From: a bacterium
GTDB taxonomy: Bacteria; Chloroflexota; Dormibacteria; Aeolococcales; Bog-877
Direction: 5' to 3'
Assembly: GCA_021791415.1 (NCBI GenBank)
Contig: JAJYWQ010000058.1
Coordinates: 1 to 64,000, forward strand
DNA length: 64,000 nucleotides
Below, piece after piece: positions 1 to 64,000 of the stretch. Every line of letters begins with the position of its first letter. Position 1 is the stretch's first letter. The notes beneath the pieces are model-generated. The model was not told where the DNA came from. It worked only from the letters and a program-made list of their open reading frames with translations, and did not search any database. A program made the translations under genes and the position numbers.

Positions 1-9
1 CGTCGGCTC
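1..9 (+). repeat. Left attachment-site copy: last bases of a tRNA-Thr gene
   Basis: The first nine bases, CGTCGGCTC, equal the 3' acceptor end of the tRNA half at 2548-2594 plus one base, and the match ends at base 10. The simplest reading is that an intact tRNA-Thr lies just left of the window and this is the left end of an integrated element. The match seen is short, so this is an inference supported by the adjoining integrase. Confidence 0.5.
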
Positions 10-71
10 CATATTTGATCGCAAAGTTGGGTCGCCAGCAGTCGCCAGAGACCGTGAAAGGTCGTTCCGTG

Positions 72-90
72 AGTGGTCAACTAAGTGGTC
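72..90 (+). repeat. 19-bp direct repeat, left copy (candidate integrase arm site)
   Basis: AGTGGTCAACTAAGTGGTC occurs here and again at 2490-2508. Inside it AGTGGTC appears twice, 12 bases apart. Short direct repeats just inside both ends of an element are the usual form of arm-type integrase sites; that role is inferred. Confidence 0.7.
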
Positions 91-1259
91 CAACCCCACT
101 TCGGGCTCTGGGCCAAGCAGCCTCCCGAGCCGGTCGGCGGCGTCCCGCTCGAGCGCGTCAGCCACGCCGCCGTAATGACGGCTGGTGAGAGCGACGCTGG
201 AGTGACCGAGTTTGCGGCTGACCACAGAGATATCCGCTCCCGATGCCAGCATGAGCGCCCCGTGGGCGTCCCTCAGGGCGTGCCAGGGAAACTTCGGCAG
301 GGCCGCTTTCTGGAGCGCGTCCGGGAAGAGGTGGGTGAGGCTGGTACCACTCCGAGGCGCTCCCTTCGTCGTGGTGAACTCGAGGCCGGGGATCGGCTGG
401 TGCCAGCGCGCCCCAGCCGCAAGCTGGGCTTCGAGCTGGGTCTGGCGCTCAGCGCCCCTACACCCACTTCCGGGAGGGCGACAACGCGCCTGCTGCTGGC
501 GGACTTGGGCTCAACCAAGTGGTAGGCTCCAGCGATCCGCTGAAGTTCCATCCGCACTGAGAGGCTTCAACGCTCGAAGTCGATATCCTCCCAACGGAGC
601 CCGAGTTGCTCGCCTTGGCGTAGACCCGTGGTGATCGCCACGGCCACTAGCCGTTGCAGGCCGGGATTGGGACAGGCATCCAAGACCGACCGCAGCTGCT
701 CTGGTGACAGCACCACTGGCTGCGGCGGTGCGAGGTGGGGAGGATCGGCCAGCTTCGCGACGTTGCGGGCCACCTGGCCCCACTGCTCAGCGTCGGCCAA
801 CGCCGCCCGCAAGACTGCCCTGCTATGCGCCGCCGTCCTCGGGCTCAACCCGTCCTGCTGTACCTGAGCCATCATGCGGGACACGTCCGCCGGGCTCAGC
901 TTGGCGAGCCGGATGGCTCCGAGTTGGGGGATCAGTTGGCGCTCGGCGAGCTGGCGGAAGCGTGTGAAGCTGGATGGCCGAAGCCGGGGCTCGACCACCT
1001 GGAGCCACTCGGCGAGGAAGTTGCCGACCGTAATGCGCTCATCGACCACCGGCTGGCCCTCGTCGAGCTGTCTTCGGAGTTGGCGCAGTTTGAGCACCAC
1101 ATCCTGTCGGGTGCAGCCATAGACCGATCTGGCCCGGTGCTTTCCCCTCTCCCACCCGAGCTCAATGCGGCCCTCCCAACGGCCGTCGGCTCGGAGCCGA
1201 ATGGTCCCCTCGCCCTGACCTCCGCGGCGGGTCATTGCAAGTGGACCGTGGCCTGCCAA

Positions 1260-1590
1260 ATGGTACGCGGGCGCGCGAGAGAGAGGGGTGGTTAGCGGGA
1301 TTTGGCGGCCGGGGCCCTGCTTCCCGCTTCCTCGCCGAGTGGCTCCCGGCTATGGATCCGGGTGCCGACCACCCTTCCGCTGATCGTGTCAGGTAGTGCC
1401 TGTGCTCCTGCCGAAGTCGTCGGTGCGTGATAGGGGCGTCGGGTGCCGGGCTCGACAGTGATGGGGGCGGGCACCCAAATACCTGCCTGGACCCCCGCGA
1501 GAATCCGGTCTAGCTCTTGGTGCCGTCGTGGTGGTGGAAATCCCGTTGGAGAATGAAGCCTATCCTGATGAGCAGACCATACTGGCGGTG
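1260..1590. other. Gap between integrase and toxin gene, no gene recognised
   Basis: Open frames here are shadows without a recognisable family or ribosome binding site. An excisionase gene is often found in this position beside an integrase, but none could be identified. Confidence 0.5.
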
Positions 1591-1596
1591 TATACT
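1591..1596 (+). promoter_or_regulatory. -10 element of the toxin-antitoxin operon
   Basis: TATACT ends exactly six bases before the ATG at 1603, so transcription would start at or next to the start codon. No good -35 is visible. The same spacing recurs at other genes in the window. Confidence 0.55.
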
Positions 1597-1602
1597 CGGC
1601 GT

Positions 1603-1866
1603 ATGGATAGCGGTCCGGTCGCGTGGGACGCGGCCAACCGCAAGCACCTGGGCCGGGCTCACCCGGAACGAAACATAACCCTGGACGAGATTGAAGAGGC
1701 CATGACCGATCCGGATCGAGTCGATGAACCAGACCCGCAGCGGGAACCCGTCCGGGTATTGCGGGGCCGTACACGCGCTGGGCGCTTGCTCTATGTGGCC
1801 TATGTCCCGCTCTCATCGGGCCGGTACCCAGTTCATGCGCACGCCATTGGGAGGCGGGGACGATGA
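1603..1866 (+). CDS. BrnT-like toxin
   Basis: 87-residue protein from the ATG at 1603. An earlier start at 1528 is open but has no ribosome binding site and would cross the TATACT box. The pattern AWDAANRKHL, a short helix (TLDEIEEAM), then a two-strand GRTRAGRLLYVAYV core and a YPVHAHAIGRR tail resembles the BrnT/DUF4258 group of small RNase-like toxins. Its stop overlaps the start of the next gene, a ribbon-helix-helix protein, which is the BrnT-then-BrnA order. Toxin activity is inferred from family resemblance and position. It lies inside the decayed integrative element. Confidence 0.6.
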   Translation: MDSGPVAWDAANRKHLGRAHPERNITLDEIEEAMTDPDRVDEPDPQREPVRVLRGRTRAGRLLYVAYVPLSSGRYPVHAHAIGRRGR

Positions 1867-2135
1867 CCAACGACCGAGCGATTGGGCAACGGTTCGGTCC
1901 AGAGGCACATCAGTATGACCCCTACGAGGGAATGACTGGTGATGAGTTCGTGGCTGAGGTGGAAGCGGCTTTCACTGCGGCGCGGAAGCATCAACGGGCC
2001 ATCTCGTTGAAGCTGCCGGAGGAGCTACTTGAGCGGACCAAGGCCGAGGCGTCGCGGCACGGGCTCCCGTATCAGACGTTCATCAAGGTGGTGCTGGAGA
2101 AGAGCTTGGACCGGCTGGGCCGGGGCCGAGTTTGA
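1863..2135 (+). CDS. Ribbon-helix-helix antitoxin (BrnA/CopG-like)
   Basis: 90-residue protein whose ATG overlaps the toxin stop (ATGA). The C-terminal half, from about residue 45, reads ISLKLPEELLERTKAEA then GLPYQTFIKVVLEKSL, a strand-helix-helix of the CopG/Arc type that binds operator DNA as a dimer. The N-terminal half is acidic and would be the toxin-binding part. Expected role: neutralise the upstream BrnT-like toxin and repress the operon from the promoter at 1591. The RHH fold is clear; the pairing is inferred from translational coupling. Confidence 0.7.
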   Translation: MTNDRAIGQRFGPEAHQYDPYEGMTGDEFVAEVEAAFTAARKHQRAISLKLPEELLERTKAEASRHGLPYQTFIKVVLEKSLDRLGRGRV

Positions 2136-2137
2136 CC

Positions 2138-2416
2138 GTGAAAGCACCACGGATGAGCGCCTACTTGGCAGCTGAGCCCTTGCACGGGCACCCGGTGGTG
2201 CTGGAGCGCTCGCGAACCGGACTCGGGGCCTACGCGCCGGACCATCCGGGATGCGTTGCCATGGGGCCGACGGTGGCCGTGACCTTGGAGCGCATGGCTG
2301 GAGACATAGCCGCCCACTTGGCCGGGATGTGTGAGGATGGCGAGCCCATCCCGGAGCCCTCGGCCAGTGTCGCCATCGTAAGGCCAGCGGCTTCCCGAGG
2401 CGAGTCGTCCGTCTAG
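2138..2416 (+). CDS. HicB-like protein
   Basis: 92 residues from the GTG at 2138 (a TTG at 2132 overlapping the previous stop is the alternative). The segment VVLERSRTGLGAYAPDHPGC, then a helix and GEPIPEP, is the pattern of the partial RNase-H fold of HicB antitoxins, which usually pair with HicA. No HicA-type double-stranded RNA-binding toxin is adjacent, and the C-terminus lacks an obvious DNA-binding domain. It may be an orphan antitoxin or a third member of the toxin-antitoxin operon, since it is co-directional with no gap. Confidence 0.65.
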   Translation: MKAPRMSAYLAAEPLHGHPVVLERSRTGLGAYAPDHPGCVAMGPTVAVTLERMAGDIAAHLAGMCEDGEPIPEPSASVAIVRPAASRGESSV

Positions 2417-2489
2417 CGTCGGCCGATGTGGCGCTGAGGCCGCCAAGCCCAGTGAGACGGGGGCGATGTACTGGCGATAGGCGGCCGCT

Positions 2490-2508
2490 AGTGGTCAACT
2501 AAGTGGTC
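2490..2508 (+). repeat. 19-bp direct repeat, right copy (candidate integrase arm site)
   Basis: Exact second copy of the 19-mer at 72-90, lying 40 bases inside the displaced tRNA half. It marks the right end of the element. Confidence 0.7.
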
Positions 2509-2547
2509 ATGGCACTTCGGAGCAACATGGCACTGATCGCAGAGACG

Positions 2548-2594
2548 GCGGTTTCGTAAACCGCTGGCCGGGAGTTCGAATCTCCCCGTCGGCT
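2548..2594 (+). tRNA. Partial tRNA-Thr(CGT), 3' half only (right attachment site)
   Basis: The anticodon arm (stem GCGGT/ACCGC around loop TTCGTAA, anticodon CGT at 2555-2557), variable region, T arm (GGGAG TTCGAAT CTCCC) and 3' acceptor strand CGTCGGC are present. There is no D arm or 5' acceptor strand upstream, so it cannot be a functional tRNA. Integrases that use tRNA genes typically recombine from the anticodon loop to the 3' end, which matches this fragment. Confidence 0.8.
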
Positions 2595-2713
2595 CTCTAG
2601 TCTGATCTCAGTGGGTACCGCTGGATCACTGGCCCGGCGCGTTCGCGTCCTACCGCAGTTCTCAGCCCTCAAGTGCCGAACGCTCTCGGTTAGACCGCCT
2701 GATGGCCAGCGGC

Positions 2714-3919
2714 TCAGAGCGAGTCGAGGAATCGGCGAACCGCGAGGTTCCACGCCTCGGGATCCTCGAAATAAGGGGAGTGGCCGCACCCGCTTAGTTC
2801 CACGATCCGGCTATTGGGTAGCAGGCCGGCGAGCGCCCGGACTGCAGGCGGGGCGATGAGGGTGTCGCCGTCGCCAACCAGGCAAAGCACCGGCATGGTC
2901 AGGCGGGCCGCCTCTGACTCGTCGTGGCTGACCTGTATCAACCGCGGGAACATGACGGCCGGATCTGCGCCGCCCATGCCCCCCAGAGACTGGTAAAGGT
3001 GCGCACGTTCGGGATGGCGTTCGCTGAAGGCCTTCCCAAGCGCCCGGTGCGCGCCGAGCACCTCCGGGGCCTCGAAGCGGGCGGCGGGCCCGCGGTCCCA
3101 CGCGACCTCTATCGCGGGTGAGGTGATGCCCCCTAGGGTGTCCGCGAGCACGAGGCTGCGCGCCAGCCCCGGACGGGCGAGCGCAACCCCTACAGTCGTC
3201 CAACCGCCCATGGACTGGCCGACTAGGTCCGCTCTGTCCACTCCAAGATGGTCTAGGACCGCCAGCAGGTCACCGACGGCGACCTCCGGACCCGAGAGCC
3301 CGGCGAGGTCGCTGGAGCGGCCATAACCACGGTGGTCCCACGTGATCACCTTGCGGTCCGCAGCGAAAGGTGCCACCTGCTGGTACCACACGGCGTGATT
3401 CCCGCCGGCGCCGTGGCTCAAAACCATTGGCACCCCTCCCTCACCCACGACCTCGAAGTAGATCTGCTCCCCTCCACTTTCCACGAACCCCGTGCGGCGG
3501 GGGAGCGCTTTCGAGGCGCCAGTTGCGTCCGCCCGGGCGGCCCGGCTCCGGACCGCGACGCAGTCCATCTCCACCCTTGCGCCCAGCACCAGTTCCACCC
3601 CGCCGACGGCGATCCGAGCCGGCGGGGTCTCGCGGAAGAATGCGCTGTACGCCTCGTTCATCGCCGCGAACTCGGCCATGTCGGCCATGTACACGTTCAC
3701 CTTCACCACGTCGTCCCAGGTGGCTCCAGCGGCACGGAGGATCTGATTGATATTGACGAGCGTCTGGGTGGTCTCGGCCCTGATGCCGCCGGGGACGAGC
3801 GACGGGCCATCGGCGCCGATCGTCCCGGACACGTGTATCACGTCGCCCGCCACGCCGGCATGCGAGAACTGCGGCAGCCGTCCCAGGCCCTCAACTACGA
3901 GGCGCTCAACCCTGCTCAT
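2714..3919 (-). CDS. RidA-family domain fused to an alpha/beta hydrolase
   Basis: 401 residues in two domains. Residues 1-125 form a RidA/YjgF unit, with Arg102 in TPPARIAV and Glu118 in RVEMDC at the places of the RidA imine-hydrolysis residues. From about 145 to 401 there is an alpha/beta hydrolase with Ser236 in GQSMGG, an acid in GDGDT (near 352) and His380 in GCGHSP, so the triad looks complete. AAGGA precedes the ATG by seven bases. RidA normally hydrolyses reactive enamines and imines; the hydrolase probably cleaves an ester, amide or C-C bond. The fusion suggests consecutive steps on one substrate, which cannot be named. Confidence 0.85.
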   Translation of the reverse strand: MSRVERLVVEGLGRLPQFSHAGVAGDVIHVSGTIGADGPSLVPGGIRAETTQTLVNINQILRAAGATWDDVVKVNVYMADMAEFAAMNEAYSAFFRETPPARIAVGGVELVLGARVEMDCVAVRSRAARADATGASKALPRRTGFVESGGEQIYFEVVGEGGVPMVLSHGAGGNHAVWYQQVAPFAADRKVITWDHRGYGRSSDLAGLSGPEVAVGDLLAVLDHLGVDRADLVGQSMGGWTTVGVALARPGLARSLVLADTLGGITSPAIEVAWDRGPAARFEAPEVLGAHRALGKAFSERHPERAHLYQSLGGMGGADPAVMFPRLIQVSHDESEAARLTMPVLCLVGDGDTLIAPPAVRALAGLLPNSRIVELSGCGHSPYFEDPEAWNLAVRRFLDSL

Positions 3920-4617
3920 CGGGCCATCCTTGCACCGCGGGACCGTTCACGCTCGTGTCGCGCGTCGCGGTGCCGGTGACTATCGACCGCGAGTCGAATG
4001 GCCGCGATCCAACTGCTGGTGGGAGTTCCAGGTCGTGACTCCCGGTGACGGCAAGTACCGCCATCGACGGGAGCGCGGACCCGAGTTCCACGAGCCGCAG
4101 TGTACCGGGCCAGGACGCAGTTTGCGGCACCACGGACGGGCGGCAAACTGAGTGCATCCATCCCGGATCCCTCGTCACCCGCGCCGCGAACTCGGCGCTC
4201 CACAATCTCGCCGCAGTGCGCGGCCAGTGATGGCCGACCTTCCCGTCTACAAGGCCCAGTGGCCGGAGTCACCTCTACCGCGCGGCACGGCTATCGGAGT
4301 CGGTTAGGGCGGTGCGCCGGGGCCCGGAACCGGCGATCCGAAGTGCGTCACCAGGAGGGTCCGCAACCTCGCTGTGGACCGGACCGTGGCACGCGCCTGT
4401 GTGTGGAGGACGCTCTGGGGCGACCGGTAGCAGGGCGCAGCGCCCACCGGCCGCCAGATCGCCGCGAGTCCGACATCCCGCGGGACGGGTTCGCGGCAGC
4501 GGGCCTCGGTGCGGCCGGAGCGAGGCGGTCATCCCGCGAGTCACCACTATTCCACGTCCGACCGGCTCGGCCGAGGTGCAGTCCCCAGTCCGCCCCGGAG
4601 GCAGGGGGAGATGCGAC
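3920..4617. other. 698-bp region without a recognisable gene
   Basis: Several frames are open on both strands because the GC content is high, but none shows a known motif, a good ribosome binding site or a convincing start. It separates two genes on the minus strand. No tRNA, repeat or clear terminator was found. Confidence 0.5.
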
Positions 4618-5844
4618 TCAGATGTCCTGGAGCCCGGAGATCAACCGGTCCACGTCAGCGTGGTCGTTGTAGTGGACCAGCCCGGCACGTACCGCACCCT
4701 GGGGCTGAAGTCCCAGCGCCCGCGTTATCTCATAGGCATAGTTGTCCCCACTCCACACATTGACACCCCGTGCCGCTAGAAGGGACGCGACGCCGTCGGG
4801 AGTGTGCCCTGCCACGGTGAAATAGGCCGTTGGGGCGCGCCGGACGGCTCGACCGAAGACGGTGATCCCAGGCATCTCCAACAGGGCCCCGAGCAGGACT
4901 TTGAAGAGGCGTTCCTCACTCGCCTCGACCGCGGCCATGGCCCGAAGGATCCGCTGCCGGCGCGACCCGGGGGCCGTACCTGCCAGGCCGGCCAGATGCT
5001 CGACCGCGGCCGTCACCCCGGCGTAGTCGGCGAATGGTGGCGTCCCCAGCTGGAAGCGGTCCGGAACACTGTCGCTGGCGGGGAGCAACTTATCGGGCCT
5101 AAAGCGATCGAGAAGGTCAGGCGGAGCCACCAGGGCGGCCACATGCGGCCCGCACCACTTGTACGCCGAGGTGACATAGAAGTCAGCTCCCAGGCTTTGG
5201 ACGTCCACCGGGGAGTGAGGGGTGGCGTGGACCCCGTCCACGTAGGTCAAGGCCCCTTCGCGGTGGGCAATGGCGCTGATACCGGAGACGTCAGGTCGGG
5301 TGCCGAGGACGTTGCTGGCGGCGGTGACCGCCACCAGTCTGGTCCTAGGGCCGACCAGTCTTTCGTACTGCTCCAGCGGGAGCTCCCCGGAGTCGAGGTC
5401 CACCTCCGCCACCCGCACCGTGGCACCGGCCCGGGACGCAGCCTGCACCCAAGGGCGGAAGTTGCCGTCGTGCTCCAACCGCGATATGACGATCTCGTCG
5501 CCGGGCGACCACTCGCGGGCCAGCAGGTCGGAGAACTTGTAGGTGAGCGACGTCATGCTGGGGCCCATCACGACGCCTTGGGGATCCCCACCGACCAGGT
5601 CGGCGACCGCTTGCCGGCACTCGGCGACCAGGTAGTTAGCGTGCTGGCTGGCTGGGAAGAAGCCGTCGGTGTTGCTGAGACCATGCCGATAGGCGCCCGC
5701 GATCGCCGAGATCACCGCTGCCGGCGTCTGGGTGCCCGCGGCTGCGTCCAGGTAGGCACGGCCATCCGCCAGCGCGGGGAACTCCGTCCGGATGGCGCGA
5801 GTGTCAAGTTCGGTGGTGTCGTTGATCATGTGCCTCCCCGGCAT
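4618..5844 (-). CDS. Cysteine desulfurase-like class V aminotransferase
   Basis: PLP-dependent fold-type I enzyme, 408 residues from the ATG at 5844, chosen because GGAGG sits eight bases upstream; an ATG at 5829 is possible. Visible are the N-terminal FPALADGRAYLDAAAGTQ block, the SRLEHDGNFRPW block, the cofactor Asp/His segment YVDGVHATPH and the lysine in SAYKWCGPH that should bind PLP. The sequence fits the cysteine desulfurase-like VC1184 subgroup better than IscS or SufS, and no Fe-S assembly genes are adjacent. The substrate is unknown. A TAGAAT box at 5865-5870 is a plausible promoter. It is divergent from folE. Confidence 0.8.
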   Translation of the reverse strand: MPGRHMINDTTELDTRAIRTEFPALADGRAYLDAAAGTQTPAAVISAIAGAYRHGLSNTDGFFPASQHANYLVAECRQAVADLVGGDPQGVVMGPSMTSLTYKFSDLLAREWSPGDEIVISRLEHDGNFRPWVQAASRAGATVRVAEVDLDSGELPLEQYERLVGPRTRLVAVTAASNVLGTRPDVSGISAIAHREGALTYVDGVHATPHSPVDVQSLGADFYVTSAYKWCGPHVAALVAPPDLLDRFRPDKLLPASDSVPDRFQLGTPPFADYAGVTAAVEHLAGLAGTAPGSRRQRILRAMAAVEASEERLFKVLLGALLEMPGITVFGRAVRRAPTAYFTVAGHTPDGVASLLAARGVNVWSGDNYAYEITRALGLQPQGAVRAGLVHYNDHADVDRLISGLQDI

Positions 5845-5864
5845 CCGTATGGCCTCCCACTTCG

Positions 5865-5870
5865 ATTCTA
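5865..5870 (-). promoter_or_regulatory. -10 element of the aminotransferase gene
   Basis: TAGAAT on the minus strand, 20 bases before the ATG at 5844. No convincing -35 is visible. Confidence 0.4.
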
Positions 5871-5971
5871 GGAGGGCGGCATCGCGCCCACGCGGCGAAA
5901 GTGGCCCGGGCCAGGAGCGGTGCCGGAAGGGGCGCCGTGGGTAGACCGGGGAGTACACAACACCCGAGACC

Positions 5972-5977
5972 TAGAAT
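5972..5977 (+). promoter_or_regulatory. -10 element of the folE operon
   Basis: TAGAAT on the plus strand, about 40 bases before the folE start, divergent from the aminotransferase promoter. No clear -35. Confidence 0.4.
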
Positions 5978-6016
5978 CCGTGTTGGAGGTGGACCTCTGG
6001 CTGGTGTGCGCCGGCC

Positions 6017-6706
6017 GTGCCTGATCGCCCGCGGAGTTGGGAGTCTCACGTGGAACCGGAGCTCGACGAGGACCTGGACGGTGTACCCACGGCCGGAGGC
6101 GTGCGCGCGCTGAGCCCGGCGAGGTGGGCGGAGCTCCAAGCTCACTCCGCCGCCATACTCTCGGGGTTGGGGCTCGACTTGGACACCCCTTCGACCCGGG
6201 ACACGCCCCGACGGTTCCTGCGCGCCCTGTATGACGCCACCTCGGGGTACGATGGAGATCCCAAGCTGCTGACGGTGTTCCCCACCGAGTGCCGCGGAGG
6301 GGCGGACTGCCGCATCAGTCAGATCATCGAGGGGCCAGTCCCCTTCTTTGCCGTCTGCGAGCACCATGCGCTGCCCTTCCATGGGACGGCCCACGTGGCC
6401 TACATCGCCCACGAGCACATAGTCGGCCTGTCCAAGCTGACCCGGTTGGTGCAGGTCTACAGCCGCCGGTTCACCGTTCAGGAGCGAATCGGTCAGGAGA
6501 TCGCCGACTGGATGGTGGAGCATCTCCAGCCCCACGGAGTCGCGGTCCACCTCGAGGCGGCCCACCTCTGCACCCAGATGCGGGGAGTCCGGGATGACCG
6601 CACCCGCACGGCGACGACCTTCTGGCGCGGGGCCTACGAGTCGGACCCGGAACTGCGGAATGACTTCATGGGCACGGTGTGGCAGCACCATCAGACCCAC
6701 CCCTGA
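6017..6706 (+). CDS. folE: GTP cyclohydrolase I
   Basis: Converts GTP to 7,8-dihydroneopterin triphosphate, the first step to folate and other pterins. The 229-residue protein has the zinc-binding CEHHALPF motif, the central HIVGLSKLTRLVQVYSRR block, the RIGQEIADW segment and the second zinc cysteine in HLCTQMRG, so it is a complete type I enzyme. Start GTG 6017; a GTG at 6050 is the alternative, since the first 30 residues lie outside the conserved domain. The next gene overlaps its end by 28 bases. Certain as to family. Confidence 0.95.
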   Translation: MPDRPRSWESHVEPELDEDLDGVPTAGGVRALSPARWAELQAHSAAILSGLGLDLDTPSTRDTPRRFLRALYDATSGYDGDPKLLTVFPTECRGGADCRISQIIEGPVPFFAVCEHHALPFHGTAHVAYIAHEHIVGLSKLTRLVQVYSRRFTVQERIGQEIADWMVEHLQPHGVAVHLEAAHLCTQMRGVRDDRTRTATTFWRGAYESDPELRNDFMGTVWQHHQTHP

Positions 6707-7362
6707 CGGTGGTGGGCGGCGCCACCGGGGCGCTTGGCCGCGCCGTGGTGCTGGAGCTCTCCAGGCGGGGACACCGTGTGGTGGCCATCGGGCGCACCGC
6801 GGCTGACGTCCCTGGTGCGATTCGGACGCTGGCGGCCGACCTGACGGCGCGGGACGGGGCCGAGGCGGTTTTCGGGGAGGTCGGGGCCATGGGAGAGGTG
6901 GACTCCCTGGTGAACGTGGCCGGCGGATTCGCTCCGGGCTCGGTGGTCGAGGGAGCCGACACCGCGCTCCACCAGATGCTGGCCGTGAACCTTGAGACGG
7001 CCTGGTGGAGCTGTCGGGCGGCGGCCCCGCTCCTCACCAGGCATGGGGGTGGGGCCATCGTCAACGTGGCTTCCAGGTCGGCGGTGGGGCCAGCGGGGGG
7101 CGCCGCCGCCTATGCCGTCTCCAAGGCGGCCGTCCTGCGCCTGACCGAGGTGCTGGCCGCCGAGCTGGCGCCGTCCCGAGTCCGGGTGAACGCGGTCCTT
7201 CCCGGCGTGATCGCCACTGCCGCCAACCGAGAGACAATGCCCGCCAAGCGGATGGCAGCCGCCGTGCCACCCGGGGCCCTAGCGGCTGTGATCGCCTTCC
7301 TGATCTCGGACGCCGCCTGGCCGATCAGCGGGGCGCTCATCCCGACCTACGGCTGGAGCTGA
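6679..7362 (+). CDS. Short-chain dehydrogenase/reductase
   Basis: 227-residue classical SDR: nucleotide-binding GGATGALGRAVV, structural NVAGG, catalytic Ser in NVASRSAVG and the YAVSK tyrosine-lysine pair. The C-terminal GALIPTYGWS matches the end of the SDR fold. It starts with GTG inside the folE coding region (28-base overlap), so the two are translationally coupled. With FolE upstream and a RibD-type reductase downstream, a pteridine reductase role is attractive but inferred; a general carbonyl reductase is equally possible from sequence. Confidence 0.85.
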   Translation: MAAPSDPPLTVVGGATGALGRAVVLELSRRGHRVVAIGRTAADVPGAIRTLAADLTARDGAEAVFGEVGAMGEVDSLVNVAGGFAPGSVVEGADTALHQMLAVNLETAWWSCRAAAPLLTRHGGGAIVNVASRSAVGPAGGAAAYAVSKAAVLRLTEVLAAELAPSRVRVNAVLPGVIATAANRETMPAKRMAAAVPPGALAAVIAFLISDAAWPISGALIPTYGWS

Positions 7363-7366
7363 TGGA

Positions 7367-8215
7367 ATGGGGCCGCTTGAGGTCCTGAAGGAGGCCGACG
7401 GCCAGGGGCCGGCGGAGATGCCGACCGCCCTGAGGGAGCTGTACGGCGGCCAGCTTGTCCTGCGGCCTCCGGTCGTGTTCGCCAACTTTGTCTCGTCCCT
7501 GGACGGGGTGGTGCACATTCCGGGGACCGGCAAGGTGGGGCGCGTTCTCAGTGGCGACAGTCAGGGAGACAGGTTCGTGATGGGCTTGCTCCGCGCCTGC
7601 GCCGACGCGGTCCTGATCGGGGCCGGGACCCTTCGCGCCAGTCCCGCCTCCAACTGGACGCCCGCGCAAGCGTTCCCCGAGCAGGCTGTGGCCTTCCAGG
7701 AGCTGCGGCTCCGAAGGGGGCTGGCCCCCAGCCCCCGGGTAGTGGTGGCATCCGCCAGCGGGGAGCTGGACCCGGCCCACCCCGGCCTCCGGGGTGCCCT
7801 GGTCGTCACCGGGGCTTCGGGCGCTGACCACCTGCCAGGGGAGTTGGACGCCGAGGTGCTGATAGTCCCGGAGGGCCCCTCGGGGCTGGATCTCCGCTCC
7901 ATGCTGGGGCAGGTGGTGCACCGGGGCTTGCCGACCATCCTCAGTGAGGCGGGCCCCCGCCTCACCGAGAGGTTGGTGGCGCAGGGGCTGCTGGATGAGC
8001 TCTTTCTGACCCTCTCACCGCTGCTGGCCGGTTGGCCAGCTGGCGGCGGGCGCAGGGGGCTGGTGGGCCAGACGGAGCTGCTCCCCCACCGGAGCGTGGG
8101 CGGCGAGCTGGTGTCGGCTCGGCGCCAGGGATCCCACCTCTTCCTCCGTTACCGCCTGACGGGGGCGGGGCCTGGGCTGTCGGGCGGGCTCAGCGGGGAA
8201 CTGCCTTCGGCCTGA
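7367..8215 (+). CDS. RibD C-terminal-like (pyrimidine reductase family) protein
   Basis: 282 residues with the DHFR-like fold of the RibD reductase domain: FANFVSSLDGVV near residue 40, DRFVMGLLRACADAVLIGAGT (NADPH-binding region), a central PSPRVVVAS strand, PTILSEAGPRL and DELFLTLSPLLAG. There is no deaminase domain, so it is not a full RibD. It starts four bases after the SDR stop, as the third gene of the folE operon. Possible roles are a riboflavin-pathway reductase or an alternative dihydropterin/dihydrofolate reductase. Its end overlaps the convergent membrane-protein gene by 26 bases. Confidence 0.8.
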   Translation: MGPLEVLKEADGQGPAEMPTALRELYGGQLVLRPPVVFANFVSSLDGVVHIPGTGKVGRVLSGDSQGDRFVMGLLRACADAVLIGAGTLRASPASNWTPAQAFPEQAVAFQELRLRRGLAPSPRVVVASASGELDPAHPGLRGALVVTGASGADHLPGELDAEVLIVPEGPSGLDLRSMLGQVVHRGLPTILSEAGPRLTERLVAQGLLDELFLTLSPLLAGWPAGGGRRGLVGQTELLPHRSVGGELVSARRQGSHLFLRYRLTGAGPGLSGGLSGELPSA

Positions 8216-9521
8216 CTCCGGCGAGCCCGGGTGTGGGCACCGGGCTGGCCCCGGGCGACGGGCGTCGCAGCCGCACTGCCTGGGCGGCCAGGGCCAGAAC
8301 CGTGAGGAGGAGCAGCAGGTTGCGCGCCTCGAGCACCAGCAAGCCGGGGCGCGCCAGTCCAAGGATCGAGGTCCAGAGGTAGGGGAACTCCATCTGGGTG
8401 AGCAGGCTGAGCAGGACGCAGCTCCAGAGAAGCATCGAGCGCTCCCTGCCGCCCAGCTCATAGGCAGCGAGGCAGGCGCAGGGAGTGAAGGCCGCCAGGT
8501 ACTGAGGGGACAGCACCGGCGTGGCCACCAGGGCCGCTCCCATGGAGGTGGCGAACAGGAGCCCAGGCGGCGCCCCAGGTCGGAGCCCGGCCCAGAAGAC
8601 TGCGAGCAGGAGCGCCAGCCCCAGGGCGGCGAACACGGCGACACCGACCGCCAGGTGGAGTCGGCTCCCACTCACCTCCATGGAGCCGAGTGTCCCTCTG
8701 TATACAGTCACCTGATGCAGGTGGGCGAGGGCAAGCCCCACGCCAGCCGGCAGGCTCTCGATTTCCACACCGCGTTCGAGGTTGTGAAGCTGGGAGGTGG
8801 CCAGGCCACCGTGCGACCAGAGCTGGAATCCCGCCACAACCGCCGCCACCGGGAGGAGGGCCAACAGGGCCGGGCGCCAGGTTGACGCGAACAGGGACCG
8901 CAGTCCGAGCCGGCTCCGGACCCCGGCGGCGCAGCCGGTGGAGACGAGCGGGACCAGCGCCACCAGGGCGTACTCCTTGATCAGGCCGGCGGCAAACACC
9001 AGCAGGAAGGCCGGGACGTACCGGGAGCGGGAGGTCGCGATGGCCGACGCCACAAGTAGCAACCCGATGGCGGGGTCAACACGGAAGACAACCAGCGGCC
9101 CAAGGGCGCCCAGGACGGCGACCAGCGACCAGCCGAGGCCAGGGCGGTGGGCGTGCCGTGCAACTAGGGCAACTCCGGCGAGGACCACCACCAGCATCTC
9201 CACGGCAAAGGCGAGAACGAAGTGCTCTGTCCCGGCCAGCCACGGCAGGGGGAGGAAGAGGAGGACTCCCGGCGGGTAGATGAAAGGCAGAGCTCCGTGG
9301 AAAGTGGCGGAGTAGGGGACGGTTCCGGAGAAGAGCAGGCGGGCGACTGTGGCCAGGTCCCCGAGCCCGCCGGCGGCCAGGCCCGTCCGGGCCGTGTGGG
9401 GGACGCCGCCGATTCCGAACGCGAGGGCGGGGGCGGCTCCCAAGACCAGCAGTCCCAGGGCGATGGCGGGCGGTATGGTCCACAACCCAGAGCCGGCCGG
9501 CTGCCCCGAGTCTCGGACCAT
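8190..9521 (-). CDS. Polytopic membrane glycosyltransferase-like protein (GT87/DUF2029 type)
   Basis: 443 residues from the ATG at 9521, with about ten hydrophobic segments, an extracytoplasmic loop after the first helix, and FIYPPGVLLFLPLPWL and LIKEYALVALVP, both typical of polyprenyl-phosphate-sugar mannosyltransferase-like proteins of the DUF2029/GT87 type. These move a sugar from a lipid carrier on the outer face of the membrane. TAAACT seven bases before the ATG suggests leaderless transcription. The family assignment is moderate, as these proteins are very divergent. Confidence 0.6.
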   Translation of the reverse strand: MVRDSGQPAGSGLWTIPPAIALGLLVLGAAPALAFGIGGVPHTARTGLAAGGLGDLATVARLLFSGTVPYSATFHGALPFIYPPGVLLFLPLPWLAGTEHFVLAFAVEMLVVVLAGVALVARHAHRPGLGWSLVAVLGALGPLVVFRVDPAIGLLLVASAIATSRSRYVPAFLLVFAAGLIKEYALVALVPLVSTGCAAGVRSRLGLRSLFASTWRPALLALLPVAAVVAGFQLWSHGGLATSQLHNLERGVEIESLPAGVGLALAHLHQVTVYRGTLGSMEVSGSRLHLAVGVAVFAALGLALLLAVFWAGLRPGAPPGLLFATSMGAALVATPVLSPQYLAAFTPCACLAAYELGGRERSMLLWSCVLLSLLTQMEFPYLWTSILGLARPGLLVLEARNLLLLLTVLALAAQAVRLRRPSPGASPVPTPGLAGVRPKAVPR

Positions 9522-9528
9522 CGCCGGG

Positions 9529-9534
9529 AGTTTA
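9529..9534 (-). promoter_or_regulatory. -10 element of the GT87-like gene
   Basis: TAAACT on the minus strand, seven bases before the ATG at 9521, consistent with a leaderless transcript. Confidence 0.45.
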
Positions 9535-9567
9535 CCCGGGGAGCGGGTCCGAAACCGGGGCACCTGC

Positions 9568-9573
9568 TATGGT
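9568..9573 (+). promoter_or_regulatory. -10 element of the LysE-family gene
   Basis: TGC-TATGGT forms an extended -10, and the hexamer ends exactly six bases before the GTG at 9580. Confidence 0.5.
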
Positions 9574-9579
9574 CGGAGC

Positions 9580-10215
9580 GTGGCTCCAGAGCGCCTCATC
9601 GCCTTCGCCGCGGTGGCGGTGCTGCTGATCGCGGTTCCCGGACCCAGCGTGCTCTTCATCATCAGCCGGGCGGTGAGCTTCGGCCGCCGTGTGGCGCTGC
9701 TCACGGTGTTGGGCAACAGCGCTGGAGAGGCGGTGCAGGTTGCTCTGGTGGCGCTCGGAGTCGGTGAGTTGCTCGAGCGCTCCGCGCTGGCCCTCTCGGC
9801 CATGCGTCTCGTGGGCGCGGCCTATCTGCTGTACCTAGGTTATCGCACCTTCACCTCTCGCTCGGAGATCCTCCCGGCGAAGTCGGCCGGTCCTCCCCCG
9901 GCGACCAAGTGGCGAGCCATTCTCGATGGGTCGCTCGTGGGGATCACCAACCCCAAGACGGCCGTCTTCTTCGTCACAGTCCTGCCCGCCTTCGTCACCC
10001 CCGGTAGAGCCGCGCTACCACTTCAGATCCTGGCGCTGGGATCCATCTGGGTGGCTATCGCCCTGATTTCCGACTCGCTCTGGGGTATGGCCGCGGCCCG
10101 TGCCGGGATGTGGCTGCGCTCCGCGCCTCGCCGTCGCATCCTGGTGCAGAGGTCCAGCGGGATAGTCACCGCCGGCCTCGGGGTTGGCCTGGTGGTGAGT
10201 GGCTTGCGGAGCTAG
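9580..10215 (+). CDS. LysE/RhtB family amino-acid exporter
   Basis: 211 residues from the GTG at 9580; a longer open frame begins at 9349 but antisense to the neighbouring gene. About six membrane segments, with the family signature VPGPSVLFIISRAVSFGRR at the N-terminus and a second half containing GITNPKTAVFFVTVLPAFV. LysE proteins export amino acids or related small molecules; the substrate cannot be told. The -10-like TATGGT ends six bases before the GTG, suggesting a leaderless mRNA. The next gene starts after two bases, so the two may be co-transcribed. Confidence 0.85.
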   Translation: MAPERLIAFAAVAVLLIAVPGPSVLFIISRAVSFGRRVALLTVLGNSAGEAVQVALVALGVGELLERSALALSAMRLVGAAYLLYLGYRTFTSRSEILPAKSAGPPPATKWRAILDGSLVGITNPKTAVFFVTVLPAFVTPGRAALPLQILALGSIWVAIALISDSLWGMAAARAGMWLRSAPRRRILVQRSSGIVTAGLGVGLVVSGLRS

Positions 10216-10217
10216 CC

Positions 10218-12245
10218 ATGGGCGGGGACGAGACGTCGGGTGCCCCTGCCTGGGGGACAGGGCCGGTCCCTGAGGGGACACTCCTCTGGGAGCCTCCCGC
10301 CGCCCTGCGTCGGGAGGCACGCCTGAGCCACTACCAGCGATGGCTGGAGGAGACTGGGCTGGTGGACGCCCGCTCGTACTCCGAGTTGTGGAACTGGTCG
10401 GTGGAGGACCCGGGGAGGTTCTGGGAGAGCGTCTGGACCTACTTTGGCGTGGACGCCCACGCCCCTTACGAGGTGGCTCTCGCCGACCGCGCCATGCCCG
10501 CGGCTCGGTGGTTCCCCGGGGCGAGGCTGAATTACGCGGAGCACGCCCTGAGGGCGCTCGAGCCGGGTCGAGCCCATGTGATCGCGGTGAACGAAGCAGG
10601 GAGCCGCCGAGACTTGTCGGGCGCCGAACTGACCTCCCAGGTGGGGGCGCTGGCCCAGCACCTGCGCCAGGCGGGAGTCGGCCCGGGTGACCGGGTGGCG
10701 GCGTACCTCCCCAATGTTCCCGAGGCCCTGGTGGGTCTCCTGGCATCCGCCAGCATCGGGGCCATCTGGTCGAGCTGCTCTCCGGACTTCGGCGAGCGCG
10801 CGGTCCTCGATCGTTTCCAGCAGATCGGGCCCAAGGTCCTGATCGCCTGCCGCAGCTACCACTTCGCGGGCAGGGAGTTCGATCGCACCCCCACTGTCCT
10901 GGCCCTGGTGGCGGGGCTGCCCAGCCTCGCCGAGGTTGTGTGGGTGGGGATTCCGCCAAGCCGCCAGTCCTCCACTTCGGCGAAACATCTCTCCTGGGAG
11001 ATGGCCACCTCTCTGGACTCCTCCCCTGAGTTCACGCCGGTTCCCTTCGACCACCCGCTCTGGGTCCTTTACTCCTCGGGGACCACCGGCCTGCCCAAGC
11101 CCATCGTCCATGGGCACGGGGGCATCCTGCTCGAGCACCTGAAGGCCCTGGCGCTGCACTCGGACCTTAGGTCCGGCGACCGCTTCTTCTGGTTCACCAC
11201 CACGGGCTGGATGATGTGGAACTACCTCGTCTCCGGACTCCTGCTTGGGGCCACCGTGGTCCTCTACGACGGGAGCCCGAGCCATCCCGGGGCGTCGCGG
11301 CTCTGGGAACTGGTCAGCGAGCTTGGTGTCACCCACTTCGGGACCTCCGCAGGGCATATCGCGGCGGGCATGAAGGCGGGCCTCCAGCCGGGGGAGGCTC
11401 TCGACCTGTCCACCCTGCGGCTGCTGGGATCAACGGGCTCCCCGCTTTCTCCAGAAGCCTTCGACTGGGTGTACCGCCAGGTGAAACAGGACGTCTGGCT
11501 CACCTCCATCAGCGGGGGCACTGACGTGTGCACGGCATTCTTGTTGGGCTGTCCCTGGCTCCCGGTGCGGGCTGGCGTCATCCAGTGTCGAGGACTGGGA
11601 GCCGCGGTCTCGGCCTTTGACCAGGACGGGCGGCCGCTCACGGGCGAGGTCGGGGAACTGGTCATCACGGAGCCACTGCCGTCCATGCCGGTCGCTCTGT
11701 GGGGTGATCGGGATGGCAGCCGCTATCGGGAGAGCTACTTCTCCGTGTATCCCGGCGTCTGGCGCCACGGGGACTGGGTCAAGGTCCGCCAGGACGGCGG
11801 CATCGTGATGTACGGGCGCTCGGACTCCACCATCAACCGACACGGGATCCGGATGGGTACGGCCGAGATCTACCGGGCGGTGGAGGAGCTGCCGGAGGTC
11901 GTGGACAGCCTGGTGGTGGACGTCCCCGTCCCGGGCGGGGACACCTTCATGCCGCTGTTCCTGGTGCTGGGGCCGGGAGTTGAACTGGAGGAGGACTTGG
12001 TGGCCATGGTGAAGGCCAAGGTGCGCGACCAGGTCTCGCCCAGGCATGTTCCCGACCTGGTGCTGCGGGTACCGGAGATCCCCAAGACTCTGAGCGGAAA
12101 GAAGCTCGAGGTGCCGGTGAAGCGGATCCTCAGCGGTGAGGACCCCGATCGAGCCCTGAGCCGGGAATCGTTGCAGAACCCGGCCGCCCTGGAGCCGTTC
12201 CTGGAACTCGCTCACCGGGCCCGGGAGTGGCTGCCGGGCGCCTGA
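10218..12245 (+). CDS. Acetoacetyl-CoA synthetase (acetoacetate-CoA ligase)
   Basis: Activates acetoacetate with ATP and CoA, feeding ketone bodies or polyhydroxybutyrate breakdown products into acetyl-CoA metabolism. The 675-residue length is normal for the family. Motifs: adenylation P-loop YSSGTTGLPKPIVHGHGG, substrate-pocket FWFTTTGWMMWNYL, GRSDSTINRHGIRMGTAEIY and the C-terminal catalytic lysine in PKTLSGKKLEVP. The ATG at 10218 is preferred over an upstream start within the LysE gene because the conserved N-terminus begins here. Confidence 0.93.
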   Translation: MGGDETSGAPAWGTGPVPEGTLLWEPPAALRREARLSHYQRWLEETGLVDARSYSELWNWSVEDPGRFWESVWTYFGVDAHAPYEVALADRAMPAARWFPGARLNYAEHALRALEPGRAHVIAVNEAGSRRDLSGAELTSQVGALAQHLRQAGVGPGDRVAAYLPNVPEALVGLLASASIGAIWSSCSPDFGERAVLDRFQQIGPKVLIACRSYHFAGREFDRTPTVLALVAGLPSLAEVVWVGIPPSRQSSTSAKHLSWEMATSLDSSPEFTPVPFDHPLWVLYSSGTTGLPKPIVHGHGGILLEHLKALALHSDLRSGDRFFWFTTTGWMMWNYLVSGLLLGATVVLYDGSPSHPGASRLWELVSELGVTHFGTSAGHIAAGMKAGLQPGEALDLSTLRLLGSTGSPLSPEAFDWVYRQVKQDVWLTSISGGTDVCTAFLLGCPWLPVRAGVIQCRGLGAAVSAFDQDGRPLTGEVGELVITEPLPSMPVALWGDRDGSRYRESYFSVYPGVWRHGDWVKVRQDGGIVMYGRSDSTINRHGIRMGTAEIYRAVEELPEVVDSLVVDVPVPGGDTFMPLFLVLGPGVELEEDLVAMVKAKVRDQVSPRHVPDLVLRVPEIPKTLSGKKLEVPVKRILSGEDPDRALSRESLQNPAALEPFLELAHRAREWLPGA

Positions 12246-12353
12246 GTCCTGTCGGGGGCCGGGATCCTTACCACCTTCCCATATCATCGGGGGAGATGCG
12301 CCCCAACCATCCGATCTCGCCCCTTTATGAGGTAGCCGCGGTTCGGCGGCCCC

Positions 12354-13277
12354 ATGGCCGGAGGTAGGCGGCGGAGCGCCGCCCTGGCCGCCCTGGCGGT
12401 CGGGGGAGGCGGGGTGGCAGCCCGGTCCGCCCGCCTGCTCTGGCGGCGGCGCGAGGTGAATTGGTCAGCCCCGGAGCGTTTCACGCAGGATGCCTATCTC
12501 AGCTGCCAGACCATGGGCTCCGGTCCCAGCCCGGTGCTGCTGCTCCACCCCTTGGGTGACACGTCCAGCTACTTCGGTTCCGCCTTTGACGAGCTGGCCG
12601 CCCCGGGTCCGTTGCTGGTGCCCGATCTGCTGGGCTTCGGTGGGTCTCCGCCATCGGAGGCCGGGTATGGCCCGGACGATCACGCCGATGCGCTGGCGCG
12701 GATGCTGGACCTCTTGGAGGTGAGGGAGCCGGCGCTGGTGGTGGGCCACGGCCTCGGCGGCGTCATCGGCCTCCGCCTGGCCGTCAGGCATCCCGGGCGG
12801 GTTCGGGCGCTGGTGGCGATCTCGCCCCAGATCTACTCCGACCCTGCCTCGGCGCACCAGCACCTGCGCCGGGCCGGTCTGCGGGTGCCCCCCCTGCGAG
12901 GATGGCTTCCGGCTCGAACCGGAAGGCGGGCCGCGCGGCGGGCGCTCGCGCCTGCCATCTCCGCCGACGTGCCCTCCCGGGTGGCGAGGGACAGGCACGA
13001 CTCCAAGGGCAGTGCGGCGTACCGTGGCACCCTGGTCTCCTGCCTGATCGAGGCCCGCGCCGCCGACTGGTTCCCCGACGTGACCTGTCCGGTCGATCTG
13101 GTGCTGCCGGCTGGCGATCGCAGCCTCGAGGTAGGGCTTCTCGAGAAGGTCTCCTCCGAAAACCCGTCGGTCCGGCTGACGCAGCTCATGTTCGGCGACT
13201 ACCGGCTTCCGCTCACACATCCGGATGGCTGCCTCGCCGCCGTGGACCGGTTTCGGGAGGAGCTGGCGGCGACATAG
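12354..13277 (+). CDS. Alpha/beta hydrolase-fold protein lacking the nucleophile serine
   Basis: 307 residues with a basic N-terminus and a hydrophobic stretch (residues 10-30) that may be a signal anchor, then an alpha/beta hydrolase fold: LLLHPLGDTSSYF (oxyanion loop), PDLLGFGGSPP, nucleophile elbow VVGHGLGG, an acid in LPAGDRS and a late THPDG. The elbow normally reads GHSLGG; here residue 133 is Gly, codon GGC at 12750-12752, one base from the Ser codon AGC. The protein is otherwise undamaged, so it may be a non-catalytic member or may have lost activity recently. Confidence 0.8.
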   Translation: MAGGRRRSAALAALAVGGGGVAARSARLLWRRREVNWSAPERFTQDAYLSCQTMGSGPSPVLLLHPLGDTSSYFGSAFDELAAPGPLLVPDLLGFGGSPPSEAGYGPDDHADALARMLDLLEVREPALVVGHGLGGVIGLRLAVRHPGRVRALVAISPQIYSDPASAHQHLRRAGLRVPPLRGWLPARTGRRAARRALAPAISADVPSRVARDRHDSKGSAAYRGTLVSCLIEARAADWFPDVTCPVDLVLPAGDRSLEVGLLEKVSSENPSVRLTQLMFGDYRLPLTHPDGCLAAVDRFREELAAT

Positions 13278-13347
13278 CCGCCGGGGCCGAAGCGTCGGCT
13301 GGGTGATCCAGCCGAGGCGGTGCTCGGGCGCTAATCTGAGCGGGAAT

Positions 13348-13419
13348 TGGGGCGTCGCCAAGTGGTAAGGCAGGGGACTTTGGATCCCCCATTCGAAGGT
13401 TCGAATCCTTCCGCCCCAG
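13348..13419 (+). tRNA. tRNA-Gln(TTG)
   Basis: Complete cloverleaf: acceptor TGGGGCG/CGCCCCA, D arm, anticodon stem GGGGA/TCCCC around loop CTTTGGA (anticodon TTG), T arm with GGTTCGAATCC, discriminator G. CCA is not encoded. Confidence 0.95.
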
Positions 13420-13755
13420 CGCCCCAATCTCAGTCCTGCCTCTGGCGGCGGTGTCAACCCGGTCGGCGGCTGGATCTCAACCTGCTCCCGACCTTGGTGC
13501 ACATGGCCAGGATGGCGAACCGAGCCCCCTTGCGAGCGGGGGTGGGGACCAGATGCTGGTCGTGGTCGCCCGCCAGAAGCTGAGAAGGAGGAGGAGGAGG
13601 GAAGTTCCCAAGGTGAAGCTGAGGGCCGACTGGCCCCTGAGGCGCGGCAGGCACCGAGGCGGACGACGTGCACGCGGGCCTGGGGCCGGGGCCAGGCGCA
13701 AGCACAAGGCGCCATCACTGGGATTGAACGGGGCGCGGTGACTGTGGTCGGGTCG
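13420..13755. other. 336-bp gap after tRNA-Gln, no gene recognised
   Basis: Open frames lack family motifs and credible starts. A CCCCC/GGGGG inverted repeat around 13527-13545 is present without a T-run. Confidence 0.5.
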
Positions 13756-14061
13756 TCAGCGGCGAGAAAAGCCCTGGACCACCTCCATCACCTCATCCAG
13801 GTACTGGTCGCCCTCCCCCCGCCTGATCCCGTCAGACACACAGTGGGCGAGGTGCTCGCGCAGAAGTAGGAAGCCGATCTGCTCCAGGGCTGCGGTGGCC
13901 GAGCGGATCTGGATGAGCACCTCCGGGCAGTAGCGCTCCTCCTCGACCATGCGGGCGATCCCGGCCACCTGGCCCTCCACCTTGCGAAAGCGCTGGAGAA
14001 GCTGGGGTTTCGTAGCCTGGTAGGAGCCGCGGCGGCCGGTGCCGGCTGGTGCAGAGCTCAT
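13756..14061 (-). CDS. CsoR-type metal-sensing repressor
   Basis: 101 residues from the ATG at 14061, whose first bases overlap the permease stop (ATGA), which fixes the start against an upstream alternative. All-helical DUF156/CsoR repressor with the copper ligand set Cys45 (RYCPEV), His70 and Cys74 (REHLAHC). This pattern binds Cu(I) in CsoR; RcnR and FrmR proteins differ in these positions. It would release operator DNA on metal binding. Last gene of a MerR-permease-CsoR operon, so it probably regulates that metal-handling set or a copper exporter elsewhere. Confidence 0.88.
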   Translation of the reverse strand: MSSAPAGTGRRGSYQATKPQLLQRFRKVEGQVAGIARMVEEERYCPEVLIQIRSATAALEQIGFLLLREHLAHCVSDGIRRGEGDQYLDEVMEVVQGFSRR

Positions 14062-15758
14062 GCCCCGCCCGCGCCGCCTGAACCCGCGAGGCCCGCCGCC
14101 GCCGCCAACCGGCGTTGGAACTCGGCGCTGCATGCCTCAGAGCAGAAGTAGTGGGTCAAGCCCGCGAGTTGGAAGCTGGACGCCGCCGCGGCGGCGTCGA
14201 TCTCCATCCCGCAGACCGGGTCGGTCACCCGCCTCGAAGCCAGGCGGGGATCCAGGAAGCGGCCGGGGTCGGCGGCGAATCGGTCCCGGCAGGACAGCGC
14301 GCAGAAGTAGTAAGTGGCGCCATCGTGGGTGAGGGTGGCCGTGGCGTGCTGCCGGTCCACCTCCATCCCGCAGACGGGGTCGACGGCGGAGCGGGCACCT
14401 ACACCTCGCGGGGCAGCGTCGGGCATTGGGGTTCCTCCCTGTTCAGGTGAGCCGGTCTCGGAGGCCATCCGGTCGCGGCAACGATCGGAGCAGAAGTAGA
14501 TGGTCGACCCCGCGAGCACCAGGGTCGCCGGGGCGTTGGCGATCTCCACCTGCATGCCGCAGATGGGGTCTATGGCGTAGCCGGCGCTGCCGCCGGCCAC
14601 GCGGCGGCGCCGGTACTCCCAGAAGATGGCGGCCAGGGCGACCAGGGCCAGGAGGTCCAGGACACTCGTGTAGTTCATGGCGAAGGCGTTGGTTACCAGC
14701 TGCGTGGGCCGCCCCGGAGGAGCGATCCCAACCGCCTGGAAGAGGTACTGGACCATAAGGCCGGCGGCCGACATCACCACCCAGAAAGCCAGCAGCATCC
14801 GCAGGGCGAGCCTCCAACCGTAGAAGCGGCGGTAGATGAGGAGCAGCGGCATGCTGATCAGGTCGGCGAATACGAAGCTGACCACCCCTCCGAAGCTGAT
14901 CCCTCCCTTCCACAGCGCGGCGGCCAGGGGCACGTTGCCAACTGAGCAAACGAAGCTGATGATGGCAATGAAGGGTCCGATGACCGCGTTCTCCAGCGAG
15001 GACCAGAAGCCGTGGCCGGTGAGGAACAGTGCCTGCCAGGCCGAACTCGGCACCAGCGCTGCCAGAAAGCCCGCCACGAGGAAACCGATTGCCAGCTCGC
15101 GGCGAAGCATTGTCAGATCGGCAGCGGCGTAGGCGGCGGCATCGCTCCACCCCTCCCGGGTGCGCATCCTCGCCCGCCAGCCGGCTTCCCGCGGGTCCGG
15201 TGCAGGGTGCGGAGCTGCGCAGCTGGCCACCTCTTCGTCGCCGGCCGCCCCGGCGTTCAGCCGTCTCCGAGCCCGCTCCACCAACTGACGCGGGAAGAGA
15301 ACCCGGGCCACCAGCGCCAGGAGGGCAATCATGAGCAGCCCCCCGACGAACTCGCTGGCCGTGAACTGCCAGCCGATGAGCACGGCGAGCACCACCCCGA
15401 GTTCGATCACCAGGTTGGTGGAGGCGAACATGAACACCATGGCGGCGACGAAGTCGGCCCCCTTGGCGAAGAGCGACTTGGCCATCGCCGATGCTGCATA
15501 GGAGCAAGAGGAGGAGGCGGCCCCGAACCCTGCCGCCCGGGTCAACGAGAGCAGCCCCGGGCGGCCCAAGGCGGAACTCATCTCCCGGCGGGATACGAAT
15601 GCCTGAACGCCGCCCGAGAGCATGAACCCCAGGGTGAGGGCCCAGAGGGTCTCCCAGACCATGGCCAGGGCCTCACGCAGCCCCGCCCCGACCGAGCCCA
15701 GAACGTGTAGCGCGAGCATCGCTGCGACCTCCTCAGGCATGATACCCCCGGGGGGCAT
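14058..15758 (-). CDS. UPF0718/ArsP-like permease with three C-terminal YHS domains
   Basis: 566 residues. The N-terminal two thirds contain about eight membrane segments in two halves, with the permease signatures GAASSSCSYAASAMAKSLF and SFVCSVGNVPLAAALWKGG. From about residue 395 to the end come three cysteine-rich YHS units, each DP(I/V)CGM plus an FC(S/A)xxC partner: DPICGMQV/FCSDRC, DPVCGMEV/FCALSC and DPVCGMEI/FCSEAC. YHS domains are linked to soft-metal binding and are found on copper ATPases. The likely role is export of a metal or metalloid with YHS delivery or sensing. It lies between a MerR gene and a CsoR gene in one operon. Confidence 0.8.
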   Translation of the reverse strand: MPPGGIMPEEVAAMLALHVLGSVGAGLREALAMVWETLWALTLGFMLSGGVQAFVSRREMSSALGRPGLLSLTRAAGFGAASSSCSYAASAMAKSLFAKGADFVAAMVFMFASTNLVIELGVVLAVLIGWQFTASEFVGGLLMIALLALVARVLFPRQLVERARRRLNAGAAGDEEVASCAAPHPAPDPREAGWRARMRTREGWSDAAAYAAADLTMLRRELAIGFLVAGFLAALVPSSAWQALFLTGHGFWSSLENAVIGPFIAIISFVCSVGNVPLAAALWKGGISFGGVVSFVFADLISMPLLLIYRRFYGWRLALRMLLAFWVVMSAAGLMVQYLFQAVGIAPPGRPTQLVTNAFAMNYTSVLDLLALVALAAIFWEYRRRRVAGGSAGYAIDPICGMQVEIANAPATLVLAGSTIYFCSDRCRDRMASETGSPEQGGTPMPDAAPRGVGARSAVDPVCGMEVDRQHATATLTHDGATYYFCALSCRDRFAADPGRFLDPRLASRRVTDPVCGMEIDAAAAASSFQLAGLTHYFCSEACSAEFQRRLAAAAGLAGSGGAGGA

Positions 15759-15770
15759 AGGCCTCTGGTC

Positions 15771-16682
15771 TCAGAAGGGGGGAGGGGGCACCAGGAGGAC
15801 TCCCAGGACCAGCTGGCCGCGCCGGCGGGCCAGCTGCTGGATGGTGCGGAGGACGCTGGCCGCGGCGGGTGAGATGGACTCGGCCCAGAGCTGGAACCCC
15901 TGGTTCAGGACCTCGAGCTCGCGGATTTGGGGGACGGTCGCGCGGAGTGCCTGCTGCACCTCCTCAGGAAGGGGGTCGGACTCCAGGCTCTTCACCCAGT
16001 CGGCGGCCACCTGGCGAGGGGTCGAGCGGGCTTTCGGCTCGGAGAGCGCCAAGATCGCAGAGGCCAGCTCCCGCACCCTGCCGAAGAGAACCTCGTTACC
16101 CCGGGCGCGGGCCAGCCGCTCCAAGACCTCCGTTACGGGAGCGGGTAGGAGCATGCGGCCCAGGATCGGGGAGACCGGCAGTGCCCAGCCCCCGCCCAGG
16201 ATGTCCGCCCACTCTCCCGCGGCCTCCTCGGAGAGAGGGCGGCGGAGTCGGCCGAAGATCCCCAGGCTCTCTCGAGGGGTGGAGTGAGCCGCGGCCAGGT
16301 AGGCGGCCACCGCCTCCGCGCTCGCCTCCTCGGACTCGAGGGCACGGTCCACCGCCTGGAGCAGGCCGTCCAAACGGGACCGCTCCTGCTCCAGGGTGCG
16401 GCGGTGCCGCTCCAGAGCCGGCCGAAGAGATTCCTCCGCGCCCAGGCGCGGAAGGCTTGCCGAGATCTCGGCAAGGCTCATACCCAGGCTGCGCAGCAGA
16501 TCGATCTGGAGGAGCAGGAGCAGCTCGCCAGCGCCGAAGTAGCGGTAGCCGCTGGGAGTTCGTGCCGGGTTCACCAGCCCCAGTCGTTGATAGTGCCGGA
16601 TGCGTCCGGGCGTGACCCCGGTCAGCTTGGCCGCCTCTCCGATCTTGAGGCGGGGGGACGCGTCCGCATCAAATGAGCTCAC
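15771..16682 (-). CDS. MerR-family transcriptional regulator
   Basis: 303 residues, long for the family. The winged-helix DNA-binding part at residues 12-80 shows KIGEAAKLTGVTPGRIRHYQ and GLVNPARTPSGYRYF. A coiled-coil dimer helix follows (residues 95-130), then about 170 residues of effector domain that I do not recognise and that lacks an obvious cysteine metal site. First gene of the permease/CsoR operon and divergent from hpnH. The GTG at 16682 has TAGAGT six bases upstream, so the mRNA is probably leaderless. It probably controls its own operon and may control hpnH through the shared region. Confidence 0.85.
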   Translation of the reverse strand: MSSFDADASPRLKIGEAAKLTGVTPGRIRHYQRLGLVNPARTPSGYRYFGAGELLLLLQIDLLRSLGMSLAEISASLPRLGAEESLRPALERHRRTLEQERSRLDGLLQAVDRALESEEASAEAVAAYLAAAHSTPRESLGIFGRLRRPLSEEAAGEWADILGGGWALPVSPILGRMLLPAPVTEVLERLARARGNEVLFGRVRELASAILALSEPKARSTPRQVAADWVKSLESDPLPEEVQQALRATVPQIRELEVLNQGFQLWAESISPAAASVLRTIQQLARRRGQLVLGVLLVPPPPF

Positions 16683-16685
16683 GGC

Positions 16686-16723
16686 TTGACTCTACGACGG
16701 TTTCAAGGTTTAGAGTCCTAAAC
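16686..16723. promoter_or_regulatory. Divergent promoter/operator between MerR gene and hpnH
   Basis: GACTCTA (16688-16694) and TAGAGTC (16711-16717) form a 7-bp inverted repeat. Each arm contains an outward-facing -10 box TAGAGT: minus strand for the MerR gene (six bases before its GTG) and plus strand for hpnH. TTGACT at 16686-16691 with a 19-bp spacer gives hpnH the long-spacer layout that MerR proteins activate. A second palindrome, GTTTAGAGTCCTAAAC, covers 16708-16723. Confidence 0.6.
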
Positions 16724-16768
16724 GATCAAGCCAGGCAGGGCCGTCACCCGAGCGGCCGGAGGAAGCAG

Positions 16769-17773
16769 ATGTCGATCCCGGTGCGACAGAAGATCAAGGT
16801 TGGCACCTACCTCATGTCCCAACGCCTGCGCGGGGTGAAGAAGTTCCCCCTGGTGCTGCAACTGGAGCCCCTCTATCAGTGCAACCTGGAGTGTGTCGGT
16901 TGCGGCAAGATCCAGCACCCCGATGACATCCTGCGCCGCCGTTTGAGCGTGCAGCAGTGCGTCGACGCCGTCGAGGAGTGCGGGGCCCCGGTGGTCTCGA
17001 TCGCTGGGGGTGAGCCCCTGGTGCACAAGGAGATCGACCAGATCACCCAAGCCCTGCTGGAGCGCAAGAAGTACGTCTACCTCTGCACCAACGCCATCCT
17101 CATGGAGCGCAAGCTGGACCTCTTCAAGCCCCACCCGTACTTCGCCTGGTCGGTGCATCTGGACGGGCTGCGGGACCGCCATGACGAGTCGGTGAGCCGC
17201 AAGGGGGTCTTCGACAAGGCTGTTGCTGCCATCCGGGAGGCCAAGCGGCGGGGATTCCGGGTCACCACCAACACCACCTTCTTCACCCACGACAGCGCCA
17301 AGTCGGTTCGTGAGGTGCTGGACTTCCTCAATGACGACCTGCAGGTGGACAACATGCAGATCTCCCCGGCCTACGCCTACGAGAAGGCACCAGACCAGGA
17401 GCACTTCATGGGTGTGGACCGCACACGGGCGATCTTCCGTGAGGCCTTCTCCGAGGGTCGGCGCGGGAAGTGGCGGCTCAACCACTCGCCCCTGTTCCTG
17501 GACTTTTTGGAGGGCAAGGTCGACTTCGAGTGCACCCCCTGGGGCATCCCCTGTTACTCGGTCTTCGGCTGGCAGCGGCCCTGCTACCTGCTGGCGGATG
17601 GGTACGCCAGCACCTACAAGGAGCTCCTCGAGACCACCGACTGGGACCAGTACGGCCGCGGGCGCAACCCCAAGTGCGAGAACTGCATGGCCCACGCCGG
17701 GTACGAGCCCACCGCGGTGCTTAGGACTTTGGGTTCCCTCAAGGAGTCGGCGCGGGCGGCGGTGGCCCACTGA
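16769..17773 (+). CDS. hpnH: Adenosyl-hopene transferase HpnH (radical SAM)
   Basis: Attaches a 5'-deoxyadenosyl group to diploptene, the first step to side-chain-extended hopanoids. 334 residues, with the radical SAM cluster motif CNLECVGC near residue 35, the GGEPLVHKE SAM-binding segment, TNAILMERKLDLFKPHPYFAWSV-type central region, and a C-terminal cysteine group (CTPWGIPC, NPKCENCMAH). The ATG at 16769 has GGAGGA seven bases upstream; earlier in-frame starts lie before the promoter. No other hopanoid gene is in view. moaA follows after 28 bases. Confidence 0.92.
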   Translation: MSIPVRQKIKVGTYLMSQRLRGVKKFPLVLQLEPLYQCNLECVGCGKIQHPDDILRRRLSVQQCVDAVEECGAPVVSIAGGEPLVHKEIDQITQALLERKKYVYLCTNAILMERKLDLFKPHPYFAWSVHLDGLRDRHDESVSRKGVFDKAVAAIREAKRRGFRVTTNTTFFTHDSAKSVREVLDFLNDDLQVDNMQISPAYAYEKAPDQEHFMGVDRTRAIFREAFSEGRRGKWRLNHSPLFLDFLEGKVDFECTPWGIPCYSVFGWQRPCYLLADGYASTYKELLETTDWDQYGRGRNPKCENCMAHAGYEPTAVLRTLGSLKESARAAVAH

Positions 17774-17801
17774 CAATTGGAGCGTTCCGGGACGGCGTAC
17801 G

Positions 17802-18824
17802 ATGGCCGGGCCAGTGCAGGTCCTAGATCGGCTATCCCGACCGCTGCGCGACCTCAGGGTCTCGGTCACCGACCGCTGTAACTTCCGCTGCCAGTACTGC
17901 ATGCCCCGGGAGGTGTTCGGGCCGGGGTTCCGTTTCCTGCCTCGCTCGGAGGTCCTGACCTTCGAGGAGGTGGAGCGGGTGGTGCGTGTCCTGGTTCCGT
18001 TGGGAGTCTCGAAGGTGCGCCTGACCGGAGGCGAGCCCCTGCTGCGGCGCGACCTGCCCCTGCTGGTGCGCCAGCTTGCCGAGGTGCCGGGGGTCCTGGA
18101 CCTCGCGCTAACCACCAACGGGCTCCTACTCGGTCGGATGGCGGACCAGCTGGCCTCGGCCGGGCTGAGACGGGTCACGGTGAGCTTGGACTCTTTGGAC
18201 CCTGAGGTCTTCGCCGAGATGAGCGGGGTGGGCGCGCGGCTGGAGGTGGTGGTCGCGGGCATCGAGGCCGCGGTCGCGGCCGGGCTCGGGCCCATCAAGC
18301 TCAACTGCGTAGTCCGCCGGGGCCTCAACGACCGCGGCCTGCTGGAGCTCGCCGCTTTCGCCCGGGACCGGGGCCACGTCTTGAGGTTCATCGAGTACAT
18401 GGATGTCGGCGAGAGCCATGGCTGGAGGCTCGACGAGGTGGTGCCCAGCTCCGAGGTGCTGGAGCGGATCGGGCAGCGGTGGGAGCTGGAGCCGGAGGGG
18501 CCCACATACCCGGGTGAGGTGGCCACCCGCTACCGCTACCGCGACGGTGCCGGCGAGGTGGGGGTCATCTCCTCGGTGAGCCAGCCGTTCTGCGGAGCCT
18601 GCACCCGCCTCCGCCTCAGCGCCGACGGCCACCTCCACACCTGCCTGTTCTCCCGGGGCGGGACCGACCTCCGCCCCACGCTGCGTGGTGGCGCCGGGGA
18701 CGACCAGCTGAGCGAACTGGTGCGCGGGATCTGGCATGGGCGGTCCGACCGGTACTCCGAGGAGCGAGCCGGGGGGGTGATGGCCGGGCCCCCCAAGGTG
18801 GAGATGTCCTACCTCGGCGGCTGA
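17802..18824 (+). CDS. moaA: GTP 3',8-cyclase MoaA (molybdenum cofactor)
   Basis: Radical SAM enzyme that, with MoaC, turns GTP into cyclic pyranopterin monophosphate. 340 residues: N-terminal cluster CNFRCQYC at about residue 26, RLTGGEPLLRRD, TTNGLLL, SLDSLDPEVF, the second cluster cysteines in FCGACTRLRLSADGHLHTC, and the Gly-Gly C-terminus (YLGG) that the reaction needs. Start ATG 17802; the long upstream open frame is a shadow of hpnH. Its end overlaps the convergent kdpE by 16 bases. No other moa gene is in the window. Confidence 0.94.
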   Translation: MAGPVQVLDRLSRPLRDLRVSVTDRCNFRCQYCMPREVFGPGFRFLPRSEVLTFEEVERVVRVLVPLGVSKVRLTGGEPLLRRDLPLLVRQLAEVPGVLDLALTTNGLLLGRMADQLASAGLRRVTVSLDSLDPEVFAEMSGVGARLEVVVAGIEAAVAAGLGPIKLNCVVRRGLNDRGLLELAAFARDRGHVLRFIEYMDVGESHGWRLDEVVPSSEVLERIGQRWELEPEGPTYPGEVATRYRYRDGAGEVGVISSVSQPFCGACTRLRLSADGHLHTCLFSRGGTDLRPTLRGGAGDDQLSELVRGIWHGRSDRYSEERAGGVMAGPPKVEMSYLGG

Positions 18825-19522
18825 GTGCGGGCCGGCACCTCCTGCCAGATGTACCCCACGCCGGGCAGCGTCGTGAGCCAGCGCGGGTGGGCCGGGTCGT
18901 CCTCCAGCTTGGCCCGCAGCCGCTGGACGATCGTTCGGACATAGGTGTGCTCCGCGGTGAAGGCGGGGCCCCAGACCGCGGCCAGGATCTCCCGATGGGT
19001 GCGCACGCGGCCCCGGTGGCGCCAGAGCTCGTGGAGCACGCCAAGTTCCATCGGGGTAAGCCGGACCGGGACGCCCCGGCGGAGGACCTGGCCCGCCGAC
19101 ACGTCGAGGCGGAGGTCTCCTGAGACCAGTACCCCCTCAGAGGGTGGGGGAGATGCCCTTCGGAGGCGGGCTTCCACGCGCGCCAGTAGTTCCTGGAGGC
19201 TGAATGGCTTGGCCAGGTAGTCATCGGCCCCCGCGCGCAGCGCCGCCACCTTGTCGGTGTCCTGCCCCCTGGCGCTCACCACCAGGATCAAGGGGTTGGA
19301 CTCCCACTCGCGGACGGTACGAAGGAGGTCCATGCCGTCAATGTCAGGGAGCCCAAGGTCCAGGATGACAAGGTCTACTGGTTCGCTCCCGAGCCGCTTC
19401 AGCGCGGAGCGTCCATCTCCCACCAACTGGACCCGGTGGCCGGAGTCCGAGAGGGCATCGCGAAGGAACCGGCCCATGCCGGAGTCGTCCTCGACCACCA
19501 GGATCGAGCCCCTGTTCTTCAA
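18809..19522 (-). CDS. kdpE: KdpE-type response regulator
   Basis: 237 residues. Receiver domain 5-118 with acidic pair EDD, phospho-acceptor Asp in VILDLGLPDIDG, Thr/Ser in VVSARG and Lys in YLAKPFS; winged-helix OmpR-type output domain 130-230 (RLTPMELGVLHELWRHRG, HTYVRTIVQRLRAKLE, GVGYIWQ). The start is TTG 19522, fixed by its TTGA overlap with the kinase stop. In KdpDE systems this regulator turns on the potassium pump genes when potassium is limiting. It forms a two-gene operon with the kinase. Confidence 0.9.
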   Translation of the reverse strand: MKNRGSILVVEDDSGMGRFLRDALSDSGHRVQLVGDGRSALKRLGSEPVDLVILDLGLPDIDGMDLLRTVREWESNPLILVVSARGQDTDKVAALRAGADDYLAKPFSLQELLARVEARLRRASPPPSEGVLVSGDLRLDVSAGQVLRRGVPVRLTPMELGVLHELWRHRGRVRTHREILAAVWGPAFTAEHTYVRTIVQRLRAKLEDDPAHPRWLTTLPGVGYIWQEVPARTQPPR

Positions 19523-20748
19523 ACCGCGGCCGCCTTCTCGCTCAAAGAGGCCGGTCGCTGAGTCGCCTCCAGGGGAAGGAGGAAGTGGAACGCAGTACCC
19601 GCGCCTTCCCCTCTGGACTCCACCCAGACCGCTCCTCCCATGGCCTCCGCCAGCCCCCGGCAGACGGCCAGCCCCACGCCCAGCCCGCCACCCCCGCGCC
19701 CACGGGAATAGCGCTCGAAGAGATGCTCCTGCAGGTCGGCGGGGATGCCTCTGCCGCGGTCCTGTACCCGACACTCGGCGGCCGTCTGCCGCGCCGGTGA
19801 TGGTGAGACCACCTCGATGGCGACCTCCCGCGTGCCGGCATGCCGAGACACATTGGAGAGGGCGTTGTCCAGAAGCTGCTGGACCCGGTCCCAATCCGCC
19901 AGCACCAGGACCGGTGTCTCGGCCAAGCGCAGGCTGGCGGTCAGCTGCCCGCGCCAGCGCCGGGCGGCCTCCCGGACGGCGTCGCAGAGGTCGACCACCT
20001 CGATCTCCACGTCCAACTGGCCGGTCTCGATCCGTGCCAGCTCCAGAAGGTCGCGGATGAGGCGGTCCAGCCGACGCGCTTCGGCAACGATGTCCCGGGC
20101 GTGGCCCGGGTGGTGGAGCTGATGGAGTCCCGGGTCCTCCAGGAGTGCGGTGCCGTGGCCGAGGAGCGCGGCCAGGGGAGTGCGCAGCTCGTGGCTCACG
20201 CTGGCCAGCAGCTCCCGCCGGAAGCCCTCGGCCCGGCGCGTGGCCTCCAGGGCAGCCTCGGTACGGGCCAGGTCAGTGCGGGCCGAGAAGCTGGCCTCCA
20301 GCTCGGCGCCCGCCCGCAGAAGCCCGGCGTTGGCCGCCTCCAACCGGTCCCGGGCGGTGCGCAGCTCCTCCAGGCTGCGGCGGCGCGAGGTGGCCAGCAA
20401 TCCCACCCCGAGGGACACCAGCAGGAAGGCCGCCCAGGCGGCCAGCGCGGGGGCCGAATAGATCGTGAGCCTCCCCACTGGCGGGAGGAAGAAGTAATCC
20501 ATCAGCAGGGCCGAGGTGAGAGAGCCCACCAGGGCGGTGACCCCCCCGAAGAGGAGCGACCCCAGCACCACCACGGCGAGGTAGAGGAACCCCGAGGTCT
20601 GGATCTCGGACGGGGCGCGCAGCGCCACCAGCGCCGCGGTCAGACCGGCGAGGGCGGCCACGGTGATCGTGGTGCCGAGCAGCGAGCGCCATGGCTCCGG
20701 TGGCGAGAGCGGTCCCCCCACAGACTTGCTGCGCACTTCAGATGGCAT
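19519..20748 (-). CDS. KdpD C-terminal-type sensor histidine kinase
   Basis: 409 residues from ATG 20748 (ATG 20757 also possible). About four membrane helices at residues 20-110 form a DUF4118 domain with MDYFFLPPVGRLTIYS, the membrane part of KdpD. Then comes a linker coiled coil, HisKA with SVSHELRTPLAALLG (phospho-His) and HATPase_c with QQLLDNALSNVSRHA, DRGRGIPADLQEHLF and GLGVGLAVCRGL. The KdpD N-terminal ATP-binding/USP module is missing and lies in the divergent gene starting 13 bases away. So KdpD is split into two proteins. Transcribed with kdpE. Confidence 0.88.
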   Translation of the reverse strand: MPSEVRSKSVGGPLSPPEPWRSLLGTTITVAALAGLTAALVALRAPSEIQTSGFLYLAVVVLGSLLFGGVTALVGSLTSALLMDYFFLPPVGRLTIYSAPALAAWAAFLLVSLGVGLLATSRRRSLEELRTARDRLEAANAGLLRAGAELEASFSARTDLARTEAALEATRRAEGFRRELLASVSHELRTPLAALLGHGTALLEDPGLHQLHHPGHARDIVAEARRLDRLIRDLLELARIETGQLDVEIEVVDLCDAVREAARRWRGQLTASLRLAETPVLVLADWDRVQQLLDNALSNVSRHAGTREVAIEVVSPSPARQTAAECRVQDRGRGIPADLQEHLFERYSRGRGGGGLGVGLAVCRGLAEAMGGAVWVESRGEGAGTAFHFLLPLEATQRPASLSEKAAAV

Positions 20749-20761
20749 AGTTCCCATCGCA

Positions 20762-23038
20762 GTGGTTGACGGCCAGACGGATCGTAGCAACCGGGAGTCG
20801 AGCGCCCGGCGAGACCTCGAGGGGCCGCGGCGCGGCCGGCTCAAGGTCTTCATCGGAGCTGCCCCGGGCGTGGGGAAGACCTTCGCCATGCTGCAGGAGG
20901 CTCATGTCCTCGCTTCCAAGGGGAGGGACGTGGTGGTGGCCTGGGTCCAACCGCACGGGCGGCCGCTCACCGAGGAGGCGGCATCGGGGCTGGAGCGGGT
21001 GCCGCCGGTTCGCATCACCTACCGAGGGTTGGAGGTCGAGGAGATGGACCTGGAGGCCACGCTGCGCCGCCGCCCGGCTGTGGCCCTGGTGGACGAGCTG
21101 GCCCACACCAACGTCCCCGGAGTGAAGCACGAGCGCAGATGGCAAGACGTCGAGGAGCTCCGCCAGGCGGGGATCGAGGTGTGGACCACTGTGAACATCC
21201 AGCACGTGGAGAGCCTGCGGGACGTGGTCGAGCGGGTCACGGGAGTCGCCGTTCGAGAGACGGTGCCGGACCCGGTGCTCGACTCCGCTGAGGAGCTGAC
21301 GCTGGCGGACATGACCCCAGAGGCACTGCGCAAGCGCATGCGCCATGGCAACATCTACCCGACCGACCGGATCGAGCTGGCGCTGAACAGCTTCTTCCGG
21401 GAGAGCAACCTGGCGGCTCTCCGGGAGCTGGCGATCTGGTATGTGGTCCAGCACGAATCCCGCAGCGGGCGCGAGCCCTCGCTACCCGGGGTGGGGGACA
21501 GGGTTCTCATCGTCACCTCCTGCAGCAGTCATGCCCCCGGCCTGATCAGGCGCGGCACGCGGATGGGCCAGCGTCTCCGGGCGCCGGTCACCGTGCTGGC
21601 CCTGAGCCAGAGGACTCCGTCAGCGGGGCAGCTGGCCAAGGTCCGGGGACTGGCCCTGGACCTGGGAGTGGAGTTTCGGCTGGAGGTGGCGGCGCACCCG
21701 GTCGAGACAGCCCTCCGAGTGGCCCGCGAGGTGGGGGCAACCCACCTCATGGTGGCGGCAGAACCTACCGAGCTGAAGGAGGGATTGGGCGCCGGGGTGG
21801 TGCGGGGACTGCTCGCCGATCTCGGAGACCGCCACCTGCACGTCATTGGACGACGCCTGGGGAAGGTCCACCAATGGGATGGCAGCGACCGGCCGGATCC
21901 AGCTGCGCTGCTCGCCGGCCTGGATGCCGAAGTGGTCAGGGGGAGCCTTCGTCTGTACCTCGGGTACGCCCCGGGGGTGGGCAAGACCACCCGGCTGCTG
22001 GAGGAGGCGCTCCGCCGCCAGCGGAGAGGAGCGGATGTGGTGGTGGCTGCTCCCAGCGGCGTCCCCAGCCCCACTACGGAGTTCCTCCTCAGCCAACTCA
22101 AGGTGGTGCCGTCGCCGGCCACCGGGGGGATCGACGTGGACGGCATCCTGCGGCGCAACCCCGGCGTCGTCTGCGTCGACGACCTCGGCCTGCGCGACCT
22201 GCAGACCGGCAGGCCGCGGTACCAACAGGTCTGGCGCCTTCAGGATGCCGGGGTCAACGTGGTGGCCACCGTCGGGGTGATCGACCTGCCGGGATTCGAT
22301 TCGGCTCGGGAGCAGCTGGGGCGGTTCCGCAGCCAGGAGCATGGTGACCACGAGGCCGTCCCCCAGGAGGCGCTCGACAGGGCTGACGAGATCGAGCTGG
22401 TTGACCTGCCACCTCCCGAGCTCCGGGATCGCATCCGCTCCGGCTGGGTGACAGCTGCGGCTGACGTGGGGGCGGCACTCCAGGTGTTCTCGGAGCCCCT
22501 CTTGGAAGAGCTCCGGGCGTCCGCACTTCGGATCGTGGCCACCCACACCGAGCGCCGGCGGGCGCGCTACGCGGGGCCCGCAGGCGCCCATGGCCTTTGG
22601 CCGGTTCAGGAGCGCATCATGATCGCCCTTCGCCCCGACCGCATAGACCGGGCCGAGGCGTTGCTGGAGGCGGGGTTGCTGGCGGCCCGGCGAGAGGACG
22701 CCGCGCTCGTCGTGATCGCGGCCGTGTCGCCTCGACCTGATCTGACCGAGTCGCGCCGGCTGGAGCGGCTGGCCCGCCTGAGCCAGCGCCACGGGGTCAG
22801 GCTTGAGCCGCTCCAACTTGCGGGTGGTGTTGCTGAGACGCTGGTGGAGTGGGCGGAGCAGCACCAGGTGACGGCGATCTTCATGCCCGCCCCGCGGCGG
22901 CGGCGCCGCCTTCCCTGGGACAAGCCGGTGGCGCTCTCGGTCATAGAGCGCTGCCGGGAGCTGGACGTCCACATCCTGGGAGAGAAAGCGCTCCCCGGGA
23001 CCGCGGGCCTCAGCGGAGTCGGGCCAGCGCCGAGTTGA
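20762..23038 (+). CDS. Stand-alone KdpD sensor/USP protein with duplicated module
   Basis: 758 residues from GTG 20762. It contains two copies of the KdpD N-terminal module (PF02702-type ATP-binding region plus universal-stress-like domain). Copy 1 has Walker A GAAPGVGKTF (about 32-41), DELAHTNVPG and NIQHVESL, all conserved in KdpD. Copy 2, from about residue 397, keeps Walker A GYAPGVGKTT (about 401-410), but DELAHTNVPG has become DDLGLRDLQTG. There is no membrane or kinase domain. It presumably acts in trans on the divergent kinase. Its end overlaps kdpC tail-to-tail by 29 bases. Confidence 0.85.
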   Translation: MVDGQTDRSNRESSARRDLEGPRRGRLKVFIGAAPGVGKTFAMLQEAHVLASKGRDVVVAWVQPHGRPLTEEAASGLERVPPVRITYRGLEVEEMDLEATLRRRPAVALVDELAHTNVPGVKHERRWQDVEELRQAGIEVWTTVNIQHVESLRDVVERVTGVAVRETVPDPVLDSAEELTLADMTPEALRKRMRHGNIYPTDRIELALNSFFRESNLAALRELAIWYVVQHESRSGREPSLPGVGDRVLIVTSCSSHAPGLIRRGTRMGQRLRAPVTVLALSQRTPSAGQLAKVRGLALDLGVEFRLEVAAHPVETALRVAREVGATHLMVAAEPTELKEGLGAGVVRGLLADLGDRHLHVIGRRLGKVHQWDGSDRPDPAALLAGLDAEVVRGSLRLYLGYAPGVGKTTRLLEEALRRQRRGADVVVAAPSGVPSPTTEFLLSQLKVVPSPATGGIDVDGILRRNPGVVCVDDLGLRDLQTGRPRYQQVWRLQDAGVNVVATVGVIDLPGFDSAREQLGRFRSQEHGDHEAVPQEALDRADEIELVDLPPPELRDRIRSGWVTAAADVGAALQVFSEPLLEELRASALRIVATHTERRRARYAGPAGAHGLWPVQERIMIALRPDRIDRAEALLEAGLLAARREDAALVVIAAVSPRPDLTESRRLERLARLSQRHGVRLEPLQLAGGVAETLVEWAEQHQVTAIFMPAPRRRRRLPWDKPVALSVIERCRELDVHILGEKALPGTAGLSGVGPAPS

Positions 23039-23588
23039 GCTGAAGCACGTCGACGTAGGACGGACCCAGGAAGCCCAGCTCTGGCCCCACCGTCAGGGTC
23101 CGGATGAGCCGACGCAGCTGTAACTCTGGAATCCCGGTGCTCTTCGAGACCATCGGCACCTGGGCAAAGGCGTCCTGCGGGGTGATGTCCGGGTCGATCC
23201 CGCTTCCCGAGCTGGTGACCAGGTCGGCCGTCGGTTGAGCTCCGATCCGGCGGAGCTGAGCTGCCTCGGCTCGGACGGCCGCCACCAGCTGCCGGGACCT
23301 GGGACCGAGGTTGCTTCCCCCGGATGCCCCGGACACCCCGTCAAGGCGGAGCGGGTTGTCCGGGTCGGAGCGGCCGTGGAACCACTGTGGTCCGCTCCAC
23401 GGCTGACCCACCAGGGTGGAGCCGTTCTTGGTCAGAGAGCCGTCGGCCTGGTGGGGGAAGAGCAGCTGCGACACACCGGTGCCGGCCAGGGGATAGGCCA
23501 GCCCGAAGAGAAGGAGGGCGCCCACCGCCAGGACGACCGCGGGGCGCAACTGGGTGATCACGGGTCGGGTCCTCCGGTCAGTAGGCAT
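23010..23588 (-). CDS. kdpC: Potassium-transporting ATPase subunit C
   Basis: 192 residues: one N-terminal membrane helix (about 13-35) followed by an extracytoplasmic domain with [32 protein letters not shown] and the C-terminal [10 protein letters not shown], all KdpC hallmarks. KdpC stabilises the KdpFABC complex. Its ATG lies inside the last 11 bases of kdpB, so it is translationally coupled. Confidence 0.93.
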
Positions 23589-25638
23589 GGAGAGCTGTCA
23601 GCAGCAGGTCGATCAGCTTGATCCCCAGAAAGGGGGTGACGATGCCACCGAGCCCGTAGATGAGAAGGTTGCGTCGCAGGATGGCGGCCGCGCTGGAGGG
23701 GCGCCAGCGCACCCCCCTAAGGGCGAGCGGGATCAGGGCGACGATCACCAGTGCGTTGAAGATCACCGCCGACAGCACCGCGCTCTGCGGGCTGTGCAGC
23801 CGCATGATGTTGAGAGCCTGCAACTGGGGGTAGGACGAGGCGAAGAGGGCCGGGACGATGGCAAAGTACTTGGCCACGTCATTGGCGATGGAGAAGGTGG
23901 TCAGGGCGCCGCGGGTGATCAGCAGCTGCTTTCCCACCTCGACGACATCGATGAGCTTGGTGGGGCTGGAGTCCAAGTCAACCATGTTGCCGGCTTCCTT
24001 GGCGGCCTGGGTGCCCGTGTTCATGGCCAGGCCGACGTCCGCCTGGGCGAGGGCGGGGGCGTCGTTGGTGCCGTCCCCGGTCATCGCCACCAGCTTGCCC
24101 CCCTCCTGCTCCTCCCGGATCAGCCGCATCTTGGTCTCGGGGGTGGCCTCGGCCAGGAAGTCGTCCACCCCGGCCTCCCGGGCGATGGTGGCGGCGGTGA
24201 GGGGGTTGTCACCGGTGATCATCACGGTGCGGATGCCGGCCTGACGCAGCTCCTCAAACCGGGCCCGGATGCCCGGCTTGACCACATCCTTCAGCTCGAC
24301 CACCCCGAGCACCTTCGGCCCGTCAGCGACCACCAGGGGGGTGGCCCCCTCGCCGGCCAAGCGCTGAACCGTCGGCTCCAGGCCCGCAGGGATGACGCCC
24401 CCCTGCTCCGACACCCAGGCGCGCACCGCGTCGGCGGCCCCCTTGCGCACCTGGCGCCCGGGCAGGTCCAGGCCCGACATCCTGGTGGTGGCCGAGAAGG
24501 GCACGAACCGAGCCTCGGAGGGGGCTGAAGTGGGGGCCAGGTCGTGTCGCTCCCGGGCCAGGGCCACGATCGAGCGCCCCTCGGGGGTCTCGTCTGCCAG
24601 GGAGCTGAGGAGGGCCGCTGCGGCCAGCTCGCGCTCAGCGCACCCTGCCACCGGGTAGAAGCCCGCCGCCATTCGGTTGCCCAGGGTGATGGTGCCCGTC
24701 TTGTCCAGGAGCAGAGTCTGGACGTCCCCTGCCGCCTCGACCGCCCGCCCGCTCATGGCCAGGACGTTGCGCTGCACCAGACGGTCCATTCCGGCGATGC
24801 CGATCGCGGAAAGGAGGGCCCCGATGGTGGTGGGGATGAGACACACCAGGAGGGAGATCAGGACCACCACCGAGACCGGTGAGTGGGCGTAGCTGGCGAA
24901 GGGATAGAGGCTGACCACCACCGGTATGAAGATGACCGTGAGGGCGGCGAGAAGGATGGAGAGGGCGATCTCGTTGGGCGTGCGCTGGCGGTTGGCTCCC
25001 TCCACCAGGGCGATCATCCGGTCGAGGAATGTGTTGCCAGCCGTGGCGCTGATCCGGATCACGACGCGGTCCGACAGCACCCGGGTTCCGCCGGTGACCG
25101 CCGAACGGTCACCACCCGACTCCCGGATCACCGGAGCGGACTCCCCGGTGATGGCCGATTCGTCGACCGAGGCTATCCCCTCGACCACCTCCCCGTCCGA
25201 GGGAATGAGGTCGCCGGCCTCACACACCACCAGGTCTCCCGAGGAGAGCTGGGCGGACGGGACCAGCTCCTCTGCGCCGTCGGCCCGGAGGCGGCGGGCC
25301 TCGGTTTCAGACCGTGTGCGCCTCAGGGTGTCGGCCTGGGCCTTGCCCCGCCCCTCCGCCATCGCCTCGGCGAAGTTGGCGAAGAGGACGGTCAGGAAGA
25401 GCCAGCAGGTGATGCTCCAGGTGAAGACCGAGGGGTGGAGTATGGCCTCCGCCAGGGTCCCCGCGGTGCCCACCAGGACCACGAACATCACCGGGTTCCG
25501 GATCTGCACCCGAGGGTCGAGCTTTACGATAGACCCTCGCAGCGCCGCCTTGAGGATCGCCACATCGAAGAGGCCGCGCCTCTGGGCCACCCCGCGGCTG
25601 CCCGCGTGACCGCTGCCCCCGAGGGGTGCTGGGAGCAT
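23578..25638 (-). CDS. kdpB: Potassium-transporting P-type ATPase subunit B
   Basis: 686 residues; the ATP-hydrolysing subunit of the high-affinity KdpFABC pump. Motifs in order: actuator-loop TGES (ITGESAPV), phosphorylation site [11 protein letters not shown], the nucleotide-domain block [11 protein letters not shown] and hinge motif [17 protein letters not shown], with about seven membrane segments. Length is normal. The ATG shares one base with the kdpA stop. Complete and unremarkable. Confidence 0.96.
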
Positions 25639-27329
25639 CAGAAGAACCTCCCATGGCTCAGCTGCTCCAGCAGCGGCCCCAGGGAGAGGGCGGGGAAGAA
25701 GGTGAGGCCGCCCACGATGAGGATCACCCCCAGCAGAAGCACCACGAAGGTGGCGTTGTCAGTCCGGAAGGTGCCGCGCGACACCGGGACCGTCTGCTTG
25801 CTGGCGAGAGCTCCGGCCAGGGCCAGCACCGGGAACATCACGCCAAAGCGGCCCACCAACATGTCGATGCCGCCAGCCAGGTTGTAGAAGGCGGTGTTGC
25901 CGTTGAGGCCGGCGAAGGCTGACCCGTTGTTGTTGGCCTGGGAGGTGAGTGCGTAGAGGATCTCGGTGAAGCCATGGGGGCCGGAGTTGAAGGCACCCGC
26001 TCGCCCGGCAGGCAGGGCGGTGGCGATCCCCGTGATGACCAGAACCGCCACGGGCATGACCAGCACTCCTAGGCTGGCCAGCTTCACCTCTCGAGACTGG
26101 ATCTTCTTCCCCAGGTACTCGGGGGTCCGGCCAACCATCAGCCCGCCGATGAACACCGCCACGATGGCGAAGAGCAGCAGGGTGTAAAGGCCGCTGCCGT
26201 CGCCGCCAGGCGTTATCTCCCCCAGCATCATTCCGGTGAGCAGACCAAAGCCGCCCATGGGCGTGTAGGAGTCCGGGGTGGAGTCCACCGACCCGGTGGA
26301 GGTCTGGGTGGAGGCCACGTCGTACAGGGTGGAGTCCAGGACCCCGAAGCGCACCTCCTTGCCCTCCATGTTGCCCTGGGGCTGGGCAACCACCCCGGCC
26401 GCCGCCACCGCCGGATTCGGCTGCGACTCTGAGTAGCCGGTGAACCCCGTCCAGACGGCGAAGATGAGGCCCATGGCCGCCAGCAGAGCCAACCCTTGAC
26501 GGCGGGATCCCACCATCTTGCCGAACGTGTAGGTGAGGGCCACCGGGATGATCAGCAGCAGAACCACCGACAGGAGGTTGGTGAGCTGGGTGGGGTTCTC
26601 CAAGGGGTCGGCGCCGTTGGCGTTGAAGAAACCCCCGCCGTTGGTCCCCAGCTGCTTGATGGACTCCATGAAGCCCACCGGCCCGCGGGGAATCAGCTGG
26701 GTGGCGCCGTTGAGCACGTCGTGGATGAGCACCGGCCCGGCGAGCGTCTGGACGGATCCCTGGGCGACATAAACCGCCCCGGCGACGAAGGCGATGGGCA
26801 GGAGCACGTAGAGGCACCCTCGGACGGTGTCCACCCAGAAGTTGCCGATGGTGCTGGCGCCGGTCCGGCTCAGCCCGCGCACCAGAGAGATCGCCACCGC
26901 GATCCCCACCGCCGCTGAGATGAACTGCTGGACGGTGAGCGCGGCCATCTGGCTTAGGTAGGACATGGTGGTCTCGCCGGCGTAGTTCTGCCAGTTCGTG
27001 TTGGTGAGAAAGGAAACCGCGGTGTTCCAACCGAGGAGTGGGGGTACCGCTGGCAGGTGCTGAGGGTTGAGCGGCAGCTGGCCCTGGAGACGAAGGAGGC
27101 CATAGGTGAGCAGGAGGGAGACGCCGGAGAACACGACCAGGGAGACGGCGTACTCCCGCCAGCGCTGCTCGTGCCCGGGATCCACCCCGAGGAGACGGTA
27201 GACGACCCGCTCCACCCAGGACAGCCAGTGCACGCGGCCTGAGTACACGGCCTCCAGATAGCTGCCCAGGTACCGCCAGGAGAGTGCCAGGAGGGCCGCC
27301 AGCAGCAGCACTGTGAGGGCGAAATGCAT
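25638..27329 (-). CDS. kdpA: Potassium-transporting ATPase subunit A
   Basis: 563 residues; the channel-like potassium-binding subunit, with four repeats of a membrane-pore-membrane unit and about ten helices. Filter loops are visible: [41 protein letters not shown] and [15 protein letters not shown]. The stop overlaps the kdpB start by one base and the gene begins one base after kdpF. Complete. Confidence 0.96.
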
Positions 27330-27330
27330 C

Positions 27331-27420
27331 TCAGAAGCGCTCCGGGCGCAAAAGGGCGTACACCAGGTACCCGAAGAGGGCGACGGCCAGCCCCAGGAAG
27401 ACGATCTGCTCCGGGGTCAC
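27331..27420 (-). CDS. kdpF: KdpF small membrane subunit
   Basis: 29-residue peptide beginning at GTG 27420: TPEQIVFLGLAVALFGYLVY then ALLRPERF. One membrane helix with the LRPERF end typical of KdpF, which stabilises the KdpABC complex. It ends one base before the kdpA ATG. Its start overlaps the stop of the upstream micropeptide (GTGA). Too short for most gene callers. Confidence 0.9.
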   Translation of the reverse strand: MTPEQIVFLGLAVALFGYLVYALLRPERF

Positions 27421-27500
27421 AGCCGGTCCAGGCCGGCGATCGCGGCCAGGCACAGTAGGACGAAGAGCAGGGACCCCAGGATGAGCAGGAGGTCAGCCAT
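27417..27500 (-). CDS. 27-residue membrane micropeptide upstream of kdpF
   Basis: ATG 27500 to TGA: ADLLLILGSLLFVLLCLAAI then AGLDRL, a single hydrophobic helix. It is coupled to kdpF by a four-base overlap and is the first gene of the kdp operon. It is not KdpF in another frame, since the two sequences differ. It may be a further accessory subunit of the pump or a leader peptide for translational coupling. GAGC is the only weak ribosome-binding match upstream. Reality as a gene is inferred from the coupling and the clean membrane-helix composition. Confidence 0.6.
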   Translation of the reverse strand: MADLLLILGSLLFVLLCLAAIAGLDRL

Positions 27501-27533
27501 GCCGGGAGCATCACGGCTCGGCCGTCAAGAAGG

Positions 27534-27539
27534 TGTCAA
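27534..27539 (-). promoter_or_regulatory. Candidate -35 of the kdp operon
   Basis: TTGACA on the minus strand upstream of the micropeptide start. A -10 at the right distance is poor, as might be expected for a promoter that needs KdpE. Weak. Confidence 0.3.
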
Positions 27540-27627
27540 AAGCTGCGCTCGGGGCATGGACGGGATGCGAACCAGCCGCGCCACGGGATCGGGCTAACAT
27601 CTGGCGTGGCGTCCGGAAGGCGAACTG

Positions 27628-28341
27628 TTGGGGGTATGGGCGGTGGAGGAGCGGGAGGCCGTGGTGGCGTGGTTTCCCGAGGCGACCACTTGCGCCGCCG
27701 GCAACGAGGTCTCCTTCGCCACCGGCACGTCCGAGGAGCACGAGGCGCTGGGCCTGACAGCGGCGGGCCACTGGCTCGTGCGCCGGTGGAGGGACCGTGG
27801 GGCTGGGGAAGCGGTCCGCCCCCTGGCTCCCGAGGAGGCCCGGGAGTGGTTGCTCCGGTGCGAACACTTCGAGGCGGTGGAGGAGCACTTCCCGGCCGCC
27901 GCCGGGGAGGGGCACCTCCTGCGCCTCGCCCGCCTCTATGAACCGCGCACCCCGGAGGACGGGCACCGGGTGCTGGTGGACCGGCTCTGGCCGAGGGGCA
28001 TCTCCCGAGCAGATGAGCGCATCGACTCCTGGCTGCCGGGGGTGGCCCCGAGCGCGGCGCTTCGCTCCTGGTATGGCCACCGGCCGGATGCGTTCCCCGA
28101 GTTTTCCCGTCGGTACCGGCACGAGCTCAGCTCAGCTGAGTGGGGCGGGCCGCTGGCCGAGATAGCCGAACTGCGCCTCGCCGGCACTGTGACCCTGGTC
28201 ACGGCCACCCGTGACCTGGAGCACTCTGGAGCCCGGGTGTTGTACTCGTGGTTGGGGGGCGAGAATCGCTACCCTGGTGCGCGCCGCGCGTCCGCCCCGC
28301 CCTCCAGGAGGCACCCAGGTGAGCTTCTTCAAGAACCTTGA
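27628..28341 (+). CDS. DUF488/YeaO-like protein with an extra N-terminal domain
   Basis: 237 residues from TTG 27628, with GGAAGG eight bases upstream. The C-terminal half (about 105-215) is a DUF488 domain: RLYEPRTPEDGHRVLVDRLWPRGIS, DSWLPGVAPSAALRSWYGH and TLVTATRDLEHSGARVL. Proteins of this type are small and of unknown function. The N-terminal ~100 residues (VVAWFPEATTCAAGNEVSF and HWLVRRWRDR) are an added domain I do not recognise. The end overlaps the next gene by 23 bases. A TAACAT box at 27595-27600 is a possible promoter. Confidence 0.7.
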   Translation: MGVWAVEEREAVVAWFPEATTCAAGNEVSFATGTSEEHEALGLTAAGHWLVRRWRDRGAGEAVRPLAPEEAREWLLRCEHFEAVEEHFPAAAGEGHLLRLARLYEPRTPEDGHRVLVDRLWPRGISRADERIDSWLPGVAPSAALRSWYGHRPDAFPEFSRRYRHELSSAEWGGPLAEIAELRLAGTVTLVTATRDLEHSGARVLYSWLGGENRYPGARRASAPPSRRHPGELLQEP

Positions 28342-28618
28342 GTCGATGGCCCAGGGGATGGGCAGCACCCAGCCCGAGGCCGAGCTACCGCCGCACAGCT
28401 GTGCCGGTTGCCAGACCCAGATGGAGTACCGGGGGCCCCACACCATCCGAACCGGGGGCCTGCAGCGCGGCTTCGGCGTGGGCGCCGACCTGCTTCTGGG
28501 AAGTGGCCTCGACAATCTCCTGAATCAGGCCACCGAGCGCAATGTCCTGGTGCACGTCATGGTCTGCCCCAACTGCGGGGAAGTGGCCCTGATCAACGAT
28601 CCGCAGCGGGGATTCTGA
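28319..28618 (+). CDS. Small protein with two CxxC pairs (zinc ribbon-like)
   Basis: 99 residues from GTG 28319, preceded by AGGAGG. The cysteine pairs CAGC (about residue 28) and CPNC (about residue 83) are far apart but could form one zinc ribbon, with GGLQRGFGVGADLLLGSGLD and NVLVHVMVCP between. The start lies within the end of the DUF488 gene, so the two are coupled. Function unknown. Confidence 0.7.
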   Translation: MSFFKNLESMAQGMGSTQPEAELPPHSCAGCQTQMEYRGPHTIRTGGLQRGFGVGADLLLGSGLDNLLNQATERNVLVHVMVCPNCGEVALINDPQRGF

Positions 28619-28627
28619 GGCCGGCGC

Positions 28628-29086
28628 TCAGCGCCAGCCGTCCACCGAGATGCGACCGGGCCCGGTGAGCGCGAGGGCCAGTGCCGCGACTCCCAGCAGG
28701 AGGGGGAACTCATATCCGCCCTGGCCGTAGAGACCCTGCTTCCAGTGCGCCCTCCGGACGGCGACAGCCATGTTGCCGGCGGCGACGAGGCCCGCCACCG
28801 GGGTTCCGGCGCCCGCCATGAGGCCCAGACCACCGCCCAGCTCCGCCAGGCCGCTGGCCCGGGCCGCCATCTCCGGCATCGGGACCCCCATGTTGGCTAG
28901 GCTCTTCCCAAAGTTCACCGGGCCGCTCCTCTCCCAGGCGGCCTGGTAGTTGGGGCCCAGAAGGCGAGTGAGCCAGGCGGGAGCGGTCCGCCCCTCTCCG
29001 CCCATCAGCTTGGGTAGGCCGTGGGCGGCCAGTATCGAGCCGGCGCCGAGGCGCAGGGCCAGGAGCCCGAGGTCCGATCGCTTCAC
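28628..29086 (-). CDS. DoxX-family membrane protein
   Basis: 152 residues with four membrane segments: LGLLALRLGAGSILAAHGLPKL, GLAELGGGLGLMAGAG, AGLVAAGNMAVAV and the final FPLLLGVAALALALTGPGR. The GxxxxxHGxxK pattern at the start and the FPLLL...LTGPG ending are DoxX signatures. In other bacteria such proteins take part in redox or thiol-stress complexes; the job here is unknown. GTG start with GGAGGAGG upstream. Confidence 0.85.
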   Translation of the reverse strand: MKRSDLGLLALRLGAGSILAAHGLPKLMGGEGRTAPAWLTRLLGPNYQAAWERSGPVNFGKSLANMGVPMPEMAARASGLAELGGGLGLMAGAGTPVAGLVAAGNMAVAVRRAHWKQGLYGQGGYEFPLLLGVAALALALTGPGRISVDGWR

Positions 29087-29131
29087 AGCTGTCCTCCTCC
29101 AACCGATGGTTGCTAGTACAACTATAGCTGG

Positions 29132-30739
29132 TCAGGGTCCGGGCGCGACCGGCGGAAGAGGCAGGGCCAGCGGGGCGGAGCGGGGTGGGTTGCGCTTCAG
29201 GACCAAAACCGGGCTCTCCAGGAGGGGGTGGAAGTTGCGTTCCACGTAGCTCTCTAGCTGCCGGTTCCAGGGGATGCGGTCGCCGCTCAGCGGGGTCAGG
29301 AGCAGGTAGGTGGCGCGGGAGAAGTAGCCAAGCCAGGCGGGGGCGGCGGCCTGGGCCTGGGGGTTGGAGGGCACCTGGCTTCCGGAGATGGATATGGTCG
29401 TCCCCAGAGCGTCCACCACGACCGGGCACCCGGCCCGCCGAGAAAGGAACCTGTCGGCGTTGAGGGTGTACTCCGACTCGTCTGTTACGACGCACGCTCC
29501 GCTGGGAATGGTGCTGGCGAGGAGAGCCGAGGGGTCCTGGGCGCGCTGCAGAAGCGCCGGGATGGCCGCGGCATGGAGGAGGCCGGCGACGAATACCAGC
29601 GCCACCAGGGTGGCGATGAGCTGGGGCCTGGCCGACTCCAGCCGGGCGACCGCCAAGCCCAGCAGCAGAGCCAGGAAGGGAGCCAGGAAGGCAGCGTAGT
29701 GGTAGAAGAACTCGGCGGGCCAGCAGAGGGCGACACCCACCAGGAGGACGCTGAGGAGCGCGAAGGCCTCCAGCTGGGAGGGCAGCCGACGATGTCCTTC
29801 CCCAGGGAGGGCGGCGAAGGCGGCGGCGAACACCGCCAGCAGGATGCCCGCCGCGCCGGCCGCCAGCACCTCGTAGCGGTGCCCTGGGGGCACACCCAGG
29901 CCGGGCCACACCGTGGTCATGAACTCGAGGCGCACGAGGATGGGCTGGCCGGCCTGGCCGGTCCGGCCCAGCTGATCCAGGAAGACCTGGTGGATGAACG
30001 GGGCGGGCGATAGGAGCAGGAAGGGTAGGCAGGGAAGAAGGAAGCCGATCCCGGCAGCCACCACAAGGACGATGGTCTGGGCCACCCTCCCCCTGACCAG
30101 CATGACGATGGCCAAGGCCGCCAGGGGTATGACCGCCCACGTCTTCATGGTCCCCCCTACGCCGAAGGCCAGCCCCGCCCAGACGGTGAGGTCGGTGCGC
30201 GCGGTGAGGCGGTCCCCGGAGAAGAGCGCCAGCAGGCCCAGAAGGCAGAACAGGTTGAGGAAGGGCTCCAGAAGCAGTGCGCTGGAGGCCAGGATGGCAT
30301 CGGGGAAGAGCGCCAGCACCAGGCAGGCGGTGGCCACCGTCAGGGGAGATCGGTGGCGCAGCAGCCGCCCCAGCAGGAGCACGTTGGCGAAGGAGACCAG
30401 CGGCACAAGGCCCCGGGCGACCTCCAGGGCCGCGTGGGTTCCGAAGGGGAAGGAGAGAAGCGCCACCGGGGTCAGCGCCAGGGGCACCCCGGGAGGCTGG
30501 ATGAGAACGAAGTCCCGGTAGGGGACCAGCCCATGCACCAGCTGCACCGCGGTCCCGAAGTAGACGGCGTCGTCGTACTCCCAGGACCCGGTGAGGTGGC
30601 CCGTGGCCACCAGGGTTGCCCAGCGCAGGGCGAGGCCCAGGATGGCTGCCCCCCAGGCCAGGTTGCGCTGCGGGTGGCGGCCCAGCCAGGTCGCCTCCCA
30701 ACGCTGGGCGAGAGCGGCAGCCCGAGGGGCGGTGGCCAT
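29132..30739 (-). CDS. GT39/ArnT-like membrane glycosyltransferase
   Basis: 535 residues from ATG 30739; the much longer open frame upstream is antisense to the potassium channel gene. About eleven membrane helices, with the first extracytoplasmic loop carrying SWEYDDAVYFGTAVQLVHG (the acidic pair of GT-C enzymes) and LVPYRDFVLIQPPGVP. A periplasmic C-terminal domain of about 120 residues follows residue 420. Such enzymes transfer sugars from a polyprenyl carrier. Donor and acceptor unknown. TATCCT nine bases before the ATG may be its -10. Confidence 0.75.
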   Translation of the reverse strand: MATAPRAAALAQRWEATWLGRHPQRNLAWGAAILGLALRWATLVATGHLTGSWEYDDAVYFGTAVQLVHGLVPYRDFVLIQPPGVPLALTPVALLSFPFGTHAALEVARGLVPLVSFANVLLLGRLLRHRSPLTVATACLVLALFPDAILASSALLLEPFLNLFCLLGLLALFSGDRLTARTDLTVWAGLAFGVGGTMKTWAVIPLAALAIVMLVRGRVAQTIVLVVAAGIGFLLPCLPFLLLSPAPFIHQVFLDQLGRTGQAGQPILVRLEFMTTVWPGLGVPPGHRYEVLAAGAAGILLAVFAAAFAALPGEGHRRLPSQLEAFALLSVLLVGVALCWPAEFFYHYAAFLAPFLALLLGLAVARLESARPQLIATLVALVFVAGLLHAAAIPALLQRAQDPSALLASTIPSGACVVTDESEYTLNADRFLSRRAGCPVVVDALGTTISISGSQVPSNPQAQAAAPAWLGYFSRATYLLLTPLSGDRIPWNRQLESYVERNFHPLLESPVLVLKRNPPRSAPLALPLPPVAPGP

Positions 30740-30808
30740 CAGCCGCCCAGGATATCGACCGGGCCGGTGGGGCCCGCCCCCGGACCCGTGGCGCCTGGGC
30801 CCCCCCGC

Positions 30809-30837
30809 TTGTGCGAGCGGGTCGTGGCGGCTACAAC
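30809..30837 (+). promoter_or_regulatory. Promoter of the potassium channel gene
   Basis: TTGTGC (30809-30814), 17-bp spacer, TACAAC (30832-30837), which ends seven bases before the ATG at 30845; near-leaderless. Confidence 0.45.
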
Positions 30838-30844
30838 TGGCCAG

Positions 30845-31864
30845 ATGAGCGTGGCCCACGGCAGCTGGTCCCAGCACCCGCTCCGGCGCTTCGTTCGCCC
30901 CGCCCTGCTGCTGGCCGCGGTGCTGGTGGGCGGCACTCTCGGGTACATGCTGATCGAGGGATGGGACCTCGTCGACAGCGCCTTCATGACCGTGATCACG
31001 GTTTCGACCGTGGGCTACCAGGAGGTCCATCCCCTCTCCCCGGCGGGCCGGCTGTTCAGCATCTGCCTGATCGTGGTCGGGGTGGGGACTATGCTCTACT
31101 CGCTCGGGCTCTTCGCTGAACTGGTGAGTGGCGGCCAGCTGAGCCTGTGGAGGGTGGCACGCCAGTTGGAGCGGGACGTCTCGGCACTTCGAGGCCACTT
31201 CATTCTCTGCGGCTATGGGCGCATCGGCACCCAGGTGGTGGCGGAGCTGGAGAGGGCCGGAGTGCCCTACCTGGCCATCGACAACAATCCCGAGGCGGTG
31301 GGCCGCCTGTCGCGCGAGGGCCGGCTCTTCCTGGAGGGTGACGCCGCCTCGGAGGAGGTCTTGCGGCGGGCCGGTGTGGAGCGCGCCCGCGGGCTGGTCT
31401 GTGCCGTGGACGCCGACGAGCGGGCGGTGTACATCACCCTGGCCGCCCGCTCGCTCAATCCCGAGCTGTTCATCATCTCCCGAGCGGGCCAGCCGGAGTC
31501 CCTGCGCCGGCTCCAGCTGGCGGGTGCGGACCGGGTTCTCTCGCCGTATCAGATGGCCGGGCACCGGATGGCCGAGATGGCCCTTCGACCGGGGGTGGTG
31601 GAGGTGATCGACACCCTGCGATCCGGCTCCGCTGCGCTCGGCGTGGAGGAGATCGTAGTTCCCGAGGACTGGGGTAAAGCGGGAGCCACGGTGAGGGAGG
31701 CGGGCCTCGCTGATCGGGGCACCGCCCGGATCCTGGCCCTCCGCCGTCCGAGCGGCGAGCTCTTCGTGGGGCCCGGTGACGACCAGGTGGTTCTCGGGGG
31801 TGATCTGCTGGTGGTGCTGGGCTCGGCCGTCGAGGTGGACAGGACTGCGCTGGCGCTGAGCTGA
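30845..31864 (+). CDS. Two-helix potassium channel with TrkA/RCK domain
   Basis: 339 residues. Two membrane helices (about 18-38 and 75-95) flank a pore loop with the selectivity filter in TVITVSTVGYQEVHP. After residue 115 comes an RCK_N domain with dinucleotide motif GYGRIGTQVVAELE, the acid in AIDNNPEAV, and GDAASEEVLRRAGVERA; an RCK_C domain fills the last 80 residues (VVPEDWGKAGATVRE to LLVVLG). Such channels let potassium cross in a ligand-gated way. The start ATG 30845 fits the promoter; the upstream frame is a shadow. Confidence 0.93.
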   Translation: MSVAHGSWSQHPLRRFVRPALLLAAVLVGGTLGYMLIEGWDLVDSAFMTVITVSTVGYQEVHPLSPAGRLFSICLIVVGVGTMLYSLGLFAELVSGGQLSLWRVARQLERDVSALRGHFILCGYGRIGTQVVAELERAGVPYLAIDNNPEAVGRLSREGRLFLEGDAASEEVLRRAGVERARGLVCAVDADERAVYITLAARSLNPELFIISRAGQPESLRRLQLAGADRVLSPYQMAGHRMAEMALRPGVVEVIDTLRSGSAALGVEEIVVPEDWGKAGATVREAGLADRGTARILALRRPSGELFVGPGDDQVVLGGDLLVVLGSAVEVDRTALALS

Positions 31865-31896
31865 TCCCCCGCCCCGGCCCGTCCGGCCGTCCCGGT

Positions 31897-31902
31897 TATG
31901 GT
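31897..31902 (+). promoter_or_regulatory. -10 element of typA
   Basis: TATGGT ends six bases before the GTG at 31909. No -35 match is seen. Confidence 0.45.
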
Positions 31903-31908
31903 GGAGTG

Positions 31909-33753
31909 GTGGAGAGGCGCTCTGACCTGCGCAACGTGGCCCTGGTGGCCCATGTAGACCATGGGAAAACCACCCTGGTGGACGCCATGCTGCGCCAGAC
32001 CGGGGCCTTCCGGGCTAACCTGGTGGTGGCCGACCGGGTGATGGACTCCGGGGACCTGGAGCGGGAGAAGGGCATCACCATCCTGGCCAAGCACACAGTG
32101 GTGCGCTACCGGGGCACCCGGATCACCATAGTGGACACCCCCGGGCACGCCGACTTCGGCGGTGAGGTGGAGCGGGCCCTGGCCATGGTGGACGGGGTGC
32201 TGCTCCTGGTGGACGCCTCGGAGGGGCCCCTTCCCCAGACCCGCTTCGTGCTGCGCAAGGCCCTGGAGGCCAGGCTGGCGGTTCTGGTGGTGGTGAACAA
32301 GGTGGATCGACCGGACTCCAGGGTGGCTGAGGTGGTGCGGGAGGTCGAGGACCTCTTCCTGGACCTGGACGCCGATGAGGGGCAGCTGGACTTCCCCATC
32401 CTCTACGCCAGCGCCAAGGAGGGCTGGGCGTCTTCCACTCCGGCCACCACCGGCACCTCTCTCGAGCCCTTATTCGAGGCCATCCTGAGCCGGGTGCCGG
32501 CGCCTGAGCACGAGCCCGGGGGGGCGCTTCAGGCGCTGGTGACCAACCTCGACGCATCCCCCTACCTGGGCCGGCTGGCGGTGTGCCGCGTCCACCGGGG
32601 CGAGATCGTCCGGGGGGCGACTGTCGCGCTGTGCCGTGCCGGCGGGGAGGTGGAGCCAGGCCGCGTCGTGGAGCTCTACGGGACCGAGGGGCTGGAGCGG
32701 GTCGCGGTGGAGTCGGCGGGGCCTGGGGAGATCGTTCTCGTCGCCGGCTTCCCTGACGTCTCCATCGGCGACACCCTCGCCGACGCCCAGTCTCCCGAGG
32801 CGCTGGAGCCGATCTTGGTGGACGAGCCGAGCCTGGCCATGACGGTGGGGATCAACACCTCACCCCTGGCCGGGCGAGAGGGCACCAAGCTCACCGCCCG
32901 CCTTCTGAAGAGCCGCCTGGACGCCGAGCTGGTGGGGAACGTGTCGCTGCGCATTGCACCCACAGAGCGGCCCGACACCTGGGAGGTCCAGGGGCGGGGG
33001 GAGCTGCAGCTCGCGGTGCTGGTGGAGACCATGCGGCGTGAGGGGTTCGAGCTCACCGTGGGCAAGCCCCAGGTGGTGACCCGGGTGGTGGAGGGGGTGG
33101 TCCACGAGCCCATGGAGCGCCTCACCGTGGACGCCCCCGAGGAGTATCTCGGGGTCATCACCCAGCTCCTGGCCCTGCGCCAGGGACGTCTGCAAGAGAT
33201 CGTCAATCACGGGACCGGGTGGGTGCGGCTCGAGTACCGCGCTCCGGCCCGCGGGCTGGTGGGCTTCCGCACCGAGTTCTTGGTGGAGACCAGAGGGACC
33301 GGGGTGCTCCACAGTGTCTTCGACGGGCTCGAACCGTGGCATGGGGAGCTCAAGACGCGGCGCAACGGCTCGTTGGTGGCGGACCGCCGGGGCTTCTCCA
33401 CGACGGAGGCGCTGATGTCACTGCAGGAGCGAGGAACCCTGCACATCGGTCCGGGGGTGGAGGTCTATGAGGGGATGGTGGTGGGGGAGAACGCTCGACC
33501 AGAAGACATGGACGTCAACCCCACCAGGGAGCGGAAGCTGACCAACATGCGTTCCTCCACCGCCGAGGAGCTGGAGCGCCTGAGCCCGGCCCTCAACCTC
33601 TCTTTGGAGCAGGCGCTGGAGTTCATCGCCGAAGACGAATGCGCCGAAGTGACCCCCCGGTCCGTGAGATTGCGCAAGGTGGTCCTGGAGCAGAGCATGA
33701 GGGCTCGCGAGCGCCGCCGAGCCCGCCCTACGATCAGGGCCGGGGCGGTCTAG
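31909..33753 (+). CDS. typA: Ribosome-associated GTPase TypA/BipA
   Basis: 614 residues from GTG 31909, chosen for its spacing from TATGGT; GTG 31906 is one codon earlier. GTPase domain: [17 protein letters not shown] (G1), [13 protein letters not shown] (G2), [14 protein letters not shown] (G3), NKVDRPD (G4). EF-Tu-like domain II, EF-G-like domains III and V ([30 protein letters not shown]), and the TypA-specific C-terminal domain with [15 protein letters not shown] follow. It acts on the ribosome under stress and cold. Complete; its end overlaps proC by four bases. Confidence 0.95.
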
Positions 33754-34637
33754 CGGGGCTGGGGAGGTCCCGGGGGAACTCCGCGATCCAGGGCCTGCTC
33801 CAGCTGCCGGGTACGGTGGTAGGCGGCCCAGACGGCATCTGCCAGCACGGTTCGGAAGCGCCCCCTCTCCAGGGCTGCGAGCGCCTCGGCGGAGGTGCCG
33901 CCAGGAGAGGTCACCATGTCCCGCAGCTCACTGGGGTGGCGCTGACTCTGGGCGGCGAACTCTGCCGAACCCTCCACCGTGCTAAGGACCAACCTCCTGG
34001 CCAGGTGGCGGGGGAATCCCAGATGGACTGCGGCGTCCACCAGCGACTCGATGAACAGCAGGGTGTAGGTGGGCCCGGTTCCGGAGACGGCGGTGGCCAT
34101 CGCCACCTGTTCCTCGTCCTCCACTTCCAGCTCCTCGCCGAGGGCGCTGAGCAACTGGCGGGTGCGCAGCCGTCCCACCTCGTCCACGTCGGGGGTGGGA
34201 TACCACACTGTCATGCCTTTGCCGATCTGCGCCGGGGTGTTGGGCATGGCCCGTACCACGGCTGGGTGCCCCAGCCCCTCGCCCAGCGTCCGGGTGGAGG
34301 CGCCGGCGACGATGCTCAGGACAAGGGTGCCGGGCGTGATCGCACCGTTGAGTTCGGGCATGACTCGGCGGAGCACCTGAGGCTTGACCGAGATCACCAA
34401 CAGGTCAGCGGCGGCCGCGGCCTGGCGGTTGTCCGAGCTTACCCTAACGCCGAGGCGGTGCTCCAGGTCTTCCCGACGGGCTCGGCGCGGGTGGGTGCAG
34501 GTGACCTCCTCGGGGCGCACCAGCCCCCTCGCCATAAGGCCTCCCACTATGGCCTCGGCCATGGCCCCAGCCCCCACCACCACGAGCCGGGCTCCGGACA
34601 GGTGACTTTGGGGCGCGAGGTCCGCGGAGGGGGACAA
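33750..34637 (-). CDS. proC: Pyrroline-5-carboxylate reductase
   Basis: Last step of proline synthesis. 295 residues: Rossmann motif VVGAGAMAEAIVGG, LVISVKPQ, VRAMPNTPAQIGKGM, SGTGPTYTLLFIESLVDAA and the C-terminal signature DMVTSPGGTSAEALAALE. The start is TTG 34637. It is convergent with typA, overlapping by four bases. The C-terminus carries a short proline-rich tail. No other proline gene is in the window. Confidence 0.94.
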   Translation of the reverse strand: MSPSADLAPQSHLSGARLVVVGAGAMAEAIVGGLMARGLVRPEEVTCTHPRRARREDLEHRLGVRVSSDNRQAAAAADLLVISVKPQVLRRVMPELNGAITPGTLVLSIVAGASTRTLGEGLGHPAVVRAMPNTPAQIGKGMTVWYPTPDVDEVGRLRTRQLLSALGEELEVEDEEQVAMATAVSGTGPTYTLLFIESLVDAAVHLGFPRHLARRLVLSTVEGSAEFAAQSQRHPSELRDMVTSPGGTSAEALAALERGRFRTVLADAVWAAYHRTRQLEQALDRGVPPGPPQPR

Positions 34638-34762
34638 GCTGTTACATCCTCTGAGGCTGGGCGGCTGTGCTCAGCATATCCGCGGCGGTACGATCTCGGC
34701 CACCGAATCAATTTGGGAGCAAGGTGGATGGCGGACTTGCACTACCGCGGGAGGCCTTTGGT

Positions 34763-35734
34763 TTGAAGGCAGCGTTGTACCGGACCACCGGCGATGCGGC
34801 TGAGGTCATCCGGCTGGAGGACGTTGAGCGGCCCGAGCCGGGAGCGGGGGAGGTGCGGGTGCGCCTCCACGTCTCCGGGGTGAATCCCACCGATTGGAAG
34901 GCGCGCACCGGGGCCACACCCCGCCCAATCCAGGGGTTTCAGATCCCTCACCACGATGGCGCCGGCGAGATTGATGCCGTGGGTGAGGGGGTTCCGGAGG
35001 AGCGTCTGGGGGAGCGGGTCTGGGTCTGGCTGGCGGCGGCGGGCCGGCCCTGGGGTACCGCGGCGCAGTGGACCGTCGTCCCGGCCGCCCAAGCCACCCC
35101 GCTCCCCGCCGGGGCGTCGTATGAGCTGGGGGCCTGCCTCGGCGTGCCCGCCCTCACCGCTCATCGGTGCCTCTTCGCCGACGGTCCGCTGTCGGGCAGG
35201 GATGTGTTGGTCACCGGGGGCGCCGGGGCGGTGGGGCACTTCGCCATCGAACTCGCGCGCTGGGGTGGCGCCCGAGTGGCCGCCACGGTCAGCGGGGAGG
35301 CCAAGGCCGAGCTGGCACGGCGGGCGGGGGCGGACCTGGTGGTGAACTACCGGGAGCCCGGGGCGCAGGCCGAACTGCGGCGATTCTCCTCCCGGTTCGC
35401 CAGGATCGTGGAGGTCAACCTGGCGGCCAACCTCCAGATGGACCTGGGCCTCGCCGGCCCCGACACGGTGGTGGTGGCGTACGCGGCGGACCTCGAAGAC
35501 CCGGTCCTGCCGGTCCGCGCCTGCATGAGTGTCAACCTCGTGATGCGCTTCGTGCTGCTGTACGGGGTTGCCAGACCGGCCTTGGAGGAGGCGGCGGCCG
35601 TCGTCCACAGGGCGCTGGCCGACAATGCCGTGACCGAGTTGCCCATAGTCCGCTTCCCCCTGGACCGCTGTGCCGAGGCCCAGGAGGCGGTCCGGTCGGG
35701 GGTGACCGGCAAAGTGGTTCTGGAGATCCCATGA
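34763..35734 (+). CDS. Zinc-independent alcohol dehydrogenase/quinone oxidoreductase family protein
   Basis: 323-residue MDR-superfamily protein from TTG 34763, with GGGAGG upstream. The N-terminal catalytic domain begins KAALYRTTGDAAEVIRLEDV and has the HHDGAGEIDAVGEGV block; there are no structural zinc cysteines. The Rossmann domain has VLVTGGAGAVGHFAIELARWGGARVAAT. The sequence resembles NADPH:quinone reductase-like proteins. A longer frame from 34667 lacks a ribosome binding site. Substrate unknown. Confidence 0.85.
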   Translation: MKAALYRTTGDAAEVIRLEDVERPEPGAGEVRVRLHVSGVNPTDWKARTGATPRPIQGFQIPHHDGAGEIDAVGEGVPEERLGERVWVWLAAAGRPWGTAAQWTVVPAAQATPLPAGASYELGACLGVPALTAHRCLFADGPLSGRDVLVTGGAGAVGHFAIELARWGGARVAATVSGEAKAELARRAGADLVVNYREPGAQAELRRFSSRFARIVEVNLAANLQMDLGLAGPDTVVVAYAADLEDPVLPVRACMSVNLVMRFVLLYGVARPALEEAAAVVHRALADNAVTELPIVRFPLDRCAEAQEAVRSGVTGKVVLEIP

Positions 35735-35761
35735 GGGGGGCTGGGTACGGCTCCTCAGGCC

Positions 35762-36622
35762 ATGAGCCTTCGACCGCCGAGGCGGAACGGCGTGGCTAGC
35801 GTGGAGGCTCAGGCCACCGCCGCTCGGCGCGCCATCCGAAACCGCGCCGTCCTGGGCGTGGAGCCCAGCTGGGGCTGGAACTTCAACGACCTCAGCCACG
35901 AATGGAGGCGGCTGTTCGCCGAGCTGTTCGGCACCTTCCTCCTGGTCCTGGTCGCTGCCGGGGCGCCCACCGTGGCGGCGCGCTACCCCGGAGTCCTCTC
36001 CCAGGCGGCCATCGTCACCGCCCCGGGACTCATGGTCATGGGCATCATTCTGTTCATGGGGCTGGTGTCCGGAGCCCACCTCAACCCGGTGGTGAGCCTG
36101 GCCTTCGCCCTCCGCCGGGAGTTCCCTTGGCGGCGGATCCCGGCCTACATGGCGGCCCAGGTGGTGGGGTCGGTCCTGGCCTGCCTGGTTCTCTGGGCCC
36201 TTGTCGGCAGGTACGCCCACCTCGGCGCGACCCTCCCCGGCTCCGGTGTGGGGGACCTGCAGGCGATGGCCATGGAGGCCTTCCTCACTATGGGTCTGGT
36301 GAGCACCATCCTGGGGACGGCCTCCGGTGCGCAGAATGTCGGCACCCTCTCGGCCATCGCCGTGGGCGGCTACATCGCCCTCGCGGGGCTCTGGTCGAGC
36401 CCGATAAGCGGTGCCTCCATGAACCCGGTGCGATCCTTCGGGCCCGCCCTGGTGAGCGGCGACTTCGCCCACTTCTGGGTCTACCTGGTCGGCCCAGCGG
36501 CCGGGGCGCTCCTGGCAGTTGGGGCCGCCCAAATCCTTCGCGGCCCGGGCGGGGACGTCACCGCCATGAGAGCGGCCCAGGGAGCTCTCGATCCCGTGGG
36601 GCCGCCGGAGAAGTCCGGGTGA
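35762..36622 (+). CDS. MIP-family channel (aquaporin/glycerol facilitator type)
   Basis: 286 residues with six membrane helices and the two half-helix motifs, here NPV twice instead of NPA: SGAHLNPVVSLAF and SGASMNPVRSFGPAL. ELFGTFLLVLVAAGA marks helix 1. An N-terminal extension of about 45 residues precedes the channel; ATG 35762 lacks a strong ribosome binding site. NPV variants occur in some aquaporins. The Arg after the second NPV is the normal selectivity-filter residue. Water, glycerol or another small neutral solute is possible. Confidence 0.88.
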   Translation: MSLRPPRRNGVASVEAQATAARRAIRNRAVLGVEPSWGWNFNDLSHEWRRLFAELFGTFLLVLVAAGAPTVAARYPGVLSQAAIVTAPGLMVMGIILFMGLVSGAHLNPVVSLAFALRREFPWRRIPAYMAAQVVGSVLACLVLWALVGRYAHLGATLPGSGVGDLQAMAMEAFLTMGLVSTILGTASGAQNVGTLSAIAVGGYIALAGLWSSPISGASMNPVRSFGPALVSGDFAHFWVYLVGPAAGALLAVGAAQILRGPGGDVTAMRAAQGALDPVGPPEKSG

Positions 36623-36665
36623 GAGCTACCGGCCCGGCGAGGGGAGCCGCAGGGAGGTGCGAGCG

Positions 36666-37127
36666 GTGAGCAAGTCCAAGGAGAACTGGAAGGCGGAGCC
36701 CGACGAACACGACTATCCCGCCGCCGGCAATTACCTGTCTCTGCTCCTTCCCCCGGAGACGGTGACTGAGGCCGTGCGCCTGCTGCGCTCGGCGGAGCTG
36801 GTGCGGTACAAGGCCAAGGACCTTCTCCGCGCCAGCCGGCTGCCGCTACTTTCCGCCAAGGACCCGGACGTCTCCCGCGACCTTCGCGAGGTTCATGCCG
36901 GTCGCAAGCTCTCCCCCGTCCTCGTCCTGAGAGGCGACCTGGGCCGCGAGGTCCCCCTCACGGTGGCTGACGGCTACCACAGGATCTGTGCCAGCTACCA
37001 TCTGAACGAGGATGCGGAGATACCGTGCCGCCTGGCCGGGCTTCCCCTCCCGCCGGAGATGCGCGAGGGAATGCGGCCCCGGGCGGGCCGCGGCGGGCCG
37101 GGCCCTTCGAAGCGTTCCCCGGAATAG
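36666..37127 (+). CDS. ParB-like hypothetical protein
   Basis: 153 residues from GTG 36666, ten bases after GGGAGG. The first half is helical (YLSLLLPPETVTEAVRLL). The second half, LSPVLVLRGDLGREVPLTVADGYHRICASYH, resembles the core of ParB-type nuclease domains (a DGYHR loop after a strand). It lacks a helix-turn-helix, so it is not a partition protein. The C-terminus is Gly/Arg-rich. Function unknown; small stand-alone homologues seem likely. Confidence 0.65.
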   Translation: MSKSKENWKAEPDEHDYPAAGNYLSLLLPPETVTEAVRLLRSAELVRYKAKDLLRASRLPLLSAKDPDVSRDLREVHAGRKLSPVLVLRGDLGREVPLTVADGYHRICASYHLNEDAEIPCRLAGLPLPPEMREGMRPRAGRGGPGPSKRSPE

Positions 37128-37534
37128 GGGCCGGCACTTTCCAGCCGCGGAGGTGGGGAACTCGCCGTGGGATTCTTTCCGGGACGGCGGCCCGTGCCGA
37201 GCGCGCAGGTGCGGCCCGGGTCGGTTGCGGATGGCGATACCGGTCGGTGTCGGACCGCTGAGCGAGGACAGTGGGCGCCGGTCCGCACCCAGACGGCCGG
37301 CGCGGGGCGGACCGTCGCCTGCGCGACCTCGGTCTGGCTGAGGGCCGGCGGGATGTTGGGCTGGCCTTTGGCGAGGTCCTTCGGATGGGGGAGGGCGGGA
37401 GTCGCCAGGGCTCGCTCTCGGGTGGGCCGCACGCCGGCGTGGCCCGGCTCCATTGGACGGCTTGCACCTCCGGGGCGGCTGCGCTATTCACCTAGGGAGA
37501 GCGGGCGGAGTGGCGAAGAACTGGAGGGCTGGAG
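37128..37534. other. 407-bp gap, no gene recognised
   Basis: A frame at 37167-37541 is open but its product is a low-complexity Arg/Gly/Pro/Ala mix with no motif. Nothing else was seen apart from the ribosome binding site of the next gene. Confidence 0.45.
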
Positions 37535-38770
37535 GTGCTGAGCGACAACAGGCTCCCCCCCGGGGACGCGGCGATGCCGAACCCGCTGGAGGAGCTCTCA
37601 CTGGAGCAGCTCAGGCAGCGGACGAGCATGAAATGGCGACGGTACGCTCCCGATGTCCTGCCGCTCTGGGTGGCCGAGATGGACGTCCGACTGGCGCCGG
37701 CGGTGGCGGCGGCGCTGCATCGGGCCGTGGAGATCGGGGACACCGGCTATCCGGCGGGCAGCGAGTACCCGGAGGCGCTGCAAGCCTTCGCCGGGAGGCG
37801 CTGGAACTGGGATGGGGTCCCCGTCGAGCGGACGGCAAGCGTTCCCGACGTGATGATGGGGATCGTCCAGGTCATTCGCCTGGTCACTGACCCCGGTGAC
37901 CCCGTGGTGATCAACCCTCCCGTCTATCCCCCCTTCTACGCCTTTCTGAGCCACGACTCGCGCCGGGTCATGGAGGCCCCTCTCGGCTCCGACCTGCGCC
38001 TCGACCTGGGCGCGTTGGAATCGGCCTTCCGGAGGGCCAGGGCGGGGGCCAAGAAGGTCGCCTACTTGATCAGCAACCCGCACAACCCGACCGGGGTGGT
38101 CCACACGAGAGAGGAGCTGGCAGCGGTCGCGGCCCTCGCTCGCAGGTACGGAGTCCGGGTCGTCTCCGATGAGATCCATGCTCCCCTGGTCCTGGCCGGG
38201 GCCCGGTTCACACCCTATCTCAGCGTGGAGGGGGGGGAGGACGCCTTCGCCCTCACCTCTGCTTCGAAGGGATGGAACCTGGCCGGGCTTAAGGCCGCCC
38301 TCGCCTTCGCCGGTCCGGAGGCCGCGGGAGACCTGGCCCGCTTGCCCGAGGAGGTGAGCCATGGCCCAAGCCACCTGGGCGTCATCGCCCACACCGCGGC
38401 GCTCCGCGAGGGAGAGCAGTGGTTGGACGCACTGCTCGCTGGCCTGGATGCCAACCGCGCCCTGCTGGTGGAACTGGTGGCGGAGTACCTGCCGGAGGTC
38501 CGCCTGCACTCTCCAGAGGGGACCTACCTCGCCTGGCTGGACTGCCGGGCGCTCGGCTTGGAGGGCCAGCGCGCCTTGGGCCAGTCGTTCGTCGTCTCCG
38601 ATCTCGCCGGTCCAGCCAAGATGTTCCTGGAGAGGGCACGGGTCGCTCTCAGCTCGGGTCACGTCTTCGGCAGCGGCGGTGAGGGATGGGCTCGGCTCAA
38701 CTTCGCCACCTCCCGGGCGATTCTCACTGAGGCGGTGACGCGCATGGGTGAGGCTGTGCGGTCGGCGTGA
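37535..38770 (+). CDS. PatB/MalY-type aminotransferase (cystathionine beta-lyase-like)
   Basis: 411 residues from GTG 37535, which has GGAGGG six bases upstream; ATG 37574 is the alternative and begins nearer the conserved region. PLP fold-type [18 protein letters not shown] (family start), [39 protein letters not shown] and the PLP lysine in [30 protein letters not shown] near the end. These enzymes split C-S bonds of cystathionine or cysteine conjugates. Exact substrate not determinable. Confidence 0.88.
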
Positions 38771-38795
38771 TGCGTGAGGTTTGCCCTCGGCGCGG

Positions 38796-40097
38796 TCAGG
38801 GGCCAGTCTCTGTGCCCGGCCGGCCCGGGGTTGGCTCGGGAACTTCCATTACCACAGCCGAGCCCGGATGCCCCAGCGGCACGGACTTGAACCGTCTGTA
38901 GAGCGCGAGATCGTAGGCGGCCTTCACCGCGCCGGCGACCAGCAGGTTCAGACCGGGCAGCACTCCCATGACCAGGGAGCCACCGAAGACGGGCCCGACC
39001 GCAGCACCCACAGTGCGCGCGGCCCCTGTGGCGCTGGCGGTCGCGGTCCGCTCGGCAGGCGTGACCATGGCCATGGTGTACGCCTGGCGGGTCGGGACAT
39101 CCATCTGCGAAATCGACTGCCGGGACACCAAGAGCGCCGCCGCCAGCGGCCACCACGGCATCAGGGGCACGAGGGCCAAGAGGACGTCGGAGGGGAGATG
39201 GGTGAACACCATCGTGCGCAGCAGGCCGAAGCGCTCAGCCAGCGTCGCCGCCACCAGCTGTGACCCGGCCGCGGCCAGGTTGGCGAGGAAGAGCAGCGGG
39301 CCGAGCACGTCCAGTTGCAGCCCGAAGCGCACGTGGAAGTAGTAGGCGACGAGGGACTGCGCCCCGACTCCGCCCGCCATGGCGTCGAGCGAGTACAGGG
39401 CCGCCAGCTCCCTGACTCGACGTCGAGAGGGCCCAAGCGGTGATCGGATGCGCATCTTCGCCGGACCGGCGGCATCCGACTCGACCGCGGTGCCGAGAAA
39501 CGCGTAAAGGCCGCAGGCGGCAAGAGAGGTGGCCGCGTACAAAGTTATGAGCGGCAGGTACGGCCCGGTCCCGCGGCCTTGGCTGGCCGCGGCCACTGCC
39601 CCTGCCAGCAGGGAACCTACGGCCAGGCTGAGCGATCCGGCGAGCCCGTACCAGGCGAATCGCCTCGCGCCGGGGCCCAAGAGGTCGGCGATGGCAGCCT
39701 GCTCCAGGGCCTGCGGTGGGCCCACGTCCTGGCCCGATGCGGAGACCCCACCGATGAAGGCGGCCAACGCCAGGAGCGCGACACCGCTCTGGGTCAGGAT
39801 CAGCACGGCTCCGATGGCCGGGGCAAGGGCGGCGATCTTGAGCGCCGTCCGGCGGCCGAGGACCCCGGCAGCCCGGCCGAAGGCCAGGGTGGCCACCGCT
39901 CCTCCCGCCATTCCGCAGGTGAGCACCGAGCCGACCTCAAGGGCGCTCAGGCCGACCCGGGCGAGGTAGAGGGGGAGGGTGACGACCATAACGCCCACTC
40001 CCAGCATGCGAAGGGACCGGCTGCCGAGAATGAGCCGCGCGTCCCTTCCCACGCCGGGAGCTGCCCCAGACGGAGCGCCTGCCCCTGGGCGCCTCAC
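38796..40097 (-). CDS. Major facilitator superfamily transporter
   Basis: 433 residues with about twelve hydrophobic segments in two halves joined by a cytoplasmic loop near residue 215 (SPLGPSRRRVRELAALYSLDAM). The loop after helix 2 has the degenerate MFS motif FGRAAGVLGRRTALK, and MDVPTRQAYTMAMVTPAERTATAS lies in the second half. GTG start. Probably an exporter; substrate unknown. Convergent with the aminotransferase gene. Confidence 0.85.
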   Translation of the reverse strand: MRRPGAGAPSGAAPGVGRDARLILGSRSLRMLGVGVMVVTLPLYLARVGLSALEVGSVLTCGMAGGAVATLAFGRAAGVLGRRTALKIAALAPAIGAVLILTQSGVALLALAAFIGGVSASGQDVGPPQALEQAAIADLLGPGARRFAWYGLAGSLSLAVGSLLAGAVAAASQGRGTGPYLPLITLYAATSLAACGLYAFLGTAVESDAAGPAKMRIRSPLGPSRRRVRELAALYSLDAMAGGVGAQSLVAYYFHVRFGLQLDVLGPLLFLANLAAAGSQLVAATLAERFGLLRTMVFTHLPSDVLLALVPLMPWWPLAAALLVSRQSISQMDVPTRQAYTMAMVTPAERTATASATGAARTVGAAVGPVFGGSLVMGVLPGLNLLVAGAVKAAYDLALYRRFKSVPLGHPGSAVVMEVPEPTPGRPGTETGP

Positions 40098-40676
40098 ACT
40101 TCCGGTCCTCGAAGCTTCCTGGCCGGGGAGGCGACGAGCCCGGACGTTGGCGCCCCTGGGGTTGCACGCGAGCAGCCACGATGTGGAAGTGGCCGGTCCT
40201 GTCCGGCCAGCAATCCATCACTGCCAGTCGGCCAGATGAGGTTCCCCGTGCTTAGGAGCGAAAGCGTGTGCCGCAAGGAGGTCATGATCGGCCATTGCCG
40301 CAGTCGGCATGGCAGGAGGAACCAGGGGACCGAGGTCGACTGGGGCGCTAGCGTGCGGTAGCGCCCTGCACGACTGCGATGACGTCACCGCGGAATCTCA
40401 AGGGTCGTAGGGGCGGTTTCGTGCGAACGAGGGCGGGCTGAACTAGTGCCGTGAACCGCGGCGATCCGACGGTTGGGCTTTGGCGCCATGCACCGCAGCG
40501 GCGTCAAGCTCACCTGCAAAGGGACCGGCGCGAATCGCCCTGGGAAAGCTGGAGTCTCCATTCACCGAGCGGATGGAGGACTGAGAGGGACGAGCCGGTA
40601 CCCGCAGGACCCGCGGGGGTTGCCGGCGCGGTCGTCGCTGGTGGAGCCACTTGCTTGCTCGGCGGTTCGGTTTGGG
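40098..40676. other. 579-bp region without a recognisable gene
   Basis: Short frames on both strands have no motif or good start. The region contains the hairpin at 40343-40366 and leads into the ArsR promoter. Confidence 0.45.
40343..40366. repeat. 8-bp inverted repeat (hairpin)
   Basis: GGGCGCTA, an eight-base loop, then TAGCGCCC. There is no T-run on either side, so it is not a standard terminator. It may be an operator or a folded RNA element. Confidence 0.5.
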
Positions 40677-40721
40677 TTGACAGGTGGCTCCCCGCTGGCC
40701 CATACTCAACCGTAGGGTTGA
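40677..40721 (+). promoter_or_regulatory. Promoter and operator of the ArsR/SRPBCC operon
   Basis: TTGACA (40677-40682), 18-bp spacer, CATACT (40701-40706), with the palindrome TCAACC-GTAG-GGTTGA at 40706-40721 over the expected start site. A third half-site, GAACC, follows at 40723-40727. The position would let the ArsR protein block its own operon. Confidence 0.65.
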
Positions 40722-40743
40722 TGAACCACGCGGATGAATAAAC

Positions 40744-41091
40744 ATGGCCAACGATCCACTGAGTCTTACCTTCGCCGCTCTGGCTGATCCGACCCGGCGG
40801 GCCGTTCTGGTGCGCTTGGCGGAGGGCGAGGCGACGGTTAACGAGCTGGCGGCGCCGTTCGACATCAGTCTGCAAGCGGTCTCGAAGCACCTCAAGGTGC
40901 TACAGGCGGCCGGTTTGATCTCACGGGGACGCGAGGCGCAGTACCGCCCTTGCCACCTTGAGCCGGCGCCTTTGGAAGCGGCCACGGACTGGATCGCGAG
41001 GAACCGACAGATCTGGACGGAGCGATTCGACCAACTCGATCGGCACCTGGAGCTAATGGGCAGGGAACAGGCAAAGGAGAAGGGAGCATGA
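40744..41091 (+). CDS. ArsR-family helix-turn-helix regulator
   Basis: 115 residues. Winged helix with FAALADPTRRAVLVRLAEGEATVNELA, recognition helix SLQAVSKHLKVLQAAGLI and wing REAQYRPCHLEP. It has no metal-ligand cysteine pair, so it belongs to the non-metal ArsR subgroup that usually neighbours SRPBCC proteins. Its stop overlaps the start of the next gene (ATGA). Probably autoregulates through the palindrome at 40706-40721. Confidence 0.92.
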   Translation: MANDPLSLTFAALADPTRRAVLVRLAEGEATVNELAAPFDISLQAVSKHLKVLQAAGLISRGREAQYRPCHLEPAPLEAATDWIARNRQIWTERFDQLDRHLELMGREQAKEKGA

Positions 41092-41537
41092 GCGACCCAC
41101 AGACCGAACTGGGTGAACTGACCATCAGGAGGACCTTCGCGGCTCGGCCTGAAGTCGTCTTCGAGTGCATGACAACGCCCGCACATCTCACCCACTTCTG
41201 GGGGCCGCTCGGGATGAGCACCCCACTCGACCGGATCACGGTCGAGCCCCGGCCCGGTGGACGTTTCGAGACAGTGATGGTCAACGACGAGACCGGTGAC
41301 GAGTATCCCGTGAACGGTGTGTTCATGGAATTCGACCCTCCCCGCACGTTCTCGTTCACCGAAGCTGGTGTGGACGGCGGCATGATGACCAAGATCGTCT
41401 TCAACGACCTCGGCGACGGGCGTACCGAGACGGTCACCCATCAGACCAATGTGCCTCCGATGTTGATGAGCCCCGAGGCCCAAGCCGGGCTGGAAACGAG
41501 CTTCGTCAAGTTCGATGCCTACCTTGCTTCCCTGTAG
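41088..41537 (+). CDS. SRPBCC (AHSA1-like) protein
   Basis: 149 residues with the START-like fold used by AHSA1 proteins: LTIRRTFAARPEVVFECMTTPAHLTHFWGP at the start, RPGGRFETVM, DEYPVNGVFMEFDPPRTFSFTE and a long C-terminal helix (GLETSFVKFDAYLAS). These form a hydrophobic pocket for an unknown small ligand. Co-translated with the ArsR regulator, a frequent pairing. Confidence 0.9.
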   Translation: MSDPQTELGELTIRRTFAARPEVVFECMTTPAHLTHFWGPLGMSTPLDRITVEPRPGGRFETVMVNDETGDEYPVNGVFMEFDPPRTFSFTEAGVDGGMMTKIVFNDLGDGRTETVTHQTNVPPMLMSPEAQAGLETSFVKFDAYLASL

Positions 41538-41639
41538 CCACAGCCGTACTGCGCACAACAGAACGCGGCGCCTTGGGCTGCGCCCAGCGGGGAACGCTGA
41601 GGGATCCTTCGGCGACCTTGAGGAACGACGGAGGATGGG

Positions 41640-41712
41640 AGCGGGAGACGAGACTCGAACTCGCGACATCCAGCTTGGAAGGCTAGCGCTCTACCAACTG
41701 AGCTACTCCCGC
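41640..41712 (-). tRNA. tRNA-Gly(TCC)
   Basis: Complete cloverleaf on the minus strand: acceptor GCGGGAG/CTCCCGC, D arm GCTCAGTTGGTAGAGC, anticodon loop CTTCCAA (TCC), T arm GAGTTCGAGTC, discriminator T. CCA not encoded. Confidence 0.93.
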
Positions 41713-41852
41713 GGCCGCGCCTTTCCCGATTCTATCGGCAGGCCCTCCCTTGGCGGGCTGTCGCTCCAGCCCACCGCCTGCCCAGGCAGTCTGTTCTGCG
41801 GTCCCCAACCGACCTGGGCGGAGGGCCACGGCGTCACCACCTCAATCGCCAC

Positions 41853-42671
41853 TCAACCCGCGCGGTCGGCCACCAGGGTGTAGAGCATGGGTACCGGCTC
41901 ACCACCGAGCCGGACTCGGTACCGCCCGTCTGCCTCGGGAGCCCCGAGGTCGCCTCGGTAATCCCGCGGCGCCGCAGTGTGCTCGCGCAACCAGCGCACC
42001 GTCAAGCCGGCGCCCACGGCTGCGGTGACCACCTCGCCCACACTGTGGGCGAACTGCACGGTGGCGGTGGACACGACTGGGGCCAGGGGATCCGTGTAGC
42101 TCCCCGGGGTGTTGAAGAAGTGGGGCCCGTCAAAGGAGTAAGGGAAGTCCAGCCGCAGGGGCGCCAAGGTGTCGATCATGCCCACAAACGGATGGATCTC
42201 GACCAGGGCCAGACTGCCGCCCGGGCGCAGCAGGTCGTGGGCCGCGCTCATCCAGGCATCGAGGTCCCCTATCCAGCACAGCACCCCGATGGTGGCGTAG
42301 GCCAGGTCGAAGCGGCTGAAGAGACGACTGGGAGGGTGGCAGGCGTCCGCCTCGACAAGGGCCAGATCGACTCCACAGCGCCGGGCCAGCCCGGCCGCCT
42401 TGGTAAGGGCGACCGGGGAAAAGTCGAGCCCTGTGACCATGGCTCCCGCCCGGGCCAGGCTGATGGAGTCGAATCCGATGTGGCATTGAAGGTGAATGAC
42501 CTGCAGGCCAGCGACCCTGCCCACAGCCAGCTGGATGGCCTCCTCCTCGACCTCGGTCAGGGAGGAGGCGCCGGCCACCAGGGACTCGGAGTCATAGATT
42601 CGGTCCTGCCCGTGGACGCGGGCTCGGTCGTCCCAGTTGCGGCGATTAAGGAGGAGGGCGTCCCGGACCAC
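41853..42671 (-). CDS. Class I SAM-dependent methyltransferase
   Basis: 272 residues. SAM-binding motif I is VIHLQCHIGFDSISLA, with the acid of motif II in VTGLDFSPVALTKA, motif III region VEADACH, and motif IV FDLAYATIGVLCWIGD. The N-terminal RRNWDDRARVH segment and HFFNTPGSYTDP in the second half are typical of small-molecule methyltransferases of this group. TAGACT ends six bases before the GTG at 42671, implying a leaderless mRNA. Substrate unknown. Confidence 0.85.
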   Translation of the reverse strand: MVRDALLLNRRNWDDRARVHGQDRIYDSESLVAGASSLTEVEEEAIQLAVGRVAGLQVIHLQCHIGFDSISLARAGAMVTGLDFSPVALTKAAGLARRCGVDLALVEADACHPPSRLFSRFDLAYATIGVLCWIGDLDAWMSAAHDLLRPGGSLALVEIHPFVGMIDTLAPLRLDFPYSFDGPHFFNTPGSYTDPLAPVVSTATVQFAHSVGEVVTAAVGAGLTVRWLREHTAAPRDYRGDLGAPEADGRYRVRLGGEPVPMLYTLVADRAG

Positions 42672-42677
42672 CGGGCA

Positions 42678-42683
42678 AGTCTA
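42678..42683 (-). promoter_or_regulatory. -10 element of the methyltransferase gene
   Basis: TAGACT on the minus strand, ending six bases before the GTG start. Confidence 0.5.
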
Positions 42684-42943
42684 GGGAGCCGCGGCCTCCG
42701 CTGCCCACATTGTCACCGTTCGCCTGCGGGCAGTCGATCTCATGGCTCATGTGGTGTCTCTCTAGCCGGGGGCATCCAGCGGCGGCGGGCAGCGCGCCGG
42801 GGGCGCGCCCCGGGCCTGGGCGCGATCCATCTCTGCTCGGGAGACTGGCTACCGACGCTCGCAGCAGCTGCCCTGAGGAGAACGGGGACGGACCGCGGGG
42901 GGTCAGTTGGACTGTGCCGCTTCGTCGCCTCTGTGGCGATTGC

Positions 42944-42949
42944 TAGACT
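42944..42949 (+). promoter_or_regulatory. -10 element of the nuoA-D operon
   Basis: TGC-TAGACT (extended -10) lies nine bases before the nuoA ATG. The -35 region is poor. Confidence 0.5.
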
Positions 42950-42958
42950 GGCTGCAGG

Positions 42959-43318
42959 ATGCTCTTCGACTACCTCCCACTCCTCACCTTCCTGGTGATG
43001 ATCGTCCTGTTCGGGGTGGGGATCACCTTGGTCATCCCCCTCATCGGGCCGAGGCGACCCACCAAGGCCAAGGGGCTTCCCTACGAGTGCGGCATCGTGC
43101 CCGCGGAGACCGCCCGGCGGCGCTTCTCGGTCACCTTCTACCTGACAGCCATGTTGTTCATCGTCTTTGATGTGGAGGCGATCTTCCTCTACCCATGGGC
43201 GGTGCTGGTGCGGAGCACCCTGCATCTCTTCGGGCTCATTGAGATGGTGGTCTTCGTGGCCCTGATCGCGGTGGCCCTCGCCTACGTTTGGCGCAAGGGG
43301 GCGCTGGAGTGGGACTGA
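42959..43318 (+). CDS. nuoA: NADH-quinone oxidoreductase subunit A
   Basis: 119 residues, three membrane helices. The conserved loop [25 protein letters not shown] and [14 protein letters not shown] are the NuoA/ND3 signatures. First gene of the complex I cluster. Its end is overlapped by the start of nuoB. Confidence 0.95.
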
Positions 43319-43908
43319 GAGGGGAGAGCGAATTCATCCTTCCAGGGGGACCAACGAGGGCGGTTCTGGCCGCGGACGGGAGCGCGATTCCCGGGGCGAT
43401 CCCGCGCTCCATCCCCGGGGCCCGGGACCTCGCCGACGCCGCGGCCGAGGAGGGGGTCTTCACCACCACCGTCGGCAAGGTGATCGCCTGGGGCCGCTAC
43501 TCCTCCCTCTGGCCCGCCCTCTTCGGTCTCGCCTGCTGCGCCATCGAGATGATGGGGGCCAGCAACTCCCGCTTCGACCTCTCCAGGTTCGGCGCGGAGG
43601 TGTTCCGGGCCTCGCCCCGCCAGGCGGACCTCATGATCGTGGCCGGGAGGGTGTCCCAGAAGATGGGACCGGTCCTGCGCCATATCTACGATCAGATGCC
43701 GGAGCCCAAGTGGGTGATCTCCATGGGGGCCTGCGCCTCCTGCGGCGGCATCTTCAACAACTACGCCATCATCCAAGGCGTGGACAAGGTGGTCCCGGTG
43801 GACGTCTACATCCCGGGCTGCCCCCCGCGTCCCGAGGGGCTGCTGGACGCGGTCATGAAGCTGCAGCAGAAGATCGCCGCCACCCCAGTGACGGGCGTGC
43901 GCCAGTAG
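43309..43908 (+). CDS. nuoB: NADH-quinone oxidoreductase subunit B
   Basis: 199 residues from GTG 43309, ten bases before the end of nuoA; TTG 43288 is an alternative. Carries the N2 cluster: tandem cysteines in [10 protein letters not shown], then GACASCGG and PGCPPRPE. The first 50 residues, before [11 protein letters not shown], are a variable extension. Passes electrons from the Fe-S chain to quinone. Confidence 0.93.
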
Positions 43909-44484
43909 ATGGGAGACTCTGCTCTCCTCACCGTAGTGGAAGGCCGCCGGGCGGCCGACCACCTGCGCCAGGCCTTCGGGGATTCAGTCAAGGTCACCGA
44001 GAGCTGCGCGCAGGTGGCCGCAGAGGTGCCGCTGGAGCTTCTGGGCAGCGCCGCAGAGGAACTCAGGAAGCATCCCGACTGCCTGTACGAGATGCCCGTG
44101 ACCATGACCTGCGTGGACTGGCCTGAGCGCGAGGAGCGCTTCGAGGTGGTCTACCTGCTCCGATCTTTGGTTCACAACGACCTCTGCCGCCTTCTGGTGC
44201 GGGTCGCGGAGGGCCAGGAGCTGCCCACCCTCTCGCACCTCTACCCGGGGTTGGGGTGGCACGAGCGCGAGTGCTACGACCTCTTCGGGCTCCGCTTTGC
44301 AGGGCATGCCGACCTGACCCGGATCCTCCTTCCAGATGACTGGGAGGGGCATCCCCTGCGGAAGGACTACGTCTCCTTCGGCGAGCCTGTCGCCTTCACC
44401 CACAACCTGGAGTGGGCGCTTTCCCCCCAGGACCGACCCGAGTGGATGCCCGGCGCCGTCCGGGGCTCGGTGGAGCGCCCCTGA
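43909..44484 (+). CDS. nuoC: NADH-quinone oxidoreductase subunit C
   Basis: 191 residues; the ATG directly follows the nuoB stop. The signature block HLYPGLGWHERECYDLFGLRFAGH, then LTRILLPDDWEGHPLRKDY, is the classic 30-kDa subunit motif. Separate from nuoD, which overlaps its stop by one base. Confidence 0.95.
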   Translation: MGDSALLTVVEGRRAADHLRQAFGDSVKVTESCAQVAAEVPLELLGSAAEELRKHPDCLYEMPVTMTCVDWPEREERFEVVYLLRSLVHNDLCRLLVRVAEGQELPTLSHLYPGLGWHERECYDLFGLRFAGHADLTRILLPDDWEGHPLRKDYVSFGEPVAFTHNLEWALSPQDRPEWMPGAVRGSVERP

Positions 44485-45770
44485 TGGCCACCCTGCCGCC
44501 GATCCGCGGTTCCGGCACCCCGGTGGACGAGGTTCCGGTACAGGAGGGGATCCCGCACCTGCACCCCGGCGGCCAGGGGGAGTTCCTGGACAAGATCGAT
44601 CAGGGGGAGGAGCTCCTCGAGCTGAACATGGGCCCGCAGCACCCCTCCACCCATGGAGTGCTGCGGCTGGTCCTCAGCCTGGATGGCGAGCGGGTGGTGG
44701 AGTGCCGCCCGGACATCGGGTACCTGCACACCGGCTTCGAGAAGAGCTTCGAGTCCCACACCTACCAGCAGTGCATCCCCCTCACCGACCGGATGGACTA
44801 CCTCGCTCCACCCATCAACAACTTCGGCTTCGCCCTCACGGCCGAGAAGCTGCTGGGGATCGAGGTTCCTCCGCGGGCCCAGTACATTCGGGTTATCGTC
44901 GCCGAGCTCTCCAGGATCGCCAGCCATCTGATCTGGCTCGGGACCCACGCCATGGACCTCGGGGCCACCTCCATGTTCATGTACTGCTGGAGGGAACGGG
45001 ATCGGATCCTGGACATCATGGAGTGGATCTCCGGCGTCCGCATGATGACCAGCTTCATCCGGGTGGGGGGGCTGATGGCCGACGTCCCCGCAGAGTTCGT
45101 ACCCATGGTCAAGGCGTTCATCGCCGACTTCCCCAAGAGGGTGGACGAGTACGAGGCTTTGCTCACCGCCAACCCCATCTGGAGGCAGAGGACAGTGGGG
45201 CTGGGGGTCATCGACGCCGCCTCGGCCCTCGGGTACGGATGCTCAGGGGCGACCCTGCGGGGGTCCGGCGTCCCCTACGACGTGCGCAAGGCCCACCCCT
45301 ACTCCGGGTACGAGCGGTTCCAGTTCGATGTTCCGGTCGGAGTGAACGGAGACGTCTACGACCGCTACCTGGTCCGCGTCCGCGAGATGCGAGAGGCCTG
45401 CAGGATTGTGGAACAGGCGGTCGAGGGGCTGCCCGGGGGGCCGGTGAACACTCCCGACCGCAAGGTGTCCGCCCCTCCCAGAGCGGAGATCGACAACTCC
45501 ATGGAGTCGCTGATCCATCACTTCAAGCTCTACACCGAGGGCTTCCGCCCGCCGGCCGGGTCCTGCTACTCAGCGGTGGAGAGCGCGCGGGGGGAGCTGG
45601 GTTTCTTCATGGTCAGCGACGGGGGCAACCGCCCCTACCGCTGCAAGGTGAGGGGCCCCTCGTTCAGCAACCTCTCCGCCCTCTCCCAGATGGTCCGTGG
45701 AGAGCTGGTGGCGGACGTGGTGGCGGTGGTGGGAAGCATCGACATCATCCTGGGGGACGTCGACCGCTGA
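44484..45770 (+). CDS. nuoD: NADH-quinone oxidoreductase subunit D
   Basis: 428 residues from ATG 44484 (TGATG overlap with nuoC). 49-kDa subunit forming the quinone pocket with NuoB: LNMGPQHPSTHGVLRLV, GYLHTGFEKSFESHTY, RVIVAELSRIASHLIWLGTH and the C-terminal GDVDR. After it the operon is interrupted by a reverse-strand gene. Complete. Confidence 0.96.
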   Translation: MATLPPIRGSGTPVDEVPVQEGIPHLHPGGQGEFLDKIDQGEELLELNMGPQHPSTHGVLRLVLSLDGERVVECRPDIGYLHTGFEKSFESHTYQQCIPLTDRMDYLAPPINNFGFALTAEKLLGIEVPPRAQYIRVIVAELSRIASHLIWLGTHAMDLGATSMFMYCWRERDRILDIMEWISGVRMMTSFIRVGGLMADVPAEFVPMVKAFIADFPKRVDEYEALLTANPIWRQRTVGLGVIDAASALGYGCSGATLRGSGVPYDVRKAHPYSGYERFQFDVPVGVNGDVYDRYLVRVREMREACRIVEQAVEGLPGGPVNTPDRKVSAPPRAEIDNSMESLIHHFKLYTEGFRPPAGSCYSAVESARGELGFFMVSDGGNRPYRCKVRGPSFSNLSALSQMVRGELVADVVAVVGSIDIILGDVDR

Positions 45771-45776
45771 TACGCC

Positions 45777-47084
45777 TCACCCGTGTCGAAGTGCGCGGGG
45801 CAGGATGAGCACCGCCTCGAGAACGGCCAGGAGGAGGAGGGCGGAGGCGATCCGGGGCACGAACTGGGTCACCTCCGGTGGTGAGGTGAACAGCCAGGCC
45901 ACCAGCGCGGGAACCCCTACAGCGGGGACCACGGCGAACCTGCGGTCTCGGCTGCCCAGCCCGAAGTAGACAAGGAGGTTGACGACGGTCAGGCCCACGA
46001 TGCCGGCGGCAAAGAGGAGCAGCAGCGAGGAGTCACTCTCGTAGCTGTGGCCCAGCACGACGCCCAGCAGGGGGCGGGAGAAGAGGGCGTAGGCGGCGAC
46101 CACCAGCAGATCCACGGTGAGGAGCAGGGCCGCGGTCTGCAACAGAAGGCGCCGCCGGACCTGGGCGTTGGGGGCCGCGGCCACCCGGGGGTACATCACG
46201 GCGCTGAGGCTGCTGGTGCCGAAGAAGAGGATCTTCCCCATGACCGACAGTCCGGAGTAGAGGCCGGCGCCGTAGGGGGTGAGCACGTGGCGGGCGGAGA
46301 CGACGTCTATGTTGTTGAAGATGGGGGCGGTCGCCGCTCCGGCGACCACCGAGAGGTCCACCAGCCGCTGGGGCGCCTCCTCCATGGCCGGGCGGGCGCG
46401 GTGGCGGGGGTAGACAGCTGACCCCAGGGCGCCTGCTACCGAGGCCATGGGAACGGCCGCCGGTCCGAGCCCGAGGTGGAGCAGCACCACCGCCAGCACC
46501 ACCATCGTGCCCCCGTAGAGAAGGAAGTTGACCGCCAGGCGCCCGAAGGCGCGACGGCCCTGGAGGAACCCGCGCTGGGCTCCACCCATGGCGGAGATGG
46601 GCCCGGCCACCACCGTCAGAGCCAGAACCCAGGGGTCGGTGAGGTGGAGCAGGAAAGCGAGGATCAGATCCACCGGCACCATGGCGGCGCCCAGCCAGAG
46701 CCCGATTCGAAGCGCCGAACGCCGGAGCCCCGGCCACATGGCGTCAGGGTCAAGACGGCGTGCCGCGGTGCCGGCGACGTCCCGGGCGGCACCGGCGGCC
46801 ACGATGAAGGTGGTGGTGTACAGGAGGTTGAGGACGGCCACCACCGAGGTGGACTCCCCGTTGGCCGCGGTGCTGAGGTGATGGGCCCCGTACGACTGGG
46901 CCACCAGCACTCCCGCCCCCGAGCCACCTATCCCGATCAGGTACAGGAGATTGTGCAAGACCACGGGGCTGCGGAGGAGCTGGCCCCAATCACGGGCGGG
47001 GGTCACCGCGGCCTTTGCGGCGGGGGCCCGATCCGGGGGGCGTTCCACCTCACCATCCTGAACGATCGGACCCTCAGGCTGCAC
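45777..47084 (-). CDS. Polysaccharide flippase-like membrane protein
   Basis: 435 residues from GTG 47084, with about twelve membrane helices. Helix 1 region LLYLIGIGGSGAGVLVAQSYG, AMGGAQRGFLQGRRAFGRLA, and the second-half FNNIDVVSARHVLTPYGAGLYSGLSVMGKIL match the MOP (Wzx/MATV-like) exporter group, which flips lipid-linked saccharides. It lies on the opposite strand between nuoD and nuoE, unlike the usual uninterrupted nuo order, so it was probably inserted or moved there. It has only six bases to the end of nuoD. Confidence 0.75.
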   Translation of the reverse strand: MQPEGPIVQDGEVERPPDRAPAAKAAVTPARDWGQLLRSPVVLHNLLYLIGIGGSGAGVLVAQSYGAHHLSTAANGESTSVVAVLNLLYTTTFIVAAGAARDVAGTAARRLDPDAMWPGLRRSALRIGLWLGAAMVPVDLILAFLLHLTDPWVLALTVVAGPISAMGGAQRGFLQGRRAFGRLAVNFLLYGGTMVVLAVVLLHLGLGPAAVPMASVAGALGSAVYPRHRARPAMEEAPQRLVDLSVVAGAATAPIFNNIDVVSARHVLTPYGAGLYSGLSVMGKILFFGTSSLSAVMYPRVAAAPNAQVRRRLLLQTAALLLTVDLLVVAAYALFSRPLLGVVLGHSYESDSSLLLLFAAGIVGLTVVNLLVYFGLGSRDRRFAVVPAVGVPALVAWLFTSPPEVTQFVPRIASALLLLAVLEAVLILPRALRHG

Positions 47085-47107
47085 CTCGGGACCGCCGGGT
47101 GGGTTGG

Positions 47108-47113
47108 TAAAGT
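47108..47113 (+). promoter_or_regulatory. Candidate -10 for the nuoE-N block
   Basis: TAAAGT on the plus strand, about 95 bases before nuoE. The reverse-strand gene upstream means nuoE-N needs its own promoter. Weak alone. Confidence 0.35.
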
Positions 47114-47209
47114 GGGGGCGAATGAGCAGCGAGCTGACGCGCTGCCTTATCCGTCGAGCGGGGAGCGAGGCCGGAACTGAGATGCTTCCGTGCGGATGGG
47201 AGGGGGGCG

Positions 47210-47737
47210 ATGCCTGAGAGCGAGGTGGGTGCGTCGAGCCCCGCCTTGGCGCCTGCCGCGCTGGAGCGCCTCCGGGCGCTTCGATCTCGCTACCCGGTGG
47301 CCCGCTCGGCGGTGCTTCCGGCGCTCTGGGTGGTTCAGGACGAGCTAGGCTACCTGCCGCCGTGGGCCGAGGAGGTGGTGGCCGAGCAGCTCGGTCTTCT
47401 CCCGGGTGACGTGGCGGCCGTCGCCAGCTTCTACTCGATGTACTTCAACCACCAGCCCGGCAGGCACTTCGTCCAGGTCTGCCAGAACGTCTCATGCGCT
47501 CTCCGGGGAGCCGACGACCTGCTGGCCGGGCTGCGCGAGTGGCTCCAGGTCGACGAGGAGGGAGCCAGCCCTGACGGAGCGTTCACCCTTGAGGGTACCG
47601 TGGAGTGCCTAGGCGCCTGCGGCGGAGGCCCGATGATGCAGGTGGACCGCTACAGCCACGAGGACCTGAGCTTGGACTCGGCCCGCCAGATCCTGGAGCG
47701 GGTCAGGGATGGCGCGGGGGGCGGAGCCGGTGCCTGA
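47210..47737 (+). CDS. nuoE: NADH-quinone oxidoreductase subunit E
   Basis: 175 residues; thioredoxin-like 2Fe-2S subunit of the NADH module. Cluster cysteines lie in VCQNVSCALRG and VECLGACGGGPMMQVD. SRYPVARSAVLPALWVVQDELGYLP is the family's N-terminal helix pair. ATG 47210 follows a GGGAGGGGGG ribosome binding site. nuoF starts 29 bases before its end. Confidence 0.94.
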   Translation: MPESEVGASSPALAPAALERLRALRSRYPVARSAVLPALWVVQDELGYLPPWAEEVVAEQLGLLPGDVAAVASFYSMYFNHQPGRHFVQVCQNVSCALRGADDLLAGLREWLQVDEEGASPDGAFTLEGTVECLGACGGGPMMQVDRYSHEDLSLDSARQILERVRDGAGGGAGA

Positions 47738-49013
47738 CGGACTGGTCCTCACCCGGCACCAGGGAGCGCCCGGGCTCACCACCCTGGACGGCTACCGCAA
47801 GGTGGGCGGATACCAGGGGTTGGCGCGGGCGCTGGAGATGGGCTCCGAGGCCATAGTGGCGGAGGTCAAGGCTTCCGGGCTGCGCGGCCGTGGCGGAGCG
47901 GCCTTCCCGACCGGGACCAAGTGGGGCTTCCTGCCGCAGGGCGTGTTCCCCCGCTACCTGGCCGTAAACGCCGATGAGTCGGAGCCGGGGTGCTTCAAGG
48001 ATCGCGTCCTCATCGAGGAGTATCCCCACCAGCTTCTGGAGGGGGTGCTGATCGCCGCCTTCGCCCTTCAGGCCAGCCACGCCTTCATCTACATCCGGGG
48101 GGAGTACCGCAAGCAGCGGGAGCTGCTGGAGGAGGTGGTCCGCGAGGCCTACCGGGCCAAGCTGGTGGGGAAGAGGATCCTGGGCAGTGACTTTGGCTGC
48201 GAGGTGGTGGTTCATGGAGGGGCCGGCGCCTACATCTGTGGCGAGGAGACGGCACTCCTTGACTCTCTGGAGGGGCGCCGCGGCCAGCCCCGGCTCAAGC
48301 CGCCCTTCCCGGCGGTCAAGGGGCTGTACGGCCAGCCGACTGTGGTCAACAACGTGGAGACGCTCTCCAACCTGCCCTACATAGTGACCGAGGGGGGAGC
48401 CGCCTACGCCGCCCTGGGCACCGAGGCCAGTCCCGGCACCCGCCTCTTCTGCGTGAGCGGTCACGTGGAACGACCGGGAACCTTCGAGGTGCCCATGGGG
48501 CGCACCACCTTCCGGGACCTTTTGGAGCTGGCCGGGGGGGTCTGGCGGGGCCGACGGTTCAAGGCCATGCAGCCCGGCGGGGGCTCGATGCAGGTCCTGG
48601 GGCCGCAGCACCTCGACGTCCCGCTCGATTTCAAGGCGGTGGCCGAGGCCGGCTCCTCGCTGGGAGCGGGTGCTCTGGTGGTGATGGACGAGACCACCTG
48701 CATGGTTGATGTGTCGCGCCGGTTGGTGGACTTCTACCGCCACGAATCGTGCGGCAAATGCGTGCCCTGCCGGGAGGGGACCTACTTCGAAAGCCAGCTC
48801 ATGCATCGGCTCGAGGAGGGCCGGGCCTCGGCCGGGGAGCTCGCCACCCTGGCGGACATCTGTGCCGGCATGGACGGGCGGTGCTTCTGCCCGCTGGGCG
48901 ACACGGCCACGTGGTTTGTGATGTCCGCATACCGCATGTTCAAGGACGAGTTCGACGCCCATGTGGGGGCGGGCCGCTGCCCGGTGCGTGCGCGCCTGGG
49001 GGTGGCCGCCTGA
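47709..49013 (+). CDS. nuoF: NADH-quinone oxidoreductase subunit F
   Basis: 434 residues; binds NADH and FMN and carries the N3 cluster. GLRGRGGAAFPTGTKWGF (NADH/FMN), NADESEPGCFKDR, GAGAYICGEETALLDSLEG, and the cluster cysteines in ESCGKCVPCREGT plus a later Cys in GMDGRCFCPLG. The start overlaps nuoE; the stop overlaps nuoG by one base. Confidence 0.96.
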   Translation: MARGAEPVPDGLVLTRHQGAPGLTTLDGYRKVGGYQGLARALEMGSEAIVAEVKASGLRGRGGAAFPTGTKWGFLPQGVFPRYLAVNADESEPGCFKDRVLIEEYPHQLLEGVLIAAFALQASHAFIYIRGEYRKQRELLEEVVREAYRAKLVGKRILGSDFGCEVVVHGGAGAYICGEETALLDSLEGRRGQPRLKPPFPAVKGLYGQPTVVNNVETLSNLPYIVTEGGAAYAALGTEASPGTRLFCVSGHVERPGTFEVPMGRTTFRDLLELAGGVWRGRRFKAMQPGGGSMQVLGPQHLDVPLDFKAVAEAGSSLGAGALVVMDETTCMVDVSRRLVDFYRHESCGKCVPCREGTYFESQLMHRLEEGRASAGELATLADICAGMDGRCFCPLGDTATWFVMSAYRMFKDEFDAHVGAGRCPVRARLGVAA

Positions 49014-50914
49014 TGGGGGAGGCCGCGGCTCGTCCCGAGCTGGTGCGGGTGACCGTTGACGACCGCGAGGTGGAGGTCGCCCCCGGCAGCCTGGTCTGGG
49101 ATGCCTGCGAGAGGGCAGGGGTCTTCGTCCCGGTCTACTGCGCCCACAAGAAGCTGGAGCCGGTCGCCGTCTGCCGGATGTGCCTGGTCGAGGTGGAGGG
49201 CATGCCCAAGCTGCAGCCGGCCTGCGCCACCCGGGTGGCGGACGGGATGAAGGTGCGGACCCTCACCGAGCAGGTGCGCAAGTTCCGCGACTCCAACCTG
49301 GAGTTCCTGCTTCTCAACCACCCCCTCGACTGTCCGGTCTGCGACCGGGGAGGGGAGTGTGACCTGCAGGACTTCACCCAGCGCTTCGGCCCCGGCCGCA
49401 CCCGGCAGAGCATCCAGCAGAAGGTGCACTTCGACAAGGCGATACCTCTCTCGGACAAGATCGTCCTCGACCAGGAGCGGTGCATCCTCTGCTGGCGCTG
49501 CGTGCGCTACTACGAGGAGATCACCGGGGAGAGGGAGATCGTCCTCCAGCAGCGGGGGGTGCACACCGTGGTGGACACCTTCGAGCGGCAGCCGCTGCGC
49601 AGCCAGTTCCAGGGCAATCTGCCGGAGATCTGCCCGGTGGGAGCGTTGACCCACGCCAAGTACCGGTTCCGGGCACGCCCCTGGGACCTCCGCCGCACGG
49701 CCAGCATCTGCTCCCACTGCAGCTACGGATGCAACCTCTTCGTGGACGCTCGCGACGACCAGATCGCCCGCTACGCCAGCAGTGACAACGAGGACGTGGA
49801 GGACAGCTGGCTCTGTGACCGGGGACGCTACAGCTTCCCCGAGTACAACACCCGCGAGCGGGTGAGGGCTCCGGAGGCGGTTGTCACCGGTGGGCGCCAG
49901 GTGGTGTCCCATCGGGAGGCGGTGGCTCGGGCGGCAGGCCAGCTTCTGAGGATCATCTCCGACCGAGGGCCACAGGCGGTGGCGGTCGTGGGGTCCGATC
50001 TCATGACCAACGAGGAGGCGTTCGTCCTGCAGTGGCTGGCGCGCGAGGTGATCGGCACCCCGCACCTGGACCATCGACTGCGGCCCACGCCTCACCTGAG
50101 TCCGGCCGACTTCGAGCTGAGCATCGCCGGCATCGAGGACTGTGACCTCATCCTGGTGCTGGGGGGTGAGCCCGAGCGGCTTGCCCCGGTCCTGACCCTT
50201 CGCCTCCACAAGGCGGCCACGAAGCGGGGCCGGCGGGTGGTGCGCCTTGAGCCGCCCTACGACTGGAGCGAGAAGGCGCAACCCCAGAGGGTCGGCGTCA
50301 TCGCCAGCGAGCTCGACCGTGGGGCGGGAGCCGCCATCCGGGATCAGCTCCGGGGTGCTGGGCACCGCGCCGAGCTCCTCACCATCATGGAGCGGGTCAA
50401 CAGCCGGGGATGCCAGGACATGGGCCTGCTGCCCGGATGGCTCCCCGGTTACATTCCAGCGCCCAGCCCGGGGATGGGCCTCCCGGAGATCCTGGCCTCC
50501 GCTGCCACCGGGCGCCTCAAGGCCCTCCTGGTAGTGAACCCGTCGGCTGAGCTCGAGGCCTCTCCGGAGTTCGAGGCCGCCCTGCGCGGCGTCGAGGCGG
50601 CCGTGGTGCTCACAGCCCACCCGGGAGCCGCCAGCCGGGGGGCCAGCGTGCTGATCCCCGGGCGGACCATCGTCGAGAAGGCCGGCACCGTGACCAACAC
50701 CGAGGGAAGGGTGCAGCGGGTGCGGGCGGCGGTCGAGCCTAGCCTCACCTTCCCTCCCGACCTGCGCACCCTGGGTGACCTGGCCGAGGCCCTGGGGGCC
50801 GACCTTGGAGTGTCCCCGATGGCCACCCCCGTCTTCGAGAAGTTGGCCGCGGCGGTCCCGGCCTATCGCGGGGCCCAGGCCGGGATGAGGGCCCGATGGG
50901 GGGATGGAGGGTGA
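49013..50914 (+). CDS. nuoG: NADH-quinone oxidoreductase subunit G
   Basis: 633 residues from ATG 49013. N-terminal 2Fe-2S domain (YCAHKKLEPVAVCRMCLVE), His-Cys cluster region with HPLDCPVCDRGGECDLQD, 4Fe-4S CILCWRC, then a molybdopterin-oxidoreductase-like domain with ASICSHCSYGCNLFVDAR, DSWLCDRGR and the C-terminal IPGRTIVEKAGTVTNTEGRVQ. Shorter than the 900-residue enterobacterial form but normal for many lineages. Carries electrons from NuoF to NuoI. Confidence 0.94.
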   Translation: MGEAAARPELVRVTVDDREVEVAPGSLVWDACERAGVFVPVYCAHKKLEPVAVCRMCLVEVEGMPKLQPACATRVADGMKVRTLTEQVRKFRDSNLEFLLLNHPLDCPVCDRGGECDLQDFTQRFGPGRTRQSIQQKVHFDKAIPLSDKIVLDQERCILCWRCVRYYEEITGEREIVLQQRGVHTVVDTFERQPLRSQFQGNLPEICPVGALTHAKYRFRARPWDLRRTASICSHCSYGCNLFVDARDDQIARYASSDNEDVEDSWLCDRGRYSFPEYNTRERVRAPEAVVTGGRQVVSHREAVARAAGQLLRIISDRGPQAVAVVGSDLMTNEEAFVLQWLAREVIGTPHLDHRLRPTPHLSPADFELSIAGIEDCDLILVLGGEPERLAPVLTLRLHKAATKRGRRVVRLEPPYDWSEKAQPQRVGVIASELDRGAGAAIRDQLRGAGHRAELLTIMERVNSRGCQDMGLLPGWLPGYIPAPSPGMGLPEILASAATGRLKALLVVNPSAELEASPEFEAALRGVEAAVVLTAHPGAASRGASVLIPGRTIVEKAGTVTNTEGRVQRVRAAVEPSLTFPPDLRTLGDLAEALGADLGVSPMATPVFEKLAAAVPAYRGAQAGMRARWGDGG

Positions 50915-51969
50915 GCACGGCGGCAACCTCGGTCCTGCTGGCGGTGGTGGTGGCGGTGGTCAAGGGGGTGCTGATCATCTTCGTCCTGATGACCGCCTTC
51001 GCCTACCTGACCCTGGCCGAACGCAAGGTCTCTGCGCGGATCCAGCTCCGCTACGGCCCCAACCGGGTCGGTCCCTTCGGCTTCCTGCAACCGGCGGCCG
51101 ACGGGGTGAAGCTCTTCACCAAGGAGAAGGTGGCGCCGGAGGGGAGGGACAACTTCCTCTACCTCCTGGCCCCGGCCCTGGCCGCCTGTGCCGCGCTGTT
51201 CGCCTTCTCGGTGATCCCCATCAACCAGACGATCTGTATCGCCGGGACTCATGGCGCCGGTCCGCTCTCCGCCTCGTGCCCCGGCGGTTACCCGCTGCAC
51301 TGGGACCTGGCCCACCTCAACATCGGCCTGCTCTTCATCCTCGCCATCACCTCGCTCGGGGTGTACTCAATCTTTCTGGGGGGCTGGGCGAGCAACTCCA
51401 AATACCCCCTCCTCGGGGCGCTGCGGAGCTCGGCGCAGCTGATCAGCTACGAGATGGCGGTCAGCTTCGCCCTCATCGGGCCTGTTCTGTTGGCCGGCTC
51501 CCTCAATCTGGAGACCATAGTCAACCAGCAGCACTCCCTCTGGTTTGTGTTCCTCCAGCCCATGGGGTTCTTGCTCTACTTCACAGGTGCCCTGGCGGAG
51601 ACCAACCGGCTGCCCTTCGACCTTCCCGAGGCCGAGGCGGAGCTGGTGGCCGGGTACCACACCGAGTACTCCGGCATGCGGTTCGGCCTTTTCTTCATGG
51701 CCGAGTACATCAACATGGTCACCGTCTGCTCCATCGCCACCGTGGTCTTCCTGGGGGGCTGGATGGCGCCGTTCTTCTTCCTGCCCAACTGGCTGGGTCC
51801 GATCTGGTTTGTGGCCAAGGTGGGCCTGCTGCTCTTCGTCATGATGTGGGTGCGCTGGACCTTCCCGCGGCTGCGCTACGACCGTCTCATGCAGTTCGGC
51901 TGGAAGGTGCTGCTGCCCCTCGGGCTGGCCAACCTGATGCTGACCAGCGTGTTCGTGGCACTGCGATGA
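50911..51969 (+). CDS. nuoH: NADH-quinone oxidoreductase subunit H
   Basis: 352 residues from GTG 50911, which overlaps the nuoG stop (GTGA); ATG 50896 is possible. Eight membrane helices; ERKVSARIQLRYGPNRVGP and ALAETNRLPFDLPEAEAELVAGYHTEYSGM are the ND1 signatures facing the quinone tunnel. Joins the membrane arm to the peripheral arm. Confidence 0.95.
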   Translation: MSTAATSVLLAVVVAVVKGVLIIFVLMTAFAYLTLAERKVSARIQLRYGPNRVGPFGFLQPAADGVKLFTKEKVAPEGRDNFLYLLAPALAACAALFAFSVIPINQTICIAGTHGAGPLSASCPGGYPLHWDLAHLNIGLLFILAITSLGVYSIFLGGWASNSKYPLLGALRSSAQLISYEMAVSFALIGPVLLAGSLNLETIVNQQHSLWFVFLQPMGFLLYFTGALAETNRLPFDLPEAEAELVAGYHTEYSGMRFGLFFMAEYINMVTVCSIATVVFLGGWMAPFFFLPNWLGPIWFVAKVGLLLFVMMWVRWTFPRLRYDRLMQFGWKVLLPLGLANLMLTSVFVALR

Positions 51970-52002
51970 CGATGGGACCTCGGCGTCCGGAGGTGAGCCC
52001 CT

Positions 52003-52575
52003 ATGTTCCGTGAGCTGCTGGGCGGGTTGCGCACCACCATGCGGGAGATGGTCAGCCCCCCGATCACCATCCAGTACCCCGAGGAGCAGCGCCCCATCCC
52101 CCCGCGGCATCGCGGCCGGCACATCCTCCATCGATATGACAACGGGCTGGAAAAGTGCATCGGCTGCGAGCTCTGCGCCGGCGCCTGCCCGGTGGGCTGC
52201 ATTTACGTGCAGGCGGCCGAGAACGACCCCGAGCACCCGGTCTCTCCGGGGGAACGCTACGCGATCCGCTACGAGATCAATCTGATGCGCTGCATCTACT
52301 GCGGGTACTGTGCCGAGGCCTGTCCCACCGAGGCCATCACCCTGGGCCCCCGGCTGGACCTCGTGGACTACAAGCGGGAGCGTTTGGTGGCCACCAAGGA
52401 CGACCTCCTGGAGGCCTGGCCCGGCTTCCAGCCCCTTCCGGTGGCCGTAGCCCCTGGTCTCGGACAGGCCGCCTCCCAGCCCAGCCCGAGAGGGGCCGGG
52501 TCAAGCCACGCGGGCCCCGCGGGTTCGGCGCCCGGTCTCAGGCCCCCGATCCCTGGCGGGAGGGGGGGCACGTAG
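52003..52575 (+). CDS. nuoI: NADH-quinone oxidoreductase subunit I
   Basis: 190 residues; two 4Fe-4S clusters, CIGCELCAGACPVGC and CIYCGYCAEACPTE (N6a and N6b). GLEKCIGC and YEINLMRC precede them in the normal way. The last 45 residues after EAWPGFQPLP form a Pro/Gly/Ala-rich tail not found in shorter family members. nuoJ starts on its stop codon. Confidence 0.95.
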   Translation: MFRELLGGLRTTMREMVSPPITIQYPEEQRPIPPRHRGRHILHRYDNGLEKCIGCELCAGACPVGCIYVQAAENDPEHPVSPGERYAIRYEINLMRCIYCGYCAEACPTEAITLGPRLDLVDYKRERLVATKDDLLEAWPGFQPLPVAVAPGLGQAASQPSPRGAGSSHAGPAGSAPGLRPPIPGGRGGT

Positions 52576-53108
52576 TGAGCGTCGTCTTCGGCCTGGCGGC
52601 TGTGATCGCCTTCCTGGGAGCGCTGGGGGTGGTCCTGAGCGAGCGCACCATCTACTCGGCGATGAGCCTGGTGCTCAACATGGTGGCTCTGGCAGTGCTC
52701 TTCCTGCTCCTTGACGCCCAGTTCATCGCGGCCGTCCAGATCATCGTCTACGCCGGCGCCGTGATGGTGCTCTTCGTCTTCATCATCGCCCTGCTCTCCC
52801 CGGGGGCGGAGGAGCGGCTGCGGTCGGTGGAGTTGCGCCTCCTGCTGGGAGGAGTCGGCGCCGTGGCCTTCACCCTGCTCATCGGGCGCCTCACCCTCAA
52901 CGGGATCACGGTCGGGGCGCATGGGCGTCTTCACGGGGCCCTGGGGCCGTTCTCCCCGGTGGCGGTCAACGCCCACGGCCAGGTCCAAACCCTGGGGGAC
53001 CAGCTGTTCACCACCTACCTGCTTCCCTTCGAGGTGACGTCCCTGCTCCTGCTGGTGGCGGCTGTGGGCGCCGTGTACCTCTCCCGGCGGCGGAGGCAGC
53101 TGGTGTGA
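52575..53108 (+). CDS. nuoJ: NADH-quinone oxidoreductase subunit J
   Basis: 177 residues from GTG 52575, sharing one base with the nuoI stop. Five membrane helices; AVQIIVYAGAVMVLFVFIIAL is the ND6 signature. The final helix ends with YLSRRRRQLV. Part of the proton-pumping membrane arm. Confidence 0.94.
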   Translation: MSVVFGLAAVIAFLGALGVVLSERTIYSAMSLVLNMVALAVLFLLLDAQFIAAVQIIVYAGAVMVLFVFIIALLSPGAEERLRSVELRLLLGGVGAVAFTLLIGRLTLNGITVGAHGRLHGALGPFSPVAVNAHGQVQTLGDQLFTTYLLPFEVTSLLLLVAAVGAVYLSRRRRQLV

Positions 53109-53410
53109 GCGGGCTCTTTCCGGGCTTCCTCATCCTCTCGGCCGCCATGTTCGCCATCGGGGCGGCGGGGGTCCTGGTGCGGCGCAACCCGCTGGTGGTG
53201 TTCATGTGCATCGAGCTGATGCTGAACTCGGCGAATCTGGCCCTGGTCACCTACGCCCGCTACACCCACACCATGGCCGGCCAGGTCTTCGCGCTCATCG
53301 TGATCGCGGTGGCAGCCAGTGAGGTGGTGGTCGGGCTGGCGCTGATCACCGGCGTCTATCGCAGTGGGCGGCGCCTGGACCTGGACGAGCTCAGCGAGAT
53401 GTCCGAGTGA
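53105..53410 (+). CDS. nuoK: NADH-quinone oxidoreductase subunit K
   Basis: 101 residues, GTG overlapping the nuoJ stop. Three helices with a membrane glutamate in VVFMCIELMLNSANLALV, needed for proton transfer, and a second in VAASEVVVGLALI. Coupled to nuoL by GTGA. Confidence 0.95.
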   Translation: MSGLFPGFLILSAAMFAIGAAGVLVRRNPLVVFMCIELMLNSANLALVTYARYTHTMAGQVFALIVIAVAASEVVVGLALITGVYRSGRRLDLDELSEMSE

Positions 53411-55410
53411 ACCCGCAGCTAACGCTGGTTCTCAGCGCCACCGTCCTGGGGCTGCCCACCGCATCCTTCGCCGTGAACGCCATCACCGCCGGCCGGCTGC
53501 CGCGGCGGGTGGTCACCTACCTGGGGCCGGGATCGGTGCTGGGGGCCTTCGTGGCGACCCTAGTCCTCTTGGCCACCATGCTGGCACAGAGCCCTTCCCA
53601 CCGCGGCGTGACTGTCACCTTCTGGAGCTGGCTGAACGCTTCCACAGGCGGTGGGTCAGGGGTGTCCGCCCACTCCGGTCTCAGCGCCGCCTTCAGTGTT
53701 CGCATCGATCCCCTGGCCATCCTGATGATGCTGGTGATCACCGGCATCGGCGGGCTGATCCACGTCTACAGCGTCGGCTACATGGCCGATGACGCGAGCT
53801 TCAATCGCTTCTTCGCCCTCATGAACCTCTTCATCACCAGCATGCTGGTGCTGGTGATGAGCAACAGCCTGGTGTTCCTCATCATCGGCTGGGCCATGGT
53901 GGCCTTCGCCTCGTATGCCCTCATCGCATTCTGGTACCAGCGGCCCTCAGCGGTGGCGGCGGGACGCAAGGCCTTCATCACCCAGGTGATCGGGGATGTC
54001 GGCCTGGTTCTGGCCGCCTTCCTCATCTTCCTCAACCTGAGAGGCCCATCGGGCCGACTCCTCCACACCGTGGACCTGCAGACCATCTTCGCCAACGTCG
54101 GGCCCGGTGCCCACTTCCACGGTGGGCTGGGCCCGGTCGGTGGGGGCATGGTGACCACCATCGGGATCCTGCTCTTCCTGGGTGCCGCCGCCAAGTCGGC
54201 GCAGTGGCCGCTTCACACCTGGCTGCCCGATGCCATGGAGGGCCCGACCCCGGTGTCGGCGCTCATCCACGCCGCCACCATGGTCACCGCGGGCGTCTAT
54301 CTGGTGGCCCGGTTCCACCCCGTCTTCCAGCAGGCTCCGGTGGCCGCGGGGCTGGTGGCGGTGGTGGGGATCGGCACCGCCCTCATGGCCGCCATCATCG
54401 GCTGCACCCAGTTCGACATCAAGCGGGTGATCGCCTACTCGACCATGAGCCAGATCGGACTCATGATCTTCGCCGTGGGCGTGGGGGCCTACTCGGCGGG
54501 GATGTTCCAGTTCTTCACCCACGCCTGCTTCAAGGCGCTGCTCTTCCTGGCCGCCGGCAACGTAATCCACGCTCTCCATGACGACCAGGACATCAGGGTG
54601 ATGGGGGGGCTGCGTCGGCGGATGCGCTGGACCTTCTTGGCCTTCACGACCGGGTCGCTGGCGCTGGCGGGCATCCCCATCTTCGCTGGCTTCTTCAGCA
54701 AGGAGGAACTCTTGGGACAGGGGCTGGCCCTGGGTCCGGCGGTGCCCTGGTTGTGGGTCATCGGGGTGTCGGTCAACGTGCTGACCAGCTTCTACATCTT
54801 CCGGGTGGTCTGGGTGGCTTTCACCGGAGACCCGCGCTCCACGAACGCGGAGCACGCCCACGAGGCGCCGGCGGTGATGCTCTTTCCGGTGCTGATTCTC
54901 GCCGGCCTCTCCACGGTGGTGGGGTTCCTCAACATCGACTTCGCCGGCTTCGCACCGGTCACGGTGTTCCAAGCCTTCCTGCAACCGGTGGTCGGGGTCC
55001 CAGCGGCCCAGGCCAGCCACCTGGTGGACGGCCTGGCTCTGCTCGCCGGTGTGCTGCTGAGCCTTGCGGGGCTCGGGGTGGCCTGGGCGGTGTACGGGAG
55101 GCAGGTGATGTCGCGCGAGTGGATCCCCCAGCGCCTGCCCTGGCTGTATCAGCTCTCCTTCCGCAAGTTCTACTGGGATGAGGTGTACGGCGTGGCCCTG
55201 GTGACTCCGGTGCTGGCCTTGGCCACGGGGGTGCGGCGGGTCTTGGAGCCCGGGGTGTTTGACTCGGCGGTGGGCGGGGTCCGGGACGCGGTGTCCCAGC
55301 TCAGCGCTGACCTGCGCACCTTCCAGACCGGGTTCCTCAAGGACTACGCGCTCTGGTTCTTCTTCTTCGCCGTCCTGGGGGTGGTGCTCATGGGGCTCAG
55401 GCTCACGTGA
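53407..55410 (+). CDS. nuoL: NADH-quinone oxidoreductase subunit L
   Basis: 667 residues; antiporter-like pump subunit with about sixteen helices and the long lateral helix at the C-terminus. The conserved block AAKSAQWPLHTWLPDAMEGPTPVSALIHAATMVTAG is present, with DIKRVIAYSTMSQIGLM and FFSKEELL further on. GTG start overlaps nuoK. Complete. Confidence 0.96.
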   Translation: MNPQLTLVLSATVLGLPTASFAVNAITAGRLPRRVVTYLGPGSVLGAFVATLVLLATMLAQSPSHRGVTVTFWSWLNASTGGGSGVSAHSGLSAAFSVRIDPLAILMMLVITGIGGLIHVYSVGYMADDASFNRFFALMNLFITSMLVLVMSNSLVFLIIGWAMVAFASYALIAFWYQRPSAVAAGRKAFITQVIGDVGLVLAAFLIFLNLRGPSGRLLHTVDLQTIFANVGPGAHFHGGLGPVGGGMVTTIGILLFLGAAAKSAQWPLHTWLPDAMEGPTPVSALIHAATMVTAGVYLVARFHPVFQQAPVAAGLVAVVGIGTALMAAIIGCTQFDIKRVIAYSTMSQIGLMIFAVGVGAYSAGMFQFFTHACFKALLFLAAGNVIHALHDDQDIRVMGGLRRRMRWTFLAFTTGSLALAGIPIFAGFFSKEELLGQGLALGPAVPWLWVIGVSVNVLTSFYIFRVVWVAFTGDPRSTNAEHAHEAPAVMLFPVLILAGLSTVVGFLNIDFAGFAPVTVFQAFLQPVVGVPAAQASHLVDGLALLAGVLLSLAGLGVAWAVYGRQVMSREWIPQRLPWLYQLSFRKFYWDEVYGVALVTPVLALATGVRRVLEPGVFDSAVGGVRDAVSQLSADLRTFQTGFLKDYALWFFFFAVLGVVLMGLRLT

Positions 55411-57176
55411 GCTGGCCGATTCTCTCGGTGACTCTCTTCCTGCCCCTGGCGGGGGCGGTGGCCATCTTGGCCATCCCGGCCTCACGGGTCCGGACGATCC
55501 GCCTCGCCCTGATGGCGGTGACCGCTCTCACCCTGGGCCTCACCTGCGTTGTCCTGGTGGCCTACCTAGCCGTCCCGCCGGCGGCCGCCTCCAAGCTGAG
55601 CGGCACCGCCAACGGCCAATCGCTCTCGTCGATCCACTCGCCCATAACCTTCCAGTTCCAGGAGCAGGTCAACTGGTTGCAATCGGGCACGTCGCTCTCC
55701 CACCTCCACCTGGCCTTCAACGAGGGAAACTCGGCCTTCAACCAGGCGGCGCCGCCGCCCATCAACTTCTCCTATCACCTCGGGGTAGACGGGCTCTCGG
55801 TCTGGCTGATGGCCCTGGCGGCGCTCCTCTTCCTGGTCGCGGCGGTGGTCCTCTCCCAGCGGGAGACGCGGCTGCGCACCTTCGCGGTCCTGATGCTGCT
55901 TTCCGAGGTGGGGGTGCTGGGCGTGCTCACCTCGCTGGACCTCATCCTCTTCTACTTCTTCTGGGAGGCCGCCCTGATCCCCCTCTACTTCCTCATGATC
56001 GGCTGGGGGGACCCCAACCGGGGCCGGGCAGCGCTGAAGTTCATCATCTACACCGTCGCCGGCAGCCTCTTCATGCTGCTGGCCATCTTCGGTGTCTACT
56101 TCATCACCGGCGCTCAGACCGGCGTCTACACCTTCGACCTGCCCACGCTGATCGCCGCCCAGTCGTTCGTCCACACCACTCAGGCCACCACCTTCAGCCT
56201 CTTCGGGCACAGCTTTGCCTGGCTCAACCCCCAGGAGTGGCTCTTTTTGGCCTTCGCCCTGGCGTTCGCCATCAAGGTGCCGCTGGTGCCATTCCACAGC
56301 TGGCTGCCCGACGCCTACAGCTCGGGTACCACTCCCTTCCTGGTCTTCTTCGCGGGGATCGTCAGCAAGCTGGGAGCGTTCGGGCTCATCCGGTACAACC
56401 TGACTCTCTTCCCCCAGGCCAGCCATACCTTCCAGCCCCTGATGCTGGGCCTGGCCATCGCCAGCATCCTGTACGGGGCGCTGGCGGCTCTGGCTCAGAC
56501 CGACCTCAAGCGGATCGTGGGCTTCGCCTCCATCAGCCACCTGGGCTTCGTGGTGCTGGGGATATTCGCCCTCAATGTGGACGGGCTCAACGGGGCGATC
56601 ATCCAGATGGTCAACCACGGCATCGTGATCGCCGCCCTGTTCATCTGCGTGGGGGTCGTAGAGTCCAGGTTCGCCAGCCGCACCCTCTCCCAGCTGGGCG
56701 GGCTGGCACGCCCCATGCCGGTGCTGGCGGGCCTCTTCCTCGTGGTCACCCTGGCCGGCCTGGGCATGCCGTTGCTCAACAGCTTCGTCGGGGAGTTCCT
56801 CATCCTGCTTGGTGCCTTCCAGGCCAGCCCGGTCTGGGCGGTGCTGGCCAGCCTGGGCGTGATCGTGGCCTGCTGGTACATGCTCAGGATGTACCAGGGC
56901 CTGACCCAGGGTGAGCTTCGTTTGCCGGGGACAGGGGCGGTTTCCGAGCAGCTCCAGGCCGTGTCCCGCAGGCTGGGACGGTTGGACGTGGGCCCCGTCG
57001 AGGTGGTGGCGCTGGTCCCGCTGGTGGCTCTCATGCTGGTGATCGGGGTCTACCCGGCCCCGGTCATTCGCTACGGGCGGTTCAGTGCCGCCCAGTACGT
57101 GCAGGCGGCCAACCGCCAGACCGCCACCGAGCCCGCGCTGGCGAGCTCGCGCTCCGCCGCCAGGAGCCAGCCATGA
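55407..57176 (+). CDS. nuoM: NADH-quinone oxidoreductase subunit M
   Basis: 589 residues, GTG overlapping nuoL. Antiporter-like helices with FFWEAALIPLYFLMIGWG, KVPLVPFHSWLPDAYSSGT and TDLKRIVGFASISHLGFV. A loop of about 65 residues between helices 2 and 3 (residues 58-120) is longer than usual. The C-terminus continues about 70 residues after the last typical helix (AQYVQAANRQTATEP). Confidence 0.95.
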   Translation: MSWPILSVTLFLPLAGAVAILAIPASRVRTIRLALMAVTALTLGLTCVVLVAYLAVPPAAASKLSGTANGQSLSSIHSPITFQFQEQVNWLQSGTSLSHLHLAFNEGNSAFNQAAPPPINFSYHLGVDGLSVWLMALAALLFLVAAVVLSQRETRLRTFAVLMLLSEVGVLGVLTSLDLILFYFFWEAALIPLYFLMIGWGDPNRGRAALKFIIYTVAGSLFMLLAIFGVYFITGAQTGVYTFDLPTLIAAQSFVHTTQATTFSLFGHSFAWLNPQEWLFLAFALAFAIKVPLVPFHSWLPDAYSSGTTPFLVFFAGIVSKLGAFGLIRYNLTLFPQASHTFQPLMLGLAIASILYGALAALAQTDLKRIVGFASISHLGFVVLGIFALNVDGLNGAIIQMVNHGIVIAALFICVGVVESRFASRTLSQLGGLARPMPVLAGLFLVVTLAGLGMPLLNSFVGEFLILLGAFQASPVWAVLASLGVIVACWYMLRMYQGLTQGELRLPGTGAVSEQLQAVSRRLGRLDVGPVEVVALVPLVALMLVIGVYPAPVIRYGRFSAAQYVQAANRQTATEPALASSRSAARSQP

Positions 57177-58717
57177 TCGCCGTCGCTGCGCCGGGCTACC
57201 CACTCCACTTCGTCCCCGCTGGCGACCTCCTGGGGATCCTCCCCATCCTGATCGTCGGGGGAGGGGCGGTGGTGGTCCTGGTTTGGGACCTGATCCGTCC
57301 TCGTGGTCAGGAGGTGTGGCTGGCAGGACTGACGGGTCTCTTCCTGTTGGCAGCTCTGGGGACCGCCATCGGGCAGTGGGTCGCCAACTCCGGCCCGATC
57401 GTGGTCTTCAACGGGGCTTACGCCAATGACCGCTTCGCGCTCTTCGCCGACTTCGTGGTGCTGATCACCGCCCTGGCGGTGGTTGTTCTCAGCCCCGGTT
57501 ATCTGCGGCGCCGGGGGCTGGCGGAGGGCGAGTACTACATCCTGCTCCTGGCCTCGGTGGCCGGGATGCTGGTATTGGACGGGGCCCTCAACCTGATCGT
57601 CGTCTTCCTGGGCATCGAGCTGCTCTCCATCCCGCTCTACGTCCTTGCCGGCTTCGCCCGCGACGACCAGCGCAGCCAGGAGGGGGCTATGAAGTACCTT
57701 TTGCTGGGCGGCTTCGCCTCCGGCTTCCTCCTGTATGGCATGGCCCTCCTGTACGGGGAGACCGGTCACACCTCCCTCACCGCCATCCACGCCTTCCTCC
57801 TTCGCGACGCGACCGCAGGGCACGTCGACCCCATGGTCCTGGCGGCGGTGGGCCTGCTGGCGGTGGGCCTGGCCTTCAAGGTGTCCGCGGCACCCTTCCA
57901 CTGGTGGACTCCCGACGTCTACCAGGGCTCTCCGGCGGTGGTGACGACCTTCATGTCGGTCGCCACCAAGGTGGCGGCCTTCGCGGTCTTCCTGCGCCTC
58001 TTCTCGGCCACCCTCGCCCCCTACCGGGCCGAGTGGACGGTGCCCATCGCGGTGGTGGCGATCATCTCCATGATCTACGGCAACGTGGTGGCGGTGGCCC
58101 AGACCTCTCTCAAGCGCCTCCTGGCCTACTCTGGGATCGCCCAGGCCGGCTACATCATGATCGGGGTGGCTCTGGGCCGTCCGGACGGCACCCAGGCGTC
58201 GCTCTACTACCTGGCCGCCTACGCCTTCATGAACACCGGCGCCTTCGCCGTGGTCACCATCCTCAGTCGCCGGGGCGAGGACTGCGATCGCTACTCCGAG
58301 CTGGCCGGGCTGGGCCGGCGGGAGCCGCTGCTGGCGGGTCTCATGTCCCTGTTCATGCTGTCGCTGGCGGGATTCCCTCTCACTGTCGGTTTCTTCGGGA
58401 AGTTCTTCCTGTTCTCGGCGGCCATCCACGACGGGCAGTTGGCGCTCGCCATCTGGGGCATCCTGACCTCGGCCGTCTCCCTCTTCTACTACCTAAGGGT
58501 GATCCTCAAGATGTACGCACCGGCTGCGGACGTCGGACCGGTTGAGGAATTCGAGGTGGCTTCGGTCTCGCCCGAAGGCACAGCCGTGGCGGCGCCCACC
58601 GCAGTGGGCCCGGCGGTCTTGGTGGTGGCCCTGGCCGGGGCCGGCACCATCGTGCTGGGGATCTTCCCGGCCCTCATCTACACCCTCCTCCAAGGCATCT
58701 CGGTCGTCCACGGCTGA
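57173..58717 (+). CDS. nuoN: NADH-quinone oxidoreductase subunit N
   Basis: 514 residues, ATG overlapping nuoM. Fourteen-helix antiporter-like subunit: FLGIELLSIPLYVLAGFAR, KVSAAPFHWWTPDVYQGSP, TSLKRLLAYSGIAQAGY and LAGFPLTVGFFGKFFLF. Last gene of complex I. A glycosyltransferase gene follows after 11 bases and may be read through. Confidence 0.96.
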   Translation: MIAVAAPGYPLHFVPAGDLLGILPILIVGGGAVVVLVWDLIRPRGQEVWLAGLTGLFLLAALGTAIGQWVANSGPIVVFNGAYANDRFALFADFVVLITALAVVVLSPGYLRRRGLAEGEYYILLLASVAGMLVLDGALNLIVVFLGIELLSIPLYVLAGFARDDQRSQEGAMKYLLLGGFASGFLLYGMALLYGETGHTSLTAIHAFLLRDATAGHVDPMVLAAVGLLAVGLAFKVSAAPFHWWTPDVYQGSPAVVTTFMSVATKVAAFAVFLRLFSATLAPYRAEWTVPIAVVAIISMIYGNVVAVAQTSLKRLLAYSGIAQAGYIMIGVALGRPDGTQASLYYLAAYAFMNTGAFAVVTILSRRGEDCDRYSELAGLGRREPLLAGLMSLFMLSLAGFPLTVGFFGKFFLFSAAIHDGQLALAIWGILTSAVSLFYYLRVILKMYAPAADVGPVEEFEVASVSPEGTAVAAPTAVGPAVLVVALAGAGTIVLGIFPALIYTLLQGISVVHG

Positions 58718-58728
58718 GCGGAGGGGAT

Positions 58729-59523
58729 GTGAGCGACCGGGGAGAACCGTCCACCCCGGCACCGTCTCGCCCCGTTCATCTCCGCGGGCTCGTCAGCCTG
58801 GTCATCCCCGCCCATAACGAGGAGCCCAACATGCCCCGGGTGGTGGGGGGTGCGCTCACGGCGCTGCGGGAGGTGGCCGACACCTTCGAGGTGGTGCTGG
58901 TTGACGACGGGAGCACCGACCGGACCGTCGACGAGGCCCGCCGGGCCATGGGAGCCAGCGCCGACCGGTTGCGCGTCGTGAGCCACCACCGCAAGTCAGG
59001 GTATGGGGTGACCGTCGCTGACGGCCTGCGGGCGGCCCGCGGCGACTGGGTGGCCTTCATGGACGGCGACGGCCAGTTCGACCCGGCCGACCTCGCCCGG
59101 CTGGCTGCCAGGGCCGAGGGAGCGGATCTGGTGGCGGGCTTCCGGATGCGGCGCGCCGACCCCTGGCACCGCTCGGTCGTGAGCCGGACCTTCAACGTTT
59201 TCGTGCGGGTCCTCTACGGCGTCCGCTATCGCGACGTGGATTGCGGCTTCAAGCTGATGAGGCGCGAGGTCCTGGTGGCCGCTCATCCCATCCTGGCCCG
59301 CTCGGCGCTGCTGAACACCGAGATCTACTTCAAGACCAGGCGCGCGGGGCTGCGCGTGACCCAGGTGGGGCTCACCCACCACCCGCGGGTCGCCGGGGTG
59401 AGGTCCGGAGGAAGGTTGGTGCCCATACTGAGAGCGGTCCGGGAGCTGGTCAAGCTGCGCTGGCGGTTGGCCCGGAGCTGGGCACCGCCGCCTAGGCCGC
59501 CCTCCGGAAGCTCTCCAGGGTGA
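58729..59523 (+). CDS. Family 2 glycosyltransferase (dolichol-phosphate mannosyltransferase-like)
   Basis: 264 residues from GTG 58729, after GGAGGGG. GT-A fold: SLVIPAHNEEPNMPRVV, VVLVDDGSTDRTVDEA, the metal-binding DGDGQFDPADLARL and DVDCGFKLMRREVL. No membrane helix is evident at the C-terminus. It would charge a polyprenyl phosphate with a sugar for the GT-C enzymes in this window. It overlaps the convergent epimerase gene by 32 bases. Confidence 0.87.
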   Translation: MSDRGEPSTPAPSRPVHLRGLVSLVIPAHNEEPNMPRVVGGALTALREVADTFEVVLVDDGSTDRTVDEARRAMGASADRLRVVSHHRKSGYGVTVADGLRAARGDWVAFMDGDGQFDPADLARLAARAEGADLVAGFRMRRADPWHRSVVSRTFNVFVRVLYGVRYRDVDCGFKLMRREVLVAAHPILARSALLNTEIYFKTRRAGLRVTQVGLTHHPRVAGVRSGGRLVPILRAVRELVKLRWRLARSWAPPPRPPSGSSPG

Positions 59524-60433
59524 GCTTGAGCCCCTCCTCAAGAGGGATCTGCGGAGTCCAGCCCAACCGGTCCCGGGCTCGCGCCGGGTCGAGGTAGCTG
59601 GCGGGGACCTCGCCGGGCCGTGCCGGAACGAACTCGGGCGCGGCCGGAATCCCCGCCAGCGCTGCGAGCGTCCTGGCGACCGTGATGATCGAGGTGGGCC
59701 TTCCGGTGCCGATGTTGATCGGCCCCTGGGCGGTGGCGCCCAAGGCGAGCAGGTTGGCGCGGGCCACATCCCCCACGTACACGAAGTCGCGGGTCTGCTC
59801 GCCGGTCCCGGTGACCCGCGGAGGCTCGCCGCGCAGGAGGCGGCGGCAGCTGATGGCCACCATGCCTGCCTCCCCCGTCCCATCCTGGTGCGGGCCGTAG
59901 ACGTTGCCGTAGCGCAGGGCGGCGTACGAGAGCTTGAACGTCCGCTGGAACATCCCGAGGTATCCTTCACCGGCCAGCTTGGCAGCGCCATAGGGTGCCA
60001 AGGGACGGGCCGGAGCGGTCTCACTAGTGGGTAGCCGGCGGGCGCGACCGTATATGGCGCCCCCCGAGGAGGCGAACACGAACCGGGGCCGTCCGGCGTC
60101 CACCACCGCCCGCAGCAGCGCAAGGGTGGCCACGACGTTGTTGAGGGCGTCCGCGGCCGGGTCGCGCAGCGACCGGCTCACCCCGCCCTGGGCTGCCAGA
60201 TGGAGGACTGCTGTGGGCTGGAAACGGGCCAGGGAGGTGAGCGCCTCGGGGGTCGAGAGCTCCGCCTCCACCCTGTCCGCCTCCGGGGGGATCTCGACTC
60301 CGCAGGAGTGGCGGAGGTCATCGATGACCAGTACGCGAGCCCCCTCAGCGAGAAGGAGGGCCACGGTGTGGGTCCCGATGAACCCGGCACCTCCGGTGAC
60401 CACCACCCGAGGAGCCGCTTTGGAAGGGGTCAC
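59492..60433 (-). CDS. NAD-dependent epimerase/dehydratase (UDP-glucose 4-epimerase-like)
   Basis: 313 residues from GTG 60433. Extended SDR: VVVTGGAGFIGTHTVALLL, HLAAQGGVSRSLRDP, catalytic Ser in FASSGGAIYG and Tyr-Lys in APYGAAKLAGE, then NVYGPHQDGTGEAGMV. Interconverts or dehydrates a nucleotide sugar. TACCAT ends six bases before the GTG, with TTGGGA 18 bases further up, so leaderless transcription is likely; this favours GTG 60433 over a longer start at 60484. Confidence 0.87.
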   Translation of the reverse strand: MTPSKAAPRVVVTGGAGFIGTHTVALLLAEGARVLVIDDLRHSCGVEIPPEADRVEAELSTPEALTSLARFQPTAVLHLAAQGGVSRSLRDPAADALNNVVATLALLRAVVDAGRPRFVFASSGGAIYGRARRLPTSETAPARPLAPYGAAKLAGEGYLGMFQRTFKLSYAALRYGNVYGPHQDGTGEAGMVAISCRRLLRGEPPRVTGTGEQTRDFVYVGDVARANLLALGATAQGPINIGTGRPTSIITVARTLAALAGIPAAPEFVPARPGEVPASYLDPARARDRLGWTPQIPLEEGLKLTLESFRRAA

Positions 60434-60439
60434 CGGGCC

Positions 60440-60469
60440 ATGGTAACCGAGCCCGTCCGCCCCTCCCAA
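60440..60469 (-). promoter_or_regulatory. Promoter of the epimerase gene
   Basis: Minus strand: TTGGGA (60464-60469), 18-bp spacer, TACCAT (60440-60445), six bases before GTG 60433. Confidence 0.55.
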
Positions 60470-60552
60470 GTTCAGCCCGATCACGGATGGTGGGAGAATT
60501 TGGCGGACGGGCAGGCGCCCCCCGGTACGATGAGAGCGCAGGCGGAGGAGAC

Positions 60553-62130
60553 TTGAGCAAAATCGCGCGTCGCTTCGGCATGCTCGGAGCCGGGAGCGAG
60601 GCCACCCAGCGGCGCTGGTTGCTGGCGGCGCTGCTGCTCTTCCTGCTCCTGCGACTTCCGTCCTGGTTCGAGCCGCACTGGTACACGGACGAGGCGGGCT
60701 ACGCCAACACCGCCTACCTCGCCGCCCACGGTCGGGTCCTCTACCTCACGGTCTGGAACAACAAGCCCCCGCTCCTGTTCTGGATATATGACCTGGCCCT
60801 CAGCTGGTTCGGTCCCAGCGAACTAGGTCTGCACCTCATCTCCACCCTGGCGGGAGGGCTGACGCTGGCGGTCATCTGGCAGATGGTCCGCCGGGAGTGG
60901 GGGGGGAGGGGGATGGGCAGGACGATGGTGGTCGCCACGCTGCTGCTCGGCCTGCCACTTCTGAGCGCAGAGTTGGCCCTGCCGGAGAACTTCCTCATCT
61001 TCCCGGAGGCGGCGGGGATGCTGCTGGTGCTGCGATCCTTCTCCGAGCGGGGAAGGTGGCGGGCGGCGCTGGAACTGGCGGCGGGGGTGGCTTTCGGTCT
61101 GGCCTGCCTCATCCAACAGACGGCGGCAGGACCGCTTTTGGCGATGGTGTTCCTGCTTGCCCTCAGGCCCCGGGCCGGATCGGTCCGCGGCGCCCTCAGG
61201 GTGCTGGCCGCCGCCGCGGTGATCACCCTCGCGGGAATAGCCCCCTACCTCTTCTGGGCCGGACCCAGCCACGTCTATTACTTCCTGGTGACCTCCTTTG
61301 AGGGCTACACCTCGCGCACCCTTCCCCTCAACTTCCTCACCCTCCTTCCCCGGGCAGCCGCAGGGCTCCTGCTGGTCCTGGGGGTGGTCGCGGCACGGAA
61401 GCGGGATCCGCGCTCGGTCCTGATCTGGACCTGGTTGGGGGTGGACCTCTTGACCTACGTCCTTCCCAACCGGCCCTACCCGTTTCATCTTCTGCCCGCC
61501 GCGGTGCCCCTGGCCCTGGTGGTGGGCCGGCTGCCCCGGCCCTCGCTGGGAGCGCTTCGTCTCTCGTTCGCTCCCCTGGTGGCCGGCGCCCTTCTCAGCG
61601 CCGCCCTCTGGGGCCAGCTGATGGTCAGCTACCTGCCGATCGACGACTTCTACACGGCCGGGCGCACCGTCCTCTACTACCCCATGTTCGTGGGCCGGGC
61701 CACCGGCGTCGTGTCCAAGGCCAGCTACCAGGACTTCTACGACTACCGGGTGCGCGCCGAGGCCGAGGCCGGAAGCTGGATCCGGGCCCACGGGCTGACC
61801 GGTGCGCGGACGGTGGTCTGGTCGGCGGACAGCTGGGCCTATCTCTTGGTCCCGGTGCGCTCGGTGATGCCAGCACCGCCCATCTACAAGGACTTCGACT
61901 GGCTGGGCCAGTCGGGCCTGATCCAGCGGACCATCAAGGAGCGGCCCGAGCTGATCTTGGTCACCAACGACGCCCTCAACGGCTACGGGCCCCTGCAGCC
62001 GATCCTCAGCCGCCTGTACACCAAGGTGGAGACGTCCTCGGACGGATCCCTCTGGCTGCTCAACTCAGACCTGCAGCAGGTGGGTCTCAGCCGCGCATTG
62101 GGTCAGACGTCCCAGACGTCCGCTGGCTAA
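60553..62130 (+). CDS. GT39/ArnT-like membrane glycosyltransferase
   Basis: 525 residues from TTG 60553, with GGAGGAG seven bases upstream. About eleven helices. The first external loop has HWYTDEAGYANTAYLAAHGRV with the catalytic-type Asp-Glu, and NNKPPLLFWIYDLALSWFG follows. A soluble C-terminal part of about 130 residues (after YDYRVRAEAEA) would be extracytoplasmic. Probably transfers a sugar from the lipid carrier in the same envelope pathway as the GT2 and epimerase genes. Confidence 0.78.
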   Translation: MSKIARRFGMLGAGSEATQRRWLLAALLLFLLLRLPSWFEPHWYTDEAGYANTAYLAAHGRVLYLTVWNNKPPLLFWIYDLALSWFGPSELGLHLISTLAGGLTLAVIWQMVRREWGGRGMGRTMVVATLLLGLPLLSAELALPENFLIFPEAAGMLLVLRSFSERGRWRAALELAAGVAFGLACLIQQTAAGPLLAMVFLLALRPRAGSVRGALRVLAAAAVITLAGIAPYLFWAGPSHVYYFLVTSFEGYTSRTLPLNFLTLLPRAAAGLLLVLGVVAARKRDPRSVLIWTWLGVDLLTYVLPNRPYPFHLLPAAVPLALVVGRLPRPSLGALRLSFAPLVAGALLSAALWGQLMVSYLPIDDFYTAGRTVLYYPMFVGRATGVVSKASYQDFYDYRVRAEAEAGSWIRAHGLTGARTVVWSADSWAYLLVPVRSVMPAPPIYKDFDWLGQSGLIQRTIKERPELILVTNDALNGYGPLQPILSRLYTKVETSSDGSLWLLNSDLQQVGLSRALGQTSQTSAG

Positions 62131-62133
62131 GAT
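62128..62133 (+). promoter_or_regulatory. -10 element of the deacetylase-like lipoprotein gene
   Basis: TAAGAT overlaps the stop of the previous gene and ends six bases before GTG 62140. Confidence 0.5.
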
Positions 62134-62139
62134 CGGGGG

Positions 62140-63453
62140 GTGCGGCGGTGGCTGGGTCCTCCGGCGGTTGGCCTCGCGATGATCGCGCTGCTGGCTGGAT
62201 GCGGGCAGCCCACCGCAGCCGGGCCAAGGCCCACCCGGTCTCCCTCTCCGCCCTCGGTCGCCCAGCTCGTGGAGGCGGCGGCAAACACCTTCATGAGCCA
62301 GATGGCGGCTGGCGACTACCTGGCCCAGTGGAGCGAGCTGGCGCCGCCGGCACGGGCGATGTGGCCGTCGGAGGCCGCCCGGTCCGCCTTTCTCGCGGCC
62401 AAGTTCCAGGGAGCAGCGGCCGTGACCGGCTACCGGTTGGGAGCGCCAGCCCCCTCGTCCACCTGGGTCGACAGGGAGGATCCGGCGGTGCAGGTGGCGG
62501 GTGCCTACACGGTCTCCGTCCAAGTGCAGTTCAGTTCAGCGGCACAGGTCCTGCCGTCCGGGGTGGGCGCTGACTATTCCAAGCTGGCTCTGATGCTCAT
62601 TCCGCAAGCCTCAGGGCCCCCGCTGGTGGTGGGGGAGGGGCCATGCTCGATCGACGCGCCGATCATCGTCCCGCCGTCGCCACCCACGGAGAGCGCGTCT
62701 GTCCCCATTCTCATGTACCACGTGGTGGCCCCCTTCCCAATCCCCGCTCAATGGAACAGCACCTATGCATACGATCTGGAGTACGGGCTCACCGTCACCC
62801 CGTCGCAGTTCGCCGCCCAGATGGCCTACCTCTCAGGAGCCGGAGCTCACGCCATCTCGCTCACCCGGCTGGCGGACTTCCTCCTGTACGGGCTGCCGCT
62901 TCCGCCCAAGCCCGTCGCCATCACCTTCGACGACGGTCGGGAGAGCCCCCTCCAGAACGCCGTCCCCGTCCTCCGCACCTACGGCTACACCGCCACCTTC
63001 TTCGTCCCCAGCGGGCTGGTCGGCAGATACGTGACCACCAGGGCGGGCACCAATCCTCAGCACTACCTGACCTGGACTCAGATCGACCAGCTGGCTCACA
63101 GCGGATTCTGGATCGAGGACCACACCCTCTTCGACAACACCGCCCTCTGGGGGCTTTCCAGCTCGGAGGTGCAGCAGCTGGCCGGACAGACCGGGGCCAC
63201 CATCGCGGCCCAGACGGGAATTCCAGTACAGTTCATCGCCTACAGCGGGCTCTGGCCCTTCGCCACCGCCGCTCAGAGCGGGCCGGCCGAGACAACGCTG
63301 TTCCAGGAGCTTGCCCAGCTCGGGTACGTCGGCGGGGCGGTCGATGCACGGGTGGACTCGGCCACCCAGGCCACCGGCGAGATCTGGCAGATGCCCCGGG
63401 TTCGGGTGAACCCCAACGAGGCAGGGTCCGCTCTCGGCCCCTGGCTGTCATAG
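62140..63453 (+). CDS. Lipoprotein with polysaccharide deacetylase-like domain
   Basis: 437 residues. Signal peptide with lipobox LLAGC (Cys21), then an NTF2-like region (about 38-165) and a NodB-type deacetylase domain from residue 187: VPILMYHVV, ITFDDGRESP (Asp264/Asp265) and HSGFWIEDHTL. The usual second metal ligand, His of HxxxH, is Asp332 here (HTLFD), and the FAYPYG block reads IAYSGLWP. It may have altered or lost activity. It would act on a cell-wall or surface glycan outside the membrane. Confidence 0.82.
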   Translation: MRRWLGPPAVGLAMIALLAGCGQPTAAGPRPTRSPSPPSVAQLVEAAANTFMSQMAAGDYLAQWSELAPPARAMWPSEAARSAFLAAKFQGAAAVTGYRLGAPAPSSTWVDREDPAVQVAGAYTVSVQVQFSSAAQVLPSGVGADYSKLALMLIPQASGPPLVVGEGPCSIDAPIIVPPSPPTESASVPILMYHVVAPFPIPAQWNSTYAYDLEYGLTVTPSQFAAQMAYLSGAGAHAISLTRLADFLLYGLPLPPKPVAITFDDGRESPLQNAVPVLRTYGYTATFFVPSGLVGRYVTTRAGTNPQHYLTWTQIDQLAHSGFWIEDHTLFDNTALWGLSSSEVQQLAGQTGATIAAQTGIPVQFIAYSGLWPFATAAQSGPAETTLFQELAQLGYVGGAVDARVDSATQATGEIWQMPRVRVNPNEAGSALGPWLS

Positions 63454-63462
63454 GAGGCGAAG

Positions 63463-63960
63463 ATGGACCGAGAGGAGCTCGAGGTGGTGGTGGAGATCCC
63501 CAGGGGGAGCCGCAACAAGTACGAAATGGACCACTCGACCCATCGCATCCGCCTGGACCGGGTGCTGCACTCCTCGGTCCACTATCCCACCGACTACGGG
63601 TACATCCCCGACACGCTGGCCGAGGACGGCGATCCCCTGGACGCACTGGTGGTGGTCGAGGATGGGACGTTCCCGGGCTGCTCGGTCCCGGCTCGGCCCA
63701 TCGGGCTCCTGCACATGGCGGACGAGAACGGGAAGGACGTGAAGGTGCTCTGCGTCGCGGCCTCGGATCCCCGTTTCGATGAGATCGGCGAGTTGGGCGA
63801 CCTGGCTCCCCACTGGCTGCGGGAGATCGAGATCTTCTTCGAGACCTACAAGCGCCTCGAGGACTCCAAGGAGGTGTCCGTCGGCGGCTGGGAGGGGCGC
63901 GAGGCAGCCTGGGGGGCGATCCTCGACTGCCGGCGGCGGCTGGGGGAGTCGGCGGGCTGA
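63463..63960 (+). CDS. ppa: Inorganic pyrophosphatase (family I)
   Basis: Hydrolyses pyrophosphate to phosphate in the cytoplasm. 165 residues: VVVEIPRGSRNKYEMD, the signature region DYGYIPDTLAEDGDPLDALVV with the metal aspartates, DENGKDVKVLCVAASDPRF, and HWLREIEIFFETYKRLE. AGGAGG lies six bases before the ATG. It follows the lipoprotein gene by nine bases. Confidence 0.96.
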   Translation: MDREELEVVVEIPRGSRNKYEMDHSTHRIRLDRVLHSSVHYPTDYGYIPDTLAEDGDPLDALVVVEDGTFPGCSVPARPIGLLHMADENGKDVKVLCVAASDPRFDEIGELGDLAPHWLREIEIFFETYKRLEDSKEVSVGGWEGREAAWGAILDCRRRLGESAG

Positions 63961-63982
63961 AGTCGGCCCCGCTGCGACTGCC

Positions 63983-63988
63983 TAGAAT
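63983..63988 (+). promoter_or_regulatory. -10 element for a gene beyond the window
   Basis: TAGAAT in the last 20 bases, after the ppa stop, same form as other -10 boxes here. Its gene is outside the window. Confidence 0.35.
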
Positions 63989-64000
63989 GGACTTGGTTTC

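Follow-up and report, generated by a model that had tools for sequence, protein, structure and literature searches.

What does it mean that a RidA-type domain and an alpha/beta-hydrolase are encoded by one open reading frame near the start of this contig? RidA-type domains hydrolyze reactive enamines and imines, and to our knowledge few Rid proteins beyond RidA and RutC have an established physiological substrate. A covalent Rid–hydrolase join narrows the candidate intermediates to the products or substrates of that hydrolase. We analyzed the gene in its 64,000-nucleotide stretch of contig JAJYWQ010000058.1 (hereafter the window) and in its relatives. The initial annotation had described both domains in a single chain, without giving the strand, and had suggested direct transfer of a reactive intermediate between them.

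The gene is a single open reading frame with no internal stops (Table 1). The Pfam family Ribonuc_L-PSP (PF01042) matched residues 17–123 with 98.4 bits against a gathering cut-off of 27.3, placing this part in the Rid family, and Abhydrolase_1, Abhydrolase_6 and Hydrolase_4 matched across residues 164–389 with 80, 68 and 55 bits, respectively, each above its curated cut-off. The match to both domain families is well past chance level. An AlphaFold model, computed from an input alignment of 22 proteins, had a mean pLDDT of 83 with both domain cores confident, and residues 127–136 of the linker were predicted to be disordered (pLDDT < 50). The relative orientation of the two domains is uncertain because the pTM of the model was 0.66. 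Linker length and sequence also differed among aligned relatives.

Table 1. Features of the fusion gene and of the adjoining contig start, in window coordinates
Feature	Position	Strand	Evidence
Fusion gene, RidA domain + alpha/beta-hydrolase, 401 aa	2714–3919	−	ORF and translation, Pfam, 18 homologous intact fusions
Rid domain, residues 1–125	3545–3919	−	PF01042 match, residue map against E. coli RidA
Linker, residues 126–140	3500–3544	−	Alignment, pLDDT < 50 at 127–136
Alpha/beta-hydrolase domain, residues 145–401	2717–3487	−	Pfam, invariant alignment columns, fold matches
48-bp exact copy of tRNA-Thr(CGT) 3′ end	2548–2595	+	100% match to the complete tRNA-Thr gene that this genome carries on contig C40
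19-bp direct repeats	72–90, 2490–2508		
Truncated integrase (remnant)	567–1259	−	

Scanning one genome per species, we found an intact in-frame fusion at 18 other loci (L017–L034; L022 is nearly identical to L021), and the aligned relatives share 47–70% identity with the window protein. Most carriers are actinobacterial MAGs from acid environments, several of them labelled Acidimicrobiia, and they include a cultured isolate, Acidithrix ferrooxidans PY-F3. The fusion is rare in the class of Acidithrix as well, where 247 genomes yielded a single intact form and a single Rid-less one (E ≤ 1e-60). Two carriers lie outside Actinobacteria, namely a Myxococcota MAG (L032) and a delta-proteobacterial MAG (L034). 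The 18 intact fusions establish that the single chain is a real fusion, and they contradict the possibility, raised in the initial annotation, that the halves are separate genes in all relatives and were joined here by an error. An assembly chimera, a frameshift joining or bin contamination might be suspected from the position of the gene, 2.7 kb from the contig start in a flank (1–4266) that genus-mates do not share as a block. However, independent assemblies have the same architecture at 47–70% identity, which rules out a joining error, and from 4267 on the gene order of the contig matches that of genus-mates. We consider such an artefact extremely improbable and rejected it for the fusion itself.

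We then compared the Rid half with characterized proteins. Tyr17, Gly31, Asn88, Arg105 and Glu120 of E. coli RidA correspond to Phe18, Gly32, Asn88, Arg102 and Glu117, and these five residues are identical in all 19 intact Rid domains, fused or split. Arg102 and Glu117 are the Arg and Glu that had been noted within residues 1–125, and the protein thus has the Arg105-equivalent together with the Glu120-equivalent that mark a deaminase-competent Rid. Phenylalanine at the Tyr17-equivalent position is also found in RutC. At two Rid positions where all relatives agree, the window copy has a different residue: Ala104 instead of Thr, and Val111 instead of Ala. Sequence searches matched the N-terminal part to RidA structures; the RidA subfamily model TIGR00004 scored below its cut-off (92.1 vs 106.25 bits), and in the tree the Rid half formed a clade separate from E. 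coli RidA/TdcF.

The hydrolase half belongs to the alpha/beta-hydrolase superfamily by both its fold and its Ser–acid–His triad. None of the 22 aligned proteins departs from Ser236 (in GQSMGGW), Asp352 (in GDGD) or His380 (in GHSPYF), which bears out the full triad proposed for residues 145–401; Asp352 is the putative acid because it follows the penultimate core strand, as in the fold pattern. Fold searches returned lactonases/esterases and an enol-lactonase (Est816, 5egn; TtEst, 4uhc; PcaD, 2xua). PcaD was also the closest NCBIfam model, although its equivalog TIGR02427 scored 103.4 bits against a cut-off of 255.85. Pairwise dN/dS among intact fusions was 0.07–0.42 for the Rid part and 0.06–0.30 for the hydrolase part, with somewhat faster evolution of the Rid domain in most pairs. 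Purifying selection thus acts on both domains, and from their sequences both halves look functional.

We favor, with a probability of about one half, the reading that the fusion is a tethered two-step enzyme in which the substrate of the Rid domain is also a product, or a substrate, of the hydrolase. The PcaD-like serine hydrolase would cut an ester, enol-lactone, carbamate or amide bond in a nitrogen-containing metabolite, and the Rid domain would convert the resulting (or preceding) reactive enamine or imine to a carbonyl compound and ammonia. Because trimers are the usual state of Rid proteins (Niehaus et al., PMC4433059), three hydrolases would be arrayed around the three interface active sites of the Rid part, and this proximity would concentrate the unstable intermediate locally. 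We infer both chemistries, their order, the trimerization and the benefit of proximity. Support for the two-step reading comes from the fused frame in 18 other records, the conservation of both catalytic sets and purifying selection, and also from a split homologue with overlapping genes and the recurrent linkage of RidA and hydrolase genes described below. The absence of conserved pathway neighbours, the decay or loss of the Rid domain in some relatives and the unconserved linker weigh against it, as do features of the plasmid gene pairs described below.

The Rid half could alternatively be mainly an oligomerization or regulatory module that trimerizes the hydrolase or senses a ligand, with its chemistry of little weight. 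The typically trimeric state of Rid proteins (PMC4433059), the somewhat faster evolution of the Rid domain and a subclade that degrades or drops it while keeping the hydrolase would all fit such a role. A mere scaffold, however, needs no Arg102 or Glu117, and Phe18, Gly32, Asn88, Arg102 and Glu117 are invariant in 19 of 19 domains. We regard this explanation as unlikely.

The forms found among relatives show how the two halves are associated. In L039, from a Myxococcota genome, they are two open reading frames with a stop/start overlap (GTGA), the layout expected immediately before fusion or after fission. The hydrolase tree placed 16 of the 18 fused hydrolases, together with the degenerate and Rid-less forms, in one clade (SH-aLRT 99). 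L032 and the split L039 adjoin this clade together with standalone Myxococcota hydrolases, and L034 had no firm placement. Within one clade of actinobacterial MAGs (L035–L038), the Rid domain decays stepwise and is then lost in frame: it is shortened and degenerate, without the catalytic Glu, in L035–L037, is no longer detected by Pfam in L035, and is deleted in L038, which is nested among the others and keeps the hydrolase. In this subclade, dN/dS was 0.36–0.41 for the Rid remnant vs 0.26–0.36 for the hydrolase. The Rid half thus appears to be dispensable for the hydrolase in part of the family. Split and neighbouring genes indicate that the two functions are linked, yet the degenerate and Rid-less subclade indicates that the hydrolase can lack Rid.

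These variants bear on the direct transfer of a reactive intermediate, which is still hypothetical: the linker is variable and predicted to be unstructured, and in one subclade the Rid half has decayed or disappeared. As there are also no conserved catabolic neighbours, it is unlikely that channelling is obligatory throughout the family. Because the linker varies and the Rid half is dispensable in one subclade, tethering is favored over a rigid channel.

Clustering of neighbouring genes revealed none common to all fusion loci. Synteny was limited to close relatives, which share a divergent AMP-binding ligase and sensory proteins. Related hydrolases and RidA are encoded by neighbouring genes in Rhodococcus and Nocardioides. 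In R. erythropolis an IclR regulator gene is followed by the hydrolase gene, which overlaps it, and then by RidA, and the genes for an NMT1-type ABC importer run in the opposite direction from this cluster; a reverse transcriptase gene (RVT_1, 70.7 bits) lies directly downstream of this hydrolase–RidA pair (L060:7253-8605). When independent origin of the Rhodococcus pairing was tested against membership of its RidA in the clade of the fused Rid, the AU test gave p = 0.33. More distant RidA–hydrolase gene pairs, adjacent or with a 4-nt overlap, occur in plasmid catabolic clusters of Bosea, Parasedimentitalea and Cupriavidus. Since the RidA partners in the Bosea and Cupriavidus pairs lack the catalytic Arg, a hydrolase partner alone is no sign of enamine chemistry, and the hydrolases of these pairs also fall outside the hydrolase clade of the fusion; both points count against the two-step reading. 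The cluster on Cupriavidus necator pENH92 (L138:4277-7855) comprises an NAD(P)H oxidoreductase, a flavin reductase, a RutA-like flavin monooxygenase (282 bits, below the cut-off of 498), the Arg-less RidA and the hydrolase, with a 4-nt overlap, and appears to be a variant of a Rut-like pathway. The statement that RidA-like proteins sit beside hydrolases is supported by Rhodococcus, the plasmid clusters and rutC–rutD, but no catabolic neighbours are conserved around the fusion gene.

The fusion gene is accessory in the window genome. A search of 110 genomes of the class, the window's own among them, found it in none of the seven genus-mates and in no further class member, and it was absent from all other phylum members sampled (n = 400, E ≤ 1e-40). 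Colinearity with genus-mates, at about 80–86% DNA identity, begins at approximately 4267, and the gene lies in a genus-variable stretch (2596–4266) directly to the right of the tRNA-Thr site. Horizontal acquisition is probable, because the protein groups with actinobacterial fusions in the trees. The copied tRNA-Thr end is likely the attachment site of an integrative element spanning about 1–2595. The contig start carries the same tRNA-Thr end (CGTCGGCTCC). Consecutive genes for a BrnT-like toxin (weak, below cut-off), a CopG-type antitoxin and a HicB-like antitoxin occupy 1528–2416, and a region resembling 1581–2147 is present in genus-mates G003 and G004. On the other side, genus-conserved genes at 4618–8215 encode a cysteine-desulfurase-like protein (TIGR01976), GTP cyclohydrolase I, a short-chain dehydrogenase and a RibD C-terminal protein, possibly a pterin/folate-related cluster.

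This genomic setting is relevant to the possibility that the two halves catalyze unrelated reactions, with Rid a general 2-aminoacrylate/imine detoxifier fused by chance to an esterase/lactonase and benefiting only from co-expression. The fusion is the sole strong Rid of the window genome, where PF01042 has only one further match, a weak one (47.6 bits) with counterparts in genus-mates; the query used found no further RidA in the Acidithrix genome, and the fusion lacks conserved pathway neighbours. The cysteine-desulfurase-like gene, 700 bp upstream on the same strand, encodes a type of PLP enzyme whose genes are known to lie in clusters with RidA (PMC4433059). On the other hand, at least one separate Rid gene is present in other genomes with the fusion, the desulfurase-like gene lies in a chromosomal segment shared with genus-mates that lack the fusion, and such hydrolases are tied to RidA in several arrangements (Rhodococcus, the split L039 and the plasmid pairs). 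We therefore consider unrelated reactions rather improbable. An operon of the fusion gene with the desulfurase-like gene was also rejected, given the 700-bp gap and the occurrence of the latter in genus-mates without the fusion.

No Rid/alpha-beta-hydrolase fusion was described in the literature searched, whose incomplete coverage does not prove absence; in the available portion of Niehaus et al. (PMC4433059), tandem fusions are the only Rid fusions mentioned. The tethered two-step enzyme might, as a tentative extension, be a bifunctional enzyme not described before, present in Myxococcota and in actinobacteria of acid environments, that combines hydrolysis of a nitrogen-containing ester, lactone or carbamate with deamination of the liberated enamine and in which Rid is obligate for catalysis. 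It would then represent a new catabolic or detoxification step in which Rid is no bystander but belongs to the catalyst. The contribution of Rid is directly testable with the variants that occur in nature, which are intact, split, degenerate or Rid-less.

Several known systems resemble the fusion. RidA/YjgF/UK114 deaminases share its fold and the Arg105, Glu120, Asn88 and Gly31 equivalents, whereas the fusion has Phe for Tyr17, an attached hydrolase, a score under the TIGR00004 cut-off and a clade apart from E. coli RidA/TdcF. In both sequence and fold searches the hydrolase half matched Est816 and TtEst best, but they are single-domain proteins with 25–29% identity to it. RutC of the E. coli rut operon is a Rid-family 3-aminoacrylate deaminase, and RutC and RutD, like the fusion, place a Rid protein and an alpha/beta-hydrolase of the same two folds side by side with the Rid arginine kept, but as two genes rather than one. 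The Rut pathway itself was rejected: the RutC (TIGR03610, 46.8 vs 169.1 bits) and RutD (TIGR03611, 68.4 vs 238.5 bits) models missed their cut-offs, a search of the window genome (about 91% complete) gave no RutA match at E ≤ 1e-20, and in nine fusion or split genomes RutA never reached the cut-off. PcaDC/PcaCD proteins are bifunctional fusions of an alpha/beta-hydrolase with a neighbouring pathway enzyme; as in the window protein, the hydrolase is fused to another enzyme, but the partner is carboxymuconolactone decarboxylase instead of Rid. The fusion resembles the RutC–RutD pair or a PcaD fusion, yet curated cut-offs place it in neither group. It recombines two enzymes that are each familiar, without amounting to a new kind of system, and probably couples two pathway steps.
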